Below are positions 1 through 42,182 of a stretch of 42,182 nucleotides of DNA, piece by piece. The DNA comes from Methanomassiliicoccaceae archaeon (GTDB taxonomy: Archaea > Thermoplasmatota > Thermoplasmata > Methanomassiliicoccales > Methanomethylophilaceae): NCBI GenBank assembly GCA_031285205.1, contig JAITWO010000039.1:1-42182 (forward strand), given 5' to 3'. The position numbers and the translations under genes are program-made. Within the stretch, counting starts at the first letter, position 1. The number at the start of each line of letters is the position of its first letter. The notes beneath the pieces were generated by a model. It searched no databases. It was not told where the DNA came from and saw only the letters and a list, made by a program, of their open reading frames with translations.

Positions 1-671
1 AACGCCTTGTTGCCGCCGACCGTCCTCACCTCACCGAGTTGGTACATGACATCCGCTGCGCTCATCTTTTCTATCATGTCCTCAACAGTATCGAGTATCA
101 TCTGGTCCTTATGGTCGATGAACTGCATCCCGTCACCGGACGATATCTTGGGAACATCCAGTTTCGACAATCCTGCGGCGAACTCCCTGAACTTCTTCGC
201 TTCCTGTTTTTCCATGTTAATATTGTCGAACGATGCCTCCGTGCTCCTCACCATATCCAACGGTATTTTCAGGGAGTCGCACAACGCCATCGTGTGATGT
301 TCGTACGCTTCCGATACCACCGCGGTCGTCATTAGGCTGCTCATGTACATGATCACATCTGAACCGGGCATCGGTGACATATCCTTAACGAAATATTCAT
401 GGACGGAACTGTCCGTGGCGCCTGCCGCCTTCAGCAGCGGGACGATCGTCTTCAACGAATCCCCGGACCGTCTGTCCTCCCGGCTCAGGCCGAATGACAT
501 TATGTTGTCGTAGGACGTCAGCAGATCATATATCCTGCCGCCGTTCCGTATGAATCGGTCGCACATCCTCTTCATTGCGTTGGCAGATGACAGGAACCCC
601 GGCGCCGTGCATATCAGTTGCTTATCCTCAGTGAACCCCAGTTCGTCCATGTGGTTGTATTCCATTCTCAT
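1..671 (-). CDS. HAD-superfamily-like protein (archaeal COG4030/EhaR-like), partial
   Basis: The gene runs off the left edge, so its C-terminus is missing; about 223 residues are visible. The start at 671 overlaps the stop of the upstream formyltransferase-like gene by ATGA, so the two are probably co-translated. Segments such as SYDNIMSFGL, GDSLKTIVPLLKA, SEAYEHHTMALCD and a late EVRTVGG match my memory of an archaeal HAD-like family (COG4030 type, also found near energy-converting hydrogenase genes). In that family the N-terminus normally holds a DxD nucleophile motif. Here the equivalent stretch reads LICTAPGFLS and has no aspartate, so phosphatase activity is doubtful. The family assignment is from memory and tentative; it could be a different alpha-helical archaeal protein. 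No function is assigned. Confidence 0.45.
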   Translation of the reverse strand, partial: MRMEYNHMDELGFTEDKQLICTAPGFLSSANAMKRMCDRFIRNGGRIYDLLTSYDNIMSFGLSREDRRSGDSLKTIVPLLKAAGATDSSVHEYFVKDMSPMPGSDVIMYMSSLMTTAVVSEAYEHHTMALCDSLKIPLDMVRSTEASFDNINMEKQEAKKFREFAAGLSKLDVPKISSGDGMQFIDHKDQMILDTVEDMIEKMSAADVMYQLGEVRTVGGNKA

Positions 672-1495
672 TCACCGTCTATCGATCCGTCCACGTCCTC
701 TGAAAGATCGAACGGCCCTCTGAGCGGTCCGTCCCTGTAGTATGCCTTCTGTCCGACCATCTTCAGATTGCCGTCGGCGAATTGTTTTATTGTTGACACG
801 ATGAGCGGAAGTTCGCGTTTTGCGCCGCTGTTCCTTATCGCTGCGAACAGCGGCTCGTTCTCCCCTTCCTCTGCTTTTATCTGATCGAGCGTCTTGGTCC
901 TGAGCTTTTCATACATCTTCTCCCATAGCTCGTCGTATCTCCCGCCGCGTATCGGGAATCCGCAGAATGTCAGGGCTGCGCCTCTGTCCCATTCCTTGGT
1001 GCACAGATGTATCATCACTCCGTGCTGCCTCTCATCATCCCTGATCAACTGCCAGATGCACTCCTGCCAGGTGCCCTTCGGGCCTGTCGGCAGTGCCGGA
1101 TGCAGATTGATCAGGTCGTACGTCACGCATGTCTCATCGTCCACCCAAAGCATGTATCCTGCCAGAACGCCGATGCTGAAACCATATTTTGAGAGAAGTT
1201 CCCTCATCTCCTTCCCGTACTCGTTCCTCCAACCCTCCTGGTCGCTGTCCCAAAGGTCCGGGCGGAACGACTTCCATGATAATGCAACGAGCGGTATGCC
1301 GTAATCCTTCACCATTGCGAAGAACTGCTCCCTCTGTTCCTTCCTTGAGTTCGGTTCCTCTGTGTTGTCCCAGTTGCAGAATACGAACTCGATGTTGATG
1401 TCGAGCTTCCCGGCGGCCTTCTTTTCCATCACCGTTCTCAGCAGGTTCCTTGAACCGGGGCCCCTTCCCGTGGAGAACCATCCCAGTTTTAACAT
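668..1495 (-). CDS. Formyltransferase-fold protein, PurN-like
   Basis: This is a protein of about 275 residues with the formyl-transferase N-terminal fold used by glycinamide ribonucleotide formyltransferase and methionyl-tRNA formyltransferase. It begins with a beta strand and a Gly/Ser loop (STGRGPGSRNLL). The catalytic Asn-x-His is preserved in INLHPALP. A later HLCTKEWDRG supplies the Asp that follows the EE/EWDxG pattern of PurN. It is longer than bacterial PurN (about 200 residues) because of an extra C-terminal part. The start is uncertain: ATG at 1495 gives MLKLGWFSTG, and an in-frame GTG lies at 1504. It sits 3' of archease and overlaps the next gene by 4 bp. The substrate cannot be read from the sequence; GAR or another amine is possible. 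Confidence 0.65.
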   Translation of the reverse strand: MLKLGWFSTGRGPGSRNLLRTVMEKKAAGKLDINIEFVFCNWDNTEEPNSRKEQREQFFAMVKDYGIPLVALSWKSFRPDLWDSDQEGWRNEYGKEMRELLSKYGFSIGVLAGYMLWVDDETCVTYDLINLHPALPTGPKGTWQECIWQLIRDDERQHGVMIHLCTKEWDRGAALTFCGFPIRGGRYDELWEKMYEKLRTKTLDQIKAEEGENEPLFAAIRNSGAKRELPLIVSTIKQFADGNLKMVGQKAYYRDGPLRGPFDLSEDVDGSIDGE

Positions 1496-1522
1496 GTCGG
1501 TCACTATGCGGTATGAGTATAT

Positions 1523-1930
1523 TTACACATCGAACAGTACCGTCACCGACGGTTCGTTCTCGTTTATGTTCATCATGTGGTACGTTATCGCCTTTATCTC
1601 CGTCTTCGGCCTGTGCTTCCTGAGGTCGAGCGTTTCGCCGTGCGCGATGCATGACACCTCATTCCCGTTGAATCTGACGGTGAACGACGACATGACCGCC
1701 GAATCCGCATCCATCATGAACAATAATTCGGAAAGGAACAGATGCAGACGCGATTCCGCATCCTCCGCCACCACGGTAAGCGAGAACTTCTCCTTCTTTT
1801 CTATCGTTCCGATATCGACCATCTGGTCGAACAGCGCATATGCTGCATTCTCGAAGCATTCTTCCAATGTGCTTCCCGTACATTTCACCAGAATGTCGGC
1901 GGTGTGCTCCAGGGTCTCGTACCTCATCAT
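1523..1930 (-). CDS. Archease, activator of the RtcB RNA ligase
   Basis: This small acidic protein of about 135 residues matches archease. It starts MMRYETLEHTADI (the hallmark Tyr...HTADI), has a middle LHLFLSELLF helix, then EIKAITYH and an aspartate near the C-terminus (VLFDV). These are the metal-site and RtcB-contact regions of the family. Archease speeds guanylylation and turnover of the tRNA ligase RtcB, which joins tRNA exons after intron removal; rtcB itself is not in this window. ATG codons at 1930 and 1927 fit family length; an in-frame ATG at 1960 would add ten residues. The gene is divergent from the aspartate dehydrogenase gene, and an AT-rich stretch around 1977-1992 may hold its promoter. 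Confidence 0.85.
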   Translation of the reverse strand: MMRYETLEHTADILVKCTGSTLEECFENAAYALFDQMVDIGTIEKKEKFSLTVVAEDAESRLHLFLSELLFMMDADSAVMSSFTVRFNGNEVSCIAHGETLDLRKHRPKTEIKAITYHMMNINENEPSVTVLFDV

Positions 1931-2015
1931 ATGAACAATGCGGACGTCCTTAATCTTCATTTCGCAGACCGCATGAAAATAATATATTAATACAAGCAGA
2001 ACAGTAATTAACAGT

Positions 2016-2822
2016 ATGCGTTTGGCGATCGTTGGTTGCGGGTCGATTGGAAGTGAGTTGGCGGAGGCCGCCGACGGAATGACCGAGGTCAAGAGGATCT
2101 ATCTTTTGGACCAGAGGGGGCTGGCGGCGGAGGCCCTGGCCTCGAAGCTGAAGAAGGCGGAGGCGGTACGCTCCATTGAAGGAGAGCTGTACCATTGCGA
2201 CCTCGTGATCGAAGCGGCGAGCCAGAACGCCGCCAGGGAGATAATACCCAAGGTCGTCGGCAGAGGCGTTGACATAATGATAATGTCCGTCGGTGCTCTC
2301 GTGGACGACGATTACCGTAACAACGTGTACGCGACCGCCCGTAACACGGGTGCGAGGATACTTGTCCCCTCGGGTGCGCTGTGCGGCACCGATGCGTTAA
2401 GTTCGGCGTCCGTGGGGAATATCGATCTGGTGAGGCTGATAACTACAAAGAACCCGGAAAGCATTGAGGATGTTCCGTACCTCAAGAAGAAGGGCATAGA
2501 CCTCTCCGGGATCAAAGGGCCGACGGTGATATATGAGGGGACTGCCAGAGAGGCCGTCAAACTGTTCCCGAAGAACGTCAACGTTGCGGCAACTGTGAGC
2601 ATAATGGGGGTCGGCTTCGACAGGACTCAGGTCACGGTTATAGCTGACCCTGCCGCACAGGCCAACTCTCACGAGCTCATCGTCAAGGGGGATTTTGGCG
2701 AGATAGTATCAAAGAGCAGTAATGTCCCGTCCGTTTACAACCCGTCAACAAGCCACCTTGCCGCACTGTCAGCCATATCCGCATTGAAAAGAATAATACG
2801 GAATGATTGGGTAGGCATCTGA
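2016..2822 (+). CDS. nadX: L-aspartate dehydrogenase
   Basis: A 268-residue NAD(P)-dependent dehydrogenase that converts L-aspartate to iminoaspartate, the first step of NAD synthesis in many archaea. The N-terminus carries the Rossmann motif LAIVGCGSIGSEL (residues 3-15). A central SVGAL and VPSGALCG segment and the catalytic region ANSHELIVKGDFGE near residue 220 match the family, including the active-site His. nadA and nadC, its usual partners, are not adjacent. Its TGA shares bases with the ATG of the following M24 peptidase (TGATG at 2820-2824), implying translational coupling. Assignment rests on motif and length agreement with NadX. Confidence 0.88.
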   Translation: MRLAIVGCGSIGSELAEAADGMTEVKRIYLLDQRGLAAEALASKLKKAEAVRSIEGELYHCDLVIEAASQNAAREIIPKVVGRGVDIMIMSVGALVDDDYRNNVYATARNTGARILVPSGALCGTDALSSASVGNIDLVRLITTKNPESIEDVPYLKKKGIDLSGIKGPTVIYEGTAREAVKLFPKNVNVAATVSIMGVGFDRTQVTVIADPAAQANSHELIVKGDFGEIVSKSSNVPSVYNPSTSHLAALSAISALKRIIRNDWVGI

Positions 2823-3904
2823 TGCACATGTCCAGAGCACAAAGGATCGCATCCTCTGCGGGGATGGATGCCGTAGTGATATCGAATGGCACCTCGCCGT
2901 TCCTTGACCCCGTCTTCTGGTACGTCACGGAGCAGACATCGGGAACATTCGAAGGGTCGTTCGCCGTGATATCAAAGGATGGCGGGCTGGATGTCGTGAC
3001 CGGCAGGCTCGAGGAGACGACCGCTAAGAAGGGAAAGGGGAATGTGCATGTCTACGAAACACGCGATGATATGGAGTCAATATTCAAAGGATTGCTGAAA
3101 GGATGCGGACGCATCGGAATATCGGGGCGGTCGGTATCATACAACGCCTCCGAATATCTGAAAAAGGTCTCCGGCGCGGAATTGACGGATGTCTCCGCTA
3201 AGATCGCCGGCGTCATCGCGATAAAGGACCGCAAAGAGATCACAGAGATAAGGAAGGCGTGCGGCGTGACATCGAAGACCGCATCAGAGATACCCGGGAT
3301 GCTGCATCGTGGGATGACAGAGAAGGAAGCGTCACGGCTCATCGACTCCGATATGAGGGATAACGGCGGAACGGGGAACGCATTCGAGACGATCGCGGCG
3401 TTCGGCCCGAACTCTGCGGAACCGCATTACCGCCCTTCGGACCGCAGACTCAAGAAGGGGGATGCCGCCCTTTTTGATTTCGGTTCCATGCACGGGATGT
3501 ACTGCTCCGACCTCACCAGGACCGTGTTCTTCGGAAAAACAGATGACATCCTTGAGAGGGCATACGCCGTTGTCCTCAAGGCCAAGGATGCGGGGATGCG
3601 GGAGATGTATGACGGCGCTCCGGCGAAGGATGCTGACACGGCGGCAAGGAACATAATAGACGGCAGCGAGTTCAAAGGGATGTTCATACACTCATTCGGC
3701 CACGGCATCGGGATGAGCATTCACGAATCTCCGTCGGTGTCGCACAGATCCGAAGATATATTGAAAGAGGGGATGGTCGTGTCAGCCGAACCCGGGATAT
3801 ACATACCCGGAACGGGAGGCATAAGGATAGAGGATACCGTCCTTATCACCAAGGGCGGACATGAGGTCCTTACAGAGTTCGATCAAAGCTTTACGGTGAT
3901 ATGA
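2822..3904 (+). CDS. M24-family metallopeptidase (Xaa-Pro aminopeptidase/dipeptidase)
   Basis: A 360-residue cytosolic peptidase with a creatinase-like N-terminal domain and a C-terminal pita-bread domain. All five metal ligands are visible: Asp219 in LFDFGS, Asp230 in CSDLTRT, His294 in FGHGIG, Glu323 in SAEPGIY and Glu337 in RIEDTV. This set predicts a two-metal proline-specific aminopeptidase or dipeptidase. The start is set by the TGATG overlap with the upstream gene; ATG at 2828 is an alternative. The 3' end overlaps the TldD start (ATGA at 3901-3904). The position between NadX and TldD/TldE suggests one transcript with several peptide-degrading enzymes. Confidence 0.85.
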   Translation: MHMSRAQRIASSAGMDAVVISNGTSPFLDPVFWYVTEQTSGTFEGSFAVISKDGGLDVVTGRLEETTAKKGKGNVHVYETRDDMESIFKGLLKGCGRIGISGRSVSYNASEYLKKVSGAELTDVSAKIAGVIAIKDRKEITEIRKACGVTSKTASEIPGMLHRGMTEKEASRLIDSDMRDNGGTGNAFETIAAFGPNSAEPHYRPSDRRLKKGDAALFDFGSMHGMYCSDLTRTVFFGKTDDILERAYAVVLKAKDAGMREMYDGAPAKDADTAARNIIDGSEFKGMFIHSFGHGIGMSIHESPSVSHRSEDILKEGMVVSAEPGIYIPGTGGIRIEDTVLITKGGHEVLTEFDQSFTVI

Positions 3905-5274
3905 TGCACCATATGTTATCAAAAAGTGTTGCTAAGATGCAGGACCTTGGCGCAGAGTTCTGTGACGCGAAATATCAGAAGATAAAGAGCATCGGCATCC
4001 AGTCGGTGAACGGCGACATACGTCACCTTTCCGATAAGGTGATGGGAGGGGTCTGCCTTCGCGCATGGGTCGGCGGAAGATGGGGATATCACACATCGAC
4101 GTCATTCACCGCCGATGACATCATCAGTGCTGCGGAGACGGCGGTCGCGAATGCGTCCGGCTCTCCGAAAGGAAATGTCGAACTTAACGTGAAGATCATT
4201 AAAAAGAGCAGGAGCCAGAATGTAAAGGTCCACCCTGATGACGTGGACATGGATGAAAAGGTCAGGGCGGTGCTGGACCTCGATTCATCACAGAAAAGGG
4301 ACCGGGTACTGAACAGGATCGGCAGCTACAGCGAAGAGATAAATAACAACATCTTGATCAATTCCGCCGGGTCCGAGATAGAGTGGGAAGAGATCAGGAC
4401 ACGGTTCAGGGCGATGAGCGTCGCATCCGACGGCCAAAGGATGGAACGATATTATAACGGGCCGGACGGGACATGCGGCTTTGAACTGATAAAGAACGCG
4501 GACGTTGAATCGCTCGGACGGAATACCGCCGAGGAGGCGGTAGCGACACTTCGCGCGAAGCGCACGCCGAGCGGGCCCATGACCGTGATCAGCGACCCTA
4601 TGATCTCCGGGCTGCTCGCACATGAGGTGATGGGGCATGCATCGGAGGCTGACGAGATAGTGAAGAAGAGATCGTTCCTCACTGATGCTGTCGGAAAGAG
4701 GGTGGCATCCGATGTCGTATCCATGTACGACGACGGCACCGTGGAAGGTGCGCACGGTACGATCATCTATGACGACGAGGGAACGCCCGCATCGCGCACC
4801 AGGATCATCAAGGACGGCATCTACGTGGGATATATGCACACCCTCGAGAGCGCATCCCTCATGAATGTTCAGCCGACAGGCAACGGAAGGGCGGAGAACT
4901 TCGGGAAGAGGATATGGGCACGTATGACGAACACATTCTTCGGCCCCGGCGACAGGACACTTGATGATCTCATAGCGGACACTAAAAAAGGAATTCTCTG
5001 CGATAAGATGGTCAACGGGATGGAAGATCCTGTCGGAGGAGGGTTCGAGGCCAAGGTGCTGCGCGGCTTCATGATAGAAAACGGGAAGATCACCGATATG
5101 TTACGCTCATTCACACTCACTGGCCGTGCGCTGGAGATACTCCGCACCATGGACGCCGCCACCAAAGAGGTCGTGTTCGACGGCGGCATGTGCGGAAAGG
5201 GGATAGAGGACTGGGTGAACGTGTCATCAGGAGGGCCGTACTGCCGGTCCGGTATGATTGTCGGAGGCGGATGA
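3901..5274 (+). CDS. tldD: TldD-type metalloprotease subunit
   Basis: A 457-residue TldD/PmbA family protein. The zinc-binding HExxxH is present as HEVMGHASEADE starting at His241, so this is the catalytic subunit. The C-terminal half has the family blocks DDEGTPASRTRIIKDG, GNGRAENF and GMCGKGIEDWVNVSSGGP. TldD and TldE form a heterodimeric peptidase that unfolds and cleaves unstructured peptides and, in bacteria, trims microcins and the antitoxin CcdA. It follows the M24 peptidase with a 4-bp overlap, and its TldE partner begins 2 nt after its stop. The first ATG at 3901 was chosen because of the overlap; ATGs at 3904 and 3913 are possible. Confidence 0.9.
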   Translation: MMHHMLSKSVAKMQDLGAEFCDAKYQKIKSIGIQSVNGDIRHLSDKVMGGVCLRAWVGGRWGYHTSTSFTADDIISAAETAVANASGSPKGNVELNVKIIKKSRSQNVKVHPDDVDMDEKVRAVLDLDSSQKRDRVLNRIGSYSEEINNNILINSAGSEIEWEEIRTRFRAMSVASDGQRMERYYNGPDGTCGFELIKNADVESLGRNTAEEAVATLRAKRTPSGPMTVISDPMISGLLAHEVMGHASEADEIVKKRSFLTDAVGKRVASDVVSMYDDGTVEGAHGTIIYDDEGTPASRTRIIKDGIYVGYMHTLESASLMNVQPTGNGRAENFGKRIWARMTNTFFGPGDRTLDDLIADTKKGILCDKMVNGMEDPVGGGFEAKVLRGFMIENGKITDMLRSFTLTGRALEILRTMDAATKEVVFDGGMCGKGIEDWVNVSSGGPYCRSGMIVGGG

Positions 5275-5275
5275 T

Positions 5276-6595
5276 ATGGATCTGAGTGAGATCGCCGTCA
5301 GTTCACTGAGGCATGCGAAGGATATGGACCATGCGGAATCGTATGTTGTCAGAAGTGTCATACGTTCCGCATACATCGACGGCGGAAGGATAAGCAACAT
5401 TGAGACCAAAACAGACTCGGGGATGTGCATCAGAGTAGCGAACGACGGCAGACTCGGAAGGGCGTGCGTCACGCTCAGCGATGAGGGTTCGGCCGGATCG
5501 TGTGCAAGGTCCGCGGTCCGTGTTTCCTCCTTCTCGCCGAAGAACAGCATGTTCAGAGGATATCCCTCGCCGTCGAGGTCCCTCATAAGAACGGATGTCT
5601 TCGATGACAGGATCGATAACATCACCGATGACGGACTGAAGGAGATATTATCGGCGGTCATAGATTCATGCGATACGGACATCCCGAGAGGGCTGCTCAG
5701 GCTCTCGACCATCAGATCGGCGGTCGCGAACAGCAACGGTCTTCTGACAGAGCACAGGAGCACGATGATGTACGGCCACTTCACATCGATGTTCCGTGGG
5801 ACGAAGAACGGCGAAGGCACCGAATCGGTGCACGGTACGTCGTTGACATTGGACCCGGAGCGCATAGGAAAAGAGTTGGGAAGGAAGGCCAGGGCGTCAG
5901 CAGAGGCGAGGCCGTTCAGAGGAAAGAAAAAAATAACGATGATACTGCCGCCGTGCGAGCTTGGCGACATGATCATGTCCTCGGCCGGCTCGGCGCTGAA
6001 CGGCGAGAATGTGCATTATATGCGCAGCCCCTGGACCGATAAGTTGGATACGAAGGTTGCGTCCGATGTGCTTACGATGACCGATGACCCAGGGACACCG
6101 GGGCCGCTGTGCTCCGCATTCGATGACGAGGGCACCCCGTCCGAAAAGAAGGTTCTCGTTGAGAACGGTGTGTTGAAGAGCTTCATAAGGGACAGTTTCA
6201 TCGGCAGCAGCACAGGCAACGGGATGCGCCGTAATTCAACGGATGCGCAGAACATCTATTGTTCGGCGGTCGGCATCAGGCCGATGAACATGATCATCTC
6301 CGCGGGAAGGCACACCCGGGAGGACATCATATCGCAGACCGATCACGGGATACTGGTGGAGAAGTTCGCGTGGCCGGAGGCCGACCCGCTGACGGGGAGG
6401 TTCGGCCTGGAGGTCAGATGCGGATATCTGATACGCAGAGGAAAGGTGGTTGGCACGGTGAACAATGCGCTGATGATGGGCAACATGTTCGATGCGCTGG
6501 CCGATATCGATCTCATAGGGAGCGACGGCGAGAACATGGGCTGTATCACGGTCCCGACGATGAGCTTCTCGGGCATGGAACTTGCAGGGAATTAA
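5276..6595 (+). CDS. tldE: TldE/PmbA-type metalloprotease partner subunit
   Basis: A 439-residue second member of the TldD/PmbA family directly after tldD. It lacks HExxxH: the equivalent region reads LPPCELGDMIMSSAG. This is the normal state of TldE, the non-catalytic half of the heterodimer. The block FDDEGTPSEKKVLVENG aligns with the matching block in TldD, and the C-terminus ends with the MSFSGM region of the family. The start at 5276 follows the tldD stop with one base between. The TAA stop overlaps by 4 bp the TAA of the convergent cyclophilin-like gene, leaving no room for a separate terminator. Confidence 0.88.
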   Translation: MDLSEIAVSSLRHAKDMDHAESYVVRSVIRSAYIDGGRISNIETKTDSGMCIRVANDGRLGRACVTLSDEGSAGSCARSAVRVSSFSPKNSMFRGYPSPSRSLIRTDVFDDRIDNITDDGLKEILSAVIDSCDTDIPRGLLRLSTIRSAVANSNGLLTEHRSTMMYGHFTSMFRGTKNGEGTESVHGTSLTLDPERIGKELGRKARASAEARPFRGKKKITMILPPCELGDMIMSSAGSALNGENVHYMRSPWTDKLDTKVASDVLTMTDDPGTPGPLCSAFDDEGTPSEKKVLVENGVLKSFIRDSFIGSSTGNGMRRNSTDAQNIYCSAVGIRPMNMIISAGRHTREDIISQTDHGILVEKFAWPEADPLTGRFGLEVRCGYLIRRGKVVGTVNNALMMGNMFDALADIDLIGSDGENMGCITVPTMSFSGMELAGN

Positions 6596-6963
6596 AAGGA
6601 GCGCTCCAAGGTTATGCGCATCCTGTCCCCGGACATCTCCATGTCCGCACACTCACCTTCCACGGACCCTATCCTTTTCATCGGGAATGAGGATATCGGA
6701 CGGTCATCGATGCTCAGCGGCGTGGGCCCGAAGAATACGGACACTGCATCAGCTTCCGGCCAATACGCGATATCCCCTTTCAGGAACACCGTTTGGTCGC
6801 CGGCAGCTTTACTGTCGAGCCTCATCTCGAAATACATCTGAGATCCGAGCATGTTGATTCCCGCTGTGAACGGCAGCGACAGCCATATCTCATTCGATAT
6901 GTCCGAATCGTCGAGGACAGCGGACCATTCGCCGCATCTGGTCCTTATCTTGATACGGTTCAT
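6592..6963 (-). CDS. Cyclophilin-like fold protein (DUF369/PF04126 family)
   Basis: A 123-residue protein with the short archaeal and bacterial cyclophilin-like fold. Visible family signs are the N-terminal KIRT...GEWSAVL strand, LPFTAGIN, GDIAYWPEADAVSVFFGPTP and the closing residues after PISSFPMKRIG. Members are small beta-barrels without proven prolyl isomerase activity, and their role is unknown. The ATG at 6963 lies one base after the ilvC stop, so it is probably expressed from the ilvBC transcript. Its stop overlaps that of tldE on the other strand. Confidence 0.75.
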   Translation of the reverse strand: MNRIKIRTRCGEWSAVLDDSDISNEIWLSLPFTAGINMLGSQMYFEMRLDSKAAGDQTVFLKGDIAYWPEADAVSVFFGPTPLSIDDRPISSFPMKRIGSVEGECADMEMSGDRMRITLERSF

Positions 6964-6964
6964 G

Positions 6965-7951
6965 TCACTTCTTTCTCTCGAACAGCGCCCTTATGTCCTT
7001 TCCCACTTTTTCCAGTTCCAGGGATGATTCGTCGGCTTCCATCTTCTTCAGATCTTTGAGGCCGTTCCTCCATTCCGCGCGCCATTCATCCTTGAACTTG
7101 CCGGATTCGATATCAGCGAGTATTGACCTCATCCCTTCTTTTGATTCCTTTGTTATCACGCGGTCCCTTCTTGTGAGCCCACCGAACTCCGCTGTGTTCG
7201 AGACCACATACCACATCTTCGAGAATCCTCCGGCCTGTATCAGGTCCACGATCAGTTTGACCTCATGCAGCACCTCGAAGTATGCTATCTCCGGCGGGTA
7301 CCCGCCCTCTCTCAGCGTTTCGTAACCTGCCTTTATCATTGCCGTGACGCCGCCGCAGAGCACTGCCTGCTCTCCGAACAGGTCCGACTTCGTCTCGAAG
7401 TCGAACGACGTCTCAAATACGCCGGCCCTTGTCGACCCTATCCCCTTCGCCAGTGCGAGCGCGATCTTCTTCGCGTTGCCCGTGCTGTCCCTGTACACCG
7501 ATATCAGCGCGGGGACCCCGAACCCTTCCAGGTATGCTATCCTCTCCATGTCGCCGGGGGACTTGGGGGCCATCATTATCACGTCGATGCCCTCCGGAGG
7601 GCTGATCAGTTTGTATGTTATCGAAAACCCGTGGGCGAACTCCAGTGCTGCGCCCTTTTTCATATTCGGTTCGACCATCTCCTTGTACAGGTCCGGCTGC
7701 ACCTCATCCGGAAGCAGCATCATCACCACGTCCGCCCCTTTCACCGCATCCGGTATCTCCGCTACCTTGAGGCCGTCCTCCTTCGCCTTGCTCCAGGATG
7801 CCCCGTTCTTCCTTACGCCGACGGTGACGTTCAGCCCGGAGTCGTGGAGACAGAGCGCCTGTGCCCTTCCCTGCGCCCCGTAGCCGAGCACCGCGATCTT
7901 CTTGCCTTTCAGAACATTCAGGTCAGCATCCGAATCGTGATAGATGTCCAT
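6965..7951 (-). CDS. ilvC: Ketol-acid reductoisomerase (class I)
   Basis: A 328-residue enzyme that isomerises and reduces acetolactate or acetohydroxybutyrate in valine, leucine and isoleucine synthesis. The nucleotide-binding motif is GYGAQGRAQAL (from Gly23). The catalytic groups are present: His in EFAHGFS, Lys in APKSPG, the Mg ligands in DLFGEQAVLCGG and EIAYFEVLHEVK, and Ser in VVSNTAEFG. APKSPGDMER differs from the commoner PKGPGHTVR by having Asp in place of His, but the core residues are intact. Length fits the short class I form. A clear AAGGTG site precedes the ATG, after a GCGCA/TGCGC hairpin in the ilvB-ilvC spacer. It lies downstream of ilvB on the same strand. Confidence 0.93.
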   Translation of the reverse strand: MDIYHDSDADLNVLKGKKIAVLGYGAQGRAQALCLHDSGLNVTVGVRKNGASWSKAKEDGLKVAEIPDAVKGADVVMMLLPDEVQPDLYKEMVEPNMKKGAALEFAHGFSITYKLISPPEGIDVIMMAPKSPGDMERIAYLEGFGVPALISVYRDSTGNAKKIALALAKGIGSTRAGVFETSFDFETKSDLFGEQAVLCGGVTAMIKAGYETLREGGYPPEIAYFEVLHEVKLIVDLIQAGGFSKMWYVVSNTAEFGGLTRRDRVITKESKEGMRSILADIESGKFKDEWRAEWRNGLKDLKKMEADESSLELEKVGKDIRALFERKK

Positions 7952-8083
7952 TTTCTAACACCTTTAGCGCACGCATGCGCTCATAGGACTAAAAGGTATC
8001 CGTTAGTTCCAGGCATTCTGTACGGCCGCAGTGTGCAACGCCCTGCGTGAGCGATATGAATGCTGTGTGCTGCTCTGATCCTC
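7952..8083 (-). other. ilvB-ilvC spacer with a short hairpin
   Basis: This 132-nt gap separates ilvB from ilvC. Near the ilvC side lies a 5-bp perfect stem (GCGCA-TGCG-TGCGC on the minus strand, about 7964-7980), then the AAGGTG ribosome binding site. I see no gene, and no small regulatory subunit (ilvH/ilvN) is encoded here. Confidence 0.4.
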
Positions 8084-9754
8084 TCAGAACGGGCATTTCC
8101 CTTTGATTATCGGCAGTGTCGGATTAGGAGGTAACATAGGCAGCACCGCTTCGTCCTGGTCCACGTGGATGTCCACAATGCACACCGTGTCCGACGCGAA
8201 CGCTTCCTTGAACGCCTTGCCTATTTCGGACGGCTTCTCGACGCGGATCCCCTTGGCACCGAACGATTCCGCCAGCTTGACGAAGTCCGGGTTCGACTTG
8301 TATAGCATCGTTCCCGAGTACCTCTCCTTCCAGAACAGGTTCTGCCACTGCTTGACCATCCCCAGCCAGCCGTTGTTCATCAGACATATCACCACCGGAA
8401 CATCCTCCGCGACCGCTGTCGCCAGTTCCTGGATGACCATCAGAAGGCCGCCGTCCCCGACTATTGCCATCACTTTCTTATCGGGTTTCGCTATCTTGGC
8501 GCCTATCGCCGCCGGGAACCCAAAGCCCATCGTTCCGAAGCCGCCTGATGATATCAGCTGCCTCGGACGGTTTATTTTGAGATGATGCATCGCCCACATC
8601 TGGTTCTGCCCCACGTCTGTGGTTATTATGGTGTCATCGTCCATCATCTTATTTATCTCGGCCATCACGCGCCTTGGGGATATCGGCATGCTGTCATCAC
8701 CGATGTCATTGCAGCAGCACCTCATCTTCAGTTCCTTTATCCTGTCATCCCACGCCTTCTTTGAGCTCTGCTGTTTCAGCTGCGCCGTTATGATCTGCAT
8801 CGCCTTCTTAGCATCGGCAAGCACGTTGACGGCGGTGTGCGAGTGCTTGTCGAACTCCACGCGGTCTACGTCTATCTGAATGACCTTACAACTCTGGGAC
8901 ATCTGGTTGTGCATGCTGTGGCTCCTGTCCGAGAAGCGTGTTCCTATCGCTATGACCAGGTCCGCTTCCTTCAGTGCGTTGAGCGTGCACATCTTGCCGT
9001 GCATGCCCATCGCACCCAATGACAACGGGTGGCTGTGCGGTATGGATCCGAGGCCCATCAGCGGCATTATGACGGGCGCGCGGATCATCTCCGCCAGTTT
9101 GATCAACTCCGCCGACGAGTTGGATGATATCACGCCGCCGCCGGCTATTATCAGCGGGCGCTGTGCCTTGCCGATGAGACTGATAGCATACGGCAGCTTT
9201 GAAAGGTCCTCGCGGACCTCCACCGGCTCAAAGCTCCGGCTGAGCAGCGATTCGTCGATCTCGGAGTTTATCGCATCGACCGGGAGGTCTATGTGCACCG
9301 GCCCCTGTCTTCCGCTGAGCGCTATGTCCCATCCTCTTGAGATGGCCTCGGGGAGCATCTGGAGGTCGAGCACCCTGTAATTGTATTTGGTGACCGGCAT
9401 CATCAGGCTGAACGCATCCACCTCCTGAAACGCTCCCATCCCGAGCACGCGCGTCGACACCTGGCCGGTGAGCACTATCACCGGTATCGAATCTGCGAAT
9501 GCCGTTGCGACCCCTGTCACCAGGTTCGTCGCGCCCGGGCCGGACGTCGCCAGGCACACCCCTGCCTTTCCGGATGCACGCGCATAGCCGTCGGCCATGT
9601 GCGCCGCGCATTGCTCATGACGGACGAGTACATGCCTCACGGTTGAATTGAGGATCTCGTCGAATATGGGTATCACTTGACCCCCGGGGTATCCGAACAT
9701 CGTTTCTACGCCCTTGTCTTCCAGCATCTTCAGGAGCGCTCTTGAGCCTTTCAT
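8084..9754 (-). CDS. ilvB: Acetolactate synthase, catalytic subunit
   Basis: A 556-residue thiamine-diphosphate enzyme that condenses two pyruvates, or pyruvate with 2-oxobutyrate, in branched-chain amino acid synthesis. The catalytic Glu is Glu47 in RHEQCAAHMADGYARASG. The central FAD/alpha region includes LIIAGGGV. The C-terminal ThDP-Mg motif is VGDGGLLMVIQEL...NNGWLGM. The regulatory subunit is not adjacent, so it is either elsewhere or absent. The start is ATG at 9754. A palindromic TATA-like CTTATAAG only 25 nt upstream implies a nearly leaderless transcript. The gene is divergent from the deacetylase gene at 9832. Confidence 0.92.
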   Translation of the reverse strand: MKGSRALLKMLEDKGVETMFGYPGGQVIPIFDEILNSTVRHVLVRHEQCAAHMADGYARASGKAGVCLATSGPGATNLVTGVATAFADSIPVIVLTGQVSTRVLGMGAFQEVDAFSLMMPVTKYNYRVLDLQMLPEAISRGWDIALSGRQGPVHIDLPVDAINSEIDESLLSRSFEPVEVREDLSKLPYAISLIGKAQRPLIIAGGGVISSNSSAELIKLAEMIRAPVIMPLMGLGSIPHSHPLSLGAMGMHGKMCTLNALKEADLVIAIGTRFSDRSHSMHNQMSQSCKVIQIDVDRVEFDKHSHTAVNVLADAKKAMQIITAQLKQQSSKKAWDDRIKELKMRCCCNDIGDDSMPISPRRVMAEINKMMDDDTIITTDVGQNQMWAMHHLKINRPRQLISSGGFGTMGFGFPAAIGAKIAKPDKKVMAIVGDGGLLMVIQELATAVAEDVPVVICLMNNGWLGMVKQWQNLFWKERYSGTMLYKSNPDFVKLAESFGAKGIRVEKPSEIGKAFKEAFASDTVCIVDIHVDQDEAVLPMLPPNPTLPIIKGKCPF

Positions 9755-9778
9755 GTCATTCCACCCGATTTTAAATGG

Positions 9779-9786
9779 CTTATAAG
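9779..9786. promoter_or_regulatory. Palindromic TATA-like box shared by divergent promoters
   Basis: The perfect palindrome CTTATAAG lies 25 nt before the ilvB start on one strand and 46 nt before the deacetylase start on the other. The spacing fits an archaeal TATA box for both, giving a near-leaderless ilvB transcript and a leader of about 24 nt for the deacetylase. Inferred from position only. Confidence 0.4.
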
Positions 9787-9831
9787 GTAATATTATTTAA
9801 TCATAATTTCTTTAACGTATCTGATTCGTAT

Positions 9832-10818
9832 ATGGCGATAGTCTATTGCAAAAGGCTCCTCGACTTCGAACAGTGGGAAGGTCATCCTGAATCTCCGTTC
9901 AGACTGAAGACGATGATGAAGAAACTTTCAAGTGAGGGTCTATGGGAAGGTGTGACCTCTCCTTTCGAGATAAATGATGAAGATGTCCTCAGGGTCCATA
10001 CCGAAAGGCATCTTGATCGGTTGAAAAAAGGAGGGAATGTCGCCTTGGACGCCGATACCATCCTGTGGGACACGTCATACGAATATTCCATGCTCTCCGC
10101 AGGCGTCGCCTGCACAGCCGTGAGCCTTGCGATGGACGAGATACCGGCGTTCGCCCTTACGCGCCCTCCGGGGCATCATGCGGGCAGGGACTTCATGGGC
10201 GGGTTCTGCTACCTTAACAATGTGGCGATAGCGACCGCGAGGGCAGGGGTCAGGACTGCGATAGTGGACATCGATGCGCATCACGGGAACGGTACTGAGA
10301 ATATATTCTATGGCCGCGACGATGTGCTTTTCATAGATATCCACGAGGACGGGCTGTTCCCGGGATCGGGACACATGGAAGATGTGGGCGAAGGAAAGGG
10401 CGAAGGGTACACCGTGAACATCCCCGTGCCCGCCGGTTCCGGCAACAGGACCTACATGAAGGCCCATGATGAGATCGTCTTCCCTGTGCTGAGGCAGTTC
10501 AGACCGGAGCTGCTGGTGGTGTCGATGGGGGTGGATGCGCACTATTGTGAGAAGTACTCGCACATCAACCTGAACACCAAGTGTTATATTGACATGTTCA
10601 AGAAGCTGCTTGCCGAGAGCAGTCACAGAAAGATCGCCTTCGTCCTTGAGGGGGGATATCATCTTCGCGCCACCGCCGAGGTCGCCGCAGGCCTCATGGC
10701 CGCGCTCGAGGACCGTGAGATCCGCCCGGAATACAATGAGGAGAGGAAGGAGAGCGCCAACGGGCCCCGTGCGGTGGACCGGGCCAGGGACCACCACAGC
10801 AGATACTGGAAGCTTTGA
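9832..10818 (+). CDS. Histone deacetylase family amidohydrolase
   Basis: A 328-residue zinc hydrolase of the arginase/deacetylase fold. The diagnostic motifs are RPPGHHAGRDFMGGFCYLNN (tandem His charge relay), DIDAHHGNGTENIF (zinc Asp and His), SMGVDAH (second zinc Asp) and VLEGGYHL (Gly-Gly-Tyr transition-state loop). It would remove acetyl groups from lysine, polyamines or similar amides; the sequence does not decide which. The start at ATG 9832 (MAIVYCKRLLDF) places the first family strand correctly; an upstream in-frame ATG at 9775 would lie in the promoter region. It is followed by the glyceraldehyde-3-phosphate dehydrogenase gene, with no obvious functional link. Confidence 0.85.
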   Translation: MAIVYCKRLLDFEQWEGHPESPFRLKTMMKKLSSEGLWEGVTSPFEINDEDVLRVHTERHLDRLKKGGNVALDADTILWDTSYEYSMLSAGVACTAVSLAMDEIPAFALTRPPGHHAGRDFMGGFCYLNNVAIATARAGVRTAIVDIDAHHGNGTENIFYGRDDVLFIDIHEDGLFPGSGHMEDVGEGKGEGYTVNIPVPAGSGNRTYMKAHDEIVFPVLRQFRPELLVVSMGVDAHYCEKYSHINLNTKCYIDMFKKLLAESSHRKIAFVLEGGYHLRATAEVAAGLMAALEDREIRPEYNEERKESANGPRAVDRARDHHSRYWKL

Positions 10819-10886
10819 CCGCCGCCGATGCCCTGATAAAAGCAAACCTTATCTTATCCATTACATATATGCGGGTGAGTGATCGC

Positions 10887-11900
10887 GTGAAAAAGGTCAA
10901 GGTCGGGATAAACGGGTACGGAACCATCGGGAAGAGAACTGCAACCGCTGTGAACCAGCAGGATGATATGGAAGTGGTCGGCGTCACGAAGACGAGACCC
11001 ACGTATGAGGCGTCCGTCGCCAACAAATTGAACCTTCCGTTATATGTTCCGGACGAGGAGGTCGCCGGTGATTTCAAAAAGGCCGGTATTAAAGTGGCCG
11101 GGACAATAAAGGACCTTTACAAAAAGGCGGACATCATCGTGGACTGCACCCCCGGGGAGGTGGCCGAGGAATACAAACGGCAATATGAAGAGGCGGGCAT
11201 CAAAGGGATATTCCAGGGAGGGGAGGACCACAGCCTGACCGGGATATCGTTCAACGCCTCTGCCAATTACAAGGAGTCGTGGGGGGCGCAGTTCTCGCGC
11301 ATAGTCTCATGCAACACCACCGGCCTCGTCAGGACATTGTATCCGCTGGACAAGAAGTACAAGGTACAGAGCGCGTTCGCCACCCTTATAAGAAGGAGTG
11401 CGGACCCGAACGACAGTAAGAAGGGGCCGGTCAATGCCATCGAGCCGTCGCTGAAGATACCGACGCACCACGGTCCCGATGTTCAGAGCATAATGCCGTG
11501 GCTGAACATACAGACGATGGCCGTGAAAGTGCCGACGACGCTGATGCATCTTCATACAGTGATGGTGAAGTTGGGAACGGAGGCATCCACCGAGGACATA
11601 ATAGATCTGTGGAAGAACACTCCGCGTGTCAGGCTTGTCAAAGGGAAGAGCGGGATAAAGTCATCGGCACAGATCATGGAGCTTGCCAAGGACCTCGGGA
11701 GGCCTAGAGGCGACATGTATGAGATAATAGTATGGGAGGACGGCGTCAAGGTGGTGGGCGATACCCTGTACTTCTATCAGGCGGTCCATCAGGAGAGCGA
11801 CGTGATACCGGAGATCGTCGACTGCATACGTTCGATGTGCAAGATCGAGGAGGATCCTTCCGCGTCTATGAAAAAGACCGACATGGCCATGGGAATATAA
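10887..11900 (+). CDS. gap: Archaeal (type II) glyceraldehyde-3-phosphate dehydrogenase
   Basis: This enzyme catalyses the reversible phosphorylating oxidation of glyceraldehyde 3-phosphate and in methanogens mainly serves gluconeogenesis. It has the archaeal N-terminus KVGINGYGTIGKR and QQDDMEVVGVTKTRP, and the active-site Cys in VSCNTTGLVRTL. The GTG at 10887 gives 337 residues, the usual length; a GGTGA site sits at 10873-10877, nine bases before it. An in-frame ATG at 10869 would add six residues. A TATA-like CTTATCTTA just upstream fits either start. The phosphoglycerate kinase gene follows after 9 nt, so two consecutive glycolytic/gluconeogenic steps are co-transcribed. Confidence 0.92.
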   Translation: MKKVKVGINGYGTIGKRTATAVNQQDDMEVVGVTKTRPTYEASVANKLNLPLYVPDEEVAGDFKKAGIKVAGTIKDLYKKADIIVDCTPGEVAEEYKRQYEEAGIKGIFQGGEDHSLTGISFNASANYKESWGAQFSRIVSCNTTGLVRTLYPLDKKYKVQSAFATLIRRSADPNDSKKGPVNAIEPSLKIPTHHGPDVQSIMPWLNIQTMAVKVPTTLMHLHTVMVKLGTEASTEDIIDLWKNTPRVRLVKGKSGIKSSAQIMELAKDLGRPRGDMYEIIVWEDGVKVVGDTLYFYQAVHQESDVIPEIVDCIRSMCKIEEDPSASMKKTDMAMGI

Positions 11901-11909
11901 GGTGCTGGC

Positions 11910-13133
11910 ATGAAGGATTTCCATACTCTCGAAGATTTCGATTTCAGAGACAGGACCGTGCTTCTCAGGCCGGACATAAACTGTCCGCTGGATAAGACCA
12001 CATTGGAGATAATCAACGATTCGAGGGTCCGCAGGATAGTTCCCACGGTGCGCGAGCTCATGGGCAAGAGAGCTAAGGTCGTCATACTTGCGCATCAGAG
12101 CAGGAAGGGGAAATGGGACTTCATACCGATGGAGCAGCATGCGAAAAGATTGGCCAGACATCTTAACCATCCGGTAAGATACGTGAACGATGTGATGGGC
12201 GATGCGGCCAAGGAAAGCATACGTACGCTGGGCCCGGGGGACGTGCTGGTGCTGGACAACGTCAGGGGACTCGACTGTGAGACCGCGAAACTGGACATGA
12301 ATGGCCATGCGGAATCTGCTCTCGTGAGGGAACTGTCGCCGCTGATAGACTATTACATATGCGATGCATTCGGAGCGGCCCACCGGTCACAGTGTTCGCT
12401 CGTGGGCTTCCAGGCCAGGGTGCCGTCCGCATCGGGAAGGCTGATGGCGAAGGAGATCTTCGCCCTGAAATCCATATTCGATATTCCCCGGCGGCCGTCC
12501 GTGTTCGTGCTCGGAGGTGCGAAGTTCGGTGATGTGTCGCCGATGATAGATCACGTTCTGGGAAGCAATACCGCGGACACCGTCATACTCACGGGGCTTG
12601 CCGGGAATGCATTTCTGTCCGCAAGGGGCGTCGATCTGGGAAGCGCCAGCCTGGAGATACTTAAGGAAGAGATGACAGATGATAACATAAAGGCGGCCAA
12701 GGACATGCTGGCGAAGTACGGCCAGAGGATCCTCCTGCCGACGGATGTCGCGGTAGAGAGGGACGGGAACAGGATGAGCATCCTCACCGGCGACCTTCCT
12801 GTGAACGAAGCGGCATTGGACATCGGCGCCGACTCGATAGAGAAGTTCAGGAGGGTGCTGCAGTCATCCAGAACATCTTTTATGAGCGGCCCCGCGGGGC
12901 TGTACGAGAAGGACGGCTTCGGGCTGGGGACGAAGGAACTGATGGCCGCCATGATAGAGAGCGGCGGCCAGTCGGTCATCGGCGGAGGCCATACCGTCGG
13001 CGCGGCGGACCAGTTCGACCTTACCGACAGGTTCTCCTATGTGAGCACAGCGGGCGGGGCGCTCGAGACGTTCCTTCTGGGAAAGGAGCTGCCGGCGGTG
13101 GAGGCGTTGCGTTACTCGTTCAATAAGTTCTGA
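11910..13133 (+). CDS. pgk: Phosphoglycerate kinase
   Basis: A 407-residue archaeal phosphoglycerate kinase, interconverting 1,3-bisphosphoglycerate and 3-phosphoglycerate with ATP. The substrate loop is LRPDINCPLD (archaeal form of RVDFNVP). The family blocks VVILAHQSRKG, LDNVRGLDCE, FGAAHRSQCS, VFVLGGAKFGD and a C-terminal GGGHTVGAADQF near the ATP site are all present. It starts 9 nt after gap. It ends shortly before a TATA-like TTTTAAATA that drives the next operon. Confidence 0.93.
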   Translation: MKDFHTLEDFDFRDRTVLLRPDINCPLDKTTLEIINDSRVRRIVPTVRELMGKRAKVVILAHQSRKGKWDFIPMEQHAKRLARHLNHPVRYVNDVMGDAAKESIRTLGPGDVLVLDNVRGLDCETAKLDMNGHAESALVRELSPLIDYYICDAFGAAHRSQCSLVGFQARVPSASGRLMAKEIFALKSIFDIPRRPSVFVLGGAKFGDVSPMIDHVLGSNTADTVILTGLAGNAFLSARGVDLGSASLEILKEEMTDDNIKAAKDMLAKYGQRILLPTDVAVERDGNRMSILTGDLPVNEAALDIGADSIEKFRRVLQSSRTSFMSGPAGLYEKDGFGLGTKELMAAMIESGGQSVIGGGHTVGAADQFDLTDRFSYVSTAGGALETFLLGKELPAVEALRYSFNKF

Positions 13134-13188
13134 AAAACGCCTTTTAGAACATTTTAAATACACCGACACGATGGATGCGGTTGATATA

Positions 13189-13518
13189 ATGGTCGATAAT
13201 GAGCCGATGGAAAGCCCTGATGAGGACGTATCACGCGTACGCCTCCCGAACATAAAGGAAGGAGAGATGTTCGGTATAGCGGACCAGCTGCTCGGAGCAT
13301 CGAAGATCAAAGTGATGTGCGAGGACGGAGTTTCAAGGATGGGCCGCATCCCCGGGAAGATCAAGAAGAGGATGTGGATACGCGAGGGGGACCTTCTGAT
13401 AATCTCCCTATGGGATTTTCAGCCCGATAAATGCGATGTGAGGTTCAGGTACACGAAGACGCAGGCGGTCAACCTCAGCAAGAGGGGAAAGGTGCCTAAG
13501 GCCCTGGATATATTCTAA
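13189..13518 (+). CDS. Translation initiation factor aIF1A
   Basis: A 109-residue OB-fold initiation factor that binds the small ribosomal subunit A site and helps scan and place the initiator tRNA. The OB core runs from VRLPNIKEGEMFGIADQLLGA to GRIPGKIKKRMWIREGD and LLIISLWDFQPDK, which is the eIF1A signature. An acidic N-terminal tail precedes it. Two in-frame ATGs exist, 13171 and 13189; the TATA-like TTTAAATA at about 13153-13160 predicts a transcript start near 13180, favouring 13189. This is the first gene of a translation/ribosome-assembly operon that continues to ksgA. Confidence 0.9.
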   Translation: MVDNEPMESPDEDVSRVRLPNIKEGEMFGIADQLLGASKIKVMCEDGVSRMGRIPGKIKKRMWIREGDLLIISLWDFQPDKCDVRFRYTKTQAVNLSKRGKVPKALDIF

Positions 13519-13529
13519 GAGTCATTAAA

Positions 13530-14327
13530 ATGTCATACGACGAGATGTATTCTTATCTGGAAGCGCGTGTAGATGCGCTGAAGACCAATAAAACCGGTGA
13601 TGAGAGGCAGACCGTTGACGAGGTGTTCGATAAACAGACGCTGATGACGCTGTACGATATGATGACGTCCGGTGTGATCGACTCCGTGAGATTCCCAATA
13701 TCCACGGGCAAGGAGGGCAACGTGTTCTATGCAGAGGACACGGACGGCGACCCGCTGGCGCTGAAGATATTCAGGACATCGACGTCCACATTCAAACATT
13801 TCAGCAGATACATCGAGGGCGATCCCAGATTCAAAGGGCTGACCGGGAACCGCAGGAAGATGATATACGCGTGGACCAATAAAGAATACAGAAACCTGCA
13901 GAGGTACTACGAGGCGGAGATACCGGTCCCGGAGCCGGTGTCGTTCGCAAAGAACTGTCTGGTGATGGAGTACATCGGTGACGAGAGAGGGCCGTGCCCG
14001 CAGCTGAAGGATGTTGTGCTCGATGACCCCGATGACACCTATGATGAGGTGATATCATTCATAATAGACGGCTGGCAGGATGCGCATCTGGTCCACGGGG
14101 ACATGAGCGAGTACAACATCCTGATGTGGGACGACCAGCCTATACTGATCGACTGCGGCCAGGCGATGACCGCCGACCACTTCAACGCCAAGGAGCTTCT
14201 GAGGCGGGACATAGATAACATCAACAGATTCTTCAGGAACCGCGGCGCCGATATAATAAAAAGCGAAGTGATAATGGAAGAGACCCTCAACGGAGGGGAT
14301 GATGACGAGGAGGATGATGACGAATGA
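13530..14327 (+). CDS. rio1: RIO1-type serine protein kinase/ATPase
   Basis: A 265-residue atypical kinase needed for late maturation of the small ribosomal subunit. The RIO1-specific nucleotide loop is STGKEGNV (residues 58-65). Lys79 in LALKIFR anchors ATP. The catalytic HGDMSEYN (Asp191, Asn196) and metal-binding LIDCG (Asp208) are intact. The last residues are a run of Asp and Glu. The gene starts 11 nt after aIF1A and overlaps the KH protein gene by ATGA. RIO1, a Dim2-type KH protein and KsgA/Dim1 in one operon form a coherent 30S assembly set. Confidence 0.92.
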   Translation: MSYDEMYSYLEARVDALKTNKTGDERQTVDEVFDKQTLMTLYDMMTSGVIDSVRFPISTGKEGNVFYAEDTDGDPLALKIFRTSTSTFKHFSRYIEGDPRFKGLTGNRRKMIYAWTNKEYRNLQRYYEAEIPVPEPVSFAKNCLVMEYIGDERGPCPQLKDVVLDDPDDTYDEVISFIIDGWQDAHLVHGDMSEYNILMWDDQPILIDCGQAMTADHFNAKELLRRDIDNINRFFRNRGADIIKSEVIMEETLNGGDDDEEDDDE

Positions 14328-14866
14328 GATCGATCAGGGTTCCGAGCGACCGTGTCGGTACCATCATCGGAACGAACGGCGAGACGAAGAAGATGCTCAT
14401 CAGGATGACCGGCGTGAAGATCCAGGTGGATACGGAGGGAGAGGTGCTCATCCATGATGATAAGGCGAAGGACCCGCTCATGGCACTGAAGCTCATGGAC
14501 GTCATACGCGCCATCGGTCGCGGATTCTCACCTGAAAGGGCGATGAAGTTGTTCCAGGATGATGAATATTTTGAACTGATCGACCTTAAGGAGTCTGTGG
14601 GCGGCCGGCACAATCAACTGGCCAGGATACGCGGCAGGATAATAGGGCACAACGGAAAGACGAGGGCGCTCATCGAGGACCTGGCAGGGGTCAGTATGTC
14701 AGTGTACGGGAACACTGTGGCGCTCATCGGAAGCTCCGCCGGCCTGCCTGTTGCGAAGCACGCCATAGAGATGTTACTGAACGGAAGCGAGCATTCCACT
14801 GTTTACAGATACCTTGAAGGACAGCGCCCGAGGCTCAGGATAGCTGAGATGGGGTTCGACATCTGA
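14324..14866 (+). CDS. KH-domain ribosome assembly protein, Dim2/Pno1-like
   Basis: A 180-residue protein with two KH domains. The first spans about residues 4-55 (VPSDRVGTIIGTNGETKK, with the GxxG loop as GTNG). The second spans about 95-155 (ARIRGRIIGHNGKTRALIE, loop GHNG, then GVSMSVYGNTVALIG). This arrangement matches archaeal Dim2p, the relative of eukaryotic Pno1/Dim2, which binds the 3' end of small-subunit rRNA with KsgA/Dim1. The C-terminal RYLEGQRPRLRIAEMG is typical of the family. It overlaps the RIO1 gene by 4 bp. Confidence 0.88.
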   Translation: MRSIRVPSDRVGTIIGTNGETKKMLIRMTGVKIQVDTEGEVLIHDDKAKDPLMALKLMDVIRAIGRGFSPERAMKLFQDDEYFELIDLKESVGGRHNQLARIRGRIIGHNGKTRALIEDLAGVSMSVYGNTVALIGSSAGLPVAKHAIEMLLNGSEHSTVYRYLEGQRPRLRIAEMGFDI

Positions 14867-14877
14867 GGTGGTCTGCT

Positions 14878-16110
14878 TTGGATGACTGGGTACTCGAGAA
14901 TTTATCAATAGCCGAGGCCGCTTCCCGGAAAGGGTTATGCGACCGCTGCCTTGGCCGTCTGTTCGGCAAACTGGGAACGGGGATGACGAACGATCAGCGC
15001 GGACGTATCATACGCGAGTCTCTCACACTGAACGGCATATCCTCTTCTGCCCCCGATATATGCGGGCTCTGCGATGATGTCTTTGACTCTCTTGACATCT
15101 TCGCCGACGCTGCCGCAGCATCGATATTGTCCGTAGAGTCTGACAACTTTCTGATAGGGTCGCGCGTGGACCCGGAGATAGCCGCGAAAGAGAAGGCGCT
15201 GTGGGAGGAACTCGGAGCAGAGAACGCCGAACCGCTGAAGACTGAATTGAACAGAGAGATCGGGAAGCTTGCGCTGCCGAAGATACACCGCGCCGTGGAG
15301 TTCAAGAACCCGCAGGTGGTGGCATGCGTGGATACGCAGTTCGCCGATGTCACATTGGACGTGGCACCGATATTCATATACGGGCGGTACAACAAACTTT
15401 CACGTGAGATCCCCCAGACGATATGGCCCTGCAGGGTCTGCAAGGGCAAGGGGTGCCAAAGATGCAAAGGCGTCGGGAAGATGTATAACACCTCGGTGCA
15501 GGAGATAATCGGGGATATCGCGATAGATATGAGCGGAGGGAAAGAACATTTCCTGCACGGGATGGGTAGAGAGGACATAGATGCTCTGATGCTCGGCACC
15601 GGGAGGCCGTTCGTGCTGGAGATCAGCAGCCCTCGGATCAGGGACATAAATTTAGATGATCTTGAGAAGAGGTCCAACGGATCCGATCTTGCGAAGTTCA
15701 ACAGCCTGAGGTTCACGACACGCGATGCCGTACAGAGGACAAAGGACCTGGCGCCCACCAAGACATATAAGGTCAGGGTGAAGGTAAACGGTAAAGTTAA
15801 TAAAGAAAGAGTAAATGAGGTAGCCCAATCATTCAGGAATCTCTGTATTGACCAGAGGACTCCCGCGAGGGTCGAGCACCGGCGTGCCGACCTTGTAAGG
15901 AAGAGGGAGGTGCTTTGGGTCGAGGCGGACTGGATCGACGAAGGCACGTTCGACCTGACTCTGGAAACAGAATCGGGCACTTACGTGAAAGAGTTCGTAT
16001 CCGGCGATGACGGCAGGAGCAGACCGAACTTCTCCGAAGCTCTCGGTATGCAGTGCCGCGTGGAGACGCTTGATGTATTGGCGATCAACGATCATGAGGT
16101 AATCAGATGA
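14878..16110 (+). CDS. pus10: tRNA pseudouridine(54/55) synthase Pus10
   Basis: A 410-residue archaeal Pus10 that makes pseudouridine 54 and 55 in the tRNA T-loop. The N-terminal THUMP-bearing half holds zinc Cys pairs (Cys21/Cys24 and Cys62/Cys65), and CRVCKGKGCQRC from Cys185 forms a second Cys cluster. The catalytic half contains GREDIDALMLGTGRPF (residues 230-245), where the reactive Asp lies. TPARVEHRRADLVRKR and YVKEFVSGDDGRSRPN complete the fold. The start is TTG at 14878: a strong AGGTGGTC sits five bases upstream and no in-frame ATG fits. It overlaps rpl21e by 4 bp. Confidence 0.9.
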   Translation: MDDWVLENLSIAEAASRKGLCDRCLGRLFGKLGTGMTNDQRGRIIRESLTLNGISSSAPDICGLCDDVFDSLDIFADAAAASILSVESDNFLIGSRVDPEIAAKEKALWEELGAENAEPLKTELNREIGKLALPKIHRAVEFKNPQVVACVDTQFADVTLDVAPIFIYGRYNKLSREIPQTIWPCRVCKGKGCQRCKGVGKMYNTSVQEIIGDIAIDMSGGKEHFLHGMGREDIDALMLGTGRPFVLEISSPRIRDINLDDLEKRSNGSDLAKFNSLRFTTRDAVQRTKDLAPTKTYKVRVKVNGKVNKERVNEVAQSFRNLCIDQRTPARVEHRRADLVRKREVLWVEADWIDEGTFDLTLETESGTYVKEFVSGDDGRSRPNFSEALGMQCRVETLDVLAINDHEVIR

Positions 16111-16400
16111 AAGCATCTAAAGGTACAAGGACAAAGACCCGCACGCTTCTGTGCAAGAAGCCCAGGGCACGCGGCCTTTCACCGATAACAAGAGGGTTCC
16201 AGGAATTCGCGGAAGGGGACAAGGTAAACATAATAATCGACCCCAGCGTCCACAAGGGAATGCCGTTCTCGAGGTTCCACGGACTTACGGGAGAGGTTGT
16301 CGGGCAGAGAGGAGCGGCATACGAGGTCAACGTCTATGACGGCAATAAACTGAAAATGGTGGTGGCTCGTCCGGAGCACCTTAAGAAGAACAACTGCTGA
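16107..16400 (+). CDS. rpl21e: 50S ribosomal protein L21e
   Basis: A 97-residue basic large-subunit protein. The N-terminus MKASKGTRTKTRTLL, the segment LSPITRGFQEFAEGDKV, HKGMPFSRFHGLTGEV and the C-terminal RPEHLKK are characteristic of eL21. The ATG overlaps the Pus10 stop (ATGA), and the RNA polymerase subunit F gene starts 10 nt downstream. Confidence 0.93.
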   Translation: MKASKGTRTKTRTLLCKKPRARGLSPITRGFQEFAEGDKVNIIIDPSVHKGMPFSRFHGLTGEVVGQRGAAYEVNVYDGNKLKMVVARPEHLKKNNC

Positions 16401-16410
16401 GTTGATACAA

Positions 16411-16728
16411 ATGGCTGAGAGGTACGTAGGTCTGGCTGAGGTCAAGGCAATGCTTGGCGCCGAGAGCGGCAACAGAGAACTGGGCACGGCGCAGAGGTCG
16501 GCCTTGGAACATTCTCAGAGCATGGTATATTTATCGGTCGATGACGTCAGAGCGCTTGTCGCTGAATTAAAAGCATTGGCTTTTGTCACCGACTTCGCCG
16601 CATACAAGATCGGCGACATATTGCCGAAGTATCCGGAGGACGTCCGTGCGATATTCTCAAAGGAAAGAGTGAACCTTTCCGCAGACAATATCAAACAGAT
16701 AATAGAAATAGTGGGAAAGTACCTTTGA
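16411..16728 (+). CDS. rpoF: DNA-directed RNA polymerase subunit F (Rpb4-like)
   Basis: A 105-residue Rpb4 homologue that pairs with subunit E' (Rpb7) to form the polymerase stalk. It has the family order: VGLAEVKAML, then a long helix with AQRSALEHS, then LPKYPEDVRAIFSKERVNLSADNIKQII, the tRNA/HRDC-like helical part. ATG at 16411 is preferred over the TTG at 16402. The placement between L21e and DUF655 is a common archaeal arrangement. Confidence 0.87.
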   Translation: MAERYVGLAEVKAMLGAESGNRELGTAQRSALEHSQSMVYLSVDDVRALVAELKALAFVTDFAAYKIGDILPKYPEDVRAIFSKERVNLSADNIKQIIEIVGKYL

Positions 16729-16747
16729 GTTCGCGGAGGGGCCTCAC

Positions 16748-17293
16748 ATGGAAGAGTATGCACATATCTTGGATTACTTAGCGCAAGGCCTTCCCAGCGG
16801 CGGCTTCTCTAAGCGGGAGCCGCTGTGCTATGCCATCGGCGAAGAGGAATTCAAGCTTTTCGAGATAGTCCCGAAGGCCAGTGCCGCGATCGTCATCGGC
16901 GAACGTGTGTACATAGGCAAGGAAGCCGCCTTGCGCAAGCATGTCGACCACATCAAGAGGCGTGTGGGCTTCGAAGAGCTTACCAATGCCGCAAAGGCGG
17001 AATTGGACTTCATCGTACTGGATCTGGTCATGAGGTCGCAGGCTCGGTTCATACGCTTCTACAATGAGTCGGAGGCGATCTCGCTGCGGAAGCATATGCT
17101 TGAAGAACTTCCCGGCCTCGGCAAGAAGACGCTCATAGCGATACTGGACGAGCGCAAGAAGGGGGCGTTCAAGAACTTTGCCGATTTGGGCACCAGAGTC
17201 CCGCTGCTGAAGGGGCCTGAGAAGCTCATCGTCAAGCGCATAATACTGGAGCTGTCGGACACGACGCTGAAGCATTATATCTTCGTCAGATGA
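16748..17293 (+). CDS. DUF655 nucleic-acid-binding protein
   Basis: A 181-residue archaeal protein of the DUF655 family. The N-terminus (HILDYLAQG...) leads into an OB-like part (EFKLFEIVPKA...ERVYIG), then a helix-hairpin-helix region (LEELPGLGKKTLIAILDERKKGAF) typical of non-specific DNA or RNA binding. Its function is unknown; its conserved place beside rpoF and ksgA suggests a role in RNA processing or ribosome assembly, which is inference. The stop overlaps the ksgA start by 4 bp. Confidence 0.87.
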   Translation: MEEYAHILDYLAQGLPSGGFSKREPLCYAIGEEEFKLFEIVPKASAAIVIGERVYIGKEAALRKHVDHIKRRVGFEELTNAAKAELDFIVLDLVMRSQARFIRFYNESEAISLRKHMLEELPGLGKKTLIAILDERKKGAFKNFADLGTRVPLLKGPEKLIVKRIILELSDTTLKHYIFVR

Positions 17294-18069
17294 ACCGCAA
17301 TGAAACGTCAAGGCTCATCTCTGAGCATAACATAAGGCCCAAAAAGAGCAAGGGCCAGAATTTTCTTACCGATGATCGCGTGGCATCACGGCATGTCGGT
17401 TTTGCACACATAGCACAGAACGACCGTGTCCTGGAGGTCGGCCCGGGATTCGGAATACTCACGGAGAGGCTGCTTGATGCCTGCGATGATGTGACCGTGA
17501 TAGAGATAGACGATAAACTTGCAGATTACATCAGCGGCAGGTTCGGCGACCGTGTGAAGCTGATAAGAGGGGATGCTCTGAATGTTGCTTTCCCTGAGTT
17601 CGACCGCTTCGTCAGCAACCTTCCGTACAGCATATCGACCCCCATGATATTCAAGCTGCTTGAGCACAGTTTCAAGAAGGCTGTGGTCATGGTACAGAAA
17701 GAGTTCGCGGAACGCATGGTCGCAAGCCGCGGAGAGGTCGACTATTCGCGGCTGACAGTGAACATGTACTACCGTGCTGAGTGCCGTATATTGGAGACCG
17801 TTCCTGCGTCGCGCTTCGACCCCCGGCCGAAGGTCGATTCCGCTTTGGTGGAGATCGTCCCCCGGCCGGCGCCGTTCAGTGTGAAGGAAGAGAGGATGTT
17901 CTTCAGAGTGGTCGATGCCGGTTTCCTGCATCGCCGCAAGAAGATAAGGTCCGCGCTGAGGACGGAGGGGATTATAGTGCCGAACGGTGCGCCGTTCCTT
18001 GACGACCGCATGGAGGTCCTCTCGCCCGAGGACATCGGCAGGCTCTCTGATGCCCTGTCCGACCTTTGA
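17290..18069 (+). CDS. ksgA: 16S rRNA dimethyladenosine transferase KsgA/Dim1
   Basis: A 259-residue SAM-dependent methyltransferase that dimethylates two adjacent adenines near the 3' end of 16S rRNA. SAM motif I is VLEVGPGFGILTERLL (GPGFG at residues 51-55); the catalytic NLPYSIST starts at Asn110. The C-terminal HRRKKIRSALR helix binds rRNA. The N-terminal KSKGQNFLTDDR is the usual QNFL motif. It is the last gene of the operon. Its final codons (LSDL then TGA) lie in the first unit of a degenerate tandem repeat that continues downstream, so the extreme C-terminus may have been shaped by that repeat. Confidence 0.93.
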   Translation: MNRNETSRLISEHNIRPKKSKGQNFLTDDRVASRHVGFAHIAQNDRVLEVGPGFGILTERLLDACDDVTVIEIDDKLADYISGRFGDRVKLIRGDALNVAFPEFDRFVSNLPYSISTPMIFKLLEHSFKKAVVMVQKEFAERMVASRGEVDYSRLTVNMYYRAECRILETVPASRFDPRPKVDSALVEIVPRPAPFSVKEERMFFRVVDAGFLHRRKKIRSALRTEGIIVPNGAPFLDDRMEVLSPEDIGRLSDALSDL

Positions 18070-18430
18070 AAATACAACAGTTTTTTGAGTATCATGCCCT
18101 GAATACAGGTCATCGGCAGCGCCTTGGATGTCAAGCACATCCTTTGAAGATGCCAACGATCTTCGGCATCATATCCTGCATATAGGTCATCATCAGTGCA
18201 TTAGACGCCGAGTCAGCCCTGAAAATATGGCAAATCAACGGCATCTTCGCTTCTGCATACATGCCCTCAGCAGCATCTCGGAGACCCTGTCCGACCTTTG
18301 AAAGTTCTTACAATTTTTTGAGTATCATGTCCTGCATACCGCTCATCAGCAGGCTCAGGGACACCTTAGATCATCTTTGAGATCTTCGGAGGGTTTTTTT
18401 GACATCGTGTTACTGTGTTCGAGAGATAGG
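18053..18430. repeat. Degenerate tandem repeat, period about 77 bp, starting in the ksgA 3' end
   Basis: Units begin at about 18063, 18141, 18218, 18295 and 18372, a spacing of 77-78 bp. Each opens with a CCTTTGAAAAT-like word. Most contain TATCATGtCCTGCATA-like and GTCATCatCAG-like words. Units 1 and 4 share an identical 19-mer at 18053-18071 and 18285-18303, which is the ksgA C-terminal coding end, and an identical 16-mer at 18081-18096 and 18314-18329. Units 2, 3 and 5 are more decayed. Unit 2 holds 6-bp inverted repeats (GATGCC/GGCATC and GAAGAT/ATCTTC). The identical blocks and regular spacing are seen directly; origin and function are unknown. Confidence 0.75.
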
Positions 18431-18689
18431 CGGCTTCAAAGATGCTGTATTTTTATGTCTGGCTCATCGTAGTTTTGACTTCTGGGCGTGTTTTTTACGT
18501 AATATCAAAAATAAAGTTACTCATCATCTATTTTTAGTTTATCTATTTTGTAGTAAAGTTTAAATATATTTAAATATGATATATTATATATATTAATCCA
18601 ATATATTAAAGTATTTCACAATATTTATATATTCAGCGTGTATCATTAGTAGCACATCTGCGTTAAGTGGATGCGGCGAACGTGATAAA
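18431..18689 (+). promoter_or_regulatory. AT-rich upstream region and promoter of mtmB copy 1
   Basis: After the repeat array comes about 260 nt without a gene, very A/T rich from 18520 to 18635. A consensus archaeal TATA box TTTATATA lies at 18624-18631, predicting a transcript start near 18655 and a leader of roughly 35 nt. The ribosome binding site GTGAT lies four bases before ATG 18690. Alternative TATA-like words occur throughout the A/T run, so the exact start is uncertain. Confidence 0.55.
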
Positions 18690-20072
18690 ATGGTGGCATC
18701 AAAACCTGTATCTGTCTTTGAGGCGTATGATAGATTCCTCAATGGCAAAAAGGCGAGAGAGGACACGTGGGACTACGTGACGGTCCCGAACAATGCCGCG
18801 TTGATCAAGAATAGGTACTACCTTGAATTCGGAAAGAAAATAATACCTGAAGATAAAGACATCATGAACCGCCTCTTTCAGGCAGGTGTCGATATGCTCG
18901 TAGAGACAGGTTTCTTTAATCCGGATCTCGGAAAGGTGATGTACGTAACGGAGGATGAGATCTTCGAAGGCATAAAAAAAGCCACCAAAAAACTAAGGTT
19001 GGGTCACGGCAAGGACGAAGTTGTCTGCGAGCGTCGCCACGGAAATCCCTCCCCGAAACCCATAATCCAGGGAGGGCCCACGGGGGCCCCTGTTTCTGAA
19101 GATATATTTGTGGCAATGATGCAGTCTTATGCACAAGAATCCACCGTCGACACGTTAGTGAGCGGCGTAATGTCGACGGTGGACGGCCACGCACCCACCG
19201 CAAATACCCCGTGGGAAATCAAGGCGACGCTTGCAGAGATAAGAGCAGTGAGAGAAGGCATGATCAGAGCCGAGCGCCCCGGGATGGCAATATAGGGGCC
19301 GCAAACCCCGCTGTCCGCAGCCGGACGTCTCGTCTCAAGCTTCCAATGCGGCTTGGAAAGAACGGACCTGCATGAGTGCTCACAACTTAACGAGATGAAG
19401 ATGGATATGACGGGATTGAACATGCTCGCCGGTTGGGCGGTGAACGGCGATACGATAATGACAGAGCAGATGCCCATCTTCGGCGGATACTGCGGCGGGG
19501 TCGAGGAGACGGCGATATGCGATGTCGCAACAACGCTTGCATCGTTCGTCATGTTCAATTCGCACATACACCTTGACGGCCCCATCCACATCAGATGGGG
19601 GATAACAACGGCGCGCGAGACGCTGCAGATATCGTCCCATGTCGGGGCGGCGCTGGACCTCAACACCGACCTTCTGCTCTCCAACCAGTACTATCCTACT
19701 GCCGGCCCGTGTACGGAGATGTGCCTCTTGGAGACGGCAGCACAAGCGATAGCGGACACAGCATCCGGAAGGGAGCTCATATCGGGATCGGCGGCATCTA
19801 AAGGAGTTGCCCGCGATAAGTCCACTCCCATGGAAGCAAGGATAATGGGAGAGGCGGCGATAGCCACCGCCGGCATGAATGTCGCCGACGTCAACGAGAT
19901 ACTGGACCTCCTTATCGGCAGCTATGAGGCTGAATTCCACCATCCGCCGAAGGGCAAACGGTTCCAGGAATGCTATGACCTGAAGACGCTTACCCCGTCC
20001 GCCGAATATATCGGCGTGTATGAGAACAGCATACAGATCCTCAAAGAGATCGGCCTCAAAATGAAATACTGA
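18690..20072 (+). CDS. mtmB: Monomethylamine methyltransferase, copy 1 (contains pyrrolysine)
   Basis: MtmB transfers the methyl group of monomethylamine to the cobalt of the corrinoid protein MtmC. The reading frame is 460 codons plus TGA, interrupted only by UAG at codon 202 (19293-19295), the position of pyrrolysine in Methanosarcina MtmB. Family blocks flank it: PIIQGGPTGAPVSEDIF before, and TEQMPIFGGYCGGVEET, LDGPIHIRWGITTARET, NQYYPTAGPCTEMCLLE and ASKGVARDKSTPMEARIMGE after. Frame and homology on both sides show UAG is read through. It has no mtmC beside it; tRNA-Pyl and pylSBCD follow. It is clearly diverged from the copy at 27254-28639. Confidence 0.95.
19293..19295 (+). other. In-frame UAG pyrrolysine codon of mtmB copy 1
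   Basis: Codon 202 of the reading frame is TAG, flanked by ERPGMAI and GPQTPLSAAGR. The position equals Pyl202 of known MtmB. tRNA-Pyl (anticodon CUA) is encoded 0.9 kb downstream, which supports decoding as pyrrolysine. Confidence 0.93.
19307..19324 (+). promoter_or_regulatory. Stem-loop 3' of the UAG codon (PYLIS-like)
   Basis: CCCGCTG-TCCG-CAGCCGG can form a 7-bp stem with one C-C mismatch and a 4-nt loop. It begins 12 nt after the UAG, the same distance as the perfect version in mtmB copy 2. A stem-loop (PYLIS) has been proposed 3' of UAG in Methanosarcina mtmB; a functional need for it is not established. Confidence 0.5.
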
Positions 20073-20162
20073 CCCTCTCACCGCAACAGGCCTCTGATCC
20101 ATCATCCAAACGATTTTACATCCGTTCCAGGGACCGATACGGAATAACAAAAACGTTATATA

Positions 20163-20170
20163 TTTTATAC
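20163..20170 (+). promoter_or_regulatory. TATA box of the tRNA-Pyl gene
   Basis: TTTTATAC lies 26 bases before the first tRNA nucleotide, the usual archaeal TATA distance. It sits in an A/T-rich stretch (20155-20180) between the mtmB stop and the tRNA. It may also serve the pylSBCD-ramA genes that follow. Confidence 0.5.
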
Positions 20171-20195
20171 CCATAAATAAAAGCCGGTCGACATT

Positions 20196-20262
20196 GGGGG
20201 ACGCTCTGGGAGCGGTAGGCCTCTACAGCCGCGCTAGCGGGGTTCGATTCCCCGGTCTCTCG
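20196..20262 (+). tRNA. pylT: tRNA-Pyl, anticodon CUA
   Basis: A compact 67-nt tRNA lies between mtmB and pylS. The acceptor stem is GGGGGAC paired with GTCTCTC, with discriminator G; CCA is not encoded. The D-arm is GCTC-TGG-GAGC with a loop of only three bases. The anticodon loop CTCTACA (20221-20227) carries CUA at 20223-20225. The T-arm is CGGGG-TTCGATT-CCCCG. The anticodon stem is interrupted: three pairs (GGC/GCC), then unpaired bases (A opposite GC), then two pairs (GT/GC). The same interruption is known for tRNA-Pyl of Methanomassiliicoccales such as M. alvus. It would be charged by the PylS encoded just downstream. Confidence 0.93.
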
Positions 20263-20284
20263 CTTTATGTCCGGGGGGATATTC

Positions 20285-21100
20285 ATGAAATTCACGGAAT
20301 CGCAGATACAGCGTTTAAGAGAGTTCGGTGATGACAGTTACGATTCCGATTTTGATACCCCGGAAGAGCGGGAAAAGGCATTCTCTAAGATATTGGGAGG
20401 CCTCACGTCAAAGAACGACAGATCCGTTGCCGACATCATCACAGGCCCGAAGCGCCACCTGCTGCCGAGGTTCGAGGCCGAACTTGCAGATATATTGACG
20501 AAGAACGGGTTCATTGAGGTGAGAACGCCGCTGATCATCTCAAAGGCATCTCTGGAGAAGATGACGATAACGCGAGAATCCCAGCTGTACAGGCAGGTGT
20601 TCATGATAGATGACAAGAGATGCCTCCGCCCGATGCTCGCTCCGAACCTCTACTTCGTGATGAGAAAACTGAGGGACAAGACGCCAGGCCCTGTAAGGAT
20701 ATTCGAGATCGGCTCCTGCTTCAGGAAAGAATCAAAAAGCAATAATCACCTTGAGGAGTTCACGATGTTGAACCTGGTCGAACTGGGCCCTGACGGAGAC
20801 CCTACGGATATTCTGAAGAAGCATATATCGGATATAATGAACGCGACCGGTCTTGATTACAGGATGACCGAGGAGTGCTCCGAGGTTTACAAGACAACGC
20901 TGGATGTGGAGGTCGACGGGGTAGAGGTGGCATCAGGGGCCGTCGGCCCGCATGTGCTTGACCGTGCACATGACATCCATGAGCCGTGGTGCGGGGCGGG
21001 GTTCGGCCTGGAACGCCTGCTCATGGAAATGACGGGGAAGACCAACGTGAAAAAGGTTGGCAGGAGCCTTGTCTATCTGAACGGTGCAAAAATAGACTGA
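20285..21100 (+). CDS. pylS: Pyrrolysyl-tRNA synthetase, catalytic domain only
   Basis: This class II synthetase charges tRNA-Pyl with pyrrolysine. The 271 residues correspond to the catalytic PylSc domain alone; no PylSn is fused and none is seen nearby, as in the PylSn-lacking type of Methanomassiliicoccales. Class II motifs are visible: motif 2 RIFEIGSCFRKES...HLEEFTMLNLVE, and motif 3 GAGFGLERLLM. The Asn in MLNLV and the Tyr in EVYKTTLDV match active-site positions of M. alvus PylRS. ATG 20285 is chosen because MKFTESQIQRLREFG aligns with other N-termini and a GGGGGAT site lies 5 nt upstream; ATG 20267 is only 5 nt after the tRNA. Confidence 0.94.
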   Translation: MKFTESQIQRLREFGDDSYDSDFDTPEEREKAFSKILGGLTSKNDRSVADIITGPKRHLLPRFEAELADILTKNGFIEVRTPLIISKASLEKMTITRESQLYRQVFMIDDKRCLRPMLAPNLYFVMRKLRDKTPGPVRIFEIGSCFRKESKSNNHLEEFTMLNLVELGPDGDPTDILKKHISDIMNATGLDYRMTEECSEVYKTTLDVEVDGVEVASGAVGPHVLDRAHDIHEPWCGAGFGLERLLMEMTGKTNVKKVGRSLVYLNGAKID

Positions 21101-21109
21101 AGTGATAGA

Positions 21110-22153
21110 ATGTATGAGGCGATATTGGAAAAGGCATCGGAAGGCCGCGGGATCGGTAGGGAAGAGATAGAGAAGCTTCTCTCCATTGACGATCCGGATA
21201 CGCTGAGCAGCCTTTTTGAGACTGCGCACAGCATAAAAAGAAAGAGCTTCGGAGACCGGGTGTTCACATACGGCTTCGTTTACTTCTCAACGTATTGCAG
21301 GAACAACTGCTCATTCTGTTATTACCGGAAGAGCAACGGCATAGAAAGGTACCGGAAATCGGCTGATGAGATCGTTATGCTTTCAGGGGACCTTCAGGAT
21401 AACGGCGTGAACCTCGTCGACCTGACGATGGGAGAGGATAATGTCATGCACAACGACAACTGCAGGGAACTTGTGGACATAATCGGCAAAGTGAACTCGG
21501 CCGTCTCAATACCGATAATGCTGTCCCCCGGGGCGGCAAAGGAATCTGTGTTCCCGCTGTTCAGGGATTCCGGCGCGGACTGGTTCGCCTGCTATCAGGA
21601 AACGCATAACCGCGATCTTTTCTCAAAGAGACGGATAGGACAGGATTACGACCACCGTTACAGCCAGAGGGACTGGGCGAGGAAGTACGGCATGCTGGCT
21701 GAGGACGGGATCATGGTGGGTATCGGCGAAACGACAGGAGATGTTGCAGACTCCATCGTTAAGATGGGTTCCCAGGGGTGTGAGCAGATACGTGTCATGA
21801 CGTTCGTTCCGCAGGAAGGGACGCCGATGTCAGCGTCCCTGCGGAAAAACAGAGAGGATGAGTTAAAGGTCATAGCGGTGATGAGACTTGCGCACCCCGA
21901 CAGGCTTATACCTGCAAGCCTCGATGTGGAAGGCATCGAGGGCCTGGTGCCGAGGATAAGGGCCGGGGCGAACATAGTTACGTCGATAGTCCCGCCGCAC
22001 ATGGAACTGGCGGGCGTTGCGAACAAGGATCTGGACATAGAGAACGGGATGAGGTCGATAGACCATGTGATCGATGTCCTGGAGACGGAAGGATGCGTTG
22101 TCGGATCGAACAGCGATTACAGCAGCCTTCTGAGACGGATGAGGGCGATCTGA
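21110..22153 (+). CDS. pylB: 3-methylornithine synthase PylB (radical SAM)
   Basis: A 347-residue radical SAM enzyme that rearranges L-lysine into (3R)-3-methyl-D-ornithine, the first step of pyrrolysine synthesis. The iron-sulfur motif is Cys63-x3-Cys67-x2-Cys70 (TYCRNNCSFCYY). The region DLTMGEDNVMHN and the SAM-binding MVGIGETTGD are typical of PylB, which is related to biotin synthase and HydE. A GTGAT site precedes ATG 21110, nine bases after pylS. The stop overlaps pylC by TGATG. Confidence 0.95.
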   Translation: MYEAILEKASEGRGIGREEIEKLLSIDDPDTLSSLFETAHSIKRKSFGDRVFTYGFVYFSTYCRNNCSFCYYRKSNGIERYRKSADEIVMLSGDLQDNGVNLVDLTMGEDNVMHNDNCRELVDIIGKVNSAVSIPIMLSPGAAKESVFPLFRDSGADWFACYQETHNRDLFSKRRIGQDYDHRYSQRDWARKYGMLAEDGIMVGIGETTGDVADSIVKMGSQGCEQIRVMTFVPQEGTPMSASLRKNREDELKVIAVMRLAHPDRLIPASLDVEGIEGLVPRIRAGANIVTSIVPPHMELAGVANKDLDIENGMRSIDHVIDVLETEGCVVGSNSDYSSLLRRMRAI

Positions 22154-23298
22154 TGAAGCTTGGGATATTGGGCGGCGCGTTGCAGGGAACGGAGGCGGTA
22201 TACCTCGCGAAGAAGGCAGGATATGAGACATTTGTCATCGACAGAAGGAAGAACGCGCCCGCGCTGTCGTTGGCGGACGGACATGCCGTTCTTGACCCTA
22301 TGGAACAGGAAAGAGAGGCGATGCGCATATTCAGCGACTGTGATGCCGTCATGCCTGCGTGTGAAAATCTTGATGTCCTCTTGAAACTGAACGATATGCT
22401 AAAAGGTTCGGACATACAGCTCCTTTTTGATATGAGCTCGTACCTGGTATCGTCATCGAAGACCGCTTCCAACAGGATGATGGAACACATCGGGGTCCCC
22501 ATACCTAAGAATTGGCCGGAATGCGGGTACCCGGCGATAGTTAAGCCGTCAGGGCAGAGCGGCAGCGTGGGTGTGACCCTCGCCTATAGCGAAAAAGATG
22601 TCAGGGACGGAATTGAGAAGATCATCGGGATGGGTGACGAGCCGGTGATGCAGGAGTTCGTCTCCGGCAAGAGCGTGAGCATCGAGATAATCGGGAACGG
22701 GAAGGAATTCAAGCCGTTCGTCACCACTGAGATAATATTGGATAAAAAATATGATTGCAAGAGGGTCCTATGTGCCCCGGGCATCCTGAACAAAGAAAAA
22801 GATGAAGAATTCAAGGCGATCTCCGAGAAGATGGCTGAACATATGGAACTGAAGGCATTGATGGACGTTGAGGCCATCGACACCGTCAGAGGCCTCAGGG
22901 TGCTGGAGATCGATGCCCGCATACCAAGTCAGACGCCGGCGGCAGTACTGGCGGCGACAGGGATAAACCTGCTTGAGGAGACGGTCTCGTTCACCGGCAG
23001 GAAAGCAACGAACGGTGCGGCATCGTATGAACATTTTGTTATTACCGGCGGAGAACTGATAACCTGCGGTGAAAAGGAATTCGCGCGTGTCAGTCAACCC
23101 AGATTCGTCCGCGGGTTGTTCGGTTCGGATGAGATGATCACCGATTATGAACCCGGTGCGGGCACATGGAGATGCACCATGATCAACGGCGCATCATCCG
23201 AAAAGGAATTGGAAAAGAAACGTGCCAGATGCATAGCGTCAATAATGAGCGAGTGTAAATTGAAGAAGTTCGTAGATGAATCTCCGGAGATGATCTGA
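22153..23298 (+). CDS. pylC: 3-methylornithine-L-lysine ligase PylC
   Basis: A 381-residue ATP-grasp ligase that joins 3-methyl-D-ornithine to the epsilon amine of lysine, the second pyrrolysine step. The N-terminal pre-ATP-grasp strand is LGILGGALQGTEA. The ATP-grasp glycine loop is VKPSGQSGSVGVTL (from Lys131), and the Mg/phosphate motif is LEIDARIPSQTP (residues 251-262). TGATG overlaps at both ends couple it to pylB and pylD. A diverged relative lies at 33574-34743; this copy keeps all expected catalytic features. Confidence 0.95.
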   Translation: MKLGILGGALQGTEAVYLAKKAGYETFVIDRRKNAPALSLADGHAVLDPMEQEREAMRIFSDCDAVMPACENLDVLLKLNDMLKGSDIQLLFDMSSYLVSSSKTASNRMMEHIGVPIPKNWPECGYPAIVKPSGQSGSVGVTLAYSEKDVRDGIEKIIGMGDEPVMQEFVSGKSVSIEIIGNGKEFKPFVTTEIILDKKYDCKRVLCAPGILNKEKDEEFKAISEKMAEHMELKALMDVEAIDTVRGLRVLEIDARIPSQTPAAVLAATGINLLEETVSFTGRKATNGAASYEHFVITGGELITCGEKEFARVSQPRFVRGLFGSDEMITDYEPGAGTWRCTMINGASSEKELEKKRARCIASIMSECKLKKFVDESPEMI

Positions 23299-24155
23299 TG
23301 ACGAGACTGACCGCAGACCTCATCAAGGATGTACCCTCGCACGTGCCCCGTCTTGATGATGAGCTCAATGATAAGATAGGGATGGACATGCGGACCTTTG
23401 CGTGCTATGCGATGGACGTGGATATCAAAGACCTCGATTTTGACAGATATACGGTCGCCATCGTTCCCGTCACATCCGGCGGAGGAGTGATAGGAGGATT
23501 CTCAGCATCCGTGGCCGCTGCGGTAGGGGCGATGGGGATGCGCTCATTCGTTACCGGTGCGTGCGATGTCACCGGCGTCGCGGAGGCGTTCTCGTCCGGC
23601 GCGGACATAATATTCATGGCGGATGACGAACGGTTCATCGCCCTGAACACAAGGACCCGGTCCTTCTCGGACAACATATGGTCGACCGCAAAGGGATATG
23701 TGACAGCATTGAAACTTGCGGAAGGAGGGCTTGAAGGGAAGACCGTCCTGGTGATAGGTGCCGGAAGGGTCGGGACGGAAGCGGTGAAGATCCTCAGGGA
23801 AGAGGGTGCCTCCGTGGAGGTGACCGACATACTTCACAAAAGGTCGGTGACACTTGAAAACAGATTCGACAACGTCAAAGCGAAAAAGGACGTTAAACAG
23901 GCTATAAAGGATAACAGACTGATACTGAACGCTTCCCCGGGACTGATATCCGGCGATCTGATACAAAATGGCGCCGTCATATCGTCGCCCGGCGTACCGT
24001 ATGCGTTCGATGCGGAGGGCGAAAGGAAGGCGAAAGTGATAATCCATGACGTCCTCAGCCTCGGTGTTGCGGTTATGGCGGTATCGAGTGTTTGTTTATC
24101 ATTGTTCAATATTCCCGCAGCGGGCGTCGTTGCGGAAAAGCTGGTGATATCGTGA
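23298..24155 (+). CDS. pylD: Pyrrolysine synthase PylD
   Basis: A 285-residue NAD-dependent dehydrogenase that oxidises 3-methylornithyl-lysine so that it cyclises to pyrrolysine, the final step. The Rossmann motif is VLVIGAGRVGTEAVKIL near residue 150. The N-terminal SHVPRLDDEL and the segment VTSGGGVIGGFSASVAA match PylD. The start overlaps the pylC stop (TGATG), and its own TGA overlaps the GTG start of ramA. The coupling suggests pylS-pylB-pylC-pylD-ramA is one transcript. Confidence 0.94.
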   Translation: MTRLTADLIKDVPSHVPRLDDELNDKIGMDMRTFACYAMDVDIKDLDFDRYTVAIVPVTSGGGVIGGFSASVAAAVGAMGMRSFVTGACDVTGVAEAFSSGADIIFMADDERFIALNTRTRSFSDNIWSTAKGYVTALKLAEGGLEGKTVLVIGAGRVGTEAVKILREEGASVEVTDILHKRSVTLENRFDNVKAKKDVKQAIKDNRLILNASPGLISGDLIQNGAVISSPGVPYAFDAEGERKAKVIIHDVLSLGVAVMAVSSVCLSLFNIPAAGVVAEKLVIS

Positions 24156-25768
24156 CATATGGAATAGCATTGGATATAGGTACGAGCGGCTTAAGATGCC
24201 AGGCGATTGATCTAGATACAAGGGAGACCGTCTCCACGGCAATGACGTCACGCCATCCCGTCCCCGGGATGAACGTGATAGATCATGTGAATTTCGCCAT
24301 GGATGCGGGCAGGGATGTGGCGAACGCCCTTATGATCAGAGCGATAAACAACCTGTTCAAACTTCTGAACATAGATCTCTCTAAGGTAAGCAGGATCGCG
24401 GTGTGCGGAAATCCCTTCCAGTTATCAATATTTCAGAACATTGAGATAAGGGACCTTGCGTTCGCCGGAAAATCGATGATACAGAGGCTCGGGATCGTGC
24501 CGCCGGACAGGAACGGGGCCATTGTAAAAGCATCTGATATGGGTATAATCGGCATCAACGCAGATGTTCTGATCCCTCCTGCGGTCACACACGAGATAGG
24601 TGCGGATGCCATGGCGATGCTCACGGAGACCGGCGTCCTGGAAAAAGAAGGGACGAAGATCGTCGTCGACTACGGAACGAATGCGGAAATGGCCCTGATC
24701 CATGACGGCAAGATATTGACCGGTTCGGCGGCGGCGGGCCCGGCGATGGAGGGCCAGCAGATAAAGGACGGCATGCTGGCCGCGCCCGGTGCGATATCCA
24801 ATATCGAACTGACGGACAAAGGGTGGAAGTGCTATGTTCTGGACGAGGCGCTGCTTCCGAAGGAGGGGGATACCGTGGACCCGGTCTCCGGTAATGTTGT
24901 CGTAAAGGGCGAGATGCACGGCAAGGCGATAGGCATAACGGGGACGGGAGTGGTCGCGGCGATAGCGTGCGGTTTCGACTCCGGGCTCGTCACAGGTTCA
25001 AAGGTCAATACTCCGAGCGGGTCGCTGCACCTGCAGGACGGCATAGTCATCGATTCCAAGGATATCGACGAGGCCGGAAAAGCAATAGGTGCCCTGCGTG
25101 CCGGCTATCTCACACTGATGATGGAGGCAGGTATATGGTGCGAGGATGTGAAATATGCGTACATGTCCGGTGCGTCCGGTCTGTATGTGGACGCCAAAAA
25201 GGCACAGAAGATCGGGATGGTCGCACCGTGCGCAGCAGAAATGATACAGTATGGTAACACGTCCATCATGCTTGCCAGAAGGTTGGTGATGGGCGAAAGG
25301 ACCATGGACGAACTCAGGGAGATGACAAAGCAGCTCAGGGCCCAGCACTGCATGTTCGCCTCGTCCCAGGCGTTCAAGGACATCTATTCCGTTGAGATCT
25401 CACTGTGGTCTTACGGGATGCCGTGGTCCGCATACAATGACATGATGGATGTCTACGGGCTGCAGCATGTGCCCGATTCCGTCGCTGATTCAAGATCTGA
25501 GCGCAAATCCGCGACGGACCTTCCGGAACTCAGGGGGAAGAAGGTGGAGATCCTCAGGGATGCGGGCGTCATGCTCACAGGTAAAGTGGAAGGATGCATA
25601 TCATGCGGCAAGTGCGTCAAGGAATGCCCCGAATCGGCCATACAGGTTGACAACGCCGTGATAACCGTGAACTCGGAGAGGTGTATGGGAACTGCGTGCA
25701 GACGTTGCGAGATGGATTGTCCCAAGAAGGTCCTGCAGATCAAAGATCTTAAGATCAAGGCTGTGTGA
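24152..25768 (+). CDS. ramA: RamA, ATP-dependent reductive activator of methylamine corrinoid proteins
   Basis: A 538-residue iron-sulfur protein that uses ATP to reduce inactive Co(II) in MtmC back to Co(I). The N-terminus YGIALDIGTSGLRCQAIDL is the actin/ASKHA phosphate loop, and VVDYGTNAEMAL is a second ATP-site strand of this DUF4445-type fold. Two C-terminal [4Fe-4S] clusters are encoded by CISCGKCVKECP and CMGTACRRCEMDCP. Length equals Methanosarcina RamA. The start is GTG at 24152, overlapping the pylD stop (GTGA); an upstream in-frame ATG would lie inside pylD. Association with the pyl genes ties it to methylamine use. Confidence 0.93.
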   Translation: MTYGIALDIGTSGLRCQAIDLDTRETVSTAMTSRHPVPGMNVIDHVNFAMDAGRDVANALMIRAINNLFKLLNIDLSKVSRIAVCGNPFQLSIFQNIEIRDLAFAGKSMIQRLGIVPPDRNGAIVKASDMGIIGINADVLIPPAVTHEIGADAMAMLTETGVLEKEGTKIVVDYGTNAEMALIHDGKILTGSAAAGPAMEGQQIKDGMLAAPGAISNIELTDKGWKCYVLDEALLPKEGDTVDPVSGNVVVKGEMHGKAIGITGTGVVAAIACGFDSGLVTGSKVNTPSGSLHLQDGIVIDSKDIDEAGKAIGALRAGYLTLMMEAGIWCEDVKYAYMSGASGLYVDAKKAQKIGMVAPCAAEMIQYGNTSIMLARRLVMGERTMDELREMTKQLRAQHCMFASSQAFKDIYSVEISLWSYGMPWSAYNDMMDVYGLQHVPDSVADSRSERKSATDLPELRGKKVEILRDAGVMLTGKVEGCISCGKCVKECPESAIQVDNAVITVNSERCMGTACRRCEMDCPKKVLQIKDLKIKAV

Positions 25769-25777
25769 ACAGCCCGA

Positions 25778-25865
25778 CCCCTTTTATTTCATATCCTCTT
25801 TTTGAACTATTGATCAAAAATTAATGTAAAGGCCGCAGAGCGGCCTGGCCCCTTTTATTTCATAT
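25778..25865 (+). terminator. Terminator region after ramA with duplicated T-rich word
   Basis: The 17-mer CCCCTTTTATTTCATAT occurs twice, at 25778-25794 and 25849-25865. Before the second copy is a perfect hairpin GGCCGC-AGA-GCGGCC (25831-25845). Hairpin plus T-rich tract, and T tracts alone, act as archaeal terminators, so this probably ends the pyl-ramA transcript. Confidence 0.55.
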
Positions 25866-25896
25866 GTCTTCGGGCCGGCGAGAGAGTCCTCTATAC

Positions 25897-25935
25897 CACG
25901 AAATAAAAAGGTAAAGGATGTGGCCTGTGGCCACA
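25897..25935 (-). terminator. Terminator after the Rh/Amt channel gene
   Basis: Read on the minus strand, the hairpin TGTGGCC-ACA-GGCCACA (25919-25935) is followed by a CTTTTTATTTC tract. It lies 14 bases past the channel gene stop and would end the mtmC-mtmB-channel transcript, facing the ramA terminator. Confidence 0.6.
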
Positions 25936-25948
25936 GTGTTTCTTCTTT

Positions 25949-27193
25949 TTAAGCGGGTGCGTCGTTCTTTATGAAGTCGGCATCATCACTGAACATCTTA
26001 TCGTCCTGGAAGCTTCCGCGGGTAGCCCTTATCAGGAGACCCACAAGCATACCGAGCACAAGTGTTATGATGAATACGCCTACTGCCGCAAGGAGGTTCG
26101 TGAATGCTTCCTCGATCGTTGCGTTATACGCAAGAGCGATCACACCGACGAATGCACCTAACCATCCGGCCACTCCGTGCAGGTTGTGCACTCCCATCAC
26201 ATCCAGTGCACCGATCTTCTTGCAGAAGACCGGGTGCAGGTAGATGAACGACAGAGCGGATATCGCACCAGCAATTATACCGACCACTATGGCTGCCCAG
26301 GGGCCGACCATTATGAGAGGAGTACCGATAGCTACCGGACCAGCAAGCATCGCGTACGTATAGATCAACGGGTTGACCTTCTTCTGTATCGCGGTGCACA
26401 CGATCCATGCGCTTACTATTGAACCTATGCCTGCCATGTAGCAGCACATCATTCCCCAGAACACCTGTTCTGCCGGAAGCAGCGCTGTCACGAATGACGG
26501 CCAGAGGACCCACAGTAACATCGATGCGAGCCATACGAACGACACGCTGTGCGTTGTTGTGTACATCGGCTCATCGAACGCCCTCTTCTCCCTGATGGCT
26601 ATTGCGACACCCACACCGAAGTATGCTGCGAACATGTGCACGAGCATTGAACCTCCGGCGTCAGACGCTCCGTATCCGAACAGGGAAGCGAGGAGTGCGT
26701 CGGTGGAGACATTGCTGCCCGCGAAGCCGAACATGAACCACTCGATGATCACGAATGCCGGCGCGAACAGTATACCTACAACGAAGTACTGCCACATCTT
26801 GATGTTCCCGAGGAAGCACCCTATCGCGATGACCACAGTTATGGCGCATATGACCGCCATGAGCATCAGGTCCTGGTTCCACGTGTCGCCTATCACGAAG
26901 TCGTGTATCGCCAGGTACACAATGAAGCTACCTGCTGCGGACAGGAGAACTGCCAGAGCTACACCCCACTCATATTTCTTAATGAACAACATCAAGAAGG
27001 CCACAAGCATCAGCATGAACCATATCATGACGTTTTTAACGAACTTCATATTCTCGAAGGATACATCGCTTGCGGAAGTGCCCCCGGTCGAAAAGTCGAA
27101 CGCCAGCGCTCCGCCGGACGTAAGGACTAATGCGAAGACCCCGAGTATTGCGAGGATGGCCAAAGAGAATATAGCCTTTATTTTCATCTGCAT
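25949..27193 (-). CDS. Rh-type ammonium/methylammonium channel
   Basis: A 414-residue membrane protein of the Amt/Mep/Rh family with about 11 hydrophobic segments and a hydrophobic N-terminus. The two pore histidines sit in GSMLVHMFAAYFG and DVMGVHNLHGVAGWLG. The GVHNLHG form is the Rh signature; classical AmtB has a GVHGVGG-like motif. It starts 61 nt after the mtmB copy 2 stop, with AAGGTGAG before ATG 27193, so it ends the mtmC-mtmB operon. Amt-type genes next to methylamine methyltransferases are thought to import methylamine; here monomethylamine uptake is inferred from context and ammonium transport is not excluded. Confidence 0.85.
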   Translation of the reverse strand: MQMKIKAIFSLAILAILGVFALVLTSGGALAFDFSTGGTSASDVSFENMKFVKNVMIWFMLMLVAFLMLFIKKYEWGVALAVLLSAAGSFIVYLAIHDFVIGDTWNQDLMLMAVICAITVVIAIGCFLGNIKMWQYFVVGILFAPAFVIIEWFMFGFAGSNVSTDALLASLFGYGASDAGGSMLVHMFAAYFGVGVAIAIREKRAFDEPMYTTTHSVSFVWLASMLLWVLWPSFVTALLPAEQVFWGMMCCYMAGIGSIVSAWIVCTAIQKKVNPLIYTYAMLAGPVAIGTPLIMVGPWAAIVVGIIAGAISALSFIYLHPVFCKKIGALDVMGVHNLHGVAGWLGAFVGVIALAYNATIEEAFTNLLAAVGVFIITLVLGMLVGLLIRATRGSFQDDKMFSDDADFIKNDAPA

Positions 27194-27253
27194 TTTCTCA
27201 CCTTTTAAGGAAATAATAAAGGGTTTGGTAAAGGGTTTATGGAATGGCGAACC

Positions 27254-28639
27254 TTAGTTCTTTATTTCGAGACCGAAGCCCGCGAGCGCCTTGACCGCTC
27301 CTTCGTAGACCTTGAGGTACTCTGCTGTCGGTTTGACGGTGAGCACATCGTAGCACTGGCGGAAGTCCTTTCCTGCGGGAGCCTTGGCGTAGTTCTTCTC
27401 GTAGCTCGAGACGAGCTTCTCGAGGATCTTGTTGACATCCGCTATCTTCATACCGGCTGTCGCCTTTGCTGCCTCTCCCATGATCCTTGCTTCCATACCG
27501 GTCGTCTTGTCCTGGGCAACACCCTTCGCTGCTGCGGAACCGGAGAGGAGCTCTCTTCCGGATGCTGTGTCAGCGATGGCCTGTGCCGCGGTCTCCAAGA
27601 GACACATCTCTGTGCAGGGTCCTGCGATCGGGTAGTACTGGTTCGCGAGGAGCAGGTCCGTGTTGGCGTCGATTGCTGCTGCAACGTGCGCCGCTATCTG
27701 GATCGTCTCTCTCGAGGTGGTGATACCCCATCTGATGTGGATCGGACCGTCGAGGTGGTAGTTGCCGTGGAAGAGAGCGAATGAAGCGAGTGTTGATGCA
27801 ACATCGCAGATCGCGGTTTCCTCGACCATTCCGCAGTATCCACCGAAGATCGGCATCTGCTCGATCATGATGGTGTTACCGTTCTCGACCCAGCCGGACA
27901 GCATGTTCAGTGCGGCCATGTCCACTTTCAGTTCGTTCAGCTGTGAGCACTCGTGTGAGTCGCACGGCCTCATGCCGCAGAACCTCATGTCTGATGCGAG
28001 ACGTCCCGCTGCGGACAGCGGGGTCTCAGGTCCCTATATGGCGATGTACGGTCTGCCGGCCCTGACGGTTGCTTCCCTTACTCCCCTGATCTCGGCCATA
28101 AGAGCGCGAATTTCGTACGGGGTGTTGGTTATCGCCGGGTGGCCCTCGATCGTGGCCATGACACCGTTGACGATCGTGTCGACGACCGACTCCTGTGCGT
28201 ATGACTGCATGACCTGAACGAAAACGTCCTCCGAAACCGGGGCTCCTGTCGGTCCGCCCTGGATGATCGGCTTTACCGGGCTGTTGCCGCGGCGGGGGTA
28301 GAAGCGTGCGCAGTCCCTGCCCTCTCCGAGGATGATCTGCTTCGGGGTCTTCTTTATACCCTCCCATACATCTGTCTCGCTGATCTTGAGGACCCTCTTG
28401 AGGTCAGAGTTGTAGAAACCCGTGCTGACGAGCATCTCAAGGCCTGCGGCGAACAGGTTGTTCATTGTTGATTTGTCCTCGGGGACCATGTTCTTGCCGA
28501 AGTTGAGCTTGTACTTGTCTTTCAGTTTTGTCGCGTTCGTCGGGATTATGTCGTAGTCCCACTCATCTTCTGTGAGTTTCTTCCCTGCGAGGAAACCGTC
28601 GTATACATCGCATATGGTAAGCGGTCTTGCTGTTGCCAT
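27254..28639 (-). CDS. mtmB: Monomethylamine methyltransferase, copy 2 (contains pyrrolysine)
   Basis: This is the second MtmB, 461 residues, acting on monomethylamine with MtmC as methyl acceptor. UAG is in frame at 28034-28036. With ATG 28639 as start it is exactly codon 202, matching the known Pyl202, which supports this start over the GTG at 28648; GGGTGA lies 6 nt before the ATG. The active-site blocks IEQMPIFGGYCGMVEET, LDGPIHIRWGITTSRET, NQYYPIAGPCTEMCLLE and AAAKGVAQDKTTGMEARIMGE are complete. It directly follows mtmC, as in Methanosarcina, so it is probably the main copy. The two copies differ throughout and are old paralogues, not a recent duplication. Confidence 0.96.
28005..28022 (-). 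promoter_or_regulatory. Stem-loop 3' of the UAG codon (PYLIS-like)
   Basis: On the coding strand CCCGCTG-TCCG-CAGCGGG forms a perfect 7-bp stem with a 4-nt loop, starting 12 nt after the UAG. Copy 1 has the same element at the same distance with one mismatch. The surrounding 28 nt are almost identical between the two genes although they diverge elsewhere. Confidence 0.55.
28034..28036 (-). other. In-frame UAG pyrrolysine codon of mtmB copy 2
   Basis: TAG at codon 202 lies between GRPYIAI and GPETPLSAAGR. Homology continues without a break on both sides, so it is read as pyrrolysine and is not a stop. Confidence 0.94.
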
Positions 28640-28644
28640 TCTTT

Positions 28645-29289
28645 TCACCCCTTCTTCATGAGCTTGTTAACAAGCTCGACGATCTCTGCACCGTTCTCGG
28701 AGTAGCCGTCCGCCTTTATCTCGTCGCACCATTTCTGGGTGACCGGGGCGCCGCCGACTATGACCTTGAATGAGGCTTTCGCTTCCTTGACTGCCTTCAC
28801 CATCTGACCCTGGACCTGCATGGTCGTGGTCATGAGTGCTGATCCGCCGAGGATGTTCGCGTTGTTCGCTGCGCCGCTCTCCATGAATGCCTCGGGAGAT
28901 ACGTCCGGGCCCAGGTCGAAAACCCTGTAGCCGGCACCGCGCATCATTGCGCAGCACACGTTCTTTCCGATCTCGTGGATGTCACCCTGAACGGTACCCA
29001 TTATGACGGTACCCTTCATCACGTTGGGGTCTGCCTGCATAAGGGGTGCGAGCAGTTTGAGCGCGAGCTCCATCGTCTTCGAGGCTGCAACCACCTGCGG
29101 GAGGTATATCTCAGCTTTGTCGAATCTGTCGCCTATCGTCTCCATTCCTTTTCCAAGACCGTCCTGAACAATTATCTTCGGAGAGATCTTGGCCTCTATC
29201 GCCGCTTTGGTGGCACTCTCAGCGAGCTTCAAGTTCCACGTCTCAACGGACGTTTTGAGGTCCTGTAATATCTTCTTGTCGTCTGCCAT
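28645..29289 (-). CDS. mtmC: Monomethylamine corrinoid protein MtmC
   Basis: A 214-residue cobalamin-binding protein that carries the methyl group from MtmB to the CoM methylase MtbA. An N-terminal helical cap domain is followed by the B12-binding Rossmann domain. The signature is complete: GDIHEIGKN (Asp103, His105 as lower cobalt ligand), GGSALMTTT and VGGAPV. ATG 29289 has GGTGA five bases upstream. Its TGA lies inside the GGGTGA ribosome binding site of mtmB copy 2, so the two are coupled. It is the only mtmC in the window and may serve both MtmB proteins. Confidence 0.95.
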   Translation of the reverse strand: MADDKKILQDLKTSVETWNLKLAESATKAAIEAKISPKIIVQDGLGKGMETIGDRFDKAEIYLPQVVAASKTMELALKLLAPLMQADPNVMKGTVIMGTVQGDIHEIGKNVCCAMMRGAGYRVFDLGPDVSPEAFMESGAANNANILGGSALMTTTMQVQGQMVKAVKEAKASFKVIVGGAPVTQKWCDEIKADGYSENGAEIVELVNKLMKKG

Positions 29290-30007
29290 TTTATTCACCA
29301 CGTTGCACATCCTTACCCGAGAACCGTTTTACCGGGTCCGAGGCGCGGATGTAGGCTATAAGGCCGGTCCCTATCTACACTGTGATAAGAAGGCGTCTCC
29401 AAACTTGCGCAGTTGAGGAAACACGCCTTTCTTTTTTCAGACGCATCCGTCATCATCAGCGTTTCATCGGGGCGTTATGGTATAGATCCATGACCCAACC
29501 TTGCCGGAGAAACGAACCGTACGAATGTATATAAAATTATCTTAGAGTCCGGCTCGCTTCGCCGAACTATTATATTAATGTTTCTGATACTTACTAAACA
29601 CGTTAATACTGGTATAAAAAAGTTCCTTTTTTTAAGCCCGCTGTGACCAGCTCCGCGGACGCATTTCCGCGCCTAGGGCCGCCTCGCATAACAAACACGG
29701 CGGAGTGATGCGAATGCATCTATGCGTAACGGGCATTCCTATCCTAACTTATATAAGTGAGGGTATCATGTGTATAGCTATATTGAATAGATATATCGTC
29801 CGTCCGATTGTTGTGAAAAATGTCGGCGGATGAGGCAGTAACCTTCACATGATTTTGGTTGCACTCCGGAGAACGGCGGGGCGCGTGCCTCTGTATTTTA
29901 AAAGTAAAGTCTTAGAGATATCCTGTGTTGATGACGGCAACACGCCGCGCCCCTCTGCAACAGCCGGGGTGCGGAAAGATATAACTGATTGATGCTTATC
30001 CGTAAGC
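29290..30007. other. 718-nt intergenic region with promoters and several inverted repeats
   Basis: No convincing gene is seen between the divergent mtmC and YchF-like genes. A TATA-like CTTATAGCC on the minus strand (29354-29362) may start mtmC with a leader of about 44 nt. A hairpin with AAGGCGT/ACGCCTT arms (29392-29429) followed on the plus strand by a T-run (29430-29437) looks like a terminator but has no gene upstream. Other inverted repeats are CGCGGA/TCCGCG near 29654-29671, GTGTTG/CAACAC at 29925-29943, and the 8-bp GGGGCGCG/CGCGCCCC pair at 29878-29885 and 29946-29953. An unannotated RNA is possible but not shown. Confidence 0.45.
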
Positions 30008-31195
30008 ATGCAGATAGGGATCGTCGGCAAACCGAATGTCGGTAAATCAACGTTCTTCTCGGCCGCCACCATGGCGCCCGCCGAGATAGCCAATTATCCG
30101 TTCACAACGATCCATGCGAACAAAGGTGTCGCATACGTCAGGACGCCCTGTCCGTGCAAGGTGTTGGGAGTTGTGTGCAATCCTAATAACTCCGCCTGCA
30201 GGGACGGCATCAGGTCCGTGCCCATAGAGCTGCTGGATGTCGCCGGCCTCGTTCCGGACGCATGGCAGGGTAAAGGGCTCGGCAACCAGTTCCTGGATGA
30301 CCTCAGGCAGGCTGATGCGCTGATAAACGTCATAGACGTCAGCGGCTCCACCGACCTTGAGGGCAATGTAGGGAACCCCGGGGACCACGACCCCAGGGGA
30401 GATATAGAGTTCCTAAGAAAGGAGATCGACATGTGGATCCGCGAGATACTGAAGAACGGGTTCAGCAAGATAGCGAGACAGGCCAAGATGCAGGGCGATA
30501 AGATCGAGACGGCTGTGCACGGCAGGCTGATCGGTCTGAACATAAGCGAGGCACAGATAAAACAGGCGCTGCGCGACGTGCCGCATCCGGAAGATCTGAC
30601 GAAATGGGATGACGACATCCTGCTGGCGATATCGGTGAGGTTGCGTGAGCTCAGCAAACCGATGATAATCGCGATGAACAAGGCAGATATCGCACCCAAA
30701 GGGAACGTAGAGAAGGTCAGAGGGGTCAGCGGCAAGGCAGTGGTGACCATGGCCGAGACGGAGCTTGCGCTGAAGAAGGCGGATGCCGCCGGCCTCATAA
30801 GATACGCTCCGGGAAGCGACACATTCGCGATAAAAGAGCCAGACAGACTGAACGATAACCAAAGACGGGCGCTTGACCTAATCTCTAATAACTTGAAGAC
30901 GCACGGAGGGACGGGCGTCCAGAGGTGCCTTGAGATGGCCGCGTTCGAGACACTCGACCTGATAACCGTGTACCCGGTGGAAGATGAGGGGAAGTACACG
31001 GACCACTTCGGCCGTGTGCTCCCTGATGCTTTCCTTGTGCCGAGAGGATCGACGGCCAAGGACCTTGCGTACCGCGTCCATACCGATCTTGGGGACAAGT
31101 TCATCAGAGCCGTGAACGCAAAGACCAAACGCACCGTCGGCCACGATTATGTGCTGCTCGACGGCGATGTGATAAAGATAATCTCCGGAAAGTAA
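30008..31195 (+). CDS. YchF/Obg-type GTPase with TGS domain
   Basis: A 395-residue translation-associated P-loop protein. Walker A is GKPNVGKST (residues 7-15), G3 is LLDVAGLVPDAWQGKGLGNQFL, and G4 is MNKADI. An NKxD motif predicts GTP use, whereas bacterial YchF has an altered G4 and prefers ATP. A helical insert follows G3, and the C-terminal 60 residues form a TGS domain (RGSTAKDLAYRVHTDLGDKF...VGHDYVLLDGDVIKII). The family binds ribosomes and RNA; its precise archaeal role is unclear. The DNA polymerase gene starts 4 nt after its stop. Confidence 0.88.
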   Translation: MQIGIVGKPNVGKSTFFSAATMAPAEIANYPFTTIHANKGVAYVRTPCPCKVLGVVCNPNNSACRDGIRSVPIELLDVAGLVPDAWQGKGLGNQFLDDLRQADALINVIDVSGSTDLEGNVGNPGDHDPRGDIEFLRKEIDMWIREILKNGFSKIARQAKMQGDKIETAVHGRLIGLNISEAQIKQALRDVPHPEDLTKWDDDILLAISVRLRELSKPMIIAMNKADIAPKGNVEKVRGVSGKAVVTMAETELALKKADAAGLIRYAPGSDTFAIKEPDRLNDNQRRALDLISNNLKTHGGTGVQRCLEMAAFETLDLITVYPVEDEGKYTDHFGRVLPDAFLVPRGSTAKDLAYRVHTDLGDKFIRAVNAKTKRTVGHDYVLLDGDVIKIISGK

Positions 31196-31199
31196 TAAG

Positions 31200-33590
31200 A
31201 TGGGCAATTGGGACGTAAGACTGATAAGTGCATCATACAGGCCGGACGGCGACGGCGTCATCGTTGAATTGTTCGGCAAGACCCGTGACAAGAGGTCTGT
31301 GGTCATGCTCGACAAAAGGACCCGGCCGTATTTCTTCATCGTTGAGCCGCGGGAGAGCGTACGCGCCGAATTGAGCAAGGACGCCAACGTCCTGTCCGTC
31401 GATGAGAGTCGCCTGTTCCATAAGGGGACGGAACGGAATGTCATCAAGGTCACCATAAAATATCCGTGGGATGTGCCATCGTACCGCAACAGGTGGAAAA
31501 GAGACTATACCATACTTGCCGCCGACATCCCGTTCCATCACAGGTACCTTTACGACAACGACATGGGGGCATGCATATCTGTATCTGGCGAAGAGATAGA
31601 GAACACATACGCGACGGACCTCGCCGTTGAGCTATCATCGTTCGAGAACATCGAGCCGTTCGACCCTGGCCTCAGGATACTGTCGTTCGATATAGAGAAC
31701 AGCATCTCCGACGGAACGATATATACCGTATGCGCGGTCATCGGCGAGGACGGCGCCATAAGGGAATGTGAGCCCATACGAGGTAATGAGAAGGATATCA
31801 TCGAAAGGTTCTCCGAACTCATCCTGAAAGAGGACCCGGACGTGATAAGCGGATACAATATCGACAACTATGACATCAAAGTGATGACCGAAAGGGCCGA
31901 GAAGAACAAGATCCGCGAGATCAGATGGGGGAGGGACCGTGGGAATCCTAAGGTTGTGAGCGAGAAGTTCTGGAGGCTGAAGGGGAGATTGGTCATAGAT
32001 GCGTGGTGGGCGGTGAGGAGAGAACTGCGTCCAAAACAGGAGACGCTGAACGCCGTCTCCATGCAACTGCTCGGCGAACAGAAGATGGATGTAGACCCGA
32101 AGAAGATGGACCTGGAGTGGAAGAACGATCCTGACAAGGTGATCAGATACTGCATGAAAGATGCGGAGCTGTCGCTCAGGATACTGAACAAGTTGGGAAC
32201 GGTCAGGAAAGGTATGGACCTCGCCGCTGTTTCAAAACTTCCGCTGGAGGATGTCCTCACGTCCGGTTCATCGCAGCTCATCGATTCCATCCTGATCCGG
32301 AAAGCGGACCGTCTGAAGGTCGGCGTGCCGTTGACAGGGGACTTCTCCAGGACAGATCATATTGAGGGAGGATATGTGCACACAATGGCCCCCGGATTAT
32401 ATCACTGGGTCTGTGTACTCGATTTTAAATCCATGTACCCATCGCTGATCATCTCGAAGAACATCTGCTTCACGACCCTGTCCGACAGCGGGGATATACT
32501 GAGCCCCAACGGCGCAAAGTACCTGAGCAAGGAGAAGAAGGTAGGGATACTTCCGGGCATCCTCGACGGCCTGATGAAAGAAAGGGACAGCATCAAAAAG
32601 AGGATGAAGACCGCATCCGGAGCGGAGCATCAGTATCTGGACGGCCTTCAGAATGCCGTGAAGGTCCTCATGAACTCGTTCTACGGCGTCTTCGCATCCT
32701 CCTTCTACAGATTCACTGACAAGAACATAGGCGGCTCCATAACCGCATTCGCAAGGGGCACCGTGACCGGAATAATAAAAGAACTGGAAGCGGAAGGGAT
32801 CCGGGTCATATATTCAGACACGGACTCCATATTCGTGGGGTCTCCGCATGATGACCTTCATGAAACGCGCAACTTCGGAACGTCCCTGGCAAAGCGCTAT
32901 TCCGCCGAGGGAAGGCAGCTGGAGTTCGAGAAGATCATGGAGCCGCTGTTCTCCCACGGTAAAAAGAAAAGGTATGTCGGAAAGGTCGTGTGGCCGGGAG
33001 AGGAGCTCCTGATACGGGGGTATGAGGTCAGGCGCTCCGATTCGTTCGACCTTCAGAGCCGTGTGCTTACCGAACTCTTTGAGAAGATATTGGACGAGAA
33101 GAATGAGGAGGCGGTCGCACTTGTCAAAAAGGCGGTCCAGGACACCATGGCCGGTAAGGTCGACGTCTCGGACCTTGTGATCTCCAGGACGTGCAAGGAC
33201 TTCAGCAGCTATGATTCCCCGGACCGCATGGCCAACGTCCAGGCGGCCAAGAAGATGAAGGCGATGGGTTACGAGTTCATACCTGGCATGAAGGTATCGT
33301 GGATAGTGACAGATTCCTCGGTCACGCCTCAGACGGTGGAACCATACATCAGCGGCGCAGAGTTCAAAGGGCGGCCGGACAACCGATATTACGCAGAACG
33401 GCTGGCAAACATGGCATCGAGGGTCACCGAGGTGTTCGGGTGGGACGAGAAGGACCTTATGCTCGGAAGCCAGCAGGCGACACTGTTCGACACCACTTTC
33501 CAAACGTCCCCCATGCCGTCCGGCAGGGAGGAGAGGAAGGCCGACCCCAGGCCGACCGGGAAGAGAACATCGCTCAAAGACTTTTTTTGA
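31200..33590 (+). CDS. polB: Family B DNA polymerase (replicative/repair)
   Basis: A 796-residue DNA polymerase with 3'-5' proofreading. Exonuclease motifs: I SFDIENS near residue 165, II SGYNIDNYDIK, III YCMKDAELS. Polymerase motifs: A LDFKSMYPSLI, B KVLMNSFYG, and C IYSDTDSIFV near residue 540. The last residues (TSLKDFF) form a sliding-clamp (PCNA) binding motif at the extreme C-terminus. All catalytic aspartates are intact. It is co-transcribed with the YchF-like gene; its last 17 bp overlap the end of the convergent pylC-like gene. Confidence 0.95.
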   Translation: MGNWDVRLISASYRPDGDGVIVELFGKTRDKRSVVMLDKRTRPYFFIVEPRESVRAELSKDANVLSVDESRLFHKGTERNVIKVTIKYPWDVPSYRNRWKRDYTILAADIPFHHRYLYDNDMGACISVSGEEIENTYATDLAVELSSFENIEPFDPGLRILSFDIENSISDGTIYTVCAVIGEDGAIRECEPIRGNEKDIIERFSELILKEDPDVISGYNIDNYDIKVMTERAEKNKIREIRWGRDRGNPKVVSEKFWRLKGRLVIDAWWAVRRELRPKQETLNAVSMQLLGEQKMDVDPKKMDLEWKNDPDKVIRYCMKDAELSLRILNKLGTVRKGMDLAAVSKLPLEDVLTSGSSQLIDSILIRKADRLKVGVPLTGDFSRTDHIEGGYVHTMAPGLYHWVCVLDFKSMYPSLIISKNICFTTLSDSGDILSPNGAKYLSKEKKVGILPGILDGLMKERDSIKKRMKTASGAEHQYLDGLQNAVKVLMNSFYGVFASSFYRFTDKNIGGSITAFARGTVTGIIKELEAEGIRVIYSDTDSIFVGSPHDDLHETRNFGTSLAKRYSAEGRQLEFEKIMEPLFSHGKKKRYVGKVVWPGEELLIRGYEVRRSDSFDLQSRVLTELFEKILDEKNEEAVALVKKAVQDTMAGKVDVSDLVISRTCKDFSSYDSPDRMANVQAAKKMKAMGYEFIPGMKVSWIVTDSSVTPQTVEPYISGAEFKGRPDNRYYAERLANMASRVTEVFGWDEKDLMLGSQQATLFDTTFQTSPMPSGREERKADPRPTGKRTSLKDFF

Positions 33591-34743
33591 ACAGTGACTG
33601 ACCGCTGTCCGTGAACTCGTCTATCCTGTATTCATCCATCATTGACTCTATGCATCCGGCACGCTTCCTGTCCAGTTCATCGGTGTCTCTGGCTGCATTG
33701 ATCATGGCGCACAGCAACGGGCCGTTGTCGAATGTTCTGCCGATTATCATCTCATCGGCACCGAACATCCCTCTCTCCAGATGCGGATAACGTATCCTGC
33801 GGAATTCTGTCTCACCGCAGGCAGTCATCTTCCCGTCCGCGATCATGAAATGTTCGTACGATGATGCGCCGGCGCCTGCGTTCCCGTTGTTCTTATCGCA
33901 CCTCGGATCGATCATCTTGCTCAGCATGTTGATCCCTGTTGCGGCCAGGACGGCCGTCGGCGTCTCGGTGGGGAGGCATGCGTTCAGCTCCACCACCTTC
34001 AGCTCATTCTCCGTGCCGACGGCCTTGACCTCCATCAACGCTTTCAGGTCTATGCTCTCGGCCAGTTTGCAGACCGCGTCCCTGAACTCCTTATCCATCC
34101 CGCCGGCCAGGATGTCCGGTGAGCACACCACTCCCTTGCGATCGCACCGCTCGTTAAGGAAGAACTCCGTTGTCACGAAAGGCATGAACTCCTCTCCGTT
34201 CCCTATCACTTCCATTGAGACGTTCTTCCCTAATGTGAACTCTTCGACTATCGGTTCGTCGCCAGCCCCGATTATCTTCCTTATCGCATTGGTGACCTCT
34301 CTCTCGTCATGTGCTACCGTGAGACCTGCGGCGGGACGGCGGGACGCTGGTTTCACCATCTTCGGATACCCGCATTCCTGCCACCTTTTCGGCGTCTTTA
34401 TCCCTATGTTCCCCATTAGATTGTTCGTTGCGGATCGCGACGATGTTATTGTATAAGAGTCAAAGTCGAAAAGGAACGGTACATCCAGGCGCAGGAGTGC
34501 CTCATACAGCCTGTACAGCGTGTTCATGTCCCTGCACGCCGGCAGCACCGCATCGCAGTCGCCGAGCAGTCTTGCCGCATCGTCCCTGTGTCCCGTCGGG
34601 TCCATGACCACGTATTCGTCCGCGAGTGAGAACGCGGGAGCGTCCCTCGCCCTGTCGATGACCAGCGTCTCGTATCCAGCTTTTCTTGCCAGATATGCTG
34701 CCTCCATGCCCTGCATCGCACCGCCTATGATCCCTATCTTCAT
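33574..34743 (-). CDS. Diverged PylC-like ATP-grasp protein
   Basis: A 389-residue protein aligning without gaps to PylC at 22153-23298 over the first 262 residues: IGIIGGAMQGMEAAYLARKA against LGILGGALQGTEAVYLAKKA, and GDCDAVLPAC against SDCDAVMPAC. It is clearly a PylC paralogue. Two catalytic regions differ. The ATP-grasp glycine loop KPSGQSGSVG has become KPASRRPAAG (residues 131-140), and EIDARIPSQTP has become ELNACLPTETP (252-262), losing an Arg that family members keep. It is full length with no frameshift, so it seems under selection. It may use another substrate, regulate PylC, or be inactive. Start is ATG 34743, with an AGGTG site just upstream. Confidence 0.85.
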   Translation of the reverse strand: MKIGIIGGAMQGMEAAYLARKAGYETLVIDRARDAPAFSLADEYVVMDPTGHRDDAARLLGDCDAVLPACRDMNTLYRLYEALLRLDVPFLFDFDSYTITSSRSATNNLMGNIGIKTPKRWQECGYPKMVKPASRRPAAGLTVAHDEREVTNAIRKIIGAGDEPIVEEFTLGKNVSMEVIGNGEEFMPFVTTEFFLNERCDRKGVVCSPDILAGGMDKEFRDAVCKLAESIDLKALMEVKAVGTENELKVVELNACLPTETPTAVLAATGINMLSKMIDPRCDKNNGNAGAGASSYEHFMIADGKMTACGETEFRRIRYPHLERGMFGADEMIIGRTFDNGPLLCAMINAARDTDELDRKRAGCIESMMDEYRIDEFTDSGQSLFKKSL

Positions 34744-35033
34744 CCCGAGCACCTCTGTTATCTGTTTTTGGCACCGGGCTGCTGCAGTTGCCTTGCAGGC
34801 ATACCGCTCACGAGCGCCGATACCGATTTGGCGGGGCTTGTAGTATACAATATATATCTATTTCTATGAGTTGGATGCCTCTTTGTTTTTTAAATATATA
34901 ATCATTGTTAAGATGCATCCATGCTCCTATTTTTATTAAAGTTTATATACAGGTCAGTTGTATGCGGTCGCTACGTAACATATCGTTACAACGGAGATGT
35001 GCCCTGTGGGGTGAATCCGGAAAGGTGATCTAA
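34744..35033. promoter_or_regulatory. Divergent promoter region of the PylC-like and L15e genes
   Basis: The plus strand has TTTATATA at 34942-34949, a consensus TATA box predicting an L15e transcript start near 34974 and a leader of about 60 nt. The leader holds the small hairpin GTAAC-ATATC-GTTAC (34975-34989) and a full GGTGATC ribosome binding site. On the minus strand, an A/T-rich stretch around 34843-34858 may be the TATA of the PylC-like gene. No gene is seen here. Confidence 0.5.
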
Positions 35034-35660
35034 ATGGCAGATAAGAAAGAAGAGGGCGCCGCCGGTGTGAGCGGCAAGAGCATGTACAGATACATCGCCG
35101 AAGCCTGGAAGAATCCTGACAAGAGTTATTTGAAAGACCTCAACAAACAGAGACGGTACGAGTGGAGAAGGGAAGAGAACTTCTGCCGCGTCGAAAGGCC
35201 CACGCGCCTTGACAGGGCAAGGAACCTCGGTTACAAAGCGAAGCAGGGCTACGTCATCGTAAGAGGAAGGGTAAGGAAGGGTACCTTCAACAAAAGGACC
35301 ATCAAGGGCGGAAGGAGGGCCAAAAGGAAGGGTATTGTCAAGATAACAGTCGGCAAGAGCCTCCAGAGGCTCGCAGAAGAGAGGACGCAGAAGAGATACC
35401 CCAACCTGGAAGTTCTGAATTCATACTGGGTAGGCATGGACGGGCAGTACGAGTGGTACGAAGTGATACTCGTGGACCCGCATCACTCTGTGATAAAAGC
35501 GGACCCGAAGATCAACTGGATCTGCGACCCGGCCCAGAGCGGCAGGGTTTACAGAGGGAAGACCTCCGCCGGACAGAGAGGAAGGGGGCTGCACAAGAAA
35601 GGCAAGGGCGTAGAGAAGTGCAGACCGTCCATAAAGGCCAAAGGCAGAAAAGGAAAGTGA
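35034..35660 (+). CDS. rpl15e: 50S ribosomal protein L15e
   Basis: A 208-residue basic large-subunit protein. [49 protein letters not shown] and [20 protein letters not shown] are the conserved eL15 blocks, and the C-terminus is Lys/Arg/Gly rich. GGTGATC lies four bases before the ATG, a near-perfect archaeal ribosome binding site. It appears to be a single-gene transcript with its own promoter. Confidence 0.95.
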
Positions 35661-35770
35661 TCTTTCCGTCAAACCTTTTCCATAATAACCTTTTATTACT
35701 AATTTAATATATTTTATATACTTTAAAATTATATAACTCTGTACGACCATTCGGCATCGGGGGAATATAA

Positions 35771-36154
35771 TTGGGTAAAAGTACTTTTATCATAACGAAG
35801 ACGGACAACGGGAGGTTCCTTTTCCGGTTGGAAGCGGCGAATAAGATGATGATCTGCAGATCTCAGGTATACGAGTCACTGGCTGCCTGTAAAGCGGGTA
35901 TCGAAAGTATAAAAAAGAACTGCGGCACCACCACGACAGAGGATCAGACACTGCAGAAATGGGAAACCCAGAAGAACCCGAAATGGGAAGTGTACCTGGA
36001 CAAGGCCGGAGAGTACAGATTCCGCCTGAAGGCGTCGAACGGTCAGAACATCCTCGGTTCCGATCATGGGTATAAATCGAAGTCGGGATGCATGGGCGGG
36101 ATCAAGAGTATTGCGAACAATTCGCCGGATGCTGATGTCGTAGAAGAAAAATAA
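35771..36154 (+). CDS. DUF1508 (YegP-like) protein with two repeats
   Basis: A 127-residue soluble protein made of two DUF1508 units: about residues 4-50 (FIITKTDNGRFLFRLEAAN...Y.SLAACKAGIESIKKN) and 72-118 (WEVYLDKAGEYRFRLKASNGQ...SKSGCMGGIKSIANN). The family is widespread, small and of unknown function. The start is TTG at 35771, preceded by GGGGGAA; no ATG would keep the first strand. An A/T-rich promoter (TTTTATATAC around 35713-35722) precedes it and a strong palindromic terminator follows. Confidence 0.8.
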   Translation: MGKSTFIITKTDNGRFLFRLEAANKMMICRSQVYESLAACKAGIESIKKNCGTTTTEDQTLQKWETQKNPKWEVYLDKAGEYRFRLKASNGQNILGSDHGYKSKSGCMGGIKSIANNSPDADVVEEK

Positions 36155-36190
36155 AGAGGCGCCGGCGCCTCTCTGTTTATACTTTTTTCA
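36155..36190 (+). terminator. Palindromic terminator after the DUF1508 gene
   Basis: AGAGGCGCCGGCGCCTCT (36155-36172) is a perfect 18-bp palindrome right after the stop codon, followed by a T-run ending near 36189. It looks like an intrinsic terminator. Confidence 0.7.
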
Positions 36191-36200
36191 TTCATGTCTC

Positions 36201-36259
36201 TGAACGAATGTCGTTCATGATGTCCATCATCTTTATCATCGGGGGCCGTCATCGTGACG
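36201..36259. other. Two short hairpins between the DUF1508 and SPFH genes
   Basis: TGAACGA-ATG-TCGTTCA (36201-36217) and CGTCA-TCG-TGACG (36247-36259) are perfect stems with 3-nt loops, lying 100-155 bp upstream of the SPFH gene. They could be operator sites or part of an untranslated RNA. The rest of 36191-36355 shows only a weak TATA-like stretch near 36295. Confidence 0.3.
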
Positions 36260-36355
36260 TTCGCGGCTGTTGATGATAACGTTTAAGCTTAGTATGCCTA
36301 TAATAAACACGACAGCAGCAGGAGATACCGGATACGCTGTCTGAGGAGATAAAAT

Positions 36356-37429
36356 ATGGATAGCCAACGGATGAACAGGTTATTTCTTCTGGCCGGCATA
36401 GCGGGCATTGCCTTGCTGGCCACCTCGTGCATAATGGGTGTCATCGTCTTTGCGGTGGGTGCGGTGCTGGTGATCGTGACAGTGATATACGGCATCCTTG
36501 AGCTCATAAGGGACGGCAGTAAGCCGCTCCTCATGCTGGGCGGCGTCGGTGCCATGACGCTGCTGGTGCTGACGTCCATGTCGGTGATAACAATAGAGGC
36601 CGGACAGGTCGGTGTGGTAACGAACGCCGCCGACGGCGATCTTAAAGGGACCATGTTAGAGAACGGATGGCACTTCAATCCTTCGTTCATCCTGTCGACG
36701 GTGGAGACGATAAGGTGCAACACGCAGGTCACCGAGTATGTCGGACAGGACAAGATCGACGACCTGTCCGGATCTGTCATGGTGATGTCGAAGGACCAGA
36801 TGTACATATTCATCGACATGTCCGTATCATACTCCATAAGCCCGGGCGATGCCAAGAATGTGAGATTCACTTACGGAAGCGACTGGAAGACCGTGGTTGT
36901 GCATCAGGTCGTCAGGTCTGTTCCGCGCAGCATCTGTGCGGATTATGATGCTCTTGACATAGTCGGAACGAAGAGGGCCCAGATCGAAACGGCGATCCTG
37001 CAGAAGATCACGGATGACATTCAGACCAAGGGCGGATTGCATACCGGTGTGAACGTAGTTGATGTGAAGATAAGGGAGATGCGCATACCTCAGGGGTTGC
37101 AGGCCGCCGTTGAACAGAAACTCATAGCCAACCAACTGCTCGAGAAAGCACAGATAGACCTTGAGAGGATAAAGGTCGAGGCGGATGCGGAAGCACAGAG
37201 GAAGATCATTGAGGCGGAAGCGGATGCGGAGGTCGTGATGATTAGGGCCCAGGCGACCGCCGACGCGATAAACATGGTGCTGCAGGAGTTCGTGGACAGC
37301 GGAGGGGATGTGGACATGACCGCATACCTATCATATCTGTACATTCAGGCGCTGACCGACCCCAACAGCAATATAAAGTACGTGATCGTGCCCAATGACG
37401 GCACCGGCGTGTTCGTAACGCTCACATAA
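36356..37429 (+). CDS. Membrane-anchored SPFH/prohibitin-like protein
   Basis: A 357-residue stomatin/prohibitin/flotillin-family protein. Three hydrophobic segments lie near residues 8-24, 25-51 and 58-76. They are followed by an SPFH domain (about 78-245) with VITIEAGQVGVV at its start and VVDVKIREMRIPQGLQAAVEQK at its end, then an Ala/Glu-rich coiled coil (KVEADAEAQRKIIEAEADAEV). Most relatives have one membrane segment, so the three-segment anchor is unusual. Such proteins form membrane scaffolds that modulate proteases or lipids. GGAGAT precedes ATG 36356, and a G/C hairpin terminator follows. Confidence 0.85.
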   Translation: MDSQRMNRLFLLAGIAGIALLATSCIMGVIVFAVGAVLVIVTVIYGILELIRDGSKPLLMLGGVGAMTLLVLTSMSVITIEAGQVGVVTNAADGDLKGTMLENGWHFNPSFILSTVETIRCNTQVTEYVGQDKIDDLSGSVMVMSKDQMYIFIDMSVSYSISPGDAKNVRFTYGSDWKTVVVHQVVRSVPRSICADYDALDIVGTKRAQIETAILQKITDDIQTKGGLHTGVNVVDVKIREMRIPQGLQAAVEQKLIANQLLEKAQIDLERIKVEADAEAQRKIIEAEADAEVVMIRAQATADAINMVLQEFVDSGGDVDMTAYLSYLYIQALTDPNSNIKYVIVPNDGTGVFVTLT

Positions 37430-37437
37430 ACCCATCG

Positions 37438-37466
37438 AGGGGGCCTGCGCCCCCTGTCTTTTTTTG
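37438..37466 (+). terminator. Intrinsic-like terminator after the SPFH gene
   Basis: AGGGGGC-CTGC-GCCCCCT forms a 7-bp stem 9 nt after the stop, followed by GTCTTTTTTT. This is a classic hairpin plus T-run. Confidence 0.75.
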
Positions 37467-37516
37467 TGTCATGAACATAGACCGTCAGTGCTGCGGTCAG
37501 CTGTGCTGCCGCCTGT

Positions 37517-38359
37517 TCATACCTCTGATCGGATGGTCCTGAGCATCTCTGATACTTCGTCATCGCTCATCCCTATTGTCGGGAAATATACAGGCACACT
37601 GTAACTTGAGACATCGATGTCCTTCAGCTCATCAAGCGACGTTCCCAGAACGTTCCCGAGTATATCCTTCTGATAACGGTCCCTGTTACCATCCGTGACC
37701 ACCTTTAGTGACGGGTCGAACGCATGAAGGACGCTTACATCATAACTTCCGTGAACAATGACCCTGCACCCTCTCTTCATCATCAGCCATGCTGACAACA
37801 GGCCACGGTCGTCGTTAACCTCTGCTATCACCCTCCCCTGACTTCCCAGCGGGAGACCGGCATGCGCCCTTAGATATGAATCGAAGATGTATGCCTTGTT
37901 GTTCCTTACTTCGATATAGAACGTCACGTCCGGGTCCGTCAAATTCACCTTTATCCCTTCGTTCGCCAGGAATATGGCCGAACCTGCCTCCTTCCCGAGC
38001 TCCATGCTCGTGTACGCATGCTCACCCTCCCTCCTTGCGCGCACCGCAAAGCTCTGGCCGCTTTTTATTCTGCTCTGTGAATATTTTGCAACGGTCCCGC
38101 ATATCTCGCTCATATCGGAGCCACATGTCTCTGTGACCGATAACGACGACACACCGAAAACCCTCTTTATCGCGCGGACCGCCGGATCGATGTCGCCGGT
38201 GCTAACATACAGTCTTGAATCATCGGATATCACCAATGCCTCCACCGTATCGCGGATCAGCATTGACATTATGTTCTCTCTCAGCTGCATCTCGAATCTT
38301 TTCCTGACCGGCCTGCTTTTCAGCCCGATCTCGGAATAGCGCACAAGGATCGTTGCCAC
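37517..38359 (-). CDS. ThiI-like THUMP protein lacking the PP-loop
   Basis: A 280-residue protein with the N-terminal order of ThiI: VRYSEIGLKSRPVRKRFEMQL (ferredoxin-like), then a THUMP domain (about residues 60-160, SFAVRARREGEHAYTSMELGKEAG). ThiI uses a PP-loop SGGxDS to adenylate U8 of tRNA for 4-thiouridine and supplies sulfur to thiamine. Here the entry to that domain is kept (HAGLPLGSQGRVI...AWLMMKRG), but the PP-loop site reads EVNDDRGLL (180-188), and the protein ends about 90 residues later. It cannot work as a normal ThiI but may still bind tRNA. GTG at 38359 is the only start that fits. It is divergent from the TSUP gene. Confidence 0.75.
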   Translation of the reverse strand: MATILVRYSEIGLKSRPVRKRFEMQLRENIMSMLIRDTVEALVISDDSRLYVSTGDIDPAVRAIKRVFGVSSLSVTETCGSDMSEICGTVAKYSQSRIKSGQSFAVRARREGEHAYTSMELGKEAGSAIFLANEGIKVNLTDPDVTFYIEVRNNKAYIFDSYLRAHAGLPLGSQGRVIAEVNDDRGLLSAWLMMKRGCRVIVHGSYDVSVLHAFDPSLKVVTDGNRDRYQKDILGNVLGTSLDELKDIDVSSYSVPVYFPTIGMSDDEVSEMLRTIRSEV

Positions 38360-38378
38360 ATCAAAGAGTAAAAGGAAC

Positions 38379-38427
38379 GCGGTAATAACTCTTTTGAACG
38401 ATACCGTTATTACGCAAGGCGGTAATG
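38379..38427. promoter_or_regulatory. Inverted and direct repeats between divergent ThiI-like and TSUP genes
   Basis: TAATAAC at 38383-38389 and GTTATTA at 38406-38412 form a perfect 7-bp inverted repeat with 16 bases between. The left arm extends as GCGGTAATAAC (38379-38389), and GCGGTAAT recurs at 38419-38426. Repeated half-sites in a divergent promoter region suggest a regulator binding site; no regulator gene is nearby. Confidence 0.45.
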
Positions 38428-38434
38428 CGATCGC

Positions 38435-39262
38435 ATGGATCCCCTCATGATCGCCGGGCTGATCGTCCTTTCCTTCATCGCGGGACTGATAGGCTCGCTC
38501 TTCGGGCTCGGCGGCGGGATAATAATAGTGCCGGTCCTGACGATACTGTACGACATGGACGCGAAGGCCGCCATGGCCGTCAGCCTTGTGGCGATCGTCG
38601 CGATATCAACGACCAGCGCATCATCGCTGGTCCGTGACAACGTATCGAATGTCCGTGTCGGCCTGCGGCTGGAAGTGGGATCGGCGGCGGGCGCTGTCAT
38701 CGGTGCGGTGATCGCACTGCATCTGCAGTCGTGGGTGCTCGTGATATGCTTCGCCGCTGTGCTGATGTACAGCTCATTTTACATGTTCCTGAGACCCGAG
38801 AAGGTCGTGCCTCCGGGCCGGGAACGCACCGAGGACGATTTCTTCTATCGCGACACGAAGACCGGAGAGGATGTTGCGTACACTGTGAACAACTACGCAA
38901 CGGGAACATTAGGATTCGTTGCCGCAGGCATAACGTCGGCGATGAGCGGCGTCGGCGGCGGGACGATCAAGATACCTGTTATGAACGCGCACATGCATAT
39001 GCCCATGAAGGCCGCAACGGCAACAAGCAGCTACGTCATCGGCATAACAGCGTTCTCCGGCGCCGCCGTCTACTTCCTGAACGGTGTGCTCGATCCGTAT
39101 ATACAGACGGCCGCGATAGTGGTCATAGGGGCGTTCGCCGGTGCGATGATAGGTCTGAGATTGCTGCGCAGGATCAACGCATCATCAATGCGCCGTTATT
39201 TCTCGGTGCTGCTGCTGTTCATTGCCTCTGTTATGTTGATGAGCGCAGGAGGCATCATATGA
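38435..39262 (+). CDS. TSUP-family (TauE/SafE) membrane transporter
   Basis: A 275-residue membrane protein of the TauE/SafE (TSUP) family, proposed to export sulfite, sulfoacetate or other organosulfonates. It has about eight hydrophobic segments in two halves. Each half opens with the duplicated Gly-rich family motif: GLIGSLFGLGGGIIIVPVL near the N-terminus and AGITSAMSGVGGGTIKIPVM in the middle. Its stop overlaps the DUF1634 gene by ATGA; that pairing is common and suggests the two proteins act together. The substrate is unknown; methanogens do handle sulfite and sulfonates such as coenzyme M. Confidence 0.85.
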   Translation: MDPLMIAGLIVLSFIAGLIGSLFGLGGGIIIVPVLTILYDMDAKAAMAVSLVAIVAISTTSASSLVRDNVSNVRVGLRLEVGSAAGAVIGAVIALHLQSWVLVICFAAVLMYSSFYMFLRPEKVVPPGRERTEDDFFYRDTKTGEDVAYTVNNYATGTLGFVAAGITSAMSGVGGGTIKIPVMNAHMHMPMKAATATSSYVIGITAFSGAAVYFLNGVLDPYIQTAAIVVIGAFAGAMIGLRLLRRINASSMRRYFSVLLLFIASVMLMSAGGII

Positions 39263-39540
39263 ATCTTGAACGGAACACATCGTTCGTCCTGAGGTACGGC
39301 GCATTTTTCGGGATATTCATTGCTGCGGCCGGCCTCCTTATGGATCTGACCGATCCGTCGGAAATAAGCAGGACGATAATGGCGGCGGGCATCGCCGTCA
39401 TCATAATCACGCCGTTCGTGAGACTGGTCGTCTCGGCGGCGACGCTTGCTGCGAACAAAGAGAAAAAATATGCCGCATATGCATTCCTGCTGATCTCGGT
39501 GACCGTGATCGGGATGGTCGTCGCACTTTATATTATATGA
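39259..39540 (+). CDS. DUF1634 small membrane protein
   Basis: A 93-residue protein with three predicted membrane segments: YGAFFGIFIAAAGLLMDL, TIMAAGIAVIIITPFVRLVV and AYAFLLISVTVIGMVVALYI. This layout and the link to a TSUP transporter match DUF1634, whose function is unknown. It starts at ATG 39259, overlapping the transporter stop, so the two are translationally coupled. I expect a transporter accessory subunit (inference). Confidence 0.8.
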   Translation: MNLERNTSFVLRYGAFFGIFIAAAGLLMDLTDPSEISRTIMAAGIAVIIITPFVRLVVSAATLAANKEKKYAAYAFLLISVTVIGMVVALYII

Positions 39541-39593
39541 ATGTGACCGTATGGCCGCAAAGTATCTGATATATTTTTTGAAATTTAATATAC

Positions 39594-39601
39594 TTTATAT
39601 A
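39594..39601 (+). promoter_or_regulatory. TATA box of the adhesin-like gene
   Basis: TTTATATA lies 65 bases before the ATG, in a 25-bp A/T-rich stretch. It predicts a transcript start near 39627 and a leader of about 40 nt ending in GGGGATGA before the ATG. Confidence 0.55.
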
Positions 39602-39665
39602 CTATTGGACACCATCTACCTATTGAAGCGCGGGCGATAAGGCCTCATGCTTTGGGGATGATAAA

Positions 39666-42182
39666 ATGAAAAAGATGATTCTCAACAGGAAAGGCAGGGT
39701 CGCCCTCCTTTCTGTGATGATCACGGCGATGTTCGCGGTCGGTGCGTTCGCACTCCTTTCGTCGGACGATATACAGACGGACGACGGATCTGTGCTCGGT
39801 GCATCTCATGATGTCTCGACGGATACGGAACTGGATGATGCCATAAAAAATGCCGGGTCCGGCGATGTCATCATGCTTGCCGGCGATATTGAACTTATTA
39901 ACATGAATATAAATGTGGTCTCGAAGACCGTCTATTTCGACCTTGGCGATCACACGCTTACGGTTGACACCACCGGCACCGGAGGTCCCGCCATCTGCGC
40001 AAGCGGCGGCGGCAGGATTGTCCAAACGGACAACGGCAACGGAACATTCATAATAAAGGCCGGCGGCGAGGGAATGCTCGTAGAGGGTGCCGGCAGCGTA
40101 ATAGACATCAAAGGGGACATGACCGCAGGTACGAACGGAATTGCTGCGAAGAATAACGCAAAGGCCGTATTCACAGGCAGCATCTCCGCAGATGATCAAA
40201 GTGTGCTTGCGGAATACAACGCAACGGTCACCGTCACCGGGAACGCAACCTCTGTGAACGGCGACGGCGTGTGTGCAGATTACGGGTCATCCGTTACTGT
40301 AAACGGCAATGTCGCTTCGGCCAACAGCACAGGTGTGCGTGTGGATTCTTATTCGGTGGTGAACATAACGGGTGACATCTCATCGAAAGAGTGCGGCATT
40401 GGTGCATATGCCAGCTCGACGGTCACCGTCACCGGGAACGTGGCCTCTGTGAACGGCGACGGAGTGAGTGCGAATAGCTCGACGGTCACCGTCACCGGTA
40501 ACATAACGGCAGGTGGCAGCGGTGTGCACGCAGATGCCTCAACCATCACCGTCACCGGTAACATAACCTCCGGCAGTAACGGTGTGCATGTATACTACCG
40601 CTCGATCGTCGCAGTTACCGGCGATATCTCTTCGGGCATGATCGGCGTGCAGTTGCACTACTCATCGGCGGTCACCGTCATCGGTAACATAACGGCGGTC
40701 TATGGCGGCGTGTATGCGGAATACGATTCAACCGTTACCGTCACCGGTAACATGACGGCAGGTAGCGGCGTGAATGCACACGATGGTGCGACCGTCACCG
40801 TCATCGGCGACATCGATACCTACGACACATGCATGTGGGTCCAAAGGGGATCGACAGTCACCGTCACCGGTAACGTGACCGCGGAGAACGGCTATGGCAT
40901 AGAGGTCGATGGAGGATCGACAGTCACCGTCACCGGTAACGTGACCTCTCTGAACAACGATGGAGTGGATGCATACGATGCTGCGACCGTCACTGTCATC
41001 GGCGACATCACTACCTACAACACAGGTGTGCGTGCTCAAGGAGGATCGGAGATCACCGTCACCGGTAACGTGACCGCAGAGAACGGCTATGGCATAGATG
41101 CCACCGGAGGATCGAAGGTCGCCCTCACTGGTAACATAACGGCAGGCTACAGCGGCGTGTACGCAGATAATGGTTCTACCGTCACCGTCACTGGCGATAT
41201 AACGGGCAATGATTACGGTGTGTCGGCATCTGATGGTGTGACCGTTACTGTTATCGGTAACGTGACATCTGTGAACGTCAACGGAGTGAGTGCGAACAAT
41301 GGTGTGACCGTCATCGTCACCGGTAACGTGACATCTGTGAACGCCAACGGAGTGAGTGCATATAGCTCGACAGTCACCGTCACCGGAGACATAGCAAGCA
41401 AGGAAGGGGGCGTGAGTGCCAGAGGATCAGAGGTCACCGTCACAGGCGACATAACCGCGGCCAACGACGGCGTGTATGCCGGAGGATCAAAGGTCACCGT
41501 CATTGGGAACGTGACCTCTGCGAACAGTAACGGCATCTATGCATCCGGAGGATCAAAGGTCACCGTCACAGGCGACATAACCGCAGCCAACGACGGTGTG
41601 TATGCTGACGAAGGTGCGACCGCCACCGTTAAAGGGAACGTGACCGCAGAGAACGGCAACGGCGTGTATGCTGACAGATCGGTGGTCTCCGTGAAAGGCG
41701 ACATATCAGCGCCCGATAACATCGGTGTCAATACGACAGGCGGCTCTCTTGTTAACGTCAATGGTACAATAACATCCAAGGACGGCGTGTATGTATCCGG
41801 TGGTTCGCTCGTTAACGTCAGCGGTGCCATTGATGCGGAAGACGGCGGCATCTATGTGAACGGCGGGAACGTTTACATGAGAGGAACGATCGCCGCATCC
41901 GTCTACATATTGCTCTTCGATAACGTTTCGATCGGGGACTATATCCCAATGGCAGACGGTGAGCATTCGGGAACGGAAATAATAGACGGGATCGAATACT
42001 GTGTGTTCGCGTACGACACCAACGGCGACGGTAGCGTCATGTCCACGGTCTACGTGACCGACTACATTGAGGACGACGGAACCGGAGACGGAGATGGTGA
42101 CGGAACCGGAGATGGTGACGGAACCGGAGACGGAGATGGTGACGGAACCGGAGACGGAGATGGTGACGGAACCGGAGACGGA
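39666..42182 (+). CDS. Secreted beta-helix adhesin-like protein, partial
   Basis: The frame is open from ATG 39666 to the window edge, 839 codons with no stop. The N-terminus has a Lys/Arg-rich start and a hydrophobic stretch (VALLSVMITAMFAVGAFALL), a signal peptide. After about 150 residues come roughly 27 imperfect repeats of 20-22 residues with the pattern STVTVTGNVTSxNGxGVxA, predicting a right-handed parallel beta-helix. Many carry N-x-T sequons (GNVT, GNIT), so N-glycosylation on one face is likely. After a short YIPMADGEHSGTE cap comes a Gly/Asp/Thr-rich repeat. Large adhesin-like proteins are a known trait of gut Methanomassiliicoccales. The C-terminus and any wall or membrane anchor are missing. 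GGGGATGA precedes the start. Confidence 0.85.
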   Translation, partial: MKKMILNRKGRVALLSVMITAMFAVGAFALLSSDDIQTDDGSVLGASHDVSTDTELDDAIKNAGSGDVIMLAGDIELINMNINVVSKTVYFDLGDHTLTVDTTGTGGPAICASGGGRIVQTDNGNGTFIIKAGGEGMLVEGAGSVIDIKGDMTAGTNGIAAKNNAKAVFTGSISADDQSVLAEYNATVTVTGNATSVNGDGVCADYGSSVTVNGNVASANSTGVRVDSYSVVNITGDISSKECGIGAYASSTVTVTGNVASVNGDGVSANSSTVTVTGNITAGGSGVHADASTITVTGNITSGSNGVHVYYRSIVAVTGDISSGMIGVQLHYSSAVTVIGNITAVYGGVYAEYDSTVTVTGNMTAGSGVNAHDGATVTVIGDIDTYDTCMWVQRGSTVTVTGNVTAENGYGIEVDGGSTVTVTGNVTSLNNDGVDAYDAATVTVIGDITTYNTGVRAQGGSEITVTGNVTAENGYGIDATGGSKVALTGNITAGYSGVYADNGSTVTVTGDITGNDYGVSASDGVTVTVIGNVTSVNVNGVSANNGVTVIVTGNVTSVNANGVSAYSSTVTVTGDIASKEGGVSARGSEVTVTGDITAANDGVYAGGSKVTVIGNVTSANSNGIYASGGSKVTVTGDITAANDGVYADEGATATVKGNVTAENGNGVYADRSVVSVKGDISAPDNIGVNTTGGSLVNVNGTITSKDGVYVSGGSLVNVSGAIDAEDGGIYVNGGNVYMRGTIAASVYILLFDNVSIGDYIPMADGEHSGTEIIDGIEYCVFAYDTNGDGSVMSTVYVTDYIEDDGTGDGDGDGTGDGDGTGDGDGDGTGDGDGDGTGDG
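42078..42182 (+). repeat. Minisatellite coding Gly-Thr-Gly-Asp repeats
   Basis: Units of 24 bp (42078-42101, 42120-42143, 42144-42167) and one shortened 18-bp unit (42102-42119) repeat in frame, with a partial unit running off the edge. Each 24-bp unit encodes GTGDGDGD. The units are identical apart from the 6-bp deletion, so the array is young and probably length-variable. It forms a flexible acidic linker, possibly calcium binding. Confidence 0.85.

Follow-up and report, generated by a model that had tools for sequence, protein, structure and literature searches.

An isolated, diverged PylC paralogue at an ancestral pyrrolysine locus in a Methanomassiliicoccaceae archaeon

The window (the whole stretch of DNA analysed, 42,182 nucleotides from a Methanomassiliicoccaceae archaeon with a draft genome of 1.23 Mb, 87% complete) contains a complete pyrrolysine operon and, in addition, an isolated and diverged paralogue of PylC (PylC2; 33574-34743, minus strand), and synteny within the genus shows that this paralogue was left at an ancestral pyl locus once an mtmB-pyl cluster existed in a second place. 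We infer that the second location arose either by duplication or by transfer. The old-cluster partners of PylC2 were lost one at a time, and PylC2 itself kept an unbroken coding frame as the pylT belonging to it decayed. To the reading that PylC2 is a non-ligating relic, kept as a non-catalytic binder that tunes pyrrolysine flux, we assign a probability of roughly one half (0.48).

The first-pass annotation had placed a complete pylBCD set in the same window, and this set is located at 21110-24155, where pylB (21110-22153), the operon pylC (22153-23298; 325.5 bits against TIGR03909, with every conserved residue present) and pylD (23298-24155) follow pylT (20196-20264; anticodon CTA) and pylS (20267-21100), all on the plus strand. 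The operon pylT was missed by ARAGORN. These genes belong to an mtm/pyl/amt/mtm cluster (18690-29310) between ksgA and ychF. An amber codon is present in each of the two mtmB genes in the window (within the stretches 19293-19392 and 27934-28036), and Rfam gave only sub-threshold matches on the window, namely two weak PYLIS_1 matches at these amber codons (27 and 47 bits, relative to a gathering score of 70) and chance families. PylC2 lies outside the operon, separated from the pylD end by 9.4 kb (first given as about 10 kb), alone between polB (31200-33590, plus strand) and the gene for ribosomal protein L15e (35034-35660, plus strand), the left and right flanks of the ancestral locus; it is convergent with polB, as had been described, and the 3' ends of the two genes overlap by 17 bp (33574-33590). 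Its frame, reported as intact over 389 residues, indeed runs from ATG to TGA with no internal stop. Upstream, on the same strand, are a putative ribosome-binding site read directly from the sequence (GAGGTG, 34750-34755), a decayed tRNA-Pyl relic of 44 bases (34773-34816), found by local alignment to the operon pylT with a score of 31 that about 1 in 1000 mononucleotide shuffles reaches, and a putative TATA-like promoter, GATATATATTGTATAC (34843-34858), which by eye resembles the sequence upstream of the intact pylT-pylC in a genome of the same genus (G052). An intact pylT occupies the position equivalent to the relic in both G052 and another genus mate, G051.

As first proposed, PylC2 proved to be a genuine second PylC whose active site is altered. 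It is 49% identical to the operon PylC (E = 1.2e-123, far beyond chance), aligns with it without gaps over about the first 280 residues (262 in the first-pass annotation), and is collinear with positions 2-374 of the 374 in the TIGR03909 profile, against which it scores 246.3 bits, just below the equivalog cut-off of 248.3. The structure model (pLDDT 90.6, and confident except at the C-terminus, in a loop around residue 285 and in the region of the glycine loop) has the PylC fold, the best match in the PDB being PylC 4ffr (TM 0.82). No family fits PylC2 better than PylC, which is also its best match among solved structures, in sequence as in fold, and membership in another characterised ATP-grasp family was ruled out, PylC being far ahead on both counts. 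A single-protein scan of the genome contigs returned no relatives; an alignment-based scan did recover them. Thermoleophilia and other Actinomycetota MAGs (L213-L229) were also seen to carry pylB-pylC-pylD, some of these clusters with mtmC and pylS as well, their PylCs being about 30-36% identical to PylC2.

The changes first noted in the glycine loop (KPSGQSGSVG to KPASRRPAAG) and in EIDAR (to ELNAC) were recovered in the alignment to the operon PylC, together with others absent from the first-pass annotation: MDVEA to MEVKA (E240K), E71R, Y200C/C202R and PSQTP to PTETP. In the order, 92 distinct full-length PylCs (isolated copies left out) have 57 columns in which conservation reaches at least 98%; of these columns PylC2 departs at 14 (L10M, E71R, K103R, S136R, S138A, Y200C, C202R, D238E, E240K, L251V, D254N, R256C, S259T and Q260E) and the operon copy at none. 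Within the ATP-grasp catalytic set, S136R, S138A, E240K and R256C are altered, and K131 and E252 are kept. In ATP-grasp enzymes, the Glu of MDVEA and the E-x-D/N-x-R motif hold Mg-ATP and the catalytic Arg. Residue roles in PylC2 were assigned by homology to these enzymes, the Glu of MDVEA being taken as the Mg2+ ligand; on this assignment D254N is probably harmless, and E240K and R256C probably are not. Since the glycine loop over the ATP phosphates, the presumed Mg2+ ligand and the motif Arg are all lost, PylC2 most likely cannot form the methylornithine-lysine bond. Among the substrate-pocket residues S177, E179, D233 and T256 (numbering of PMC11467909, fitted to the letters of the motifs by shifting every position by 8), S, E and T are kept and D is replaced by E, which would leave PylC2 with its modelled PylC fold and three of the four literature-named pocket residues.

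A pylC is present at the polB/L15e site in five of eight genomes of the genus, the positional counterparts of PylC2 being those of four genus mates (G049-G052), and other members have a pyl operon there: an mtmB-pylS-pylB operon adjoins L15e in G048 and G054. The isolated pylC adjoins polB in G049 and G050. In G052 and G054 ksgA-ychF-polB is contiguous, and in the window the mtm/pyl/amt/mtm cluster splits ksgA from ychF. We take the genus to include Candidatus Methanomicula of the termite gut. Methanomicula has been described from higher termites (PMC10684969). The old site presents an erosion series, from pylT-pylS-pylC (G050) through pylT-pylC (G051 and G052) to a decayed pylT-pylC (G049 and the window). 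In G050 the genes run mtmB-pylT-pylS-pylC-polB, and a pylS-pylB-pylC-pylD operon lies apart from them. G052 has L15e-mtmB-pylT-pylC-amt-mtmB-mtmC-polB, its pylS-pylB and pylB-pylD being found on further contigs. The operon pylC of G052 has been deleted, leaving between pylB and pylD a short scar, reading ...CTDMIMSERTSKISEMVK, that resembles the PylC C-terminus; since this interval holds only a 3' scar of pylC, both copies once coexisted, and the isolated copy, with motifs intact, is the sole PylC detected in that genome. In G049, a 90%-complete draft, a decayed pylT lies upstream of pylC, and a search for a true pylB, pylS and pylD found none. The assemblies of G049, G051 and G053 cover their pyl regions incompletely.

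The old-cluster mtmB genes of G052, G050 and G051 have no amber codon (L043 3122-4510, L035 4262-5644 and L101 5968-7077, respectively; mtmB and pylC sit on different contigs in G051), the Pyl202 position being Lys (AAG/AAA) and the neighbouring conserved Glu being Leu or Met. Beside polB in G054 there is likewise an mtmB without amber codon, diverged around the Pyl site (L103 8608-9966), and very few mtmB without the amber stop occur among the matches listed for 147 genomes. A first function (tetramethylammonium, choline) was assigned to a non-Pyl MtmB homologue in 2026 (PMC13044021). G050 has, beside an ordinary pylS, an additional pylT and a diverged extra PylRS (L035 5860-6759), 56% identical to that of the window. 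The altered positions of this enzyme presumably correspond to N346, Y384 and Y306 in M. mazei PylRS. Organisms with two PylRSs are rare (PMC9071458).

The argument for an ancestral locus is carried by synteny, and the trees leave alternatives. Support for a clade of isolated copies was 94/88 in a large tree and 90/92 in a smaller one, and the codon model favoured this clade by 9.8 log units; a sister relationship between PylC2 and the operon copy was not rejected by an AU test (p = 0.44). An ancient PylC2 clade proven by phylogeny would be an overclaim on these figures. PylC2 is the longest branch of its own clade, and relationships among the species of the genus are poorly resolved.

Selection was assessed with a self-written GY94 codon model (10 sequences, 375 codons). 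Omega was 0.125 overall and 0.22-0.26 on the PylC2 branch, rough values given that synonymous changes are saturated and that the average is taken over a long branch (about 3.5 neutral substitutions per codon). Omega = 1 was rejected for this branch on three topologies (2dlnL 19-30), so that dN/dS is not near 1, the sign of decay named in the first-pass annotation. A neutral origin of the 14 conserved-site changes (25%) would need about 0.13 substitutions per site, over which the probability of no stop arising is about 0.007 (interpolated, counting stops only, with frameshifts left out), or about 0.05 with conservative changes set aside. With an intact frame beside a decayed pylT, and with an omega of about 0.24 that differs significantly from 1, PylC2 is not yet simply a pseudogene. 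Recent release from selection is possible because omega averages a long saturated branch, and it is conceivable, if rather unlikely, that PylC2 is turning into a pseudogene, all that is left of a redundant pyl cluster, with a frame not yet broken. The stepwise loss of neighbours, which suggests that the PylC2 gene may be next, would fit such decay, as would the decayed pylT, the active-site substitutions private to each copy and the long branch; the unbroken 389 codons and the rejection of omega = 1 speak against it, and four full-length, stop-free degenerate copies would jointly be very unlikely had all long been neutral. On the best reading, PylC2 is, or until recently was, kept as a folded protein, perhaps one that binds pathway substrates.

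Degenerate PylCs account for four of six isolated copies and for none of the 92 other distinct full-length PylCs (Fisher p = 4e-6, for a split into isolated and other copies made after the data were seen), and all four, from different genomes, are full length and free of stops. The G050 copy has K131 changed to R and has lost E240, D254 and R256, and in that of G025 (another genus, beside mtmC/mtmB) residues of the glycine loop and of the pocket alike are gone. The G049 copy shows the opposite pattern, with metal residues kept and the pocket altered (E178D, D238S, Q260R and T261S), which counts against the best explanation. The G051 and G052 copies keep all catalytic residues, and such counterparts, one of them the only PylC of its genome, would be in line with PylC2 still functioning as a PylC, if only weakly, and raising dosage; this is highly improbable, given the loss of E240 and R256 (at least 98% conserved in the 92 PylCs and present in M. 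barkeri PylC) and the intact operon PylC in the same genome. PylC2 and the G050 copy have nine changed columns in common (p = 1e-5) and are never changed to the same residue unseen elsewhere. Joint derived residues that would mark a common new function were sought among the degenerate copies, and almost none were found beyond single positions; one joint new role is therefore disfavoured, and a new ligase activity, though possible, is the less likely reading. The neofunctionalised ligase for another lysine compound suggested in the first-pass annotation thus found no support, catalytic positions being lost and almost no new residues held in common. An active ATP-grasp ligase whose specificity has shifted, so that it makes a different compound derived from lysine or ornithine, has some points in its favour: PylC2 keeps K131, E252, N254 and S176/E178/T261 as well as the modelled fold, engineered PylC accepts other substrates (PMC11467909), and the G049 copy has D-to-S at an engineered-specificity position with its metal ligands kept, but the charge reversal at the presumed Mg2+ ligand, the loss of the glycine loop and R256, the absence of partner biosynthetic genes at the locus and the restriction of common derived residues to single positions make it improbable.

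A non-ligating PylC2 kept as a protein would most likely bind methylornithine or lysine, or associate with PylC, and so tune flux to pyrrolysine; a regulator or decoy of PylC, as also suggested at first, is possible. More tentatively, and at less than even odds, isolated PylCs of the Methanomassiliicoccales may repeatedly become pseudoenzymes maintained by selection, which would bind PylC itself or the precursors of pyrrolysine and control how much of the 22nd amino acid is supplied.

The statement that PylC is normally single copy holds for the most part, the exception being Methanomassiliicoccus luminyensis, in which one of the three pylC stands apart together with a pylT (PMC3941956). PylC2 is like PylC (3-methylornithine--L-lysine ligase; TIGR03909; PDB 4FFL-4FFR) in full-length homology, fold and pyl-cluster origin, and differs in falling below the equivalog cut-off, in its lost catalytic motifs and in its place outside the operon. 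The third pylC of M. luminyensis is, like PylC2, extra and away from the complete cluster; it is accompanied by pylT beside mtmC/mtmB, arose in another family of the order and, in the genome whose three pylC suggest that it is the one described (G015, locus L039), has conserved residues largely intact, unlike PylC2. The PylRS/tRNA-Pyl duplications of Ca. Methanohalarchaeum thermophilum and M. luminyensis likewise involve an mtm-pyl region doubled before some genes were lost; they concern PylRS, and the accessible portion of PMC9071458 reports no degenerate PylC, unlike the case here. No description of a degenerate PylC was found in the literature searched, mostly outside subscription papers.

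The genus offers a readable series in which a genetic-code-expansion cassette was duplicated and then dismantled, with two outcomes: the operon pylC was lost and the old copy relied on (G052), or the operon copy was kept and the old one lost its chemistry (G000, the genome of the window, and G050). Should the dead copy prove functional, the pyrrolysine pathway would, to our knowledge, gain its first member without catalytic activity. For annotation, the series is a warning that the presence of pylC does not equal a working ligase.
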